Part shown: one piece after another, positions 1 through 64,000 of the stretch | Numbering within the stretch: the first letter of the stretch is position 1 | Layout: every line of letters begins with the position of its first letter | Assembly: GCA_019096065.1 (NCBI GenBank) | Contig: JAGUCH010000003.1 | Coordinates: forward strand, 8,556,001 to 8,620,000 | Direction of reading: 5' to 3' | Length of the DNA stretch: 64,000 bases | Source: Paracyclopina nana | Lineage: Eukaryota; Arthropoda; Copepoda; Cyclopoida; Cyclopettidae | Notes under the pieces: generated by a model | The model's database searches: none | What the model saw: the letters and a program-made list of their open reading frames with translations, nothing else | Told to the model about the DNA's origin: nothing | Position numbers and translations under genes: made by a program

Positions 1-3000
1 ACGCGTTGGGCCTCTACACTACTGAGGAGATAGGAGAGGCCGGCGAGGAGGACTCCTCCACGACGTCCTCCACGTTGCTGCTCAGATGCCAGGAGGGAGA
101 AGTGCCCGACGAGTTGGAAGAGAAAGCCGCAGTTGGTGGAGAAGCAACAGGAATGGTCGCGCTTCCGCGCGTCCTCTCTGCCTCGAGGACGGCGGCGGCC
201 TCAGATGAAAAGCAACAAGAGCTCGATCAAGACCTCAGGGACGAAGTGCTCAATTTCCCCACCAATTGCCCAGAGTGTGGAGCTCCGGCGACCACTAAAA
301 TGAAGCTTACGAGTAAGTGATGGCAGCTTTTGATAATGGCTTTTAGAAAGCCTAGCTCCACATACTGCTAAAAGGTAGAGCAACGCAAATGATATGAATA
401 TCAAAGTAGCTGCTTTTGTTCACCAGGTTTGAATAACAGAACCAACTACCGCCCTCGTAGTAGCAGCAGAAATGGCTTTCTCGCGGTTCAGCTAATAAAA
501 AAGTCATGAAGGAGGTTTTTTGGGATAATTGACATGGAATGTGTTCGTTTATGTTGTTGGGCCGACCGACTACGTCGGACTGACTGGCCTAATATTATTG
601 TAGTAGATCTAATTGGAGCTCTGCGGAGGCCGTAAAAGATGTCTGGCTGGGCAAAAATTAATAGCCGGATGCAATCGCAATTATAGCCAGTTCCAGACGA
701 TGAGCCTGCTGATATGACAATCAATGTGAGAGCTCCCAATCTAAATGCAGATTGACCAAGCTTTACGATTTTTAGAACCATTTGGCTGGACTACGCATAT
801 AGCAGCACAAAATGGGAATTGGCAATTTTCTTCGTCCATAACAAGAGCTATACACGCCGACAAGCAAGCAAAAAAGAAGTTCAAAATAGCCCAAGTTTGT
901 TCGTCTACTCACTCAAAGTTTCCTTCCTGGGGTTGCAAAACTTGCAACTACAACACTTGAAGTTTTTAGTAGTCAAGCATGCATTTCGAACAATAGCTTC
1001 TGTTTCTTACAAGTTTTTACAAATAGCTCTTTGATCAGCCTTTTTCCCACCTGTGTGTATTTGACATCTCTCTTCTTTTTCGTGTGCAGACATTCCCCAC
1101 TTCAAAGAGGTTGTCATAATGGCAACTGTGTGCGAATATTGCGGCCACAAGACCAATGAGGTGAAAAGTGGTGGAGGCATCGAGCCCAAGGGCAAGAAAA
1201 TCACCCTTCGTGTGACAGACCCCTCAGATATGTGCCGAGACGTGTTGAAGGTGAGGATATGGTGGAACCAACAATATAATGCTTTTAGCTGATTTAATGA
1301 GCTGATTAAAGATGGACGAAGAAGTCAGGCTGAAGATCTTAAAGCGAAGTTGGATCGAGGGAAAGTTTTCTTCCTCGACTATAAGCACTATATACACGGC
1401 TTTCTCTGTATGAACAAGATTAGGTTCCAGACCACATAGCTCGTGAGATGTTTGCGTTTGATTCCTTTTGTGTCAGTTTTAATTTGGGACCTTTGCAGGT
1501 CCATTCTGTAGGATCGAGTTAATTATTTTTTGACGCTGAATGGGTTTGGTATTTGATAACAGCTTACACAATGATCGATCGATCTGAATTCTCCAAATAC
1601 GACAACTCCTGAAATTTTTACTACTGTCGCTGCAAAAGTTCAGCATATAGTATATAGCAGAGAAACCACACATGCCATATCATGATTAATTCAGAACACG
1701 TTACGCAAAGTTAGGCCTTTCCACCCTTTTTATTTCGTCTTAACTTTTCTTTTCCACAAAGGAAATCCTCAAAGGCTCGCTACTTTCTCTGTATATAATA
1801 GAAAGTTTGAATAACAGTGTGATTTTCCAGGCTGAAACCTGTTCCCTTGAGCTGCCAGAGCTCGAGTTTGAAATGGGCGGCTTTGCTCTCGGCGGCCGCT
1901 TCACAACCCTCGAAGGCTTGATGAACAACATGATGGACCAGATTGATAGCAACCCTCTCCTTGGTGCCACTCTTGGAGACTCTGGCCAAGCAGATCAAAA
2001 GCAGAAGATTGGAGCATTTAAAGCTCGACTGAAAGAGCTGATTTCAGTCTCGCAGCCTTTCACCATCATCCTGGACGACCCTGCTGGCAATAGCTACATC
2101 CAGGTCAGCATACACTGAATAATTGCTAAAACTGCATGGTTATAGCATTGACAATTGAGAACAGCTGAGGGTGGTGACATGAAAAATGGAAAGGAGCCGC
2201 AATTATTGTATTGGATTCCGATATGCAACTTTTATCATGATATCCTCGTTTTTGCTTGCAGAACTCCTACGCTCCCGACCCTGATCCCGAAATGACAGTC
2301 GACTACTACGAACGCACATACGAGCAGAACGAAGAGCTCGGCCTCAATGACATGAAGACCGAGAACTATGAAACGTTGCCTTCAGGTAAGCCCCTTCAAT
2401 TCCGCCCATCCTCGGCCAGGCGGAAAGGCTGTTGTGCCAAAGCGCAGTTACTCATGGACATCGGCCGCTCAGGCAGACACCTGATCACTCACGACTCCCC
2501 AAGGGGAACTAGCCAATCTTCGCCGATGATTCAGTCGAAGACAAGGAAAAGCAGCTCGCTCAAGCCTCAAGTGCAGCACGGAGCTGATGTGATCATGGTT
2601 CCTGATAGCAGATCAGAGTCGCCAGACTTGGCAGGGAAGCAATGACAATTCGTCTCGCGGCTGCTGCTATTTGCCTTTCTCATCATTTTCATGGCAGCCT
2701 GGTCCTACATGCTTTGCTCCATGGACAATGATTGCAGACCTTTCAGCACAAACCCCAAAACGGGAAATAGCAGCCTTTTCTGAGACCACGCCGCGTGCGC
2801 GAGACAATTTGAACTGGACATGAAAAGCTGACCCCTCCATGGCAATTGCAGGATAAACTGTTGAAAAGTTTATAGCATAGCTTTTATTATTCTAAGATCA
2901 TCGCTTTTGTACACTCGGCAATCATGAAGCCTTTCAGAGCTTTGTGATTTGTACCAACTTTCTAAGGAAACAAATGACGTGGATGTTATAAAATGCTTTT

Positions 3001-3426
3001 TAATGCGAAAGGTTGATCACTCGTCAACTGTTCAGAATTGCACAGAAAATCATGTCAGATGCTGTAGACTACGAAGCCTGCATTTCTTACTTAAGACACC
3101 TAAATACTTTCATCATAGGCTCCCTCCCACGACCCCAAGAAGAAGCTAGTTTCACTCAAATCACCCCAGCCAAAATAGGACACTATATATATTTGTATCC
3201 TTCCAAGTAGCTTGGAAAAGTCCCTCTTTTCAAGGAAATGTTAAATAGCACCAGTTCAATGTAGCTTGTCATCGCGGAATTTTGTACAAATCTGTGATCC
3301 ATACCTTACTTGGCTATGTCTGCTTTTATTCCCTATTTTTTTTCTACTTTAAGTTGCATTTCCAGCATTAATTTTTGTTTTGCTTTTGTTAAGCCTTTTC
3401 GATTTCTTTTTTCAGATAACTCCTGA
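1..3426 (+). CDS. ZPR1: Zinc finger protein ZPR1, 3' part (5' end outside window)
   Basis: ZPR1 binds eEF1A and receptor tyrosine kinases and shuttles to the nucleus; that is family knowledge. Exons by eye: ..312, 1090-1250, 1831-2103, 2262-2385, 3416-3426, all GT-AG with matching phases. The translation has the second C4 zinc finger (CPEC near the end of exon 1, [15 protein letters not shown] in exon 2) and the following beta domain ([48 protein letters not shown]). This is the C-terminal ZPR1 repeat; the first zinc finger lies upstream of the window. The last exon adds only three codons before TGA 3424-3426, so the protein stops soon after the conserved NDMKTE block, as in the family. The last intron is about 1 kb and holds another open frame (separate entry). 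The frame is open from base 6, so the ATG is not in this window. Confidence 0.93.
2386..2783 (+). other. Open frame with membrane segment in last ZPR1 intron
   Basis: The ZPR1 frame stays open through the donor at 2386 for 86 more codons to TGA 2643-2645. It then continues in the same frame for 45 codons to TGA 2781-2783. The part before the TGA is basic and Ser-rich (RKSSSLKPQ). The part after it is a strong hydrophobic segment, [15 protein letters not shown], followed by a short Cys/Asp-rich tail, [11 protein letters not shown] membrane segment just past an in-frame stop could be a retained-intron isoform with readthrough, a decayed tail-anchor exon, or chance. The tail loosely recalls KASH domains but lacks their terminal PPPX. 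Confidence 0.3.
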
Positions 3427-3950
3427 GAAGAAAGCTGATGAAGAGGACCATTCGGAAACGTTCATATTATAATTGGCCTTATTTGATGCACTATAATATT
3501 TCACTCGTATAAAAGCCAATGCCCCTAATTAACTTTGTTTTATGAACCATGTGATATGAAATTGCAAGAGAAAAGCGACCTAATAATCACTGCTAAAAAT
3601 CACGTGTGTTAAGTATGTATAATGACTAAATAGATGCTTTTGGTGGTGAATGCGCGAGCCAAGAAGATTATGTAAACCGCTTTTATCTGTTTTATAAATC
3701 AGAGAGGCCCAAAGCCAAAAAAGGCAAGACTCACTGGATCTCTTTCCATGCTAGCGGTTTGTCTGTCAATTCTGCATTTATTCATGCACAATAATGTGAC
3801 AAACAAATATATTGCTGCGTTCTAATTTATGGTCGACTACTAGCAGTATAGCAACTGCATGCTTCTCATGGGACAAAGAATCCTCATCTGAAAAAAAAAT
3901 GTATATAGCCTTGTTGGCGACGGCTTTCAATGATGTTACTTTACCTACAA
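3427..3950. other. Convergent intergenic region ZPR1 / myosin
   Basis: AT-rich sequence between the 3' ends of ZPR1 (+) and the myosin gene (-). I see no gene in it. Confidence 0.6.
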
Positions 3951-3956
3951 TTTATT
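3951..3956 (-). terminator. Poly(A) signal overlapping the myosin stop codon
   Basis: On the minus strand AATAAA is embedded in the stop context CAATAAATTG, so the signal overlaps the TAA at 3954-3952. If it is used, the 3' UTR would be only some tens of nucleotides. Confidence 0.5.
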
Positions 3957-6900
3957 GGGGACCTACAGAAGCGCCCCTACTTTTTGTCTTAGCCAGGGCA
4001 TGCTCATTAAGATCAGCTCTCTCCTCAGCATCTCCCAGTTGTGCTTGTACGTGACGGAATTTTGCCAAGTTGAGAGCAGCGATTTCCTCAGCCTCTTCTA
4101 TTTGCTTTTTGTAGGACTTGACCTTGGACTGCAGTTGATCAACTAATGCTTGCATTCGCTCATGGTTCTTCCGGTCCTCATCAGAAGCATATGTCAGCTC
4201 CTTGATGCGTCTCTCGGATTTTCTCAAGTTTTTCTGAGCATCAGCCAACCGCCTACTTTCAGCATCAACCTCAGAAGCCAACTCCCTGATCCTTGTTTCC
4301 ATCTTGTTCATGGCTTTCTTGCCACCCTTGAGAGCATTCGTTTCAGCCTCATCCAGCCTTTGCTGCATATCCTTGAGCTGGCACTCGAGAAGTTTCCTGT
4401 CTCGCTCGAATGCTTGAGCTAGTTCCTGTTCACCTCTCAACTCGTCTGCCAGACGAGCTGCATCAATCATTGCCTTCTTGGATCGCTCCTCTGACAAGTG
4501 AGCTTCATTAACCATCTCATCAACATCACCCTAGAATATTCAGTAGCAATCTTTAAAATAAATATCTAACCTTAAGAGTGAAGCTGCTTACATGCAGGGT
4601 TTGCATCTCAGATTCCAACTTTCTTTTAGCTCCAGCAATGGCTTGATTATGGCAAGTCTGCTCAGACAGCTGCTCATTGGTATCAGACAGCTCCTGCTCA
4701 GTCATTCTGCGAGCTCTATCAGACTGCTCAAGCAATGTTCTGGCCTCCTCAAGTGCATTTTGATTGGTATTAGCTCTCCTCTCAGCTGCCAAAAGCTCAT
4801 CTCTAATGACCTCTTTTGCTCTTTGTTCATCCTCAAGCTTTGTTTGAGCCTCCCTGATTGACTGATGGTATTTCTTAATTGTCTTATGAGTTTCTTGATT
4901 TGCAGCATTGGCATGCTCTAGGGCCACTTCAAGTTCAGTGACATCAGCTTCAAGTTTCTTCTTCATCCTCATTGCTTCTGCCTTGCCCTTACTCTCCATC
5001 TCTAATGCACTTTGCATACCATCAATGGCTTTTTGGAAGTTCTTCCTAGTGCTCAAAAACTCCTCCTCCTTTTCGGCAATCCTTCTTTCTATCTCTTGCC
5101 TGACTTGTGTCAGTTCGAGCTGAGCTCGTAGAACCTTGTTCTCTTCTTGTTCAAGGGCACCTTCCGCTTCCTCCAAAGCCGCTTGAAGTTCCATCTTTTC
5201 AGCTTCAAGCCTTTTCCTAATCTTATCAATCTCATGAATAGATCTTCCACCCTCACTGATTTGATCCATTATGTCCTTGATTTCATTGCTCAAAATCTTG
5301 TTCTCTTTTCTAACCTCATCTAATTGATGAACTGCCTCTTCATATGCAGCCTTTACTCTAAAGAGTTCAGATGAAGCATTCCTGCATTCCTTTTGGGCAA
5401 CATCAAGATCCATGGCCATAGAATCAACCTTCATCTTCCATTCCCCAACAATTTTGTCAAATTGCTTAGCTTTCTTCTCCATTGAGCTGTTGAGTATATG
5501 GGCTTGATCAGCTTGGGCAGCCATTGCATCAATTTCAGATTGAAGTTTCATCTTAGCAATCTCAAGCTGATTGAGCTTTGCATTCAATTGCTCAATTGTT
5601 GATTGAGCTTCTGCAAGCCTTGCCTGAAGTTTCATCTTGGCCAACTCTAGCTCTTCAGCTTTTGCAAGACCTTCATTCTCAAATTTGGATCTCCACAAAT
5701 CAGCCTCTTGATTGGCTTTGGCCAATTGTCTAAGAATGTCATCCTTGGCAGTGGCCTCCTCTTCAAGCTGTTCCCTCATTCCATCTAACTCATGCTCAAG
5801 ATTTTTGAATTTGCTCAGCAGAGATTGTCTTTCTTTGGCTTCATCATCAGCAACCTTCCTGGTTTCATCAAGCTGTGATTGCATTTGGCATTTCAGCTTC
5901 ATAAGCATGTTAGCATTGTTCTCAAGTTCCTGCAGCTGCCTGAGCAAGTCAGCATTTTCAGCAGCAAATTTTCTCTTGCTGTTCTCAAAATCTCCAAGTG
6001 TCAGGTTGGCTTCCTCAACCTTCTTGTTTACATCATTGAGTTGTTGAAGAAGATTTTTGTTGGACTTCTCAGCTGATGCTCTAGATCTTGAAATCTCATC
6101 TGTAGCTGCTCTTACATCTTGAGTCTCATGCATTATGGCTGCCTTGTCCTTTTCAATTTTTGCTTTCATCTTTGACAGCTGATCAATTTGCTCTGACATT
6201 TCAGCCACTGCATCTTGATGCTTCCTCTTAAGATTGCCAAGAGTTGCCTCTTGCTGAATTTTAGCCTCTTCCAAATCTTTTCTTAGTTTGCCTACTTCTG
6301 CTTCTCTCTTTTTGTTCAATTCAACTTGTGCATGCGTTGCTCCACCAGCCTCTCCCAATCGCTCACCGAGACTCTCCAATTGTTTGGCTAAGTCAGACCT
6401 TTGTCTCTCAGCCTTTGCTCTGGCTTGTCTCTCAGCCTCTAATTCTTCTTCCATTTCCTCCACCCTGCCTTGAGTTTCCTTAATGCTTTTTTGAAGTTTG
6501 GCAACAATGGATTGTTCATCATCTAATTTGCTGGCATTGGCAGAATAATCCTTTTCCTTTCTTGCAATAGCACTTTCCAACTCTTTTTTTGCTCTTTCTA
6601 GCTCTGAAACAGTTTCCTGAGTAACCTTCAGCTCCCCTTCAACTTTTCTTCTTTGCTTCTCAATATCAGCTCTAGCTCTTTTTTCTCTACCTAATGAGTC
6701 ATGAAGCTCATCCAAGGTTTGTTCTAGCTTGGATTTTATCTTACTAAGATGATTCATTTTATCTTCAGCAACTTGAAGATCTTCACTTGCCTTTGCATTA
6801 TTTTCATTCATGTACTTCTTTTCCTTGTTCAGCTTGTTGATTACCTCATCTTGATTGGCAATTTCATCAGAAAGTGTTCTGATTGTATGGTCTCTATTGG

Positions 6901-9900
6901 TTTTTTCTTGTTCAAGCTTTTGAATAGCAAGTTCCAAGTCTTCAATGTCCTTCTTGATCACAAGATTATCACCCTCCAACAATTTCTTGTCCAAGGTTGC
7001 CTGCTGCCTAGCTGCTTCCATTTGAGTGAGCCTGACACCAGCCTCTTGAAGCTGAACTTCTAAATCTGCCTTGAGTGCAGATGCCTTTGCTTGCCTTTCA
7101 GTGTACTCACTCATATTTCCTTGTTCAGACTCGAGTTGAGCCATCAGTTGTTTCTTCTCAGCAACAATTGCTTCATTTTCTTCCTCAAGTCTAGCTTTTG
7201 TGTTAAGCTGATCTTGGTAAGCTCCATATGCTTTCATTGCCTTTTCCTCTAGAATCCTGAGCTCCTCTTCAATGTTAACTTGGCCAATCATAGGCTTTGT
7301 TTTTTGTATGATGATGAACCATCCCCAGTTTCTTAATTGCTGATACTTCCTAAAGTTTCTCTGAATGACTTTCATGAGTTCTCTCTGATCATGTTTGATG
7401 CTATACACCTTCCTTTTAAGGTAGCCATAGCATTCGCCTTGAAGCCATCTAACAAGCTTCAAGACAATGTTGTCCCTTGCCTCTTCTAGAGCAGCCAGGG
7501 CTCCAGCTCTGAAAAAAACTTTGGTGTGGCCTAGCCTGTACTTATCCCTTGAAAATTCAATCTTATCAAGAAGGGCATAAACACCTGTTTTGTTATCATT
7601 TGAGTTGGCAATTTCTTGGGCACCCAAAATTTGATAGCGACTCTTGAAATCTGGATACATCATTCTGTTGGGAAATCCTCTCATGCAAATTCTAATTCCT
7701 TCCAACACACCATTGCAAGTCAACTGGTGCATGATGAGCTCAGGCTCTACAGCCCCAGGCTGCTTGTGGGTGTTGGGTACAATGCAGCGAATGAAGTGAG
7801 GCTCAGTGCTATGGAGGGTATGCATAAGTTCAGATAGCTGAACCAAGTAAACCGATGAGACAGTTTTGGCACCCCCTCCCTTCTTCTTCTTCTTGTCCTT
7901 ACCGTCATCAGGTGGTGCTGACTGTCCAGGGTGGTTGTCCCACAAGAAAACCAATAGTGCATTTGAAGACCGTTTCAAAACATCAACCACAGTGTCATTG
8001 ACAGGATCTTTGTTCTTTTCCAGCCAACCAGTCACATTATAGGACACAATGCCAGCATAATGAATGATGGCAAAGTGGGCATTTTTGTCAGTCTTAGACT
8101 GAGGCTTTGCAAATGGAGGAGACTTTCCTAGGTGTTGAGCCTTCAACTTTTCTTCAAAGGATTTATCAGTAGCCTTGGGAAACAGAGACTCCTCTTCCAG
8201 GATAGCCCAGATTCCCATAGGCTTTTCAAACATTATGATACAGGCTGCTAAATCCATACCAAAGTCAACCATTGCCCAATCAATTCCTTCCGAGATGTAT
8301 TCTTCTTGTTCTACCACAAACATGTGATGGTTAAAGAATTGTTGAAGTTTCTCATTAACAAAGTTAATGGAAATTTGCTCAAAACCATTATACTCAAAAA
8401 TTTCAAAGCCAGCAATATCAAGGACAGCCGTGAAGTTAGACTTTTTCATTGATTTGTCAATGAGAGTTTCATTACATTTTATAATTAGCCATTTGAAAAG
8501 CCTGTCAAAGCAAGATCTAGCGATGCCACCGACTCCATTAGTGGCTTGCTCACATGTTTGACCCTTGGTCACCCACTCTGTTCCAACTTTTATCTTAGGC
8601 TTACAAAAGGCTTTCATCATCTCATCAGCATTCACTCCAAACAGCTCACCAATTTTGTTTGGGTAAGACATGTCATCAACTTCAGCCTGGTCATCACGGC
8701 CTTTTTGCTTAAACTTAACTTCGCCAAAAGACATCACTGCAGCAGTGATTTTGTAGCAATCCCATTTTTCTTGCTGAGAGAATCCAATAATGTCGAAAGC
8801 TGAATCTGTATACTCAAGCTCCTCATTGTCATCAATTGATGCCACAGTGACCTTACCCTGTGAAACATATGAATAGTCATAGATATCATCTGAGAGATGA
8901 CACTTTGCTTTCAAATCAGCTACAAAGGGCTGAAGAAGCTGATAGAAAATGTGATAGGATCTTTCAACTTCTTGCTGCTGAGTAATCCTTGATTTTTCCA
9001 ACAAGTAAGACTCAATATCGCAACCGCACAGCTTTCCAGAAGTGGTGAAATGGATGCGGATGAATTTGCCAAAGCGGGATGAATTGTCATTTCTGGAAGT
9101 TTTTGCATTTCCATATGACTCAAGAATTGGATTAGTTGCCACTATTTGGTCTTCAAGAGACACCTTCTTGGCTGCTTTCTTTCCACTTGATGCCACCATT
9201 GCCAAGTATGAAATTACTTTTTTGGTATTTTCAGTTTTCCCAGCCCCAGATTCGCCAGTAATTAGCATTGATTGATCTTTAGAGTTGGTGAGCATATTCC
9301 TGTAAGCAGTCTCAGTGATTGCCCACAAATGAGGGGGTACCTCATTCCTCCTTTTCCCAAGATACATTTTGACCACAGTGGGTGTATAGATTGGAAACCT
9401 CTTATAGGGGTTGACAACTATACAGAACAAGCCAGAGTAGGTGTAAATGAGCTTAGCTTGATAGCGGACCTTCAAGTTGTAGAAGACAGAGGCGTCGTTT
9501 AAGAAGGTCAAATTTGCCATGTCTTCGCACTTTTCAAACTTAGGTGGGTTCACTTGGCCAATTTCAGATGACTTGAAAGTTTTTTTCTGAAACAGATCAG
9601 CCAAACAAGAGCATATTAAAGTGAAGCACAATAGGAATCTAGCAAAATACTCATTTGGATTAATATAAATTTAGCTATAAATGCACAGTTTTTGTGGGGG
9701 GACAGTTTTTCTCATGACTTTTTTCTCTAGATGGGAGTTTGTCCAGCCTAATTTGCACAGTAGGCATTAGAGGACAATTTGTAATAATTTGACCATGTTT
9801 TGAGCCTTATTATGCCAGTAAATCAAACTTTTCTGCAAGTTACCAAAGTTCCAGCTGGCTTTTGAGCAAGTCAGTATATCTGTCAAAGGTGTTCCTAGAA

Positions 9901-12900
9901 TGACAGAGTTGATTAGAAGTGGCTAAATTATTTGAAAAGTTGGCGACTTTTGGCCTGATTTTTTTTCAACTACATGCAACACTTTTGAGGCACGGGTCAA
10001 CCAAATGATTGTAGTAAAGCGTTCTCAAAACTCAGATCCAAAAAAACCACAGCCCATTTTTTAGGGATATACTAAAATGTGCAACATGCGCGACAAACTA
10101 CTAAAATGCGCGACATGCGCGACAGCAAATTGGACAGTGCTGTAGCCGAAAGTTTATGTTATGAATTCATGAATTTCGAGGCATAATGGGTATAGGTGGA
10201 AAGCTTGAACATTTGGACACCTTTTTTATTTTGGGGAAACTTACTAATCACTATTGTACTGACACACTTATCCCGAATTTTTATCACTACTGTACTGACA
10301 TACCAACAGCTACACTTTATGAACAGTCTTACTAAGAACTACTGAAATGACACACTTACCGCTACACTCTTTGAACGAGTAGCATTTTGACATACTCACT
10401 AGCCACTACACTTTTTGAACATGTAGATTAGTAATTACTAGTCGGACACTAACATTGTACAATAAATCAAAAAGCCAAAGCCAAAGCAAAAACAAAAAAA
10501 ACCCTCCCAATTCTTAAGTATTACCTGAAAAGCCTAACCTTTAAAGCCTTCCTTTATAAGCCTAACTTGCAAATCATAATTTCAAAAGCCAAACATTGAA
10601 AGCATAGCCTGAATTACCTAACCTTAAATATGTCATACTTTAAAAGCTCTAGTGGAAAAGCCTAACTTTAAAAACATAAACTCACAAGCCAAACCTTAAA
10701 TGCCTAACCTTAACTACCTAACCTTTAACATGTCTTACCTTAAAAGCTTTACTGTAAAAGCCAAACCTTGAAAGCCTGGCCTTAAAATAATATATACCAA
10801 TAATATACCAATGTGTAATCTTAGTACTCCTAATGTGACAGGAGTAGTGACTAAAGTGTCAGTGGTAATGTAGTGCTTAGTATGTCAGTACAAAAAGAGT
10901 ATATTTAATTCTGTATTGGTTACTACATCAGTAGATGGACAGTAGATCTTAGTGTGTCTGTAGTGTAGTGCTTATAATATATGTTCAAAAACAGTAGTGA
11001 CTAATGCGTAGCGGTAAAAACAGTAGTGTTTAGTAATAGCGCCCTTTATTTTTTGACGGAATTTAAAGTATTTTTTTTCTATTTTGACAAAAAAGATGGG
11101 AAAAGACTCAAGCTTTCCAATGAGATTAATTAAGTCCAGTATTTCTTGATTATGTAACCCAAAGTTTAGATTCCCACACTGTCCAATATTGAAAGGACAG
11201 AGTACAGACTGTACAATAACAGGCAAAAAAAGAAAAAATGATAATTCTATTTTTAAGTCTAACATTGTATTTTTTTTTTCAAGTCTAAAATAGTATTTTT
11301 TTCAATTCTTACTTTTTTTTCAATTTTAACAATTTTTTTTTTCATTTCTAACATTGCATTGTTTTATCTCCTCTCTGATAAAAAACTACGCCATAATTTC
11401 GGCCGTTACTTTAGGTGAACAGTGCAAAGTGAGCTACATCAATGTAATATTTATGATAAAGCATGACAAATAATCAGAAATAGTAAATAGAAAAAATATT
11501 TCAAGAAGTGGCAACAAAACATTTTTTTTGCATTTTAGTAACCTGTGGTGCGCATTTTAGTAGTCGCGCATGTCGCGCATTTTAGTAGTTTGTCGCGCAT
11601 TTTAGTAGTTTGTCGCGCATGTCGCACTTGTCGCGTATGTTGCGCATGTTGCGCATTTTAGTATATCCCCATTTTTTATTCCAACGTTTTTATGTTATGT
11701 TGTGCTATATTTTATTAGAAATTTGGTAATTTTACCAAATGAACACCACGAATTTTTTCTTCCAATTTGAAGCAGTATCCTTAGTAAGTTTTTTTTGCAA
11801 AAAAGTTCGGCTGTTGTTGAAAGTGAGATACTCTCATCAAAATCTACCGCTCTGGGGTCAACCGCTCTCACGCAGCAATCATTCTTGGACTTTTTCACAA
11901 GTTACCGAGGGGTGTGATAATGAAGCGTTACAACGCATCTAAAATGCTATCTGATTTTTTGGATCTAGCCTTAGCTCTTCTGGCTAGATTGAATGCTAAA
12001 ATGAAAAAAACACAGTTGCAAACCTTCAACCACTTTCAGCTTTCAATATCTATGATCATTTTGATACAAGCTTAGAATTAGGCTCATTATCTTCCGCGTC
12101 TTTGATCGTAGCATGGTTGTGGTTGTTATCAGTTCTTATTTACTGACGAGGTTGCGATGTCAGTAAATAAGAAGCGATAACAACCGTAACCAAGCCACGA
12201 TCAAAGACGCGGAAGATAATGAGCCTTAGTCAGGTTTTTAAATGCTCACAGAAGCTAGTTAACGGGGGAACTTTTTTTGTCCGAAAATCAAGTTGTAAAA
12301 TGACCGACAAGTCTAGTTGCAAAATGTCCGACATCTACTGCGTTTTTTGCCCGACAGATTTGTCATAGTTGTAGAATGTCCGACAAATAGAATGTTAAAT
12401 GTCCGACAGGATTTGTCAAGTTGCAAAATGTCCGACACGACCCAGATGTAAAATGTCCGACAGATGTTATCAAGTTGCATCTTACACCTAGGAGCTTCTA
12501 TAGTCAAATAATTTAATGCAAGGGTGAAAATGTGACTTACTTTGCTATTAGAATTGCATTTCCAAAGCTTTCTTGAAATAATCAACAACAATGATGAGAA
12601 ATTTTGAGAAACAGTTAAACCGGACTTTTCATTTCTTGAGAATTGATATTGTGATGCCTTAAAAGAAAGCCCAAAAATACTGTCGGGCTTATTACAACTA
12701 TTTTAAACATTTTTGGACTTTTCACATGGCCATTTCCAACATTTTTCGGTCATTTTGCATCTATATCAAATGTGTCGGGCAAAAAACGCACCCGTCGCCA
12801 AAAATGTGTCGGTCATTTTGCATCTATACCAAATGTGTCGGACATTTTAAAACTTGACTAAATGTGTCGGACAAAATGATGGAGCCCCTAGTTAACTTCC

Positions 12901-13294
12901 ATCATAATTAAATACCCTATCATATGCAGGGCAGAGTCCAGGCAACCAGCTAATTAATAGACTTTGACCATGATTTTTTCTAAAAAAAAAAAACCCTGAT
13001 ATACATTGGAATTTGAGTTAGCTTGCAATAAAATGGCTTAAAGCGTGAAGAGTATGTTTTTATAACTCAAAGCAATTTTACCTCATGACCACACATCACC
13101 ACAGCTTTCGTGCCATCGTCATTGTCAAGCAAACCCTCGCAGAACCCTCCTTTGCTATCAGGCACCCAATAGGACTTTTTGGGATCATACGGCTTGAGCG
13201 CATCTTCCCTTTTCATCTCCATTGACACGACCAGATACGGCGATGGATCGGGATCTGGCTCATTGCCTTTTCCAAGCTTTACGTGGCCTGGCAT
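3952..13294 (-). CDS. Striated-muscle myosin heavy chain (myosin II)
   Basis: Actin-based motor of the muscle thick filament. Three coding exons by eye: 13294-13082, 9586-4592, 4530-3952, all phase 0, giving about 1928 residues, the usual length for muscle myosin. Exon 1 is the SH3-like N-terminus (residues 1-71). Exon 2 is one uninterrupted 4995 bp exon carrying the whole motor, lever arm and most of the rod: P-loop GESGAGKT, switch I NDNSSRFGKF, switch II DIAGFE, Lys/Gly-rich loop 2, SH helices QLTCNGVLEGIRIC, IQ region, then heptad coiled coil. Exon 3 ends the rod (NLRKSERRIKEL, EEAEEIAALNLAKF) with a short non-helical tail. Insect muscle Mhc genes make isoforms from clusters of alternative motor exons; here no alternative exons can exist inside the motor. 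Intron 1 (13081-9587) is 3.5 kb, far longer than its neighbours, and full of transposable elements. The start ATG at 13294 has the context CGAGGATGCC. Confidence 0.95.
10064..11669. mobile_element. Non-autonomous DNA transposon A (1606 bp) in myosin intron 1
   Basis: Both ends share the inverted terminal sequence GGGATATACTAAAATGYGCAACATGCGC. A perfect 9 bp direct repeat, CATTTTTTA, flanks it at 10055-10063 and 11670-11678. Inside each end are several inverted copies of TGTCGCGCATTTTAGTAGTT-like units (right side about 11550-11660, left side about 10075-10130). The interior is AT-rich with degenerate AAGCCTAACCTTAAA-type repeats and no convincing ORF. An 8-9 bp duplication with GG-starting termini is seen in MULE and Merlin type elements; the superfamily cannot be fixed without a transposase. 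Confidence 0.85.
12081..12225. mobile_element. MITE-like hairpin with TTA flanks (Harbinger-type)
   Basis: Two arms of about 67 bp (12081-12147 and 12159-12225), about 91% complementary, separated by an ~11 bp loop. The ends read GGCTCATTATCTTCCGCG. The trinucleotide TTA is present at both edges (12078-12080 and 12226-12228), the target duplication typical of PIF/Harbinger elements. It is non-coding and lies in myosin intron 1 between elements A and B. Confidence 0.7.
12264..12887. mobile_element. Non-autonomous DNA transposon B (624 bp) in myosin intron 1
   Basis: A perfect 9 bp target duplication, CTAGTTAAC, flanks it at 12255-12263 and 12888-12896. The ends begin GGGGGAAC (left) and, on the other strand, GGGCTCCATC (right). 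The left half carries repeated ATGTCCGACA and the right half its complement TGTCGGACAT, each several times, with spacers such as AAGTTGCAAA. There is no ORF of note. Confidence 0.82.
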
Positions 13295-14792
13295 CCTCGA
13301 TTCAAAGCTCTAATGGATTGCTTGATTGCACCAGCCTGATAATATGAGATTTTTAAAGATATTCTGACGACTTTTTGTCTTACCTCACTCCTTGTGGAAG
13401 CAAGACTAAAATTCAACGGAGCTTTGCTAACGAAGAAAACTTTCTTTTGGCAACCCTTATTTTGCTTCAGATACATATTACGCATCGGATCTGTGAGCAA
13501 AAGTTATCATGCTACTCTTGTTCATTCCCCACTGAATGTTCAAAAAGGACGTTAGCATGAACTTAAATCATTACTTCTAACCAATTTTGCATTACCTAGC
13601 TGCTTACGGGTGTCCAGAAAGTTGCCTCTTCCGCACTGAGTTACCACGCGTCAAGTATCTACAAATTATCTGGCATAATTAATGTGAACACTAGCTTTTG
13701 TAGAATAAAAAACTGCAAGTCAATACTATTTAAGGATTGGAACACTTTCAATTGATGCATAAAATTAAAAGCTTTGTGAGCATTGTAGAAGCAAAATTGG
13801 CTTATTGTAAATAATAATTAGGAGTTTTTTTGCAAGCTGTCACATCATTACTTTGGTGGGGAGAAGGTCATGCATTCTTTAAATATAGAAGAAAAGCATC
13901 TGAGCTCTCGTGTTGATCTCTCTCGCTAGAAAGGGCGTTCGAATGACGTACTTTAAATTAGACGACAGAGACTTGCATTTTGTTATGAGTTTCACGTTGA
14001 ACAAAAAATAGCTTTTGTCAATAACATCGTTTTTCAAGTTGCAATTAAGGATTTGCATACTCTAATACCCAATCAGATGAATAAAGAAGTCAATTCGATT
14101 GTTCACATAAAGTAGCCTCAAAAAATTGACAGTGTTTGTTCAATCCCCAGAGATTCAACCAATTAAATATTAATAGCTCAAATAGGTCGAGTAGAGGTCA
14201 CCTTCAAACATCTTTGACGTCCACGAGTGAAAGCTGCTTGAAGATGCTAAAAAAATTAAGCTTGCGTCAAAACTCAATGATAGGGTTGGAATGTCAGATT
14301 AATGACACGTTAGACTGGGGCATGGTAAAATATTTCACTCATGTACTTAGGGGTATGGTTGCCTCAGAGAGGTTTGGGTGGTTGACTAGAATATTGGCTT
14401 AATGTGCTTGCTAATTAAAGCTTCTCTTGACAGACGGACGTTCACTAGGGCAGATTCCCACTGTGCTAAGAGTTCATTGTTGCCAAGTTTTTGAAGCCGC
14501 CAGCAAAAAAGAGATTTTAATGAAGGGTGAGTGTGACAATATTTACGATTGCACGGTCTCAGCGCAAGAGGACATCAAAGAGGAGACTCCACAATAGTAA
14601 ATCAAGTAGCTACAGATTTGAGCGGCCACTTGTCCCGCAAAACGATGGCATATTTTTAGCCAAGTAGCTCATCACAACTTACGCTCAAGCATATTGTTCC
14701 TCCATTTCAGTCGTCGTTTATTGCATATTGTAAAATATGCGCCGGGCTTTGCATTGTTCGGCTTTCTAAAATTGAACTAGAACACTATGATA
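13295..14792. other. Intergenic: myosin promoter side and DHTKD1 3' side
   Basis: Holds the upstream region of the myosin gene (minus strand, reading down from about 14 kb) and the 3' flank of DHTKD1. A 5' UTR exon is possible: minus-strand AG followed by GCTGGTGCAATC near 13340 looks like an acceptor shortly before the ATG. I find no coding sequence. Confidence 0.45.
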
Positions 14793-17700
14793 TCACTGAA
14801 ACGTTTGATCCAGGACGGCAGCCACTTCTTTGTGATGCTCTGATCCCACCCCAACAGCAGGCTGGCATAGTGGTCCTCGTCCAGCATAGGCCAGATTACG
14901 GATTCCAATCAAGTTAGCAAATCGGGGCTTGATGAAACTCCAGGCTCCAGCATTTTGATGCTCTTCCTGACTCCATACATATTCTGGAAGAAAAAATAGG
15001 CGAGAAAAGTCAATAGCTGTCAATGTCAGAGTGTGCTCTAAAGTTGACAGGCTGTAGCAAAAATTAATTTGCTACTTGCAAAATGTTTGCTCAGAGCAAA
15101 CGTAACTCATGCAAGACAGTTTGGACTTACTTTTTGCAAACTGGTAACGTGACACTTCATCTTGTATCTCCTTTGTTGGGAAAGGACAAAGTTGCTCAAG
15201 TCTGATGAAGGCCGTGTCCTTTATGCCAAGGTCCTCGGCATGTTTGACCAGGGCATAGTAATGTTTGCCTGACACAAAAACGACCCTGCGAACATCTTTG
15301 GGATTAGCTCTTTTGTCAGGGAGCACAGGATTGAAATGAGTGCCAGGTCCCATTTCAGTCAGATCTGAGGACGCAGCGGACAACCGAAGCAAAATCTTGG
15401 GGGCAACAACCACGAGGGGCTTTCTAAAATTTCGCAGCATCTGAAAATACAACTCGTTACTGACAAAGTCATGCACACATGAACAATTGGCTCACCTGAC
15501 GCCTCAAAAGGTGGAAGTATTGAGCCGAGGTCGAGGGGTTCACAATATGCCAGTTGACATCGTCTCCATCAACGTTGTCCTCGCTCGAGTCAGACATCTG
15601 CAGAAACCTTTCCATTCTGCATGAAGAATGCTCAGGACCAGCCCCATCCATGCCATGGGGCAGTAGCATGGTGAGCCCTGACTGGAGCCCCCATTTGGAC
15701 TCTCCAGATCCAACGTACGTGTCCAAGATGATTTGAGCCCCGTTGAAGAAGTCACCGAATTGCGCTTCCCATATCACCAAATTATTGGGATGGCCTATAG
15801 AAAGGCCGTACTCGTAGGCCAACACAGCCTCTTCACTCAAGGGAGAGTTGGCCATTTCCAAATGACCTTGGTTGTCGATCCCAAGATCATTCAGAGGAAT
15901 GTAAACTTCGTTGGACTCCTGGTCCACCAGCATCGCGTGCCGATGGCTGAAAGTTGCTCTTCCCACATCTTGGCCACTTATGCGAACATTGAATCCTTGA
16001 TAGAGCAACGAGCCGACCGCCAAGGCCTCTGCCAAGCCCCAATCTATGTTGGACCCGGACTGGAGTTTTTTCAAGCGGGCCTCCACGTGATGTTTCTTCA
16101 GGTGATTATGGATGTTGAAGTCATCGGGATGCAGCACTGACCTTGATCCCACGTACTTGAGCACTTCGTACGACAGCCCTAAAACATGAAATATTTGCAG
16201 GCATTTGGATATAGTTCACTACTGTAATTATGTACCAGTGTCCCATTGAGTGATTGATTCTCCGGGTTGAATCATGGTTTGCCAATCGCCCTTGAGGTTG
16301 GATTGCTCAGGCTTGTAAGTTTCAATTTGTTTGAAGTGGTCGTTGAGCATTTCCGAATGTTTGGCAACAATGTTTGCAACATCTTGGCTCTGCATGATTT
16401 GCGATTTTATTAGCTGCTCGGAGTAGGCATCAGGCACGGATCCACGAGCGTGAACTTTGCTGTATAAAAGTGGATTAGTGAAGGTCGGATCGTCCAATTC
16501 GTTGTGTCCCCAGCGACGGAAGCAGTGGAGCTCAACAAAAACCTCCTTGCGGAACTTTCGCTGGTACTCAAGGGCGATTTTTGTTCCAATCATGACAGCC
16601 TCAGGATCATCTCCGTTGACGTGGAATATGGGAGCATTGATGAATTTGGCCAGATCCGAGGAGTATCTCGATGATTTGCCCCGGTCGTTGGGAGTGGTAA
16701 ATCCAATCTGGTTATTGACTACGAGGTGCAATGTTCCACCCACGTTGTAATGGGGCAAATATGAGAGCAGCAAGCATTCTTGATTGATTCCCTGGCCGCT
16801 GAAAGCCGCATCTCCATGAATGAGCACGCAGAGTACATCGTCTCCAGTGATGCTACTAGCACCATAATCGTGGCTGTAATCTCCTGAATTGGAGGTCATT
16901 TGCTTTGCCCTAGCTTTTCCCATGGCAACCGGATTCACAGCCTCCAAATGGGATGGATTGGGCAACATTGTCACGTGACAGCCATTTAGATCTAAGGAGC
17001 TTGCTGAAAAAAATTTGGTCATTCTTGTGAGGCCAAAATAAAACTTCTCCTCAACAACTACTTGTCTTACTTAAGTGAGATAGAACGTCGCCGGCTCCTT
17101 TTTGCTCCGAAGGGAATTCGCGAAGTCCTTTCATTTTTCGAAACATGGCCACGGGAGGAAACTGCATGAGGCCAGTTAACAAGTTGAGCCGACCACGGTG
17201 TGGCATTCCTACAACCACATCCTTGAGTCCGTCTAATTGAAAATCGAAGAAGTAATTAATTCTGTAAAAATAGATTCGATGCCCATTTTGTACATTTTGA
17301 GTTGGCGTTGTCAAAAAGTTCCACGAAAAATCCCATCATGGCTTCGGCACCTTCTCCGCCGTAGCGTTTCACGTTGGAGAATTTCGTTGCTAGAAAGTTA
17401 TCGAAATTTTGCGATTTGAGCATCTCCTCAGCAAGTCGAATTTTTTCGCAAGTCGTTAAGACTGCTTCACGGTTTGACAGATAGTCCTCGTATTTTTGAC
17501 ACAGCCACTCATGTTCAGCCTCGTCCTGTAATTATCATTGAAGCAGGATGACATATGCAAATTTCAGAGATCTTCGAACTGATAGTATGTAAATGTTGCG
17601 GTCACCACTCTTTACAATTACAGGGACCCCCTGCTGGAGCGTGAAGAACCCACCAATTAAGTGGCCCGGCACACTTGTCCCCGGCCATAAAATCACCTTT

Positions 17701-18768
17701 GCTAAGCTAGTCCTAAGGTCAAGTTCAGCTGGACACTCGATGACTATCGACCCTTTCGCTGTGTCAACCCGTTCAACCCATTAAAGGATTTTAAGGAAAA
17801 TTGCGCCCTCAGGGCTCAAGACTGAAGCCCGAGGGCGAATTTGGGACACCGCCTCGGGCAAGTGTCCCCATTGCGAATGCTCATTTTCAGGTAGGGTTAA
17901 ATGACCCATAAAGTTCGGGGCCAGCTAGCGTGACCATTTTACAGCTTCATTGGGACAAAGGACCGCTAGTTTTATTAGGGCTTTAAATGATCTTCAACGA
18001 ATTGAGCACTCGCTTTAATCAATGCCCTAGTTGAGCTGGCCAATAAATTCAGTTAAAAAACAGTGCTTTGAACCTACTTCCACAGCAGAAAAATCAACTG
18101 CCGTTGTTCCACAGTACATTGATTTTAGGTAAGACTCGACATCCGAGATTGTGCTCAATGAGGATGTACCATGCAAAAGGCCCGAGGTTGATTCCAACAT
18201 TTGGCCTTTGTCTAAGCCATAACGTCCACCATCTAACTCTGCCAAGTCTTCAACGCTGCAAAGAACGCGAGTAATCAGGCAAGACATATCCAGCACAAAA
18301 TCGGGCTGAGTCCACGCCATTACGCAAGGAACTCACATATAAAACAAGCGTAATATAAATGGGCTTTTCGTGCTTTTCGGAAAGATAATTTTCAGAACGA
18401 AATTCCAAAAATTGACATTTTACCTTTTAGGCACTTTAGTTGGAACGGGATTAATTTTTGAGCATTTATGGCCATGTTTTCTGAAAGCTTCAATGTAACG
18501 ATATAAGTTGGAGCTTTTAGCCCTGGCCTCATAATCAACCACGACATCATCTGAAACAAGTAATGTTAAGAGAAACACAAAATTGAAAGTAACTATGCAA
18601 AAAGATACTTTTGGAGGATTCCCTGAAAGCCTTCCATGCAGCTGCGTTGAACCCATACACTTTTCCTTCGCAATGGTAGCTCCTTGTCAAAATTGATGCA
18701 GTTGTCGCAAGCCTTGATTTGAAGCAGCTAGAGTTGGCAATGAAACGAGCTGCAATGAGATTGTTCAT
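14793..18768 (-). CDS. DHTKD1: 2-oxoadipate dehydrogenase E1 subunit (DHTKD1)
   Basis: Thiamine-diphosphate E1 of the mitochondrial 2-oxoadipate dehydrogenase complex in lysine and tryptophan breakdown. Nine exons by eye: 18768-18609, 18550-18424, 18255-18078, 17525-17294, 17232-17071, 17003-16236, 16178-15496, 15440-15131, 14983-14793, phases consistent, about 936 residues (human about 919). Family blocks: [19 protein letters not shown] near the N-terminus, [55 protein letters not shown], the ThDP segment [10 protein letters not shown] with [47 protein letters not shown], and the C-terminal [21 protein letters not shown] and LTGLMQFPP match DHTKD1 rather than OGDH. The Arg/Ser-rich first 35 residues fit a mitochondrial targeting peptide. 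One stretch before HVTMLPNP is a few residues shorter than in vertebrates. It is divergent from EEF1D and shares an ~870 bp upstream region with it. Confidence 0.94.
17610..17960. repeat. GC-rich dispersed repeat, copy 1 (DHTKD1 intron 3)
   Basis: Unlike the surrounding AT-rich intron. It contains ACCCCCTGCTG, GGCCATAAAATCACC and CGACCCTTTCGCTGTGTC in this order. Diverged counterparts occur in the same order on the opposite strand at about 44.8-45.15 kb. It also carries two GC-rich hairpins (CGCCCTCAGGGCT/AGCCCGAGGGCG and GCCCGAGG/CCTCGGGC). Its edges are not resolved. It explains why this intron (17526-18077) is about ten times the usual length. Confidence 0.5.
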
Positions 18769-19633
18769 GATGATTCCTGGTGAACTGGCGGCGAACTTCC
18801 AATGTCAGCTCCTCACTGTCACATCGATAAACTAGCAAAATTCGATGAGATTTTCAATTCTCCACAAAAATTACGATCTATCAAAAAAAGTGCAACTAAC
18901 AGATCGAAAACGAACCTATCCAATAAAAAAATGACTTCAATATTCCAAATCCTTCGATGAATCTCACTAACAAAAAGTAAAGTTTTAGCAGATGTAAATA
19001 TGGTTCCATTTGATTCATTTATTTGATAATAATGAAAAAAATATCACATTAAATTTTATTAACTACCGCAAATATTGGCTTATTCTGAATGCCTCGTTAC
19101 AGCGCAGAAGGAAAAGTTCGAAAACAAACTAAGAAACCAGTTTTCACCGCCATCATGTATCAATTAGCTCACATATCGAAATCATTTAATTGATTGCAGA
19201 TGCAAATCCAGAATAGTGACTCAAAAAATTCGGATAAATTGTTCCCCTTCGATGAGCCTTTCGACATCTGCTTCGAAGCATTTTTTCGCCTATTTTCTTT
19301 CAACTCTGACATTGTTGCAATTTGAATTTGCCGCTCTTTCTACTTGTTGGCTTGAAGCTGAAATCGAGCCGACTCGTGTTTCCGCCTTTCCAGTTCCACG
19401 CCGAGCCGGGTTCGTGTCTTCTTTTGCCAAATCTTCGAATTTCTTAACTTCTTCGGCTTCCTTCGTGGTAAGATCTGCCGTTAATTATCGTCGTAGCCTT
19501 CCTTGATTATCCGTTATTTTGACGCTCGCTCTTCTCGCGAGTTTTTTATTAAGCACCTCGATAATTTCGCAGTTTTTTTTACTTTGTTTACGTTCTGCTT
19601 TTATTTCTTTTGTTAGGCAGTTTCAAAAGCACG
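18769..19633. promoter_or_regulatory. Bidirectional promoter region DHTKD1 / EEF1D
   Basis: Head-to-head starts of DHTKD1 (-) and EEF1D (+). A likely EEF1D 5' UTR donor, TTCCTTCGTG/GTAAGATC, lies near 19468. An acceptor, TTTTGTTAG, lies near 19617, just before the ATG at 19634. The upstream part of the UTR exon is pyrimidine-rich, as expected for a translation-factor mRNA. No ORF. Confidence 0.5.
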
Positions 19634-22605
19634 ATGTCAGTTCAAGCTTTAGCTCAAGAGAATTTTTGGGCCAACAAGGCCGAATGCGATGACGCCGAAA
19701 AAGCCTATTACATGAGGCTCTCTGGAGCTAAGGTACAGATCTTGCACCCCTTAGTCAATTTTGACACCCCCACCCCCCTCTCTAAACTTAGTTGATGTCC
19801 GAAGATTTGCTGTGAAATTATCCTTGGTTCTCTATCTTACTCTCTCTGCTCTAAATTCTCCTTGATGGGAATTTGTTAACACTTCTCACTCCGTCATATT
19901 TTTGAGTTTTTTGCGTTGTTCGTCGTTCTTGGTAGCCCTTGGTTATTATTTTTGTTATATTTTTAATCTAACTTTCAATTTTTTGTCGGGACTGCCCCTT
20001 ATTAGTCATGCACCGTCATCACATTTTTGTTGTTGAACAACTCACCGCTAAAAGGGAGCTTTCCATGCCAGCTTTGCTTTCTAACATACAGTCAGCTGAT
20101 CGACGAGTATTGACTGAACATCTTCAGGAGCCAAGCCCTCCAATAAAGGTCCCTAGTCATCTTTCAAAATGGTTCAAGATGGAGCAAAGAAGAAGAAAAA
20201 CAACAAAAAGAAGAACGGCAAGAAGGGCCCTCAGCAACAGGGTGACTCTCCGCCTGAAGTCCTTGCCACACCCGACCCCCAGCAGCAGCAGCCAAAGGAA
20301 GCCCCCCAGCCGGTCGTAGTTTCGGCCAGCAAACCTTCTAATTCTGGCAATCAAGGACCGCCCAAGAAGGCTGCTATTAACGGAGTGAAACCCTCCGCTA
20401 CTAACAATAACTCCCCACCTGACTCTGAGGCTGTTTTGAAAAACTTGGCCTCTGAGGCAGATCGTTTGTTAACTTACAACTGGGCTGCCATCCAGGATGC
20501 TGAGACCAAGTATCAACTGTATCTCGCGTCCCAAAAAAAGGCGCCTGGAAAGGTAGCCCATACCATTTTTCGTATACCCTTTTGTAACATTATAAGTACT
20601 CATGCCATTGTGCTCTGTATTAGAAAGCCGCCCCCAAAGCTTCCGAGGAAGATTTTGACCTCTTCGCTGCCTCAGATGAGGAAAAGCCTGCCCCTAAGGC
20701 CAAAGCTGAAAAGAAGAAGCCCCAACAACAGCAAGACAAGTCTCAGGTAGATTGTAGATGATGTAGCTTGCAGAAATTTTCTTTTGGTTGCCCCCTCACA
20801 CCGGACTCTCTTTTTTCGTTTGAAAAAGCACGATAAACCTCTCTCTCTCTCGTTACACTAGTCAAGCAAAAAGCGAACAACGTCCGAGTCTGACAAGAAA
20901 AAGCAAAGGACTACTTCAGAGTGCAATAAGCGCTCCAAGACAAAGTCTGAATCCAAGCCTGATGGTGGCTTGTACTTGAACGTGAAAAACGACCAGAAAA
21001 CCTTGGTCTTGCTCAAGCCTGATGCCATTCATCGCAACATGATGGGCGACGTTGTGAGGAAATTTGAGAACAGAGGTTTCAAATTGGCTGCTATGAAGTT
21101 TGTCAACGCGTCTGAAGAGCTCCTCAAGAAGCACTATGAGGACTTGAACAAAAAGCCCTTCTTTCCTGAGCTCGTCAGGTATCCGATAACTTCAATGCTG
21201 CCATCGGAATCCGCATTTTGAATTCACTCAAGGTACATGAGATCTGGTCCCATATTGGCCATGGTTTGGACGGGTCTCAATATCATTCCTATGGTGCGTG
21301 CGATGGTTGGAGCCACTCGCCCTATGGATGCAGCTCCAGGATCTGTTAGAGGCGATCTTTGCGTCGACGTTGGACGCAACTTGATTCACGCCTCTGATTC
21401 TGCGGAGTCGGCACAAAAAGAGGTTGCCATGTGGTTTCCGGATGAGCAGATTGTGCAGTGGAGACCTTGCACTCTTGAATGGACCTACGAGGACGAAGTT
21501 GACGAAGAAACCCTCAAGAAACCAGCGATTGTAAATGGCGCTAGCTTGACTTTTTCCCGACCACCTTTTGGTTATGCTTAGATAATTTAGTTTGCACGGA
21601 TATGAACCATGACTTTAGTCCGGTGCCACCCACCCCTTCGTTCCCCTAATATTTGTGCCGCTTTTTTATAATAACGTATCAAAGATAATTAACTTGTTTT
21701 CTTGGTGTAGGGCTCATCCCAAAGCTCATTGGCTGCCGAGATTGCCAAGGCGCGACAACACATTAAAAACTCACTTGAGTGTGTGAGTACTTTAGAGATT
21801 ATAACAACATCTTTTCCCTTTTGCTGATTTTCCAATAACTTCTTTCCTCCTCCTGCATCGGTAAAGAAGATTTGTCATCAGCTTTATTTTTTGCTTCAAG
21901 GTTGACGGACTTGCAGCAATGGCCAGCGGAGCAAACCCTGATATTGTTAAGAAGCTCAAGGACCTCGAGCTTGAAAACTCCAACCTCAAGAAAGGTAAAG
22001 TGATCTAATGGATTATTATTGTAAGCGATTTTCATTGGCGTGAATGGATTTGCAGTCACACAAGACTTGAAAGCTCTCGTGCTCAAGCTTGAGGGTAGGA
22101 TCAATGCTCTTGAGAAAGGAGGTGCTGCTCCCGCCAAAGAAGCCAAGAAAGAAGAGGAAGAGGATGAGGACGTTGACCTGTTTGGCAGCGGAAGCGACAG
22201 TGAGGATGATGCCGAGAAGGCCAGAGTCAGGGACGAAAGGCTGGCTGCCTACCATGCCAAGAAGGCCAAGAAGCCTGCTCTGATTGCCAAGACCTCGGTT
22301 GTCCTCGACATCAAGCCTTGGGATGACGAAACTGATCTTGATGCCATGCTCAAGCAAGTCAAGACCATCCAAAAGGAGGGCCTACTTTGGGGAGCTTGTA
22401 AGTGGCTTATTTTTAGTTCTAGGCCAATTGCCAACTATTTGTTATTGTAGCTAAATTGGTCCCCGTTGGTTATGGCATCAACAAATTGAGGGTCATGTGC
22501 GTCGTCGAGGACGAGAAGGTGTCAATTGACGAGTTGTGCGAGCAGATTGCTGAATTCGAGGATTTCGTCCAATCTGTCGACATCGATTCCATGTCGAAGA
22601 TTTAA
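19634..22605 (+). CDS. EEF1D: Elongation factor 1-delta (eEF1B-delta, GDP/GTP exchange factor)
   Basis: Exchanges GDP for GTP on eEF1A after each aminoacyl-tRNA delivery, as part of the eEF1B complex. Exons by eye: 19634-19732, 21711-21782, 21901-21994, 22056-22397, 22451-22605, consistent phases, 253 residues. Residues 1-33 are the delta-type N-terminus ([18 protein letters not shown]) that binds eEF1B-gamma. Then come [12 protein letters not shown], a leucine-zipper-like helix, the acidic stretch [14 protein letters not shown], and the catalytic domain ([52 protein letters not shown]). The last exons are typical in every respect. Intron 1 is 1978 bp and contains a complete second ORF on the same strand (next entry). 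Poly(A) signal at 22708. Confidence 0.95.
20169..21581 (+). CDS. eEF1B-like N-terminus fused to nucleoside diphosphate kinase, inside EEF1D intron 1
   Basis: Four exons by eye: 20169-20552, 20624-20746, 20862-21178, 21233-21581, phases 0/0/2, giving 390 residues with its own ATG (CAAAATGG) and TAG. Residues 1-40 are Lys/Gln-rich. Residues about 85-128 contain [18 protein letters not shown], which resembles the eEF1D N-terminus. Residues about 130-170 have [13 protein letters not shown], like the eEF1B acidic linker. Residues about 170-205 are a Ser/Lys-rich hinge. Residues about 212-355 are a complete NDP kinase: LLKPDA (Lys221), HYEDL, the Arg in [22 protein letters not shown] with the phospho-acceptor His (about 327), and the Trp-Tyr-Glu end. 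All key NDPK residues I can check are present, so it is probably active. NDPK makes GTP from GDP with ATP; the exchange domain of eEF1B is replaced by it. It may be a nested gene or an alternative EEF1D isoform. Confidence 0.85.
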
Positions 22606-22707
22606 GTTCTTTTTTATTGTGAAACAAAATGCCTACCTTCTTTGAACCTTGTCCACGACCACTACTACAACCCTTGTGAATGAACTTTCAGTTAACTGAG
22701 TGTATTG

Positions 22708-22713
22708 AATAAA
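22708..22713 (+). terminator. EEF1D poly(A) signal
   Basis: AATAAA about 100 nt after the EEF1D stop codon. The 3' UTR ends in AT-rich sequence before TMEM18, which converges on it. Confidence 0.6.
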
Positions 22714-23002
22714 GGCATCATTTTAGTTCCAGTCAAAAAACTTTTATTATTTCTTGAGATGGCACTCGATCACAGTCGGCATTTTCTACTTAATGGGTCA
22801 AGAGAACATCTTCTCTTCATCCTGCATAAATTAAATATAGTAGGAGTAATATTGCGTCGTGAGGTCCTCCTTTCACAACTGTAAAAAACATCACAGCAAC
22901 TTTCGTGGTGCATTGAAAGGGATGAATTTTGAAGGGTACAAGATGCCCAAAAATACTCGGAAAAATTCTGTCTTGTTAGAAATGCATATCGCTGTATAAT
23001 CA

Positions 23003-23605
23003 TTATTTTGTCTTTTTTGAATGTCGGTCGATTTGCAGCTGCTTAACTTGGATCATAAGCTGTGAAGACTCGTGGAACCAATTAGCCTATCAAAAAAATT
23101 GGTTATCACGATTGGAATTATCAAGGGATATGAATACTGCTCACCACAATGAATGAACTGGCCAACAACAGTGGTGTCGACATGAATATGGATATGAAGA
23201 GTCCGGAGCTGTCAAAATATTGATACTTGGTGAAATATTTATGATTCTGAGCAAGGAATTCGTTCAGGTCTTCAGCCATATAGACAGTCAGCACTAGATT
23301 TTTAAGGAAAAATTCAGATGCCTTAACTTGACTTCGATGATATCTTGAATTGCTTACGTATCAGAATGAATGAGAAGCCTTGAATGGCACTGTACTTCCG
23401 CGACATGTACAGAAATATGAATAGGCTCACGTAGAAGGCAAAGAGGTAATAAGGCCAATGTTCATTCCAATCAATCTACGAGAGAGAAGAAGCCATATGA
23501 AGAACTTTTGGCCATAGGTCATTTTAAGCAGCTCACCTTTTCAAAGAAAATCATCATTCCACCGAATTCCTGCTGATTTCCATCACTTTTCGAGTTCCAG
23601 CCCAT
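23003..23605 (-). CDS. TMEM18: Transmembrane protein 18
   Basis: Small nuclear-membrane protein linked in vertebrates to chromatin tethering and energy balance. Four short exons by eye: 23605-23537, 23475-23358, 23293-23145, 23086-23003, phases consistent, 139 residues (human 140). Recognised by the block KYQYFDSSGLFISIFMSTPL and by three membrane segments (YYLFAFYVSLFIFLYM; the start of exon 3; LFISIFMSTPLLLASSFIV), with a lysine-rich C-terminus (DRHSKKTK). The single exons are 69-149 bp, so the gene is easily missed by simple ORF searches. It is convergent with EEF1D. Confidence 0.9.
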
Positions 23606-24205
23606 TCTATTATGCTTATGCTATATATCTGACAAAGGTTGTTAACTTTTCTAGATGCCAAGCTTGATTAACAGATTTTGTTTTGTTGTTTGACTTGTTT
23701 CGCAGATTTGATTTTTCAACACAGCTGATAACAAGGCCGATCTATCTCTTCATCCTAAATTGATTGGTATATATTCGGAGATTTTTACGTAAAAGCCAAC
23801 AAGAAAAGTGGATTTTTGGAATTTATATGTGTGAGTAAACCCAATTACCTTATTAATTAGGCTTACTATTGTCTGATTACATAACGGAAAACAAACCTTT
23901 TTGCCTTAAAAATTCCTGCCCTCTCCCGGCAATTTGCTTGCATCCTCAAATTAAGGTATCAATAAGAATTACCGTTTTTGCCGCAAAATCCTGATTTAGA
24001 AAGATGAATAGAAAGTCATGGGGCTTCTCATAGCGTTCAAAGACTTCCCTACTTTTTACATTTTCGCTATCATATGTTTTCATGTTGACGAGGTTGCATC
24101 GGAAACTTTGTAAATATTGCGCGAAAATACGAAAACAAAAAATTGTTGACACTCTCAACTGAGTAGCAAGATTTTCCATGGAGCAAACGGAGCGATCATT
24201 TTGAA
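23606..24205. other. Intergenic region upstream of TMEM18
   Basis: Probable divergent promoter region between TMEM18 (-) and the unrecognised ORF at 24206 (+). AT-rich; nothing else seen. Confidence 0.4.
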
Positions 24206-24676
24206 ATGTCGGACAGCGAAGACGTTGATCCGTTGGCCTTATGTCGATCAGAGATGGCCTTTTCTGCGGACGACGAGGACAAACCCAATGAGGAGCACTC
24301 AGCCTTGATCCAGGAGGTGAAGAAAAAACTGCCGTCAACTCTCACCATCACTTCGATCCCCAAAAGTTCACCATCAACGGCGACAGCTATGTCAGCTTCG
24401 ACATCCAGCTGGAAGTCGTCGTTTACCCTTGAGAAAATTCCGCACTCTCAAGAAGAGACATGGAAGCATCCGTTGGAGCTGAAGAAATTGATTCTCGGAG
24501 AGCTGTCGGGCGAGCTGACGATTCGAGCCAAAAAGGGCCACAAGTCGCCTTACGTTGTGCTGACGAGGAGATCCTTCAATGACAGGACCAAGCACACTTT
24601 TCTCAGTCATTGGGGTAGAACTGCCCTGCCCACGTGGCAGCATGGCGATGATCCTCCTCACACTTGCCTTTCCTAG
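24206..24676 (+). CDS. Unrecognised 156-residue protein
   Basis: One open frame with a good ATG context (GAAATGTC). The N-terminus is acidic (SEDVDPLAL, SADDEDK), followed by a Ser/Thr-rich middle (SSPSTATAMSASTSS) and a more ordered C-terminal half with LELKKLILGELSGEL and a basic RAKKGHKSPYVVLTRRSF segment. No signal peptide or membrane segment. I do not recognise the family. The composition suggests a nuclear or regulatory protein, but that is a guess. Further downstream exons are possible: the tail after residue 130 looks less protein-like. Confidence 0.5.
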   Translation: MSDSEDVDPLALCRSEMAFSADDEDKPNEEHSALIQEVKKKLPSTLTITSIPKSSPSTATAMSASTSSWKSSFTLEKIPHSQEETWKHPLELKKLILGELSGELTIRAKKGHKSPYVVLTRRSFNDRTKHTFLSHWGRTALPTWQHGDDPPHTCLS

Positions 24677-24896
24677 TCCTGACTCAAAACTCACGTGAGA
24701 TGCCCTTTTTTCAATATGATATTGTCAAATGTTTAGTTACGCTTCTATAAAAGCTCAAATTGGAAACGAAGTTGGTTTTCATGTATTTCGGGGGATATCT
24801 TGTGGTTAAAACTCAACACAAAGTCGTAGTTGTTGTGCTCTTATGGCCTCCTTTATGGTCACTCATGCTTTTCTCTCGTTCGAACCAAAAGCAAAA

Positions 24897-25419
24897 TTAG
24901 ATCAAGCTATTTCCAGTGGCACTGTTTTTTCGGCTGCCAGCCAAGCTGCTTCCTCTGGACTTTGATTTCACCGAGTCTCCCGGAGATAGCCTGTAGGGAG
25001 GAGAGTCATTGGATGCCCTTCGACCTTGGAACCGGATACTTGTGTCTCGCAAACATCTGCGATGCTCGTCCTCGCAATTGCTCACTGACTCGCTTTTGCC
25101 GAGCAAAAAGAGGACCTAATTAAACAAGGAAAATTATTCTCCGCCGCCTCTTTGTAGCCAAAAAAGACTGCACAACCTCATCAAGGAGCTCAAAGAATTC
25201 CTCCTTGTAATCCCTTTCCTCTTGAGATTCCGGCTGCTCATCCATTTGACGTTGTAGTCTGTGCAACTCCGCATGTTCGAGCTCGTCCTCATCTTTGGTG
25301 CTGCTCAAGATTTCGTCGTCGTCGAGCTCGTCCTCATCTGCTTCTTGACCGCTGTAATTGAAAAACTTTCCTCTAATTGAACATAAAGATAAATGTCTGG
25401 CTGTGCCCCCAAATGACAT
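24897..25419 (-). CDS. Unrecognised acidic/coiled-coil protein, two possible exons
   Basis: From ATG 25419 the frame reads through DEDELDDDEILSS and a charged helical stretch (DELEHAELHRLQRQMDEQ, EERDYKEEFFELLDE). It either stops at 25120 (99 residues, ending KRRRRIIFLV) or splices over a 61 nt intron (GAG/GTTGTG to TTAATTAG/GTCC). In the second case it runs to 24897 in a Ser/Arg/Lys-rich tail (RGSSLAGSRKNSATGNSLI). The intron size matches the local norm, which favours the spliced form. An upstream exon may exist, since AAGTTTTTCAATTACAG near 25351 is also a good acceptor. Function unknown. Confidence 0.4.
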
Positions 25420-26307
25420 TCTGGGATTATTTGCCTTCCACCGACCCACCGGCCACTACCAATTTGGCCATGTCAGTTTCGGAATAAAATTGGAAACAAC
25501 TTTCAGGGGTAATCCCGTATAGTGACAGCTCAGTGCTGCTTTCACCATGTAGTTAACCGAAAGGCAGCTCCACCTTACAACGTACAGGCTTAGAGAGAAT
25601 TCCTCCTCAGCTCTCTCTCTCTCTCGTTCATAATTGATGGACTGCAAGAAACCTTGCAGGGCTTCAAAGACGAAATGTTGAAATACTCAGCCAAGTAGAA
25701 ATAAGCTTGCTTTCTTCTTTTTCAAGAAGTCAGCAATTGAAAAATGTCGCTCAATTGAATAGCAGCCAATAGATGTCTGAAAGCTCTCCCTAGAATCTTG
25801 GAGTGAACGACGCTATAGTCCTCCTCCTACGCACGCATGCCTAGCTTCCATCTTTCTTTATAGTAAAAGTAAGTCACGTCAAAAGGGAAAGACGTCTATA
25901 TATTCAATAATATGTAGCTGACGTGAATGATGTAAGGAAAAGGGCTGTGTTACTCATATTGATGGGTATTCAATTTCGAGGGATGAGCGCTCAATATTCC
26001 AACTTTTCGAGCTGTCAGAATACAAGCTCAGTGAAGCAACTTTTTGTTCGCAATATTATTATGTTACATGGCAATCCGCCGCAGTCCCTTGAGACTTGTT
26101 ATAGTGCTACTGCTGCTATGCATACAGCTCCTAAACAAAAAGTATTCATCATTTTACAGCTAAGAGGCTCGCTCGTTCGTTACTTGCTTGCTTACAGTTT
26201 TATAAAGTAGCTGAGGTAAAAATAAGTGGGTTGCATAACAGTGAGGGCCTCTGGTTGCCTAGCTTTTCGTCTCTAGGGTGACACCAAATTAGTGGGAGCT
26301 TGGTTTA
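25420..26307. other. Intergenic region, no gene seen
   Basis: Contains a short CT/GA-rich microsatellite (about 25611-25626). No coding sequence that I can support. Confidence 0.5.
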
Positions 26308-29143
26308 CTAGTACCTGTGCGTTTTGTAAATCTTGGCAGAGTTGTTCTTGGGCACGTGGCCATGATGAAGAATGTCCAAATACCAGATACCTTCCAGAAA
26401 CCCGTATCTGAAAAAACACATGTTATTTTTAGATTTCCCTCCATTTTAAAAGCAGCCTCTCTCACATGATGTAGTTCTCAATTTCGATGAACAGCTCTTC
26501 CATGGAGAAAATGTCCTCAGTGATGTTGAGTGAGCGCACGGACACCAAGAAAGTTGCATAATAGAGGCTGACAAGTTCGCCCAGAATTTGCCGTCTCAAA
26601 TCGGTCTGGAAGGATTTAGTGTGAACAGGCTTGATTTAATGAGGATCGAGGCCCACTTACTCTGACACTAGTGAAGAGGAAGAGGACCAGATCCGTGGCC
26701 AGTGATGCAAATCTGGCCGATTGGAAGTCGATGAATTTGACCTCGAAAGGCCGCATCTCCATCTGGTCGGTCTGCGTTGCGCTCGTGTACTTGAACAGGA
26801 TATTCGAGAGCCACAAGTCTCCATGGCAAATCACGGCAAAGGCGTTTTTAGGCCTCACCATCTCCATTTGGATCTATGCGAAACCATCATTATTAGGCGC
26901 TTCTATAACGTTGCTTACAAATATATATGCTTTTACATCGTGAAAGTTGCGTGCCAAGTCAACAAACCAGTCGTAATGCTCCTCGTATTTATCCGTGCTT
27001 CGCAAAAGCTCGGCTAAGCTGGCCATGACAGGAGTGATTGTTCGTTTGGTGAAGTCTGACGTATCCGACCGATACAGCGAGTCCTCGGCCAGGTATTTGT
27101 AGGCATTCAGCAAATTCGCATTATTCCCCTGTTTCATGCAATACGAAATGGCATGGAATTTGGCCAGCTCACGAATCACCAATTCAGCATGGCGCCGATC
27201 CAGGCCTTTGTCTTGGCCCACGGCGAACCGAAAACCCTACAAATGCAAATGAAGCATACTGCATTATTTACGCTGGAACGTAGCACGTGATTGGACATAA
27301 TTTCTTCTCTTTTCTACCACACTGCATTCATGATCCAATCTCACGAATGGCCTCAGACAGATATACAACTGTATGGCATTTCCACGACACGATGCACTTG
27401 TCTTTATTTAAGTGTGATAGTGTATTATTATATGTATCCTCGGATACAGCCACGACGTGACCACTCGCGCTTTTCCTCACTATACTGTATTCTATGCACT
27501 AAATTGCTACACGGAAATGAAAACATCGAGCAATCAGAGCGAACTTGCTGCTTTGGTACCTGAACAGAGCATATTCTAATCCTTGTAGTCGCAGCATAAT
27601 AAGTTGTTCTAAACCTGAGAGCTAATGCTGTTACAAGAGAAAGCAGCTGCAAATGCCGTAAAGATACCGTCACGGAAAAACCTCGGTGACAATATGGCTA
27701 AAAATAACACTGACCTGGGGGTAAAGATTCTCCAAAATTATGAGATCCTCCTTCATGTTGTTATCGCCAGCCCATCTTGTGTAGTAGCATCTTGGAATGT
27801 CTATAACCTCGCAATCTTTGCAACAATTGAGGCTGACAATGCTCTCGCTCCGCACAAAGTTGGCCATGTCATGAAACACCTGACGGATACAAGAAGAAAA
27901 CTAGTATTGAAGTGTTTTCGCCTATGCCCGTTCGTGTCTCAAGGATAGCAAAAGCGAAGCTCTAAACAGCCTCGCGTGTCATTCGCCATCCAGAAAAGGG
28001 AGAAATTATGGGGAAACGTCTCAAAGTATTTATGTGTTTGAGGCCTATTTTCTAGGCTGGGTACACCCATGGTACGTGACTTGGGCTCCCCTTCGTGATC
28101 CGATAAAGTCAATAAGCATATGGTGCAATAAGGGATGAATGGATATATCGGTCAATACCAATAACGCATTACTACTATTTTCCTACCTGACCGTACATCT
28201 GCACTTCTTTTTCGAAGGTGCGACTCGGTTTGAGGAATCGCCGCGCATCTTCGTTCTGCGGCTGAGATTTCACCACCAAATGGTACTTCCTGATCTCGGA
28301 GCCCTCTCCATTCTCAAGCTTGACTTTGGCGGTGACTTCCACAGCGTGCACCTCTGAGCAGAAATGCCGGCCAAACTCGGTGCCATCCTTGACCTTGACT
28401 TTGGTCACCTGTCGCCCAAGCAATGTAAATTCAATCCGTGTTTAATTGCATATCGGAGCAGAAATAAGGTACCTGCAGTTTGGGGCTTTCGTCTGAGGCA
28501 CGCAAAATGTTTTCGAAGAAAGTTTTCGTAAGCTCAGGAATGATGTCGTCTCTGCTCGAGGCAATCGTTTTGATGGCATGCAAAACCGAGTTGTAAAGCT
28601 GCTTCACAGAAGCCGTCTTCTTCAGTAACTTCACTTGGGGCTTGGGAAGGCGGAAAATTGACGAGGGATTGCCAACTTGCAGGAATTGCTTTTGCGGCGG
28701 CTGATTGTGCGAGGAGCTCGTGGAGGCCGCTGTGACAGGACCTGTGGAGGCTGTCGTCGACTTGGTTGGGGACCGAACGGGAGAGGCCGACCTCGGAGTG
28801 CAGTGGGGAGGGGTCAGCACAGTGGGCGATTTCAGGCTGCCTCCGCCACTGGCACCTCCTCGATGGTGGTAACCGGAGGACACTTCGTCTTCCAGATATT
28901 CAGGAAAATCCTCCGCGAACCTCGCAGTCCTCGCATCGCTGTAGTCCTATATTTAAGGTAGAAATTGCTTACAATATTGATTCTGAGGGGGCATGAAGGA
29001 CGAAGAGAAATGTGCCTGCGAGTGTATGGCATTATTACCTGAATGTCCACAGTTGGCAGCCTCGCTTTGAAACTGCCCCTGGTAGACGAAGAGGCTGAAG
29101 AGGCTGGGTGGTCGTCGGTCACGCGCATCTGCTCCATATACAT
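26308..29143 (-). CDS. CHK kinase-like (ecdysteroid kinase-like, EcKinase/DUF1679) protein
   Basis: Small-molecule kinase-like fold related to choline/aminoglycoside kinases; some insect members phosphorylate ecdysteroids. Eight exons by eye: 29143-29039, 28946-28473, 28408-28187, 27879-27715, 27236-26937, 26873-26661, 26605-26466, 26407-26308, consistent phases, 572 residues. The family signature is CHGDLWLSN (Brenner His-x-Asp...Asn, residues about 438-446) and KFIDFQ (metal-binding Asp about 471). Upstream are YHLVVKSQP (lobe-N lysine strand) and GLDRRHAELVIRELAKFHA. The N-terminal ~150 residues are low-complexity Ser/Pro/Thr (SPTKSTTASTGP), unusual for this family, which normally starts near the kinase fold. 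More upstream coding sequence is possible because the frame is open before the ATG. The substrate cannot be inferred. Confidence 0.85.
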
Positions 29144-31191
29144 ATTAAAAAGTGGTCACCGTCGCAAATGCCATCATTTTTCCCTGTTTTGATTATTCTT
29201 CACGAAACCTCTGAGCTGGTATATTGGATTCAAGCAGATCAATCCTGTGCGATCATAGAGAAAAGGGAAAAGGGATTAAAGGGTCAAAACAAGGGGATAG
29301 TAATATGCTTTTCACAGCAGGGAAAAGCACATATTGAGGAATTATTATTATTATTATTACATCTCATTTACTTTCCATCATGTGACATTAGCTTCTCATC
29401 CATTTTCCCGTATGAATAAGTAGTAGCATCAGTTCTACACTGGTAATCCATTATAAGGCACACATTCACTACTCTGTTCTTCTATATCCATGCTGTAACT
29501 GCATTAGTGTTGGAAAATTTACTCCATACTTCCCTCAGCTATACTATACTGTATGCTGGTCTATCAGTCTGGTTGTCTATCTGAAACTCGATTGTGGAGC
29601 TTTTTCCATTGCCTTGTCTGTTTTTTTCAATTTACACCGCATGCAGTAGCATTATTGTGTAACTGCAGCTCGGGGACATTCTATTCGTTTCCTTCATTCT
29701 ATTAGGAAAACGAATTTATTGACCACGGCGCGCGTACGCTTGAACCCACGAAAATTGCTTTGGGCATCTTCATTTCTTGCGAGGAAAATGCAACAAGTAC
29801 AAAAAAGAGGAAAGTTTTAGCACCTAAAGTACATCATGGTATGGATTTGTGTATACAGCAAAAAATCTTGGGCTGCTGAAGCTTTAAAGAAAAACCACAA
29901 CTTTCAATTCTGAAAGCAAATACATGTAGTAGGCTTCCAGCAACAAGAGTCTATTTACAGGGATTTTGAAAAGGCTTGCATCAAAGGCTTTCCAATTTGG
30001 CATCGCTTGCACTTCTTATCGATCCACCTGCCTACTTAACCGCAAAAAGAATTAGCAAACATAATCTAGTTCAAATTAAATATTCAGGTAACTATGGCAT
30101 TTCTCGATGTAATTAGGGTACAAATGTGTTTAACAACCTACTCGATGGATTTTGCCTTGAATTAACAAAGGTTTTACTTACCGCAATTATTGGAAGAATA
30201 ACTTTGGTAGAAAAAACCGTCGAAGCGCACCGACAAAGAAACCTACTGATACTGTGAGAGGAAAGGTGTTTCTGAGGAGGCCGCGGCCTCTCCAACCACT
30301 CTACTTCTCTAGTTTCGAGGCCGCATACGGCCTCTAGCGCTGCAGCAGTGTAGGAGGAACCTTGCTTCCAGCTGATAGCTGCTCAGCACGGTAGGAAAAC
30401 TTGCAGATTACCACCAATTAAAGGAAAGGTCTGTTCAACAACGTATTTGCCACGCAGATAATGAAAATTCGCTACCGAGGGGAAAAAGCATAATTTTTTC
30501 CCAATGTGTTATTCAAACTGTGCTCACCCTGCTGCTGTCTCTCCTCACTTGCTGCTCTCGCAGCCTTTAATGGATGGCGCAGGCTTTTTTAACAATTGAT
30601 GAGTGGAAAAGTTAAGCAGCTACGAAAGCTGAGAAAAAAAGGATGCTGTGAAGATTATAGTATAAAAGTAATAAAAAGGCAGGTTTATATAATAAAAGCA
30701 AGGCAAAAACAGGAGGAGCTGGAGAAGTAATTAATTTGTCTATGCTGCTAAACGATTTCCTCGTTTTTTAATTCAGTTTACCGTTCCGACTCCGAAATCG
30801 GATCAAGAACCCGATGTTGTCACCACTGAGCCATAAGAACTACTTGTTAGTAAGCTCTTGCAATTAAAAGAGTAGTTCGGAGCATTGGAGCCACCTGGAA
30901 CTAGCACGCGCGAGCCACATGATTCGTGCGCATGTAAAACTGAATCTGTTATTGAATAAACGCTCGTTTCTTTTTTGCACTTACTTCATTTATGCTATAA
31001 TGTGGCACTCGTATTTTTCCGTTTTACAATGCTCTCTATGCAATTCAAAAGTCCAGTTTTACGTGCCCGCGCTCGACATAAATAAATATTTTTTAATCGG
31101 AGCATTGTTTGCTACTTCTTTTGCTCCAGCTCTATTAAAAGTAGCCATAAAAAAGAAGCCATGCTTGATGATAAAATGTCTTATTTTTATT
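29144..31191. other. Large intergenic region
   Basis: About 2 kb between divergent and convergent genes. It includes an (ATT)n microsatellite (about 29342-29358) and GC-rich inverted bits such as GAGGCCGCGGCCTC near 30277. No gene found. Confidence 0.5.
31186..31191 (-). terminator. Poly(A) signal directly after the LNR-kelch stop codon
   Basis: On the minus strand the stop TGA (31194-31192) is followed at once by AATAAA. A second AATAA lies a few bases on. Confidence 0.45.
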
Positions 31192-32999
31192 TCAATAGAC
31201 TATGAGAGTGCTAATGCCTGGTATGACTCTATGAAAATTTTCGAACAAAACTTTCCAGCCATTTTTTCTGTCGTAAATCAAAAACTCCCTAGGAATCTGG
31301 TATGGCTGAAGGAGGACATAACCAGGCAGAAAAATCACCTTAGAGCCCACGGATACCATGTACCCTGAACCAATACAAAACAGATGGGAGTCAATTCTCG
31401 ATACAAATTACGGTTAGAGAAGTTTTTGCCATGCTAACCTAAGTCAACCTCGTATGGCAATTCATGTCCATTTGGGGTTTGCCAATTAGCGCGCTCCAAA
31501 TTAGTCAAATCCAGCAAAAAAGTGGTTCTTAAGTAAGTCGTGCCAATGTTGCTACCATATTGTCCCCCAGCCAACAAGAGAAACCTGAAAAATCAAGGAT
31601 CGCTCGAAACGGGCAGTAAAAAAGGCTTATATTCTACTCACTTCTCTCCTCCATCCACAATCACTGAGCACCTCATGTTTTTCAGGGAGATTGGCAATTT
31701 GGCAATCTCCACGAACTTATCATTGATCACGTCATAGACGAACACTCTGTTTGAAACAGTATCAAAGTTTATGGAACCACCTAAGAATTGCTTTTATGTG
31801 GTAGCATGCTGAGCAAAAAGAGTGTGGAGGTTGCCTGCGATTATCACATGGGTATCGTTGAGTGTTTCAAGACACAGCCCAATCTTGCCCGATGGCAAAT
31901 CGGACGAAGCTCTTCTCCAGCTTCCTTCGGAGAAGTCCCAAATGCTTATGAAGCCGTGCGCCTCTTGAGAGGGATCTTCCAATAATCCACCTGCCAACAT
32001 GATTTTGTCACCCAAAAGCGTAGCTACTCCTTGCTTGTGATAAATATGCCAAGATGAATTGGGAACTGTTGAGAGGGAACCAGTTGAGTCACCCAAGCTT
32101 ATTTGATAGATATGTACTGGCTTAACCTGATGGATCAAGCATAGCAAAATTAAATTGAGATCAGTTCGGCATGATAAATAACTAACGCTAGTGTCGTAAA
32201 CGTTGGCATAAGTCTTAAGAAATATTATGCTGTCGTTGTATACCGTTCCATAAATTCCATACACAGTCATGAAGGATAAGAATTCTGGATAGTTATTTTG
32301 GACTGCTCTTTTTAAAGAAAGTGACATGACCATTGTAGTTCGATCAGGATATACCACTAGCATGTTTTCATACCCAACTGAAAAGGTAAACATGTAAACG
32401 GTTAGTTTATGAGTTTTTCACTTGTGCCACCGCAGAGAGGATCAAAAGTACCAGAAGTGGATTTTTCCATTATTTATGTTTTCAGTATTTTTGACAATCA
32501 ACTGGCGATATTAATGCGGCATCGTGCGCAATTTCCGCCAAAACAAATCGCTACTCCATCTAGCGGATTCGAACCGCTTTTGCATTGTTTTAGCCTATAT
32601 CACATACTTTCATTGGTCTGATTAAAGCTAGGCAGAATGTTGGACTCTCCGAGCTGCTGCACACAGAGGCAAACAAGGCAGAAATCGTAGCTGGACGTTG
32701 GATCACAGCAATCTCCACCGTCGTAATTGCACTGCACTGTGTTAGTTTTATCATCGCAAATACCATCCCCAGCTACATCCACATTTTGACACAAATTCGA
32801 ATCTAATTTCAGGAGGCTGCCAAGTATGAATTACAATTTTAAATGCTAATTGAAAAATACCATTAGCGGGAAGAGTGTTAGCCAGTTGTTTCACAAGGAA
32901 GATGATTACACCACAAAATATGGGAATGCCAACAACCAATACTAAGCAGCTGTATACTCGGAACTCTTTTGACTTCAAAAGTGCCTTGATGTTTGCCAT
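31192..32999 (-). CDS. Type II membrane protein with LNR domain and kelch repeats
   Basis: Seven exons by eye: 32999-32861, 32802-32608, 32377-32187, 32126-31835, 31780-31642, 31584-31439, 31364-31192, phases consistent, 424 residues. A short cytoplasmic N-terminus is followed by one membrane segment (VYSCLVLVVGIPIFCGVIIF, residues about 15-36). Then comes a Lin-12/Notch repeat (CQNVDVAGDGICDD...CNYDGGDCC, residues about 50-95) and beta-propeller-like kelch units with GG turns (MLAGGLLEDP, IIAGGSIN with RVFVYDV, LLLAGGQYG). It would face the cell exterior. The intron after IIAG uses GC-AG (54 nt, 31834-31781), the only choice that keeps the kelch repeat in frame. Its neighbour at 33506 has the same membrane-kelch design, so the pair probably arose by duplication. 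Ligand and role unknown. Confidence 0.75.
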
Positions 33000-33505
33000 G
33001 GTATTTCATAAACTGCGCTGCGATATGAAATGGGCTATTCGGAGATCAATATAATGCGAGACCGCATTACCTCATGGCTTGTGGCTAGTAAACTGACCTG
33101 GCTAAATTGAGTAGTATTTCCAGAGAGTAGAATTGGATGATTGGATACTTGCAATAAACTCTCTCAAGATTAAAAAAGGGGAGGTTCATTTCTTCATAGT
33201 ATGATTTAGTAATCGGAAAAACTTCCACTACCCACCGTGCTAGTCCTCCAAAGCTTATGTATTTCAGGCAATCCCTGCCATATCTCAACCTCAACAAAAC
33301 CGGCATTGCAGAAATCCCTTTATGAGATATTCTCTCTAGTTTTAACAGATGGGCGCAGCAATGCAACAATATGATATGGATTCCAAGCGGCAGCTCCAAG
33401 ATAGCATCGCTACTTAGTTGTAAAAGAAGCTACATTTTTAAAAGAGATTACTCCAGAATGGAAGCATAATTGGAATTGCTTTCTTGTAGCTAATTTAGAC
33501 CGACT
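33000..33505. other. Intergenic, between the two kelch genes
   Basis: About 500 bp between genes on the same strand. No coding signal. Confidence 0.5.
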
Positions 33506-35772
33506 TTATTTGATGCACCCAAGAAATGCGTCGTCTGCTTCAAGAACAGTCGACCTCGCATCATTTCTTCCGGCCGCTATTCTTGCGGCAGTTGAAGAAG
33601 AAAACTTCCATTTCCTCTGCCCACTATGGTAGACCTCCAAAGCCTCTGTCTCTTCAGACACGCCCTGCGAGTTAAAAAAATGAATTATTAATTCGCCGCA
33701 TATTTGAGAGAAGAAAGTTGAATGAGATAGAAAAAAGCCTCTATCCATTTATAGAATAGTAAATGGTACCTTTCCTCCAAGACAAATCAACTTTTTGCTC
33801 AAAATGGCAAGGCTAGGATACCACGATCTTGGCCTCAACATGTCAGGAAGAGTGATCCAGGCATTTTGCGAGGCCAAGAAAACCTCCACGGAGGCTGTAG
33901 GACTATTGTCAATCAACATGCCACCTGCCACGACGATGGCAGAGGATTCACCCTACAAAAAACCAACCTTTTTCAACAGTCGTTTTTATGTTCGATTCCT
34001 GACCTTGTAGGATGTTCCAATGCAGGCATGAGTGGCTCTTCCAATATTGAGATCGGCAACTTTTCCCCACTGGGAATCGATTTTGTTTCTTTGCACAAAA
34101 GTTAGCCTCAGGTTTCTCTCTGGGTCCGAATCCGACCATCCTCCAGTTGAAACGAGGCCACTTCCATCTTCAGTTGTGGTCGTGCATTGGCCCCAGACTT
34201 CAATGGGATACTTTGAGCCGGACACTCTCCACCTCAAATTGGTTACATCCAGGACCTGACGAAAAAAAACCAAATGCCATAAAAGATTATGTGGCCTCAT
34301 TTATAGCACAATATTTAACGCTAAGGGAAGTTGCGTGATGAAGTTGTATTTGTTGCGGTAAGGAGGATGTGGCTTACCTGTATTTCGTTGGCCTTGGACC
34401 TTTCTGGGCCCTCCTTGAATCCTCCAATCACTACCAGCTCGTCGCGGTAGAAAGCTGACGAGGCATAGGAAACGCCAACCATGAGAGGTGGCAGAGGTGA
34501 CCACTCGTTCTTCTTGAGGTCAAGAACATAGCAATCGTTATTTTGATTCCGGATCTTCTGGAGGTTGCTGCCGGGCGAAAAGCCTCCACACATGTACACC
34601 TCACCTCTCTCATCACTGGATTGGAGGACGTGTCCGATCCTGGCATTGGGCATGAATGCCGGAAAGCCGTCGGGAAAGTTGCACACCGATCCTTGTCCGT
34701 GGAGAACTTGCACCGTTTTATCACTGCCATTGATCACATGGCCTCCTGCCGTCAATAGAACTTTTTCTCCACTTGGCTTTCGTTTCCATGATGGCTTTTC
34801 ACTCCTCAGCTGAGGTACAGAGTCTTTAAACGAGCCAAAGTTTCATAACGAAGCACAAAAAATAAGCTATGAATCATAATGATGACTAAGCTGGCTTTGT
34901 TTAAGCCGATGGTAAATCAGTTATATGATGAATCGTTATGAAACCTTAACCTCGCTCCTGGCCAAATAAGTAGTTGTCATCCACTTCCTCGAACTCTTTG
35001 ATGTAGCTATTGTCTGTAACGGTAAGAGCGCCGAATCCGGACGTGAGCTTCCTGACAAAGATCACAGCTGCGATAGTGAAGCTAAGCAGCAGCAGGAAGA
35101 AGCCTCCCCATAAATAGCACTGACGTCTGTTCTTCTCACTTGACCAAAATACTAGCACCTTCTCCTTGACAGAAGTACTATACTTCAATTTTCTCGATTT
35201 CACCGATATTGGACTCGGACTTCTTCTACTCGACGCCAATGGCGGTTCAGGAGCACGGTATTTTTTGCCACTCGACCATGACTTGGCACTTGATGTGGAC
35301 TATAACAAAGATTTATGTGCTATACCAGTTTATGGCTGCAGTCATATGGACGAAACGGCATGACAGGTATTTTTGGCATCTTTTACAGCTCTCACATTAT
35401 TGCTAAATAATTCATAAGGCCAAAAGTGCATTACAAGGTACAGCGAGGTCAACTTGAACGCTTTCTCGACCAGCCAATTTTGTAATGCTCTTAGCCCTTA
35501 AGGACCATCCCAAGGGCATATAAGTAGAAAGAAAGTCCTCATCATTTTTTATGGTGCTGCACTTATAAAAGTACCATAATATTCTATAAACGAGGGAAGC
35601 AAAGTATGCTGCTACTACTTTCTGTAATGGCGTAATTACGGACGATTTGGAAGCGACTCACATTTCTCCTTGATTGAGGCTGCGATTTGTGACCACCGCA
35701 GCTGTGACCGTCAATATCGAGAGTAGCGGAAAGCACACGTGGCATTCGATCTTCATCCTGGTCGGCGGACAT
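33506..35772 (-). CDS. Type II membrane protein with kelch repeats
   Basis: Six exons by eye: 35772-35662, 35299-34951, 34823-34378, 34255-34004, 33952-33770, 33664-33506, phases consistent, 499 residues. The cytoplasmic N-terminus of about 97 residues is Ser/Arg/Lys-rich. One membrane segment follows (CYLWGGFFLLLLSFTIAAV, residues about 98-118), then an extracellular region of kelch-type repeats: AGGHVING, MCGGFSPG with CYVLDLKKNEW, VIGGFKEG, STGGWSDS, VAGGMLID with VEVFLASQNAWITLP, CLGGK. The acceptor of exon 3 (TTTAAAG/ACTC) was chosen because it is the only one that keeps frame. It is a paralogue-like neighbour of the LNR-kelch gene but lacks the LNR. Function unknown; extracellular kelch propellers in animals include attractin-type proteins, but this is a different architecture. 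Confidence 0.75.
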
Positions 35773-36562
35773 CTTCGTTGCGAAATGCTCAGTTTTTTAT
35801 TTGATTTTTTTTGAGGGCCAGATTTGAATAAAAAGTAATTTTGATGGCACTCCTCAATTCCGAGCTGGTGGAAAACAGTTTTGACAACTGCCATGTGTGT
35901 CTAAAAGTTGTCCTTTTTCGTCACATAGCACAGGAGCATTGCACGGTGGGTCGTCAGACAAATTGGACAGCCTTGTCATACTAACTAGAAGAGAGCTTTT
36001 CAAGCGCCTTTGCAGTATAGTGATTCATGTTTGAAAGTGCAAATTCCCCACTGTGCCTCATCTGAGCACATGTTTTATGCCCCAAAACATGTCCTACTAC
36101 GTTTGTTTATATGATGTAAGGCAGATCCAGCTTCAGGCCTCGTATTCGACACACAAATTCAAGTCATCTAATTGTGATTACACAGCTGTTGCATTCACTG
36201 TAAAGTTTGAGGCCGAGAAAGTTGTTGTTTTTGAGATGCTCTCATGCTAATTAATGCCGAACTAAAACATCAACCCGTGTACGTATTTTCGAGCATTGTT
36301 TGCCGATCGAAGTTGCACTATCTCTGCTTAAACGCGTTGCTTTCTGATAAAGTACTATGTTCCACGGTGATACATGGAGCATAACGACCTAAAAAGAATT
36401 TCCTGCTCTTGTTTCTATGTACTTGCTTATGTCATGTTTTTATTGATAGCAGCAGATATGTTTAATTATAAAATAATGCGAACGAGCAACTCACATTTAA
36501 CCTAAGTATTCACGAATTCTGGCCTGCGAGATTCAACAGTTTCTGTAGGATTACCGCAGCTC
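35773..36562. other. Intergenic, no gene seen
   Basis: Upstream region of the kelch gene and 3' flank of the globin gene. No supported ORF. Confidence 0.5.
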
Positions 36563-38637
36563 TCAATCAAATGCAGATTCGTCCTCATCTTCTTCAGCAG
36601 TGGTCTCCTCCAAAAAGGCTACCACTGTTGGTGGCTCCTCAAATCTCACCACCGCCGCAGTATCATCCGCAGCATCGTAACCCCTTTGCATTCCGTCCGT
36701 GATGAGGATGAAAAGGCTGGCCCAGGCCTCTTTTATCTCGGCATTCCACGCGTTGTCCTCTGTCAGCGTTGGCTCGATTGCGGCCATAAAACTGCGACCC
36801 ATGTAGCCCAACATTGATGGGGGAATTTGGTACCTGAAAGCATCATCATCATCATGGTTGCATCAATCGCTCGAGCGTGAAACAAGCTCATTCGAATGAT
36901 GCAAATGCAAAAGCCACGCAAACTTGCCTCTTGTGCGTTCGTCCGAATACTTTGAGCATTTTCAAGCACCTCTGGTTTGACCCCAACCGATGCATGGTCT
37001 TCTCCACCACGCTCATGACCCGCAAGCCGTGCACTCGCAGCTTTTCTCGGTATCTGCAAATGTACGTCATGTTGAGGTCATCTATGTTATAGGATGACAA
37101 TGCCAAATTCCACAATATGGCGGCACACTCCAGTTTGACAAAAGCCTCCCCTTGATCACAATTCTTTGTTCGACATGCCTGCATGTCAGTCAGACTTTTA
37201 ATCTCGCCTATCTGTCATATGACAACGGCTAAAACTGCCAGCTTGAGCTGATGTCTGAGAGCTTCACTACTATCAGTCGAAAACAGTCTTTTCGTCGGGA
37301 ATTGCCACAGATCAGCGAAGACGCTAAATAATGTACTAGTACATGGTTGTGACCCCTTACAAAAATAGACTTGCTGGCTCATGCTACATTTATGACGACT
37401 CAGAGAAAGCCAAAAAGCTGATTTCCTCCTATCATCATTATTACTCTTTTTTTCCATAAAGGGTCCAAATTGCACGAGTGCGCCTATTATACTAAGTAGA
37501 AGATTTGGTAAAAAAGTGAACGCTCTATTTGGCACTGCCAAGCTGCTCGGGCATGCATCCTGCCAATTCTTGCTCGAGATCTGCTACCAAGAATACAATT
37601 CTTGTTTTCGGCTGTGGCCATTGCAATAAACGGAATAACACAAGCGGAAAATACAGCAGTTTCTTCTAGAACAGAGAGTGCTTGTTTTATCCTGCAGCAG
37701 AGCCCATGAAATTACTTACAGTTTGTCCATCTTGTGAAACTCCAGGGAATCAATTTCCACTTGAGGCAGGAAGGTATTAAGTGCATCAGGATGCGTTTCG
37801 AAAATGCTCAAAAACGAGACTACTCCCAATGTTTCTATCCTGTGTGGAATTTGATGAGACAATTATTTTCACATTGATTCTTCTATCAAACATAAGTGTA
37901 CCTTTCTTGTAAATGCTTCCAAGAGGCCTGGAGGATGTCTTGAACTTCTGAGCTCAACTCTATGTCTGGCGAAGGCCAATTTTTGTCTTCTTCAGCCTCG
38001 GCCTCATCCTCATTTTGACAAAGCAGCATGTGGTCCAAAGGGTCGATGAGTGAAAGGCTGGGCGGTGGAGGCTCATGATGATACCACTGGCTGGCAGCTC
38101 CTGAATCCTCTTCTCCTGAGCTGCGAAGAAGAAGAGTATGAAGTTTTCAATCAGCAGATGGCGCCACTAGTCGACCGATGATGAGATTAGAGACCTTTCG
38201 GCACTGAAGGGCCTTGCTTAACTTCATTTATCCGCGCAACGTGCAACCTGCTTTTCATTTCCGCAGCTTTATTCGAAAGCAGCTCGCACCTTAATTTCAT
38301 TATGCCACCACAGCTATAGTACAAGAATGTACGCCTCTGTAATTGAGTAGTCACACTTTCCCCAAGGGATCTAGCCCATTCTCACTTGCAGCCAGCTGCT
38401 TTTTTCTCCTCTCTGCATTTCGTTGGTGCCAATGACACTCTGCTCCAAACAACACTTGATGCCAACGAGCGCTTAGCTTTGATGTTGTATAGGTGCTAAC
38501 GCATATGCTATTGAAATGACTGCTCCTTACTTTTGGCTATTGGAGGAAGGCTTTCGCTCTTTGCGAAAGCTCCGCTTCAGCTTCCTTTTAATCGAAGCAC
38601 GGAAAGAAGTACCCTCGTTTTCCGATGAGTCGCCCAT
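36563..38637 (-). CDS. Globin (neuroglobin/globin X-like) with extended ends and possible N-myristoylation
   Basis: Haem protein binding O2 or other diatomic ligands. Five exons by eye: 38637-38531, 38120-37902, 37839-37720, 37053-36928, 36833-36563, phases all 2, 280 residues. The globin fold spans residues about 97-245: helix A with Trp (ILQASWKHL), the B-C region VSFLSIFETHPDALNTF, distal His about 157 (LRVHGLRV), proximal His about 189 (VFGRTHKRY), and a G-H region with EAWASLFILITDGM. Distal and proximal His are 32 residues apart, the spacing in neuroglobin and cytoglobin rather than the 29 of myoglobin. The protein starts MGDSSENE, a Met-Gly-x-x-Ser context that fits N-myristoylation, as in membrane-bound globin X. 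Long acidic tails flank the fold. Intron 4 uses GC-AG (AG/GCAAGT). Intron 3 is 666 bp. Confidence 0.85.
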
Positions 38638-38841
38638 TTTTATATTCTGATATTTTTTCTTCCCTTTTTTCGACTAGCAAAGATTAGCTAGAAACTTGTG
38701 GCGGCGCGAGATCGAGCTCCAAGTCGATGGCTAGCTACAAAGAAACTAACTTTCCTCGCTCTTGGCGCAGAGCTTGTTGAGGATTAAGGCGACGACGACT
38801 CTACAGCGGCCTTCTCGCCTCAGCCCCCCTCAACTTTCAAA

Positions 38842-39225
38842 ATGAGCCTTCAACGTTTACTCGACCTTGATAAAGTCCCTCTTGAAGTTGGCGTACTGCT
38901 TCAGCTACTCAAACGCATCAAATCGAAAGCACTGTCAATTGAGCCAACGATCTGTGAAAAATATTTTTTTGGGGTATTAATAGGTACACAGGTTTCAGCT
39001 GCTTTTGCAAATTTGCTGTGACCCACTCCTGACAAGAATTTAGAATATGTGTATCCTCAGAATTTCCATCAGACGATAGAGGATAACCGTGTCGATTTTT
39101 TCATAGCACTAGGCTGTATGTACTTTATTAGCATTCCTCTTTTTCCTTAAAGAAAATTCCTCAAAAGAATACCTGAGCTTACAAAGATGGTGGATTCTCC
39201 ATATATGTATATCTTACTTGAATAG
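38842..39225 (+). pseudogene. MPN-domain-like remnant (eIF3h/CSN6-like), interrupted
   Basis: From ATG 38842 the frame encodes an MPN-like start (LEVGVLLQLLKRIKSK ... KYFFGVLIG). A possible 60 nt intron follows (G/GTACAC to AATTTAG), then EYVYPQNFHQTIEDNRVDFF, similar in layout to the strand-loop 'LEITNCFPFP...' of eIF3h. In the same frame, after a stop codon, comes KFLKRIPELTKMVDSPYMYILLE, like the next MPN helix and strand, then another stop. I could not join these pieces with good splice sites. It may be a decayed MPN gene or a gene whose exons I failed to connect. The resemblance is only moderate. Confidence 0.3.
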
Positions 39226-40175
39226 AAACTTCAAGTAACTCCAAAGGACAAAATGTCAGGCCATTTTTTGGCTTAGAGCCCATCATTAATCTTTGTACAC
39301 CAGATTTTTCGTTCCGTTTTTCTTTTATTATTATGACACTACTATCAGCCTCGGCAAATTGATTTGTAGTCTTATCAAAGGCAACAGGGTGGAAGCAGGG
39401 CACGATTGCGTTCTAAATAAAGCATTGCTTTCGTTTGTGCTGCGCACGCGAAACGAAGACCAAAGTCTGTTATTGAAAAAGCCCCTCGAGATAAAGGCTG
39501 GTCATTCGATTTCAAGGAGAGACTGCTGTTCCCACAGGAGTTGTGGTACAATTGATGCCAGACAAAAGAAAATGGCGCCTAAAGAATTTGAGGATACATC
39601 AAAACCAAGAGGCGTTTACATGCATTTTCAACCTGAATACAGAGCTGTTCAAATTATTGACATGCGCAGTCCCATGGGTATATCTTTCAAGATTAATCTA
39701 TGTGTGCATAATGAGGATATATGCTTAGTTTTTACTCATTCATGAATGCATAACCATCTGTTTTCCTATTGAGTCATGTGCTATGTAGCACTAGAGGATT
39801 CTATTGAGGAGTATGTTTTGAAAAACATGCTGTGAAAGCTCTTCATGAAATGCAAACATGACAGAAGTACAAGTCTTTCCTCTCCTCAAGGAAAATTCAT
39901 CATTAAAATTACTGAGTATTTGCAATGCAAAGATATGAGGATATTTGAATGCGTTTGACCTTAATGCCCCTAAAAGCGCTTTTCTCCAGCTTTTTAGAGA
40001 TGTCCTCCTCTAGCTGGCCAGAGTCCAATATCGTCTTGGGTGCTTTCAAAAATCCTCACTACTAGTCTGAGCAGGTCATGCACATTTAGAAAAAGTTGGC
40101 TTGGCTCGCTAGCGACTCGTAATAGCACAGCACATCAGGGGAACAATCGAGGCTTCGCCCCAAATCCAAGCCAAA
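39226..40175. other. Gap between MPN-like remnant and spectrin-like gene
   Basis: Contains a 150-codon open frame (39293-39745) with a short plausible segment (KEFEDTSKPRGVYMHF) next to a GT donor at 39677. I cannot place it in a gene. Confidence 0.35.
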
Positions 40176-41250
40176 ATGACGGTTGTCACCTCAGAGCCAG
40201 ATATTATGACATGGTTTCCCCGGAGGGAAGACTACGAAGATAAACCTGCCATCTTGCCTGACGAGACCTATTCAGAAAAACTTCAAAGGTAAATGTGCGC
40301 GTGAGTGTCACGCAAAAAGTGTTTTCATTAAGCCACCTTCGCAAGAATTAAGCGAATGGCAACGAAAAGTGCAAAGCAATTTTTGAGACACTGAAAAGCT
40401 GCTGACAGGTGGTCTTTGAACGGACGCAAACACCAAGAAATAAAAAATGAAGCTCGAAAAATATTATCGCATTGCAGCTTTCTTTTTTCATAAAATTCTA
40501 TTTTACCAAGTTGGTCATCATGCACTAAATGAATGTTTTTACTGTGGTCATTTTTTGACTAGGCTTCAAGATACCATTGAATCAGCACAGACGAGCATCA
40601 AGGAGGTCGTGGATGGAAACTCGGTATGCGTTGAGCAAAAGATCTACAGAACCATGGACCTGAGGCAGGATATGGACGACATTGCCAAGCTGCAAAAGGA
40701 GTGCGAGGCCCATGCCCAGGCGAGTGAGCACCAGGATGCCCTCAAGAAGGCCAGGGTCGGCCTGATCAACCTCAAGGCCTACCTCGGTCAAGTGGACTGC
40801 ATCGAGTTCGCCAAGGAGATCAGGAACGAGTTTCTCTTCAAGGTGGGATCCCAAGAAGGATTTGGACCCTGGTTGGCCGGCGTGGAGGAGAAGATCAAGT
40901 CGCGTGACCACCGGCCCAAGACGTACGAGGAGGCGTTGGCCTTCGAAGAAAAGGCCTGTCTGCTCCTCAAGGAAATTGTGAAAGGCAACAAGATGCTGAA
41001 GAAAGTGCAGGAAGCTGCGGAGGGCATTCGAGGCAACCTGGACATCCAAGACGAGTTTTCCAAGCTGTCCGAGAGATACTATGTGCTTTGCAAAAAAGCC
41101 GACGGCCGCGTGAAGAACATCCAAGTCCTGCTGCGAGAGTGGAAGGCCCTCGATGACATTTTGGCACCCACCAAGCCAGAGGACATGGATGACTTGCAGT
41201 GTAAACTATTCGTCTCCTTTTTGAGAACGTACGCAGCGTATTTCTCTTGA
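40176..41250 (+). CDS. Spectrin-repeat-like helical protein
   Basis: Two exons by eye: 40176-40288 and 40563-41250, phase 2, 266 residues. The N-terminal ~37 residues are non-helical (DIMTWFPRREDYEDKP). The rest is almost entirely amphipathic helix without Pro-Gly breaks. It includes DDIAKLQKECEAHAQ, GPWLAGVEEKIKSRDHRPKTYEEAL (a spectrin-like Trp-x-x-x-hydrophobic pattern) and SKLSERYYVLCKKADGRVKNI with LLREWKAL. This looks like about two spectrin repeats as found in nesprin/MSP-300-type proteins, but as a short stand-alone protein. AATAAA follows near 41332, which supports the stop at 41250. Exact family uncertain. Confidence 0.65.
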
Positions 41251-42703
41251 AAAGGCCAAGCACTTTTACAACCATAGCTCAAAAGTGCCTACTAAAAATC
41301 TATGCAAGACGCGTATGCTACTCAATTATGAATAAATTAACCTCAACAACAATCATCAAGAAATTGACCAATTACCGACAATTCTTCTAATTTTCCCCAT
41401 CGAGCTCCCACAACTAGTGACAGCCAATTACCTAGGCTAGAAGACTCGATCTTTTTTGTCTAAAAGTATAACATAGGAAAGGATACGGAAAGTACGTTGG
41501 TTAACCCTAACTACCTTGGCCATCTGCTGATTGTCACCCATAATAGGAAAAGACACAGACTCTCTCGAGTACAAGTACGAAGCATAAAACGTAATTGAAA
41601 ACGAACACGAGCATGAGGAAAATGCAATTTGTGGCCCTTTCCAATTTGAGCTTTTAAGCGCAATCTCGTCTCAATAAGTTATTCGACGCTGCGAGCTGCG
41701 CTGGCAAATAGTGAAGCTTTTTTTTGCTACGAATCTTGAAAGAAAATCCGAACATCAAAGAAGCCGGCGCAATTTGCCTCCAGTCAATAAAAGTTTGCCG
41801 TCAGCCATTTCTTGATGCACACTAAAAAATAGCGTAGCACTTATTAAGCCCCGAATTAGAACGGCAATAACCACTTCACTAACGAAGTTTACTTACCTTG
41901 TTATTTCGTAATCGCTTCGTCATCTCCTTAGCTGTTTGGCCACGTTACATGGTTGAGCAACTTTGAGAGAAAAAACCTTTTCACCCGGAACCACCGACTT
42001 ACAGATGATTGATTGATTGTAGCCGAACTTTTGTAAGTGAAAATCTGATGTTTAAAATCGAGCTCTGAAGCTGAGACCGAGGAACTGAGGAAGAGAAACA
42101 GCCGTGAATAGTCAACAAAACTCTCAGCCACTCAGCCTAAAGTAGGGAGAATAATGAGTCCGAATGCCTTAAATTAGGGAAAACATCGAAGTTACTAAAG
42201 CTGCGATTGACCTAATAAGGTTGAAAAAGCAAAAAAAAGCAATCCAATGAAGCAGTCACAAGAGAAGCTACTAGACCATTTTGCCAGAAATGAAAATTGA
42301 AGTGAAAATGGTTGTTGCGGCAGATGGCTAGGTGTAACTTTAAAAAGTAAACAATAACAGTCCGTCATCAGCTGATTTGAACGGAAAGTAGTTCCTTTGT
42401 CCCAACAATTCTTCCTTGCACTTCATCTGGTCCAATGAAATCTTCGCCGTAACAACGCTTCAAGCGAAGTTTCTGCTTGCTTTTTTTCCGTCAAAGTTTG
42501 TTGACATTCCATTGCAGCCACGTGCGGAGGTTTCGCGGAATAATTTTGCGGCTTCTATCAGTTGTTGTTTTCTGTGGCGGATTTTCACCATGTCATTTGC
42601 GCCGTTCACCTGACTTTCCTCCACTTTTTGAGAGAAAGCTAAGCCCTCCAAGTTTCAGCATCATCCCCGGGGGTGCGAAAGCACTCGAGGAGACAAAAAT
42701 AAA
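41251..42703. other. Intergenic, no supported gene
   Basis: AT-rich. Two tiny ATG-plus-donor motifs occur on the minus strand (near 41919 and 41540), but no coding continuation could be shown. The last ~250 bp are the SLC22A18 promoter/5' UTR side. Confidence 0.45.
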
Positions 42704-44488
42704 ATGGCAAAAAAGTCGGCGAAGACCGAATCGAGCGGACCGGTGACCAGATCGGGGCGGAACAAAGCCATAGACGACCGCATTGACATCACGACCTACA
42801 GCACGTTGCACAGCCGCAAATCCGGACCGATTCAAGTTGTGTCCAAGCGAGCGCTCAAGTCGGATCCCAAGCATTTGGAGGCGCTCGAGAAGAAGTTCGA
42901 GGCCATCGAGGCCAAGCGAGTGGCCAAGGAGAAGGCGGCCAATCTAGAAGACAAAGTTGACGCCATTCCGGTGAGTCCGGAGTTGTGGAATCGGAGAAGT
43001 ACCATCTTCTTTGTCACTCACCTCAACGTTTTCTTGTACGCAACATGTTTCTTCATTCAAGTGGGCACCCTTCCGGTAACATCTAACCTGTATGTTATGC
43101 ATGCATATTTCCAAATTAAGTTGGTTTTCTTTTTAAATCGCAGTATTTGTCAAAAAAGTTGGGAGCGGATCCAACGACTTTCGGCCAGCTGCAAACCGTG
43201 TTTGCGGTCACGCAACTCCTCGGAGGCCCCATTTTTGGCAGAATCGGAGACACTTTCGGCGAGAAATTCGCCCTCATCTTGGCCTTTGGAGGGGCCACCG
43301 TCTCCTATTTTTTTATGGGCATAGCCGAGTCTATGCCCATGCTATTTCTCTCCAGATTTCCCTCCGTCTTCATGCATACCATGCAAGGTACCTTCATTAT
43401 TGGAATTGTTGCCCATATTGTGTAACTCGCGCGCATTCTTGTTGCAGGCTCGCAAATGATTGTGACGTACTTATCGGAGGACTCTGATCGGGCCAAGGTG
43501 CTGGCCAGGCTTGGATTTTCGTACGGAGTTGGCATGGTTGTAGGCCCATCATTGGGGGGCTTCATTACATCCAACACTAAGTATAGCAGTGCTTTCTTCC
43601 GAATAATTTGGCTCACTACATGATATCTTTTCAGCGAACAAACTGCCTCCTTGGTTGCGGCTCTCGGTTCATTGTTGAGTGTCATTCTCGTCGTCCTATT
43701 CATACCCAATATACCAAAGACAAAAGAACATCGTCACTCTGCTGCCAACAAGCAAGCCAGTACTGGTGGGATTTTGGAAAATCTCAAGGCCATCGGAAAG
43801 TTAATTTTCGCACCCGGAGTGAGATTTTTGCTGGCCATCAAGCTGATTTGCGGAATCCCCATCGGAGTCCTCCAATCAATGTTTTCCAGTATAACAATCA
43901 GCCGCTTTTTTGCGAGCGCTCCACTTTTTATATCCTAATCCCCTTTGCAGTGATTGCCATAGATCAATTTGGCATGAATCCGGAGCAAAATGGTATGATG
44001 CTCTCCTACATTGGAGCCATTTCGATTTTCATGCAGGGTATTGGCATAGCGACGCTAACCAAAAGATACGGAGATTTGCTCCTCATGATGCTTTCGACGA
44101 CAACTCTAACGGCTTCGTATTTCGTTCTGGTACGCTGAAATTTTCATTGGTCACGAGCATATGCCATTTATTTTCTCCTCCGTCCTTTCTGTTGCAGACT
44201 GTGATCAACCAAGTCTCGGATTTCCTGGCTCTTTTGTTTCCCTTGACTTGCTCACTTTGCCTGATCAATTCCATCATTACTGCAGCCATCACAAAGGCCG
44301 TCTCAAGATCTGACACAGGATCCGTTTTAGGACTCAATATGGCTGTGCATTCAGCCATTCGGTCCTTAGCACCAACGTTCGGGGGTGCCATCATTCAGGC
44401 CTATGGAATGCCATCGATCGGCTTCTTGGGCGTGGTTTGCAATCTAGTCGTCCTTGCGTTATTGAAAGTTTACCCGTTGCCAGAATAG
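42704..44488 (+). CDS. SLC22A18: MFS transporter SLC22A18 (ORCTL2/TSSC5 family)
   Basis: Proton-antiport-type organic-cation transporter of the major facilitator superfamily. Six exons by eye: 42704-43075, 43144-43387, 43448-43580, 43635-43888, 43951-44129, 44198-44488, consistent phases, 490 residues. Family blocks: PYLSKKLGADPTTFGQLQT, QLLGGPIFGRIGD, FLSRFPSVFMHTMQ, SQMIVTYLSEDSDRAKVLARLG, GVGMVVGPSLGGF, ITKAVSRSDTGSVLGL and the C-terminal RSLAPTFGGAI. About ten to twelve membrane segments follow a cytoplasmic N-terminus of about 100 residues, which is Lys/Ala-rich and much longer than in the human protein (about 424 residues). Introns are 53-68 nt. Confidence 0.92.
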
Positions 44489-44605
44489 ACAATTACTGTT
44501 ATTATACACAATTCATATTCTAAAGAGCAAGCTAAGTTGCATGTGGGTTTTTCGCTTATAAAGCCATGATTTGATAACGACAGCTAGCTGCACTTTCTTT
44601 GTCAG

Positions 44606-44698
44606 ATGCGAGCCATCGTAATTGGAGTTGTCATTGTCGTTGGCACAGCAATCGACATTTTCATTATCTTTTGGGAGATTGCTACAGAGTTGCTGTAG
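44606..44698 (+). other. Possible 30-codon membrane micropeptide
   Basis: ATG to TAG, 30 codons, almost wholly hydrophobic with a single Arg at the start and Asp/Glu in the middle and end (AIVIGVVIVVGTAIDIFIIF). It directly follows a good acceptor (CTTTCTTTGTCAG). It could be a micropeptide, a terminal exon, or chance. Confidence 0.25.
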
Positions 44699-44799
44699 TA
44701 CGCGGCAACATGGCTGTGCCCATCGTTCGTTTTTCTGCTACCTGCACGTCGGAATTTTACCTGATGATGTCCGCAAAATTTCCTGGGCGTGGTGACCGC

Positions 44800-45150
44800 C
44801 CACGCACTTTCACACCTTTTGTTTGTTAATCCAGGTTAATTAGGCGCAACGAAAGGGTTGAAGAGGTCGTCGACCACCCCCGCAATGTCGCCTCGGGCGC
44901 TACCTTTTTCGCCCCGGGCAACATTTCTCCGGAGCCTCGGGCCATTTTGGATTGTTGCCGATCCTTATCAGTGACAGTTGGCTGACCACGAACAATGGGC
45001 AAAAGGTGTGAAGTTGGCGGATCCGCCCACCATAATTGGCCAGGTGACGACGCAACGGTGATTTATGGCCAGATAACCCTTTACTCTCGAACGGCAGGGG
45101 GTGGAAAAACTACCCCTCGGGCACTTTTTGCGGTTGGCAAAATGACAATT
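44800..45150. repeat. GC-rich dispersed repeat, copy 2
   Basis: On the opposite strand it shows ACCCCCTGCCG, GGCCATAAATCACC and AACCCTTTCGTTGCGCC in the same order as the copy in DHTKD1 intron 3. It also has several CCTCGGGC blocks, and an inverted TTCACACCTTTTG/CAAAAGGTGTGAA pair spans 44809-45015. Diverged and non-coding. Confidence 0.5.
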
Positions 45151-45220
45151 CATCAAGATTAATGTCAAGACTGACAGCTACAAGCACTTGAGCAGCAGCC
45201 AACAACAAAGCAGATTGGAC

Positions 45221-45340
45221 ATGAAAATTGATACCGAACCAAACGTAAATCCTCTTTTGAGTAATTGTTGCGAGATGAACTGTTTTTGCCGAATTCAGAC
45301 AAGAAGACCCATAAAAGGAGGAGCCCTGGAACTTGAAATG
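45221..45340 (+). other. Candidate first coding exon
   Basis: ATG 45221 opens 40 codons (NPLLSNCCEMNCFCRIQTRR) that end exactly at a consensus donor, GAAATG/GTGAGTT. The Cys cluster followed by Arg-x-x-Thr is loosely like the N-terminus of LAPTM4 lysosomal membrane proteins. No downstream exon could be identified; the next ~1.5 kb is repeat-rich. It may be a gene broken by repeats. Confidence 0.25.
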
Positions 45341-45901
45341 GTGAGTTCTTTTCTTATATGAAATACTCTAGCGTAAAATGAGATTTTAGTTTGTGTGGTT
45401 AGGCTGGATGCCTGTACAGGGCTATAATTAGACCACCTCATTATCTTCCTCCACTTTCTTATTGGTGCAATACTAGTACAAGAGCTCGTAGCTGGCCTTG
45501 TTAAAACTTTTATGATAAGGCTCTTTACTTTTTAGAAAATTAGCATTTAGCGAACGCCTTCAGCATTAAAGTACATTGTAAATGATTGGGACTCTCCCGA
45601 GACTTGAGCTAGTTACACACATCAAATCATGTGAGGCTTGCTGTATGTCATTTATGAGATATACCTTACATGTCCTTTAAAATAGGTAACTGTTTTTAAC
45701 TATTTTAGGCAACTCATACAGAACTGTAAGCAGTTTTAAGCTTGATTAACAATTGCGTACGTAATCTTATTCAATTAGATTGGCTTATTCATGTTAAAAT
45801 TATTTAATCATGTTAAAATTATTTAAATAAGGTTCTCCTCTACACAATAGGATTCTATATTGTACCTATTCAAAATCAAATGATCATTTAGAGACTGTCT
45901 C

Positions 45902-46396
45902 GGGTGCTCATACCTGGTCCTACTTTCCTACTGGTCCTGGTCTGTGACAGACTGTACCTGGTCCTACTAGTCAGATTGCACTTGGTTCATGACAAACCGT
46001 ACTCGCTAATACCACTATGACAGACTGTACCTGGTCCTACTGTGACACTCTACATGATCTTCCCACCATGACAGACTGTACGTGGTCCTACTAGCAAAAT
46101 ATTCAACTTTTTAAAATAATATTTTTGATCTTGTATACCATGCTCAAATCATGGAATCCTGGAAAGCACAAAGTAACTAATATTTGTTTGTGCAAAATAA
46201 ATAAAAAATCCTTTCAGACATTTATAATAACTCTGTTCGATGGACCATGTAGGGTGTGTCACCAGGTACTGTCTGTCATGGTGGTAGTGTACCTTGTACA
46301 ATCTGACGTGTAGGACCATGTACGGTCTGTCATGATGGTAGGACAAGGCTGTGTGTGTCACAGAAGGACTTCTAGTAGAACCACGTACAGTTTCCC
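45902..46396. mobile_element. Non-autonomous DNA transposon C (495 bp)
   Basis: The left part carries repeated TGACAGACTGTACCTGGTCCTAC units, and the right part carries their complements (GTAGGACCATGTACGGTCTGTCA). The ends start GGGTGCTCATACC and, on the other strand, GGGAAACTGTACG. The flanks ACTGTCTC (45894-45901) and ACTGTCCC (46397-46404) match at 7 of 8 bases, consistent with a decayed 8-9 bp target duplication. No ORF. Confidence 0.65.
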
Positions 46397-46404
46397 ACTG
46401 TCCC

Positions 46405-47019
46405 TTCCGAAAGTCCATTATCTTACTTAAAATTAATGAGCCTCACATAAAATACTATTTTGCGTATATAAGTTGTGAATACATATGTTTAAGGTAAATA
46501 CAATTGTTTTAGCTCTCTTCTTTATAAGTTCGATCATGCATGGGAGTGGTTGAAGACTATAAAAATCTTGTTTCTTTACCAGAATAGTCGCCGTCGAGGC
46601 TAGGCTATGATAATTTCGGATGCAGAGTAATCATAAATGCCGCCACCATCGTGCGTATATGTGGTGGCATGAAATTTGCACACCTTGTTTTATTATCACT
46701 TGCAGTGGCGTAGAAGATCTTCCATGAAAAGTACACCGTGCATGCATATTTTCGCATCAAAGCAAATTCAGATATGTAACTATAATACATAAATAAAAGA
46801 TGTAGCTTATTGTAAAAGGAGCTATGAGTACGATTTTCCGCCTGTCTACCAAATTGGATAAGCAAAACACTCGAAGTAGCTCGCAAAATACGTCATGCTT
46901 TAGCACTTGGTGCAAATTAAAAAAAGGACTTCAAGTCTTGTATATGCTTAAGATCACAAAATATATATTTGTATACGGCTTGTAAAAGTCGCTTTCAAAG
47001 GCGCTTAATTCCGCCTCAG
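46405..47019. other. Intergenic 3' of the GPCR gene
   Basis: AT-rich, nothing recognised. Confidence 0.45.
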
Positions 47020-48645
47020 TTACACAATATCTTCTGGTTTTGTCGGCCTGATTGAGTCGCCATCCCAAACAGTGACAGTGGGGATGGCACGATTGGTGCA
47101 AGACCTCGATCTCGTCGTTTTTATCGGCTTCATGCTCGCGCAAAAGGAACGCCTTTTCTGGTGGAACTGCCGATGCATGCAATTGCAGGATTTTCGTCGG
47201 TGGTTCGCAGGAGAGTGGTGGAGGCCGTTGGTGGGTAGCGGAGGCCAGGCCTGGATGGTGGCTGGTGGGGTGACAGGTGGTGGGAGCATGAAACTGGATC
47301 TGGACCTGCGCGTTTGCGCGGATGCAAATTGGCTCACTTGCCACTGAGTCATGAGGCTGCGATCGTTCCTCGTCGTGTTGAGGCCGTTCTCAATGTCCTT
47401 TGAGGTCGGCCTTGAAAGGCCTCTGCACAGCCTTTTCAGGAGCCTCTGCATCACTGGCTTCAAGTCGAGATTGTGGTAGGCAAACATCCAAGGATTGACA
47501 GCGCTACAAATGAGCAGCGGAGCGTTGAGCGCTACGTACACGAGGTTCTTTCGATTTAGAGGCCACTCCGACGCGTCCTCCACTGCAATCGAGCTCAATT
47601 GGCTGGGGATGCGAGTGGCAAAAACCATGACCACCACCAAGGCCAGGGAGGTGCCATACCGGCTGCTACCGCTCGAGCTCGATGAGCCTCCACCGGCCTT
47701 CAAAATGACCTCATCTTTCAATATCACTGCAGACGTTGGCAAGCCCACTGCTCGCGGAATGGCCAATTGGTTCGAAGACGAGGCCAATTTGTGCGGATCC
47801 AGCACATGGTGGTTGGCGGCCTCGGAGGTCGTGGTGAGCTTGTAGCTGGCCGAGGCCATCCTGTCCCTCACCGAGCCCTCGCGCTTGATGGCCTTTGCGT
47901 GCCTGCTCGCCACCGAGTAGACGTACATGTGGCAAAAGGAGACGGCGAGGCCGCAGGGGAGGGTGAAGAAGACCAAGAGGCTGATTTGCATGCTCCGCTC
48001 TGGCGTGGGCCCGAGCGGGACGAGCATGAGGGACTCCTCGGCCCTGATGAGGTCGGTGAACACGTGAAAGACGGTGAGTGGCAAGGCGATCCCAATTAGG
48101 CTGGCGATCACGCACGAGGCTCCGATGAACGCGTTGACCGAGGTGAACGTCACGATCTCACTGTAGTGCAGCGGCCTCGCGAGGCTCAGGGCCTTGTCGC
48201 CAGCATTGGCCACCATGAGGAGCAGGCTGACGGCCTGCATGGTCGACATGGACATGGCCAGGAAGTAGGAGAGGCTCACCGGGGGCTCGAGCATCTGCGT
48301 CGTTTTGGCCAGCCCGAACAGCGAAGATATGAAGAGGACCATGCCAAGCATGCAGTCAGTGATGGCCAAGGCCAGCAGGATCTGGTTGGAGGCCGTGCGC
48401 ACCCTCGAGAATCGGCAGAAGGGCACGATGACCAAGATGTTGGAGGCCACCGTGATTGGCGCGAGGCCAAGGCCAAGGAGGCTGAGGATGATGATCAGAG
48501 CTGTCTCGTCATTGTCGTGCAGGATTTGGTCAGAGTTGGGCGCAGTCGGGATTATGGTCACGTTATCTTCATCAACTTGAGCGAGTGCTAATGTGGCGTT
48601 GCTCATATCTATCTTGCTCACGTAGTAGGCGGGATCGATGCTCAT
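47020..48645 (-). CDS. Class A G-protein-coupled receptor, orphan, intronless
   Basis: Single exon, 541 residues. The extracellular N-terminus has N-glycosylation sites (SNAT, DNVT). Seven hydrophobic segments: TM1 about 48-73 (with ASNILVIVPF), TM2 about 85-110 (LALAITDCMLG), TM3 about 122-148, TM4 about 168-190, TM5 about 222-247, TM6 about 338-360 and TM7 about 378-402 (ICSAVNPWMFAYH). TM7 keeps the NPxxF/Y motif and TM2 the conserved Asp. After TM3 the usual DRY is replaced by GDKALSLARPLHY, where the typical 'ARPLHY' survives. TM6 lacks the CWxP motif. The third inner loop is about 90 residues with a Ser run, and the C-terminal tail is long, Ser/Arg/Pro-rich. The closest feel is aminergic/adenosine-like, but no ligand can be assigned. 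Base composition is more GC-rich than the neighbours. Confidence 0.85.
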   Translation of the reverse strand: MSIDPAYYVSKIDMSNATLALAQVDEDNVTIIPTAPNSDQILHDNDETALIIILSLLGLGLAPITVASNILVIVPFCRFSRVRTASNQILLALAITDCMLGMVLFISSLFGLAKTTQMLEPPVSLSYFLAMSMSTMQAVSLLLMVANAGDKALSLARPLHYSEIVTFTSVNAFIGASCVIASLIGIALPLTVFHVFTDLIRAEESLMLVPLGPTPERSMQISLLVFFTLPCGLAVSFCHMYVYSVASRHAKAIKREGSVRDRMASASYKLTTTSEAANHHVLDPHKLASSSNQLAIPRAVGLPTSAVILKDEVILKAGGGSSSSSGSSRYGTSLALVVVMVFATRIPSQLSSIAVEDASEWPLNRKNLVYVALNAPLLICSAVNPWMFAYHNLDLKPVMQRLLKRLCRGLSRPTSKDIENGLNTTRNDRSLMTQWQVSQFASAQTRRSRSSFMLPPPVTPPATIQAWPPLPTNGLHHSPANHRRKSCNCMHRQFHQKRRSFCASMKPIKTTRSRSCTNRAIPTVTVWDGDSIRPTKPEDIV

Positions 48646-49572
48646 GCTTGATTCATGATTTCGGCAATGAAAGGCGCCCTTGTTGCAATTAATGTTTACA
48701 GCAGCAAGTTCTGCGCATCACTTGTTGGGGATGCCACGGCGGACTAAGAGCGAGCAGCCTCCGAGGCCGCTTCATGCGAGGCCGTGGACGTGGATGGCGC
48801 TCGTGAAATCACGAGATTTTGAATGTTTATGCTACATGACAAAAAAGGCCTAGCTGCATGCGCCATGACTTCATGAAGCGGCAAAAATAATAGCAGGGCC
48901 TTTCACTGGCCTGGCTTCTTATGAAAAGCTTTTCCATTTTTGCACAAGGTCTATTTTTTTACTATTGGACGAAGCTTGGTTGTTGATTGCTTTCGAAAGA
49001 TAATAGTAAAGTTTTACTATAAAAGAAAAGCATTGATTAAGTGACCAGCCATAAACAATTTATGTGAAGTAATACATGTTAGAACAGAGAAACGCGAACA
49101 GCTCGTTGATCAAATGCAGCGATTACGTAAAAGTAGTGTATGTGAGCACTTTTTCTAGAATGTAGCATCTTATTTCTGACAGGCTCCCTATATACGTCCT
49201 ACCTATGAGCATATATCGTTCTGGGTTAGGCCTACTTTTATAAAAAGCATGCACACGTAGCTTCGCAACAAAGCAAAGTCATTTGCATTCTATATAGAGG
49301 AACGTGACGAAACGCGAGCTTGTACTGTTCGTAGCCACAAATAGAATCATCAATATTTGGGGCTTTACTTGACTTCCTTTAAAGGCTGTCAAAGAAGTAC
49401 ATCATGATATGCTAGCACTACTAGTATATGGTATATATGCCATAATTAACTACTTTAGCTTGTGGATGCGAATGGAAGAAATAACGCGTAGAAGAATACA
49501 CTATATTGCGTTAACGAGGCTCCAATACTGCCCTCATTTCATACATGTAGAAGAAAGTAGCTTTATTTCCTT
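48646..49572. other. Intergenic, no gene seen
   Basis: Promoter side of the GPCR and 3' side of the ankyrin gene. No supported ORF. Confidence 0.45.
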
Positions 49573-52500
49573 CTATACTTTGGTTTCGTTACAGGCCTTT
49601 TGCAGCTTTCTCCACCTGGAGTTCTTGCTTCGGTCGCCGGAAGCATTTGTCAGGCTTGAGCCTTTAGGACCGTCTAATGAGAGGATGCTTTTTATTTCTT
49701 CCGAGACGTCGAGCGCTTGAATCAGGGGCATAATCGAGCACCCATTAGCAGCTTTGCTCAAAGCTAGCCTTGCGGAGCACCTGAAATAAAAGAAGTTGAC
49801 CCTAAATTAGCCAACGCACAGCGCGGTCCAAGTTAGATTAGGGAGATAATCGATTTTGAGAAAAGCAATCAGAAACTTTTGATAAGTTAGAGAAAGTGTA
49901 TCACTAGTTCGCGCTCACAGCGGATTAGCGAGAAAATTGGCCCTTATAAGCCAACCAAGCTGAGAAAATAATTAAAACTCCCCTGCACGACCAACATTTA
50001 CCTAGCTAGCACCTCCAAGGATCTGGGCAAGGATCGCGCCTGACGGATCTTGGTGCTAACCTCTTGATCTTCCAGAAATGAGGCTGGAAGCGCCTCGTCA
50101 GCAATCCAAGTCCAAGGCTTGACTCTGGCTCCGGCGTCAAGCAGAAATGCTGTAATTTCCCCGCAGCAATTGTAGACAGACCAGTAGAGAGCATTCCTCA
50201 GCGCGTGGTCCACGTACTCCAAGTTGGCACCATGACGTATTAGCATCTTGACCATTTGTCGGCCTCGGTTCTAGGCAACACAAAAGAACAATTGTTACGG
50301 AAGAAGAGCTATCGGCAGAAAGCCGAGAGGCTTTCTTCCATATTGAAACAAGGATACTTGATTTTTGTAAAATTCCCTAAGGAAGGGAGAAGGCAAATAA
50401 TTTTGAGCCTAGAATGAAATGATCATTAGCTCTGCACCTTAAGCAAGGCAGTTTTGCAAGCCAACTGAGTGGGACATGCCAGGTCCTCGTTGTCGTAAAA
50501 GACTTTCACGCCAGCGTGAATTAGCATTTCAACAATCCCTTCCTCCTCCTCTCGAACAGCGTGCCAAAGGGCCGTTCTACCCTGGCCATCGCGAGCCTCT
50601 AGGTCAGCTCCGTGAGTTACGAGCAAGGCTGCGGCCTCCAAAAGGCCCATTCTGCAAGCAGTGACCAAAGGGGGCTCTCTGCGACTCGCATTGTCCACCG
50701 AGGGAAGGTTAATGGCGCGACCTTTTCAAGTAGAGAGGAGAAAATTGCATATATTATGCATCCAAGCACTACTCTTATTTTACGAAGAATCATAGCCTAT
50801 AAATGATGATGATTTGTTCCCTCTCTGCTCTTTTCAAAAAATGCAACGCAAGCAAGAAAAGGGCGGAAAGCCCATTTCCTTTCATCTGTAAAATCGCTAT
50901 TTATGTTGTACGCTGCATATGGGATTTGACGCTCAAAAATATTGTGATTGCCTCTAGGTCAACTTGGTGATTGCATTTTATTTTGATCTATGAAGTGCAA
51001 TAGATTTTTAGAAATGGTCGCTTACCTAATTGCCTGGTCTTTCTCAAGGCTGATAGAAGCTCAGCTGTCATATCTTGGTGTCTCAAATAGAGGGACAACG
51101 AAAGTGCTGTGACACCTCTCAAGGGCAAGGTCATCTCTTTTCCCTGCTTGGCCAACTGACCCAGTAGACTTTTGTCCTTGTGAGTGACTGCTCGATGTAA
51201 GCCTATCAATTGGCGAGTGAGTTGCTCTTCGCCAACGTCAGATCTGAAATCAACTCAATATTTTTCTCTTTCCTTTTTAAAAGTGGCATTCCCGAAAAGG
51301 CACCACGCTCGGTTTAACGAGTGACTGCACAAAAAGGTAAATTTGCAGATGAAAGAATTTTTTTGATAGCCATAATTTCAAGATGAGAATTTTGAATTAT
51401 GATAAATAGCTGGAACCTCAGAAAAAAGGCCACAGATCAATATTCAATAAAGTCAACTAGTTATCGCAAACAGCCTTACCCTGATTGAGAAGTTTCAACG
51501 TCCTTCCAGTTAAAACGAGGACTCACAGCCAAAGGAAGGTGGTTTTGAGGATGAGGAGCATCGTCGTCGACATAATTACTTTTGGAGGCCTCTCCAGACG
51601 AACCTAAATAGCTCAAATCATCAGAAGAAGATCAAACGAACGTTTGAAGTGATTTCTCATATCAACAAGAAGTGTTTTCTAGCCTGTCTTTCCGTACTGC
51701 TACACTTTTAGTTACATATGAAGCTAGTTCTTGATTAAGCTAGCTAATTACACCAAAGAAACATACAATTTGAATATAGATAGATATATTCTAAGCTAGT
51801 CGACTCTCACGGCCCAATACTGCGTAATAGTTATATAGATATCACTCGACATGTACCAATTTTGGCCTTTTTTGCAATGAATGGAACATGACAATACTGC
51901 GAGTGAAGTCTGGTCGCGCTGCGAAAACATAATTACATAAACAACAAAATTATTAATTGGTTTGTCGCTGCATGAATGGAAGATAAGAGCCTAAGGAACA
52001 ATTAGGTAAGTAGTACGTATTTTCATCGTTGTCAATACATTTGGTTTCCTCGAGCTATTGTTAGATTTCCTTGTAATTATAATTACCTTGAGAAAGCTAG
52101 CGGTAATTTACCTCTTGAAATCTTGGCCGATGCTTTTCTCGACCTTCGAATTGATTTGGACAAGGCGGTCTCCTCAGTGAATTGCACAATTCGAAGTTTG
52201 CTCTGTTCTGCACTACCCTCGGAATCCTCGAGGTCAGCATCAGAGGCCTCGGTTGGCTTGGAGCCATCGTTGACAAGGAACGTTTTCTTGCGTAATAGTT
52301 TGAGTTGTCGGTGCCTGGGGTTGCCACTCGTGATATTTCGACGTTGACGAGACGGCGTAGCCAAGGCCATGACGTTATTTGACAATTCTGCACAACTGTA
52401 GCCTCCAACTGACCTCGCTGCGAACATAATCATTATCAATCACATTCTTTAGATAAATTTTAAATTCTACCAATGCCAGTTTTTGGCCTCCAGTTGTGCT

Positions 52501-53783
52501 TGATGTCCCCTACACAAGTTGGCCTTGAGACGATGTTGTAATCTGGATCAATTGGAAAGCCATGGCTCACCACAATGAAGTTCTTATGCTCCGACTTCTC
52601 GCAAGAAGGGGGTGGGGCTGAGCTAATTACTGACAAAGCTGGGTCCGATTTCTCAATCACATTTCTGAGCGCCTCCTGCCGCCTGGCCTCGGCGTTTCGG
52701 CCTCCGTTTCCGTAGTTGGACCAGGACAGGGCCAGCGCTGCCCTCGAGCCATCGATGCAAACGGCTGAGGCCGACGTCAGCCTCGTTTCAGGGGAGCGGT
52801 AGTCATTGTGACAGCTCTTGGGCTCTCCAGAAGCTGGACAATAGATGTTGTTCAAAATCTCGTTGCGTGTCATTCCACAGCGCCTTTTGCGTTCGAGGTC
52901 GACCTGGAAAAAAATGTGTAGCCTTTGCAATAATAGTGGCGGCCTTTATAGGAAATGTGATATCCCTCAGCGGAATGCTTGCAAGGTATTATTGGCGAGG
53001 CAACTTATACAAGTCTTGATAATCTGCGAATACCAGATCTTGCTCAACATTTTGCCTCAATTGTGCATCGTAGAACGAATGAAAAAATCATGGTAATAAA
53101 TGGAACTACAGCAAATATCGGAAATATTGCTGTATGAATAAGGAGAAGTCGGTCGCATTTTCCCATTGCAGTGAAAAAGCCTGTTCAGGCTTAGTGTGGC
53201 ACAACAATGCGAGTTACACCGCGAACCAAATATTGAAATATCGACTGATGCCCGCCGCTTATAGTCGCCGTACGTCGAGTCAATCTTGCCAAATCCTACC
53301 CAAGGGATATTTAGCAGAAAAAGGGTCTGATTTATTGTGGAAGCTTTGCTAGGGTCGAGGTAAATATAGAAAAGGACCATTAGGAAGATGTGTGGAGGCT
53401 GCTTTGGAAAAGCCAAAAAACCCGGACTCATTGCACATAAGCTATGTGTGGGAGTGAGTCTATGGGAAAAATAAGAGTATGTGCTTTCATATGTGGGCAA
53501 TTACCAAATCCTCCATGGAGAGCCTGAACATGGCACTGTTTAGGGTGTCCATAAGGGGAAAATTGCTGACGCTCATTTTTTGGCTCCAAGATTGGGACGA
53601 AAAAGTGTGAGAATATCTTGGGGACGGCCACTGCTGAGGTCGACGCCCACCGCAGCCATTATCGGCCTTTAAAGGCTCTTCTGTTGTTGCCAAGTAAAAG
53701 AGGCTGTTGGCACTTCCACCTCTAACTCTTCCTATTTCCTCTTCCTGCTGATTTCCTGCGAACGCCGCCGTATAATTGCTCAT
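49573..53783 (-). CDS. Ankyrin-repeat and SOCS-box (ASB-like) protein
   Basis: Probable substrate receptor of an ElonginBC-Cullin5 ubiquitin ligase. Eight exons by eye: 53783-53505, 52903-52471, 52417-52112, 51603-51480, 51243-51026, 50721-50438, 50270-50002, 49780-49573, phases consistent, 706 residues. Residues 1-380 have no recognised domain, are Ser/Arg/Asn-rich and look mostly disordered. Residues about 385-625 hold ankyrin repeats (IGLHRAVTHKDKSLLGQLAKQG; PLVTACRMGLLEAAALLV; GADLEARDGQGRTALWHAV; LIRHGANLEYVDHALRNAL). Residues about 628-670 look like a SOCS box (RSLEVLARCSARLAL ... ALDVSEEIKSILSLD), followed by a short basic tail. ASB proteins usually begin close to the ankyrin repeats, so the long N-terminal extension is unusual. 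Confidence 0.78.
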
Positions 53784-53892
53784 GGACTGGTTTGCCTACA
53801 ATTTCAGCCTTTAGTGGTCCCTCACGGCCTCTGAGGCCGACGCAGAACTGACACTGCTGCAAATTTCGTTGTCGTTGATGACACGCCATACC

Positions 53893-54021
53893 ATGGCCTT
53901 TAAACAGGGTGCCGCAACTGTAGCCTCCCTATTTGTGCTGTGCATGATAATTGCCACTGCGTATTTACTCCTTAATGTTCTCTATGCAAGAAACAGGCAA
54001 TTGAAAAAAATGAGCTCGTAA
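53893..54021 (+). CDS. Small single-pass membrane protein (42 residues)
   Basis: ATG in strong context (ATACCATGG), 42 codons, TAA. A hydrophobic segment (TVASLFVLCMIIATAYLLL, residues about 9-27) is followed by a basic tail (YARNRQLKKMSS), which fits a small membrane protein with a cytosolic C-terminus. It begins only 109 bp from the divergent ankyrin-SOCS gene start, so the two may share a promoter. No family recognised; it is shorter than most gene finders accept. Confidence 0.45.
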   Translation: MAFKQGAATVASLFVLCMIIATAYLLLNVLYARNRQLKKMSS

Positions 54022-54552
54022 CTTAGGGTTCGGCAAAAGGAAAATTGCATATCTGACTTCTGAAGCTCCCTTCCCTCAAGTATGGCCTTCATTCATGCAC
54101 CATGTCTTCGAGTATCTTAATATTAAGTAAAGTTGGTTGGGATTCTCTTTTTTTAAAAAAGGAAATCAATTCACCCAGAAGAATGAACAGCAGTTTTACG
54201 AGTGACAAATAATATTTCCTGGCCAAAAAAGAGCTCCCCTATTCGGTTGTTTTTTACTGCTCTATCAAGAAGTACAGCCCTTTTTGGAACAGAATCTGCC
54301 TACTGAGTTGCCTTCTTTTCTTGATTGTATGTACTATAGCTTTATATGCTCTCAACATTCCCCTTCCATGAAAATTAGGGCTTGGTCTGTTCCGAAGTTG
54401 ATATTGCGTGACTCGAATTTTTGTCTCTTTTTTATAAGTGGACTGAGGAAATAAGTAGAGACATGCTTAACTTTTTAAAGCTCTCTTGCCTGAAGGCCAC
54501 CTTTTCCAAGGCCGGCAATTTCAGCTCTCGCAACTTTGACGGTTACAACCAT
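54022..54552. other. Intergenic, no gene seen
   Basis: AT-rich DNA between the small membrane ORF and the inverted-repeat element. Confidence 0.4.
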
Positions 54553-54759
54553 CCCCACCAGAACTTAGGTTCCCGATTCGAGAACGAATGTAACACGATT
54601 CCTCCAAAGTAGTTATTCGGTAAAGAATCGTTCTACGATTTTGTCTCGATTAGTTGGTTAATTTGACTCAAAGAAATAATCGTTTATGATTATTACTCGA
54701 ATTCTTGGCAAAGAATCTTTAACACAAATCTCGATAAACATTCTTCGATGAATATTACT

Positions 54760-55210
54760 TGACTATTCAAGAACTATTCAGTAATGTTCAATTCAACAAC
54801 TTTTCAATAATGAATACTTTTTGATAATTCAAGAACTATTCAAGAACTTTCAATCATCAACTTGTCAACAATAAATTATGCTTATTTTTTCAAGAACTAT
54901 TCAGTGATGTTCATTTCAGCAACTTTTCAACAACAAAAGCTTCTTGACAATTCAAGAACTATGCAAGAGCTTATGTTCAGTAGCTTTTCAATAATGAATG
55001 AAACTTGAGTATTCAATAACAATTCAGGAATGTTCATGTCAATAACTTTTCAAGAATGATTATTTTTTCTTAGTTCAAGAACTATTCACATACTTTTGTT
55101 CAAGAACTATTCATTATAAATACTTTTTCACAGTTTCAAGAGCTATTTTGAACTTTTAATTTCAGCAATCTTTCAATTATGTATTCTTCTTGAGCAGTCA
55201 AAAACTATTC
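54760..55210. repeat. Tandem repeat, unit about 62 bp
   Basis: The phrase TTCAAGAACTATTCA, or near copies, recurs at about 54767, 54829, 54891, 54952, 55013, 55075 and 55138. Between copies is the phrase TGTTCATTTCAGCAACTTTT. The spacing is 61-63 bp. The repeats lie wholly inside element E. Confidence 0.7.
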
Positions 55211-55321
55211 AGTGACACCTGGACTTAAAAAACATGTCCAAGTACTCTAAAAATTAAAGCTAGCTCCATCTAGAGTATGTTCTGCACAATATTATAGCTA
55301 AAAAAGCCCAAATCAGAGTGA

Positions 55322-55394
55322 GACATCTGTGGTCTAGAGGCAAGGCACTGGATTCCAAATCTGGGGTTCATGGGTTCGAGTCCACCCTGGGTAA
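55322..55394 (+). other. tRNA-like sequence with A and B boxes (anticodon CCA position), probably SINE/pseudo-tRNA
   Basis: It has an A-box-like TGGTCTAGAGG, an anticodon-type stem-loop CTGGA-TTCCAAA-TCTGG with CCA (Trp) in the anticodon place, and a B box, GGTTCGAGTCC. The acceptor stem does not pair and the T stem has mismatches, so a working tRNA-Trp is unlikely. It looks like a tRNA-derived Pol III promoter segment inside a repeat. Confidence 0.5.
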
Positions 55395-55794
55395 ACTTTC
55401 ATATTGGCTTTTCTAACTTTCTTTCTTTCAGTTATATGCCATCATTGTTTAAAGAATGAGTAAGCCTAATCAAAAAGCTAGAAAGCTGTAAAAAAAATAA
55501 TTTTTGACAGGTCCCTGAATAATAGCTGAAATCAAGTCCTTGAATACTAACTGAACTCAATTCTTGGAAAGTTCCTGAAAAGTTCCTGAATAATCTGCTG
55601 AAAGTGGCCAAGCATAAGAAATGATCAGGAAATAATCAACTTTGAATATCAGTTACTTTTCATTAGCAAATTGATTTCTCAGTATTGAATTCCGTCACCG
55701 ATTTGCAACCGAGACAAGTAATCATCGAGAACTAAAATTAACCATGATAAGTAATCGATTATTTAACGAAAAAAAGGGATAAGTTCTGGTGGGG

Positions 55795-56189
55795 ATCACT
55801 TGCAAAAATACCCTGCTGCAAGTCCAGAAAGAAAAACAGCCTTCAGTGTCATTTGTTACAGCAAAATTAGGCCATCTTTATGTGAAGCTCGGCGTCGTCC
55901 ACCTGCCAACAATCGTTCAATGAATATTGGTGGGTGCTGCTAGATCCTGAATGGGAATCACGTTTTATACGCGGCTTTCCCTTCTAGCATCCGCGCACGT
56001 TGATACGTAATAGCATCGAGGGTGCAATAGCTGGTAAAAATCGATAATCACCCGCTCGCCGGGCTGCTAAATACATTACAGCATGGGGGTTCGTATGTAT
56101 ATGTATGGCAGACATATCGATCCGTTTCGGCCAATTTCGTAGCAGTCGTTCGGCGTCCTCGCGGCGGAAGGATCGCGGCCTCGAGAAAC
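55795..56189. other. Upstream region of the XKR gene
   Basis: No ORF. Probable promoter and 5' UTR. Confidence 0.4.
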
Positions 56190-58697
56190 ATGTCCGATTG
56201 CCATAAAAGGAGTCCCTTGGCGACCCTCCTCTTACTCTTGGTGTTCCTCTTGGACGTGGGCACGGATGTGGCCACGGGCGTGGAGCTGGTGCTCAACGAT
56301 CACTACTTTTACGGCTGGGCAGTCCTGGGACTCGTCCTTCTGCCCAACGCCCTTGCCATTTTGGGGGAGCTTTTACGAGGATGCGTTTACGGAGGATGCT
56401 GCGGCGAGGCCAACACTCACTGGATACCCCTCATTTTTTACCACTTCTACACTGCATTCACGTAAGCATTTTTTTATTCTCATGTGCACGCATCATAAAC
56501 AATGTTGCATAGCTCTTTGTATGCGAGGCTGACGGCTTTGCCCAACGTCTGCATAGCGCTCGGCGTGAACCAGGATGCGAACTCGATGCAATCACTCTTT
56601 GGCACAGGTGGTTTGGCAGATGAGCAGAAATCCTTGCCAGAGTAAAAGTCAAACGCTGCTCCTATGGCATCCTTGCTTTGCATGTAGGCTGACACATCTT
56701 TTATGAAAGATGCGCACCCGTCGCAAGTAGGGCTCCTTCAAATTGGAAAGCAAGTACATGAAAGCTAGAATATTATGGCGAAAAGCTATCTTGATCACCT
56801 TATGATGGCAGTTTTATTATTGGGACAGCTTTTCATAGCCATGCAAGCCACGTCAGGCAGTGATTGCTCCAAAAAAAGGGCCTTGGCCATTGAAGGCCAA
56901 AGTGCTGTGACATTCTTTTGACAAGCCACCGTGTCTTTCCCAGAAAAGGGACACAAGTCCCTGTTGAAGCTTTTAATTGTAACATTCACGGTCGCGTCAG
57001 AGGCTAAGAAGGTCGCCAGTTTAGTCACATTGGCCTTGCACTCGGTGCACGCGTCTTCACGGAAGGACGGCACACTTTCGCCATAGGCGGAGGCCACGAG
57101 CAAAAAGGCAGAAAAGCCGATCACGAGGTTGTTCAATAGTGCCATTTTCCTATAGCGTAATTATCAAATTAGGTCTGTATACAGTGAGGGTCACGAAGAC
57201 TGCGCGCGTTATCTCTTGTAAGCAAATATCTGCCTTTGAATATTGACCCAGCCTTCATCATGCGAGGCCTTTATATTGGTTCCTGGAATTCAATGGTGGC
57301 CTTTTTTGTGGCCCTATAGCAGATGTGTCTCATATATAAGCGATCCTTGTTTGCAGGATTGTGGCCTCGGATTGTGCTCCTCGATGGCACCATGAGGCTG
57401 CATATTTGAGGTTTATTCACGGCTTCGTGCAATCTGCCCCCCAGCTTGTACTTCAATGTGTCATCGTCCTCAAGGGAGTTCACATTCACAGCCTCCATCA
57501 AACCGTGGAGGCCATTCAATCAGCCTTGAAAGAGGAGAACGTCTCCGTCATCCAGGCTTTGCTGGCATTAACCGCCGAGAAGCCTCTGAGATGGTTTTGG
57601 GGCTTAATTCAGGTACATAATATTCAATCATTACTAACGTGTGTGACTTTCATCAGCTCTATTTTTGGACCTGCTACTACTTGTAGCAGTAGCTACGTGA
57701 TCCTTAATTGAACCATTTATGCTAGGTGTTCAGCTTGGCGATGAGCTTTATTTCCATCCTCCAAACAATGATTCAATTCAACGAATGGGACAAAAGGCGA
57801 CACACATTACATCGACTATTGTTGGTCGTTCCTTTCTTCGCCACGGCCGTCATCTACAGAGTCATGGCCTTATCTCTGATCCTTTGCTTCGCAGGAGGTC
57901 AGCTTGGAATGCTGCCCATCGTAGGACTCCTCCTCACTCAGGTATATGTTTTATTATGCCCTAAGCATATACTAAATGCATTAAGCTAGTGCATATAGTT
58001 TCTCGAGAATTGCAGTTAAGCTGCACGCGAAATGCTAAAAAATCATGAATTAAATCAAGCGCGTCATTATGGAGCCTGAAAAAGTTTGCCTATTGCGTCA
58101 TTCTTTGCTTAAGCAAAACCATCATTGCAGACGGTGGCCTTTAATAGCCTTGGACTCGATATGGCCCGTTCAATTGTCTACGGTGCAATATGCTCTCTCT
58201 TGGGGCCCGCGGGTTACTCGCGGTGCAGAGACCCCGGATCTCAACCCTTTGGCCTCTCGTTGATGTCAAGGTTAAGCTCGAAAAACCGCTGCGCTGCCAA
58301 TCCGGGAGTCGTCACATTGACGTTTACATCTGGACCGTATCAAGGGCATCATGAAGTGATCTCGCTGCAAGGCCACGACAGCAGCCTTTATGAAGGCGGC
58401 GATCGTACGCCAGAGCAAGTGGAAATGCTGCGAGACCGGAGCAAAAATTACCTTGGTCTTCATGTGATTGTCGGAGGAGCCGTTCTTGGAATTTCAATGG
58501 CCATCCTCGGCCTTTTGATTGGCTTCACGATCGTCTTTGAGCCTTTGCAAGACTTCACCTTCTTCACCTATGGCCAACTCAACGATTACTTATACCCGTG
58601 CGTGGGGCTCGTTTACCTGACCAATGTCCTCCTAACTGGAGTCTTCACGTGCTGCATCGGAAGATGCTACGAAGAGGAATACATCTACCCTGTGTAA
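56190..58697 (+). CDS. XK-related (XKR family) multi-pass membrane protein
   Basis: XKR proteins are plasma-membrane proteins, several of them phospholipid scramblases activated by caspases. Four exons by eye: 56190-56461, 57357-57612, 57726-57941, 58131-58697, consistent phases, 436 residues. Family signals are the N-terminal FLLDVGTDVATGVEL segment, the hallmark FVQSAPQLVLQ in exon 2, and IYRVMALSLILCFAGG in exon 3. About eight to ten membrane segments, the last near residues 365-390. A basic loop (about 285-330) precedes the last membrane pairs. Intron 1 (56462-57356) contains a saposin-like gene on the opposite strand. It converges with PEPD, with under 80 bp between the two stop codons. 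Whether this member is a scramblase cannot be told from sequence by eye. Confidence 0.8.
56480..57145 (-). CDS. Secreted protein with two saposin-like (SapB) domains, nested in XKR intron 1
   Basis: Two exons by eye: 57145-56799 and 56735-56480, phase 2, 200 residues. It starts with a signal peptide (LVIGFSAFLLVASAYG). Domain 1 (about 32-108) has the cysteine pattern CTEC ... C ... C ... C ... C with N-glycosylation sites (ANVT, VNVT, KNVT, NKT). Domain 2 (about 117-200) has CDGC ... C ... C ... C ... C. Both match six-cysteine saposin B folds (CxxC, two middle, two final Cys), which bind lipids in lysosomes or the gut, or lyse membranes in amoebapore/NK-lysin relatives. It lies entirely in the first intron of the XKR gene on the other strand. 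The role could be lipid handling or antimicrobial; sequence alone does not decide. Confidence 0.82.
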
Positions 58698-58772
58698 CCA
58701 TACTTTTCACAAACAACATTATCAGTTCTATTTTGACAAAAAATGCAAATAGAAGCCAGGTCGTAAGTAAAT

Positions 58773-60386
58773 CTAGTGTTTGCCAGCCTCAGGGGCAACC
58801 TCTCCGGTTCCAGCCATCCACGCTTCAATGTCCTCAACGGTCCTGGATGGAAAATAATTAAATGATAACCTAATAAGATAAAGCAACCTTAATTACCTGG
58901 GAACAATGGACATGAGCTCCGTTCCGGTCTCAGTGATGATGACATCCTCTTCAATGCGGACTCCGCCAAATCCACGATATTCGTTGATTCTCTCGGCCAC
59001 AAGGAAACGGCTCAGTTCCGGGTCCTTAAAAGCCCTGTTCAATAGATGATCAATGAAGTAGCAGCCTGGCTCCACAGTGAGCACCATGTTGGCCTGAAGG
59101 ACTCTGGCCATCCTCAGGTTTCTGAGGCCAGCTCCTTCACCCCTTGAAGGATGGCCCTCTAAATACCCCCCCACATCATGCACATCCATGCCCATCAAAT
59201 GTCCCAAGCCATGGGGCTGGAACACTCTCCCTGCAAGGTTGGCTGCCATCATATCATCAATGCTCCCCTGGAGGAGGCCACCCTCGAGCAAAGAGGTGAG
59301 CATCTCGCGATTGGCCAAACGGTGCATGTCAGGCCAAGCCACGCCAGGCTTTGCTGCTTTCAAGACAGCTTGAGTTGCTCTCAAGACTGCGTTGTAGATG
59401 ATCTTTTGCTTGTCGGAGAATTTTCCTGATACAGGATAGGAGCAGGTGATGTCGGAGCAGAAGCAGTAGTACTCTGCTCCCATGTCGAACAAAACCATGT
59501 CAGTTTCTTGGACGGGGTGGTCATTGGGAGCTCCAGCATGGCCGTAGTGCAGCGTGGCACCACTGTTGCCGGCCCCACAAATGCAGGTGTAGCTGACATG
59601 GCGACAGCCTCCGTGGAAGTAGGCATAGTGCAGGAACATGGACTCTGCCTGGAACTCGCGCATGCCAGCTTTCAAGTTGCGCATAACGTGCTTATGCGCG
59701 GCGGAACTGATGCGCGCGACGTAGCGCAAAACCTCCAGCTCCATTTCGGTCTTGATCACGCGCAAGTCGGACATGACATGATGCAGCATGTCTGTGTTGG
59801 TGCTGAATTCAGAGATCCCATCAAAGGCTGCTTGTCTGGTGTGCTTATCAGAGTCGGAATTGATTCCACTGAGCAGAACCAGAGTCGGACTGCTGCTGTG
59901 CAATTCCCTCAATCGGGGAGCAATTTCATCCACATAGTAGACTTGGTCCACTCTGTAGGACTCCTTCACTTCATCCAGGGTAGGAATGTATCCGGTCCAA
60001 GTAGCATTGTCCTCGGGTTGTCTTGGCATGAAGAGAATCGACCTGAAATGACAGCCGTGCTATGATTTGCTGAGATATCGTTCTTTATGCTAGCACCTTC
60101 CAGAGGCGATGTCAATGGCGCCATAGAAGTCAGGTTCGAGCACTCCGAAAGCCCAGTGGAAAAAGCTCTCCTGCCTGAAAACGGGGCCCACGTCAGAGGA
60201 GTCCCCGTCGCAACGACCCTGGTCACCGCCTCCCTGGAGGAGGACGACCCCATTTTGGGGAGCCTTGCTTTGCTTCTTCATGGCCTCGACAAGCCTTGAT
60301 CGGTTCTTGGCAAAGAGCTCCATTGGAACCTTGAGAGTTTTGTTGCCCATCCAATAAAAGCCATTTCCAGGATTGCGAGCAGCCAT
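58773..60386 (-). CDS. PEPD: Xaa-Pro dipeptidase (prolidase)
   Basis: Cytosolic Mn-dependent enzyme that splits X-Pro dipeptides, important in collagen turnover. Three exons by eye: 60386-60097, 60042-58897, 58842-58773, phases 2/2, 501 residues (human 493). The M24 metallopeptidase domain is complete: metal ligands in FDMGAEYYCFCSDITC (two Asp, 11 apart), QPHGLGHLMG (His), TVEPGCYF (Glu) and RIEEDV (Glu). N-terminal domain signatures include GFYWMGNKTLKVP, LLQGGGDQ and FGVLEPDFYGAID. Downstream, YIPTLDEVKESYRVD and HGGCRHVSYTCICG match prolidase rather than aminopeptidase P. Confidence 0.95.
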
Positions 60387-61101
60387 TCTGCAATGATGAC
60401 AGTGGAAAAAAAGGAACGATAAGGAAGATAATCAAGATAAGTAATTAGTATCTTCTGACCTTTAGCTAAAACGCAGATATGCTTATGTCAAAATCTGGCA
60501 AAAAATAAACACTCTCGATGCAGAAACTGCACCGGCTTAGCGATAATGACAAGTGAATGAGAAATTGTCAAAAAAAGAGAGGCTTGAAACTAGCCCGGTT
60601 TTTACTTCTAAATATCCTAATTGGCGACAAACTTGTTACTCAACAAATTATAATCGAATTTGCCCTTTTTAATCTTTCAAACTAGAATTTCATACGCTTA
60701 ACATAGGTTCTTCGCCATCATGAAATGAACAAATAAGACTATTAGAAAACAATTGTTTGGCTGAAATTTTCAGCTTCGGTTCAAGTAAAAGTGAGATTAC
60801 AAGAAATCGAGTCGCCAATTCTTTAGCATGCAATTCAAGATGGCAACATTTTAAAAAGCAGCTTTTTCCTTATTATACATACACCAAGTCTCATCTTACT
60901 AGAGATATTCAATGTAGGATAAGCTACCGAAAAGAATAACGTGAAAACACAAAAATGTGTCATGTAGCATGAATCATGGTCCAGATTGACCCTGCACTTG
61001 GTTCTTGCATTGGTTCAGAGAAATGTTTTAGCATCAACTTCTACGTAGCAGCAGCAACATACGGTTTTCCAAATGTGACACTCGAACAGCTGAGTCCTAA
61101 A
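60387..61101. promoter_or_regulatory. Divergent region PEPD / VAMP4
   Basis: Head-to-head upstream regions of PEPD (-) and VAMP4 (+). The VAMP4 frame is open upstream to an ATG at 60976, but those residues do not resemble VAMP4 and are probably 5' UTR. A spliced leader or UTR acceptor, CTCGAACAG, lies at about 61090. Confidence 0.4.
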
Positions 61102-61452
61102 ATGTCCAGAGACCAAGAGAGGGCTGCGCTGCTGGAAAATGACTCTGAAGACGACGATGACTTCTTTCTTCACGGACCCTCAACGTCAGCCATCAAAAGC
61201 CAAATCAGTGAAGTGACAAATATTGCGAAAAGCAACATACAGAAGCTTGCAGAACGCGAGGAACGACTTGACAGCCTCGAGGAGCGTTCCGTGAGGTTGG
61301 ACGATGCTGCTTCCAATTTTCGGGCCGGAGCTTACACACTCAAACGCAAAGCTTGGTGGCAGCAGGGAAAGTACAAGGCCGTGGCCGCCTCCAGCCTTGT
61401 CGTCCTCCTTTTTCTTCTTATTATCATTATCATGGCCAAAAAAGGCGAATAA
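61102..61452 (+). CDS. VAMP4: R-SNARE VAMP4
   Basis: Vesicle SNARE of the trans-Golgi network and endosomes. 116 residues from ATG 61102, chosen because it gives the canonical VAMP4 start; an upstream in-frame ATG at 60976 would add 42 unmatched residues. N-terminal signature LLENDSEDDDDFFLHGPS is the dileucine plus acidic cluster that sorts VAMP4 to the TGN. The SNARE motif (about 30-90) includes the zero-layer Arg in LAEREERLDSLEERS and VRLDDAASNF. After it comes juxtamembrane WW (KAWWQQGKYK), and a C-terminal anchor (SLVVLLFLLIIIIM). Single exon. Confidence 0.92.
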   Translation: MSRDQERAALLENDSEDDDDFFLHGPSTSAIKSQISEVTNIAKSNIQKLAEREERLDSLEERSVRLDDAASNFRAGAYTLKRKAWWQQGKYKAVAASSLVVLLFLLIIIIMAKKGE

Positions 61453-61724
61453 CTTTAACTTACGACCTTCGCTTTTCAAGAATATAAGAAATTTTGATAG
61501 TGCTACTTTTAAAACTATTGCTAGTTGCGTAAACGAGGTTTGGTGCGTTTACTTTCTGATTTGAGATTAAATACGTCAACGCTTATTCCGTCAAATCGTG
61601 GATGGAAACGCCAAAAACAACAAAAAGTCTCGCGAAACCAACAGATCACACTGAATCCTTATTTACTTCGTGTTCGTGAAAACTCGGGATTGTTTTTGAG
61701 CAGATTTAGCAGAATTTCAAAACC

Positions 61725-62211
61725 ATGGAGGACGACGATTTGAAGGAGTTGAGGGCCAAAAGAATGGCCGAACTTCAAGGTGCTCAAGGCGTGAGTCCTT
61801 TGCATTTGATTGATGGTTACCACTTAAAATCATTTTGGCTGGTTTCAGGGAGGCGACCAGCAAAAGGCCATGGAAGAGCGAAGGGCCCAGGTGGAGGACA
61901 TGAAACATGGTATTTTGGCACAAGTGCTGACACAAGAGGCACGAGCGAGGCGTAAGCAATATTACATTCCATACTTTGTCCTTGTTTGTAGTTTTGGTCT
62001 TTTTTTAGTCAACACGCTGATGCTGGCCAAACCCGACAAAGGGCGCCAAGTTGAAGGCGCTATCATTCAAATGGCTCAAACTGGTCAAATCGGAGGTCGA
62101 CTCAGTGAGACCGACCTCATCGGACTGTTAGAGCGGTTTGCCGGAGCATCTAAGAAAACTGCAGTCAAATTTGACCGAAGGCGAAACGCCCTGGATAGCG
62201 ATTCCGACTGA
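61725..62211 (+). CDS. PDCD5: Programmed cell death protein 5
   Basis: Conserved helical-bundle protein that binds the TRiC/CCT chaperonin and modulates apoptosis. Three exons by eye: 61725-61790, 61849-61951, 62009-62211, introns of 58 and 57 nt, 123 residues (human 125). Signatures: LKELRAKRMAELQ at the start, ILAQVLTQEARARLNTLMLAKPDK in the core, IIQMAQTGQIGGRLSE, and the C-terminal VKFDRRRNALDSDSD. The acidic DSDSD end keeps the CK2 phosphorylation context. The gene is ~270 bp behind VAMP4 on the same strand. Confidence 0.95.
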
Positions 62212-63404
62212 ATCTATTGATCTTCTTCTTATTGGAGAGCTCAGTTTTCTACCACGACAACTAATCAATAACGCTTGTCTTATCAACCAAATTTTGTATC
62301 TACACTCATCTACTAAGCCTTGCAAATGCAACTATGAGCAAGAGACATAAAATCGGTGACTTTCAAGTCATTTTTTTGTTCACATGTGTTGAACAGGTGA
62401 AAAACATCAAAAGGTTTTTGCATTTAGCTCATGATGAGAAAGGTCCTTGCTTTAAATTTGCACGGTGTCAAGGCTTAGCACTTAGTGATAATGCAGCTTG
62501 AGCTTTTTAAGCTGCTATGCTATCTATCTGAAGGCAACATGCAATCGTAAAAGCAGTTGCAGCCTAGAGTTGCTTTCTGCCGTTGGGAATACATATAAAA
62601 GAAATTGGCCTAGACGCATTATATTTTTCCCCTCTGTACCTACAATTTGCACCCGACTTGCTGCAATAATTTTTATCTCAAAATCAAATGAAGCCTCCAC
62701 CAAATGGATTTTTGTATTGCCTTATTGCTTGAAAATACCGAGTATTGCACAGCTTAACTTTAAAAAAACTGCATTGATCATGCACACAATTAGGTGCTTC
62801 GTCTCGCATTCTCCAAATTGCTTTCCTTTCTTTTTACGCTATGACATGTTTGTTACTGACGTTGCAGCTCAGGAAAACGAGCACTGAAGTGTCCGATTCC
62901 GTTAAAATATTTCGAGGCATTATTCTCGTTAGCTTAATGCCGGCATAGTATCTCGGTCAATCTCGTAATATGGCAAGCATTTGCTCTCGCATGACACTAC
63001 GATCGCGAACTTGACCTAGCTCAATTGACACTCTCCTTTTAAAGAGCGGTCATGCAAGGAATTTGCAATAACCTGTACGTAGCCCAGAAACTAGTAGCTT
63101 GGCAACCTCTACATAGCAGTATGTATTTTTTCCCTCGCGATGTGCGTTGAAAAGCCTAGGTCATGTTTTTAAAGGCCAGCCCGAGTTGTGCATTTTTGGC
63201 ACGTCGACATCTCCGACCTTAAACTAACTTAGAACGTCGCGGCCACCGTGTCAGGTACTACTTGAGTATATTTTAAGATAGACAATCTTTGGGCCTGATC
63301 AGGTGCTTTTTTCCCGTAGCCGTCGCCAGCAAGAATTTGAAGCAGTCACTCTTGATTCGGGAGTCACTCAATCCGGTTGGTTTTTTTGGAGCATCATCAT
63401 CAAC
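62212..63404. other. Intergenic, no gene seen
   Basis: AT-rich region with scattered short frames. The last ~150 bp are the 5' side of the next gene. Confidence 0.45.
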
Positions 63405-63743
63405 ATGTCGTACTACCAATACATGCAGTCAGTGTACCGGTCATGCCTGCCTCAGCTGAACAGGTCGCTGAGGTCATCTTCAGTGGAGAGATCACTGCCA
63501 AGGAGCTACTACTCCTCCTCAGCTGTGGCGGACTCCTCCAGCAGATTCATGAGGGCCACCACAGTGGGCCCCACTGACAGCGTGTATGTCTCAGCCATGC
63601 CCTTTGCCTACGAGGCGGAAAAGGCCGTTGAAAGGCTGATGGCACGCAGAGCAGCCTCTGTTGAGCCATCTCTGAGCAGGCCTTTCACCTACACTCAGGC
63701 TTATCAAACGGGAGGCCATGGCTACTCTGCCTTCGACTATAAG
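63405..63743 (+). CDS. First coding exon of an unrecognised Tyr/Ser/Arg-rich protein (3' end outside window)
   Basis: ATG in good context (CAACATGTCG), 113 codons to a donor at TATAAG/GTACAA, then intron to the window end. Composition is striking: SYYQYMQSVYRS, SLRSSSVERSLPRSYYSSS, then a helical EAEKAVERLMARRAAS. It is codon-biased toward G/C ending codons, like a highly expressed gene. No domain recognised. Such head regions occur in filament-associated and cuticle-type proteins, but that is only an impression. Confidence 0.55.
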
Positions 63744-64000
63744 GTACAAATGCACTGTATTTAAAGCTGAGCATACATGCATTAGTAAGGTATACCAGTA
63801 TATCCATGGCATGTTTTAATCTAATGGACTTGCTTTTGGTTCAAATTCAGCAAAGGGAGTTTTTGACAATCTGTTAAAGCAGTCATCAGCTTAACGAGCT
63901 TTGATGCAAATTACTTTCTACAGTAGCCATGCAAGGCCACCTTTCCCATTTGCTGTATTTGAAGCTATAATTGCCATCTCATTCTATGTGGGTTGCAAAT

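What the first reader, a model, noticed from the sequence alone, without database searches (positions are those of the whole stretch)
19634..22605. eEF1B-delta gene harbours an eEF1B-like/NDP-kinase fusion in its first intron
A complete four-exon ORF (20169-21581) lies on the same strand inside EEF1D intron 1. It joins segments that look like the eEF1B N-terminus and acidic linker to a full NDP kinase with all key residues (Lys221, Arg, Asn, His327). It looks as if the exchange domain of an eEF1B-type protein was replaced by an enzyme that regenerates GTP. If it joins the eEF1 complex through its eEF1B-like part, it could supply GTP where eEF1A is recharged. I know of no described gene of this form.
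Basis: partly seen in the sequence, partly recalled or inferred. Interest (0 to 1): 0.87.

Follow-up and report, generated by a model that had tools for sequence, protein, structure and literature searches.

The report
GTP-making enzyme inside elongation-factor gene
In this animal, probably a copepod (a tiny crustacean), the gene for a translation factor that recharges eEF1A carries extra exons for a GTP-making enzyme, and sequences of relatives show the two joined in one protein, which may supply GTP where protein synthesis uses it.

Summary
In detail: an NDP kinase (NDPK) with intact catalytic residues and an eEF1B-like N-terminal part lies in EEF1D intron 1. The interpretation needs correcting: it is probably not a separate gene in which the enzyme replaced the exchange domain. 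In relatives the NDPK exons are spliced into EEF1D itself: N-terminus, acidic linker, NDPK, leucine zipper and GEF in one chain. The window has the sites: interchangeable exons are phase 0, and a donor at 21530|21531 joins exon 3 in frame, predicting 475- and 570-aa proteins. The 390-aa form is the read-through variant. Catalytic residues are unchanged in 81 of 81 listed fusions; fused NDPKs form one clade apart from two free NDPKs of this genome. The four organism-named fusions are copepods. A larvacean has a separate NDPK-eEF1B-alpha fusion, so the pairing probably arose twice. Best explanation: an eEF1B subunit regenerating GTP where eEF1A is recharged. Gene structure is well supported, though without transcripts of this species; function is inferred. 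Five literature searches listed no description.

The parts
19634..19732 (+). EEF1D exon 1: N-terminal helix ([33 protein letters not shown]), ends in phase 0
   Evidence: relatives P0004, P0006, P0010, P0013 have it joined to exon B
20169..20552 (+). Alternative first coding exon A: lysine-rich start, then a helix weakly like exon 1 ([17 protein letters not shown]), ends in phase 0
   Evidence: P0001, P0002, P0003, P0005; profile comparison; helix 54-92 in the model of relative P0001
20624..20746 (+). Exon B: acidic linker with DLFAASDEE motif like the eEF1B central acidic region
   Evidence: hhalign probability 95.7% against the acidic region
20862..21178 (+). Exon C: basic linker and first half of the NDP kinase (K12 and Y52 equivalents)
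21233..21530 (+). Exon D, spliced form: second half of the NDP kinase (R88, T94, R105, N115, H118, E129 equivalents); donor ATT|GTAAAT in phase 0
   Evidence: junction position compared with fused and read-through relatives
21531..21581 (+). Read-through tail of exon D with stop codon, giving the 390-aa NDPK form without exchange domain
   Evidence: the same kind of form in P0002 and P0003
21711..21782 (+). EEF1D exon 2, phase 0 at both ends; used in canonical eEF1B-delta, found by pattern in only 6 of 81 listed fusions
21901..21994 (+). EEF1D exon 3: start of the leucine zipper; follows the NDPK directly in relatives
22056..22397 (+). EEF1D exon 4: zipper, central acidic region, start of the exchange domain
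22451..22605 (+). EEF1D exon 5: rest of the EF1 guanine nucleotide exchange domain and stop

Best explanation
The locus is one EEF1D gene with a built-in NDP-kinase cassette. Two alternative coding starts (exon 1 or exon A) can be spliced to an acidic exon and two NDPK exons; these either run to a stop (kinase form) or are spliced to EEF1D exons 3-5, making an eEF1B-delta with an NDPK between its N-terminus and its leucine zipper and exchange domain. Canonical eEF1B-delta comes from exons 1-2-3-4-5. Inferred mechanism: the fusion joins the eEF1 complex through zipper and N-terminal helix, and its NDPK rephosphorylates GDP with ATP, keeping GTP high beside the domain that empties eEF1A of GDP, so driving eEF1A-GTP recharging. 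Shown: exon anatomy and frames in the window, joined chains in relatives, unchanged catalytic residues, one NDPK clade. Inferred: use of the same splices in this species, assembly into the complex, kinase activity, GTP delivery.
For: All predicted joins are in frame and the interchangeable exons are phase 0. Relatives have NDK, EF-1 acidic and EF-1 exchange domains in single chains, those with a contig listed lying mostly on 1-2 kb contigs without introns, so most likely from RNA. Read-through relative P0016 reads EEDQN-VIITKK and fused P0001 and P0004 read EEDQN-VDGIAA, which places the donor; the other seven read-through rows have V at a compatible place. K12, Y52, R88, T94, R105, N115, H118 and E129 are unchanged in 81 of 81 listed fusions. 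The 26 fused NDPKs tested, window included, form one clade, 100/99, apart from two free NDPKs of this genome. eEF1B-alpha and -gamma genes are present. The NDPK part of the model of relative P0006 matches NME1, TM 0.90-0.92 on the target, rmsd 2.2-2.3. A larvacean has an NDPK-eEF1B-alpha fusion. NDPKs feed GTP locally to dynamins (passages of PMC5473427).
Against: No transcript of this species was available. The donor ATT|GTAAAT departs from the usual consensus (recalled). No experiment seen links these proteins to kinase activity or to the eEF1 complex. This genome has free NDPKs, so local supply may not be limiting. The window's NDPK clade sits on a long branch (0.64), and the window and 8 of 81 fusions have Ala in place of Gly after the catalytic His. 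Whole-chain models have low pTM, 0.35 and 0.32. The exon A-exon 1 likeness is weak.
Confidence: 0.62

Rival explanations
1. One reading: a separate nested gene makes only the 390-aa eEF1B-like/NDPK protein, with its own promoter and stop, and never joins EEF1D exons.
For: The ORF is complete with a stop at 21581; relatives P0002 and P0003 end in this way.
Against: Fused chains with the same exons exist in close relatives, including A-type starts (P0001, P0005), and an in-frame donor at the matching place is present in the window.
Confidence: 0.1
2. The fusion exists but its NDPK serves another purpose, such as histidine phosphotransfer, scaffolding or general NTP supply, with eEF1B-delta acting only as an anchor.
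For: NME1 has reported roles in DNA repair and transcription (PMC7160314, passages); the mammalian long eEF1B-delta isoform acts as a transcription factor, not in translation (PMC4346937, abstract and first part of section 3).
Against: The catalytic residues are kept in 81 of 81 listed fusions, and the fusion partner was an exchange factor of eEF1A in two lineages.
Confidence: 0.2
3. The NDPK isoforms are minor splice noise, and canonical eEF1B-delta is the only functional product.
For: Canonical forms without NDPK are plentiful: 27 of the 195 fetched proteins show exon 1 and exon 2 with no NDPK. Amounts of the isoforms are unknown.
Against: Fusions in three named copepod genera (Eurytemora, Tigriopus, Lepeophtheirus) and unchanged catalytic residues; noise exons would be expected to decay.
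Confidence: 0.06
4. The relatives' fused chains are assembly chimeras.
Against: 81 fused records with the same domain order, a matching junction in the ones compared, three named species, and the exons lie together on one chromosome here.
Confidence: 0.02

Closest known systems
eEF1B-delta (EEF1D), animal exchange-factor subunit of the eEF1 complex
   Same: Exons 1-5 give a standard protein: N-terminal helix, leucine zipper (by eye), acidic region, exchange domain
   Different: Carries an optional NDPK insert and a second, lysine-rich alternative start
Vertebrate eEF1B-delta-L (long EEF1D isoform; PMC4346937, abstract and first part of section 3)
   Same: Also an alternative coding exon near the 5' end of EEF1D that adds a long N-terminal part
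   Different: The vertebrate part is described as a transcription-factor region, in mammals and birds; here the insert is an NDP kinase
Group I NDP kinases (NME1-4)
   Same: Full NDK profile match and the catalytic residues; 52-53% identical to fly and bovine NDPK
   Different: Embedded in a translation factor; separate clade from two free NDPKs of this genome
NDPK-dynamin GTP channelling (PMC5473427, passages)
   Same: Proposed principle: NDPK held next to a GTP-using machine
   Different: There by protein binding to a GTPase; here by covalent fusion to an exchange factor
Larvacean NDPK-eEF1B-alpha fusion (P0190, P0193; found here)
   Same: NDPK fused to an exchange factor of eEF1A
   Different: Other subunit: the part after the NDPK of P0190 matches the solved EF-1-beta chain 5dqs_D (90 aa), E 9.3e-9; NDPK at the N-terminus; NDPKs outside the copepod-type clade

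Membership tests
eEF1B-delta | EF1 guanine nucleotide exchange domain | tested here: met
   PF00736 E 2.9e-32; 2n51 Elongation factor 1-delta E 7.6e-47
eEF1B-delta | Central acidic region | tested here: met
   PF10587 E 1.7e-8
eEF1B-delta | Leucine zipper rather than GST-like domain | tested here: met
   Zipper by eye in exons 3-4 ([29 protein letters not shown]); long helix 299-337 in the model of relative P0006; no GST-like Pfam match in the window protein
eEF1B-delta | Assembly with eEF1B-gamma and alpha | not testable with these tools
   Genes for both are present; binding not tested
Active group I NDP kinase | Full NDK fold | tested here: met
   PF00334 positions 1-135 of 135, E 8.6e-51, in the window protein; model of relative P0006 aligns to NME1, TM 0.90-0.92 of target
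Active group I NDP kinase | Catalytic His and nucleotide-binding residues | tested here: met
   Present in the window and, for the residues named, in 81 of 81 listed fusions; V112 is I in 2; residue list and numbering recalled
Active group I NDP kinase | Hexamer formation and kinase activity | not testable with these tools
   P96 and S120 equivalents kept in 81 of 81; their link to assembly is recalled; no assay
Copepod-type NDPK-eEF1B-delta fusion | NDPK joined in frame to EEF1D exon 3 or 2 in mature RNA | tested here: inconclusive
   In-frame donor and acceptors present in the window; joined in relatives; no transcript of this species
Copepod-type NDPK-eEF1B-delta fusion | NDPK in the same clade as fused NDPKs of named copepods | tested here: met
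   26 rows including the window and three named copepods, one clade, 100/99
Vertebrate eEF1B-delta-L | N-terminal region homologous to the vertebrate long-form exon | not tested
   Considered only as an analogue

The most novel reading that the evidence does not exclude
A bifunctional translation factor: one polypeptide in the eEF1 complex both expels GDP from eEF1A and remakes GTP from GDP with ATP, coupling elongation directly to ATP, with splicing setting how much of the complex carries this supply; the same solution arose separately in copepods (on eEF1B-delta) and larvaceans (on eEF1B-alpha), two groups of small planktonic animals.
Probability: 0.45. Interest if true: 0.9.

Novelty: new variant of a known kind. 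Interest (0 to 1): 0.82.

Why it matters
Whether GTP for protein synthesis is supplied locally or from the bulk pool is hard to test with separate proteins. Natural fusions of a GTP-regenerating enzyme to an exchange factor of eEF1A, probably twice in evolution and with catalytic residues unchanged in 81 of 81 listed copepod-type sequences, make it directly testable: forms with and without the kinase come from one gene. It also shows a core translation gene acquiring a second enzyme through alternative splicing. The named records carry labels such as 'ndk', 'hypothetical protein' or 'uncharacterized protein'.

Tried and rejected
Independent nested gene: rejected as the main reading after fused chains were found. 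Mitochondrial (NME4-like, recalled) origin of the NDPK because of the HASDS motif: not pursued; Gly is kept in 73 of 81 fusions, so Ala looks like a change within the clade. Species identification by COX1: no match in the assembly; the order, and strictly even the class, of the animal stay inferred. A leader shared by P0062 and P0177 (PFPAACALVTDF) was suspected to be the copepod spliced leader; by eye it does not fit the CopepodSL printed in PMC4664967; unexplained. The first NDPK tree had up to two fusion rows with gaps at key positions, probably cut at a wrong start motif; it was rebuilt without the divergent own C1 NDPK and with three more fusions; both trees gave one fusion clade (100/99). 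The length trick did not shut out short proteins: rows of about 265-330 aa still appear. Literature: the listings showed no description of an NDPK-eEF1B fusion; one search found no paper. Rfam and tRNA scans of the window were empty (the tRNA scan used the bacterial setting).

Full report
What is there. The window (64 kb of a 92-Mb genome in 10 contigs) holds a five-exon EEF1D gene on the + strand: 19634-19732, 21711-21782, 21901-21994, 22056-22397, 22451-22605, reading as a 253-aa eEF1B-delta with acidic region and exchange domain. Inside intron 1, same strand, lie four further coding exons A-D (20169-20552, 20624-20746, 20862-21178, 21233-21581), reading as 390 aa with a full NDP kinase at residues 214-348.

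What it is. Searching the 390-aa protein against 5.8 billion proteins returned 46 matches at E <= 0.001, among them plain NDPKs of fungi and others. The best include chains with NDK, EF-1 acidic and EF-1 exchange domains together: P0001, P0004, P0005, P0006, P0007, P0010, P0013, and the partial P0018. Alignment with the window's predicted isoform shows how they are made. P0004, P0006, P0010 and P0013 start with EEF1D exon 1, then exon B, the NDPK, and EEF1D exons 3-5. P0001 and P0005 start with exon A and do the same. P0002 and P0003 start with exon A and stop soon after the NDPK, like the 390-aa reading. For P0001, P0002, P0003, P0005, P0006 and P0010 a contig length is listed (1.4-2.1 kb); a whole multi-exon chain without introns on such contigs is most likely RNA-derived (inference). 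P0004, P0007 and P0013 have no contig listed.

The window can do the same. Exons 1, A, B, C+D and 2 all end in phase 0. Exon D has an internal donor, ATT|GTAAAT, at 21530|21531; joining it to the exon 3 acceptor at 21901 gives open chains of 475 aa (1-B-C-D-3-4-5) and 570 aa (A-B-C-D-3-4-5). In relatives, read-through P0016 reads EEDQN-VIITKK where fused P0001 and P0004 read EEDQN-VDGIAA, which fixes the donor; the other seven read-through rows have V at a compatible place. Six relatives keep exon B with EEF1D exons but no NDPK, four going on to exon 2 (P0107, P0113, P0116, P0118) and two to exon 3 (P0110, P0115). The locus is therefore best read as one gene with a cassette. This was not tested with transcripts of this species.

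How widespread. A profile of eight fusions (seven relatives and the window's predicted isoform) matched 2178 proteins, the best 120 listed. A second profile of 17 fusions matched 719, the best 120 listed. Of the 195 proteins fetched carry both the NDPK start motif and the KPWDD exchange-domain motif, after P0178, P0190 and P0193 were set aside; partial chains lacking either motif are not counted. Four of the 81 rows bear organism names, from three species, all copepods: Eurytemora carolleeae LOC111716835 isoform X3, Tigriopus californicus TCAL_10595, and Lepeophtheirus salmonis (two rows, one named 'ndk'). That the other 77 are copepods is inferred. The listings were cut at 120 and the queries were copepod-type, so other animal groups are not excluded. 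By pattern, 57 of 81 start with exon 1, 3 with exon 1 and also keep exon 2, 4 with exon A, 1 with exon A and exon 2, and 16 have an unclear start, 2 of these with exon 2. The window's nearest rows are unnamed; named copepods are nearest outside that group, at weak support (87/79). So the animal is probably a copepod, order undetermined.

Is the kinase kept working? K12, Y52, F60, L64, R88, T94, P96, R105, N115, H118, S120 and E129 (recalled NME numbering) are unchanged in 81 of 81 and in the window; position 112 is V in 79 and I in 2; position 119 is G in 73 and A in 8, and A in the window. The model of relative P0006 has block-mean pLDDT of 77-92 over residues 131-260 of its NDPK and matches NME1 at TM 0.90-0.92 normalised by the target, rmsd 2.2-2.3; whole-chain pTM is only 0.35.

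Origin. In a tree of 36 NDPK domains the 26 fused ones, window included, form one clade (100/99) apart from the genome's free NDPKs on C3 and C4, fly and bovine NDPK, P0178 and the larvacean fusions. The earlier tree, with some faulty rows and with the C1 NDPK, gave the same. The window's clade is on a long branch (0.64). The data fit one fusion before the three named copepods split. A further free NDPK of this genome (C1) has a very long branch (1.7), so its place is unsure.

eEF1B likeness of the N-terminal part. Exon B against the eEF1B acidic region: HH probability 95.7%, score 36.9 over 15 columns, best of 100 column shuffles 15.5. Exon A against exon 1: score 17.2, E 0.0026, best of 100 shuffles 8.7, but probability only 4.7%; the window with its four nearest A-type relatives scores 9.1, the window alone 12.1, and P0062, P0089 and P0094 alone 18.7. 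Exon A is predicted as a helix (54-92 in P0001), like exon 1 (3-29 in P0006), and takes exon 1's place in splicing. A duplicated exon 1 is likely, not proven. In 17 of 81 fusions a further exon-1-like motif (such as [13 protein letters not shown]) lies 36-66 residues before the KPD motif of the NDPK; that copy is much clearer than exon A.

Independent recurrence. P0190 (404 aa) and P0193 (387 aa) have an NDPK, then an eEF1B-alpha-like part, acidic region and exchange domain. The part after the NDPK of P0190 matches the solved EF-1-beta chain 5dqs_D (90 aa; EF-1-beta is the alpha subunit) at E 9.3e-9, and both proteins align to this genome's eEF1B-alpha-like ORF from the end of that domain to the C-terminus at 48-49% identity. 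Pfam gives no GST-like match for either. P0190 begins with THPIFESDFDCLT after two residues, the exact translation of the Oikopleura dioica spliced leader printed in PMC6883708, so it most likely comes from a larvacean; P0193 is placed there by likeness. Their NDPKs lie outside the copepod-type clade. P0178, a single-member record, may be a third case or a chimera.

How it most likely works. eEF1B subunits swap GDP for GTP on eEF1A; in a review, the zipper-bearing subunit (there called eEF1B-beta) forms the trimeric core of a complex with six exchange domains (PMC12115637, passages). The fusion keeps zipper and exchange domain and adds an NDPK before the zipper. I propose that it joins the complex and turns the GDP released from eEF1A back to GTP with ATP on the spot. 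NDPKs are reported to do this for dynamins (PMC5473427, passages), and NME1 loss redistributes eEF1B-alpha in mouse liver (PMC7160314, passage). A 1995 report of NDPK on the translation apparatus is recalled only. Activity, assembly and GTP delivery are untested.

Comparison with the known. The nearest precedent in gene design is the vertebrate long EEF1D isoform, also an extra 5' coding exon, but described as a transcription-factor region in mammals and birds (PMC4346937, abstract and first part of section 3). The listings of searches of an open-access library showed no description of an NDPK-eEF1B fusion; subscription journals are mostly not covered. JGI's automatic name for P0161 already reads 'nucleoside diphosphate kinase/translation elongation factor EF-1beta', so the architecture is in databases though, as far as I could see, not described.

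Verdict.

Noticed in passing
P0190, P0193 (database proteins, not in the window): NDPK fused to eEF1B-alpha in a larvacean; P0190 carries the translated Oikopleura dioica spliced leader.
   Followed up: partly
P0178 (database protein): NDPK followed by an eEF1B-alpha-like part and exchange domain in one chain, single member; true fusion or chimera not decided.
   Followed up: no
P0062 and P0177 (database proteins): An A-type and an exon-1-type chain share the upstream leader PFPAACALVTDF, suggesting a shared 5' exon or an unknown spliced leader; by eye it is not the published CopepodSL.
   Followed up: partly
window 19467-19468: Possible donor (GTG|GTAAGATC) of a 5' non-coding exon upstream of EEF1D exon 1, with a TTTGTTAG acceptor-like site just before the exon 1 start codon.
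   Followed up: no
window 4556-9670, - strand: A 1705-aa uninterrupted reading frame with myosin head and tail, so a largely intron-free stretch of a myosin heavy chain gene.
   Followed up: no
window 15472-17070, - strand: Dehydrogenase E1 and transketolase pyrimidine-binding domains in neighbouring frames, like a 2-oxoglutarate-dehydrogenase-type gene.
   Followed up: no
window 47023-48717 (-), 58896-60059 (-), 60973-61449 (+): A rhodopsin-type receptor, an aminopeptidase-P-like M24 peptidase and a synaptobrevin.
   Followed up: no
G000, whole assembly: No COX1 match at E <= 0.001, so the mitochondrial genome seems to be missing or was not detected.
   Followed up: no
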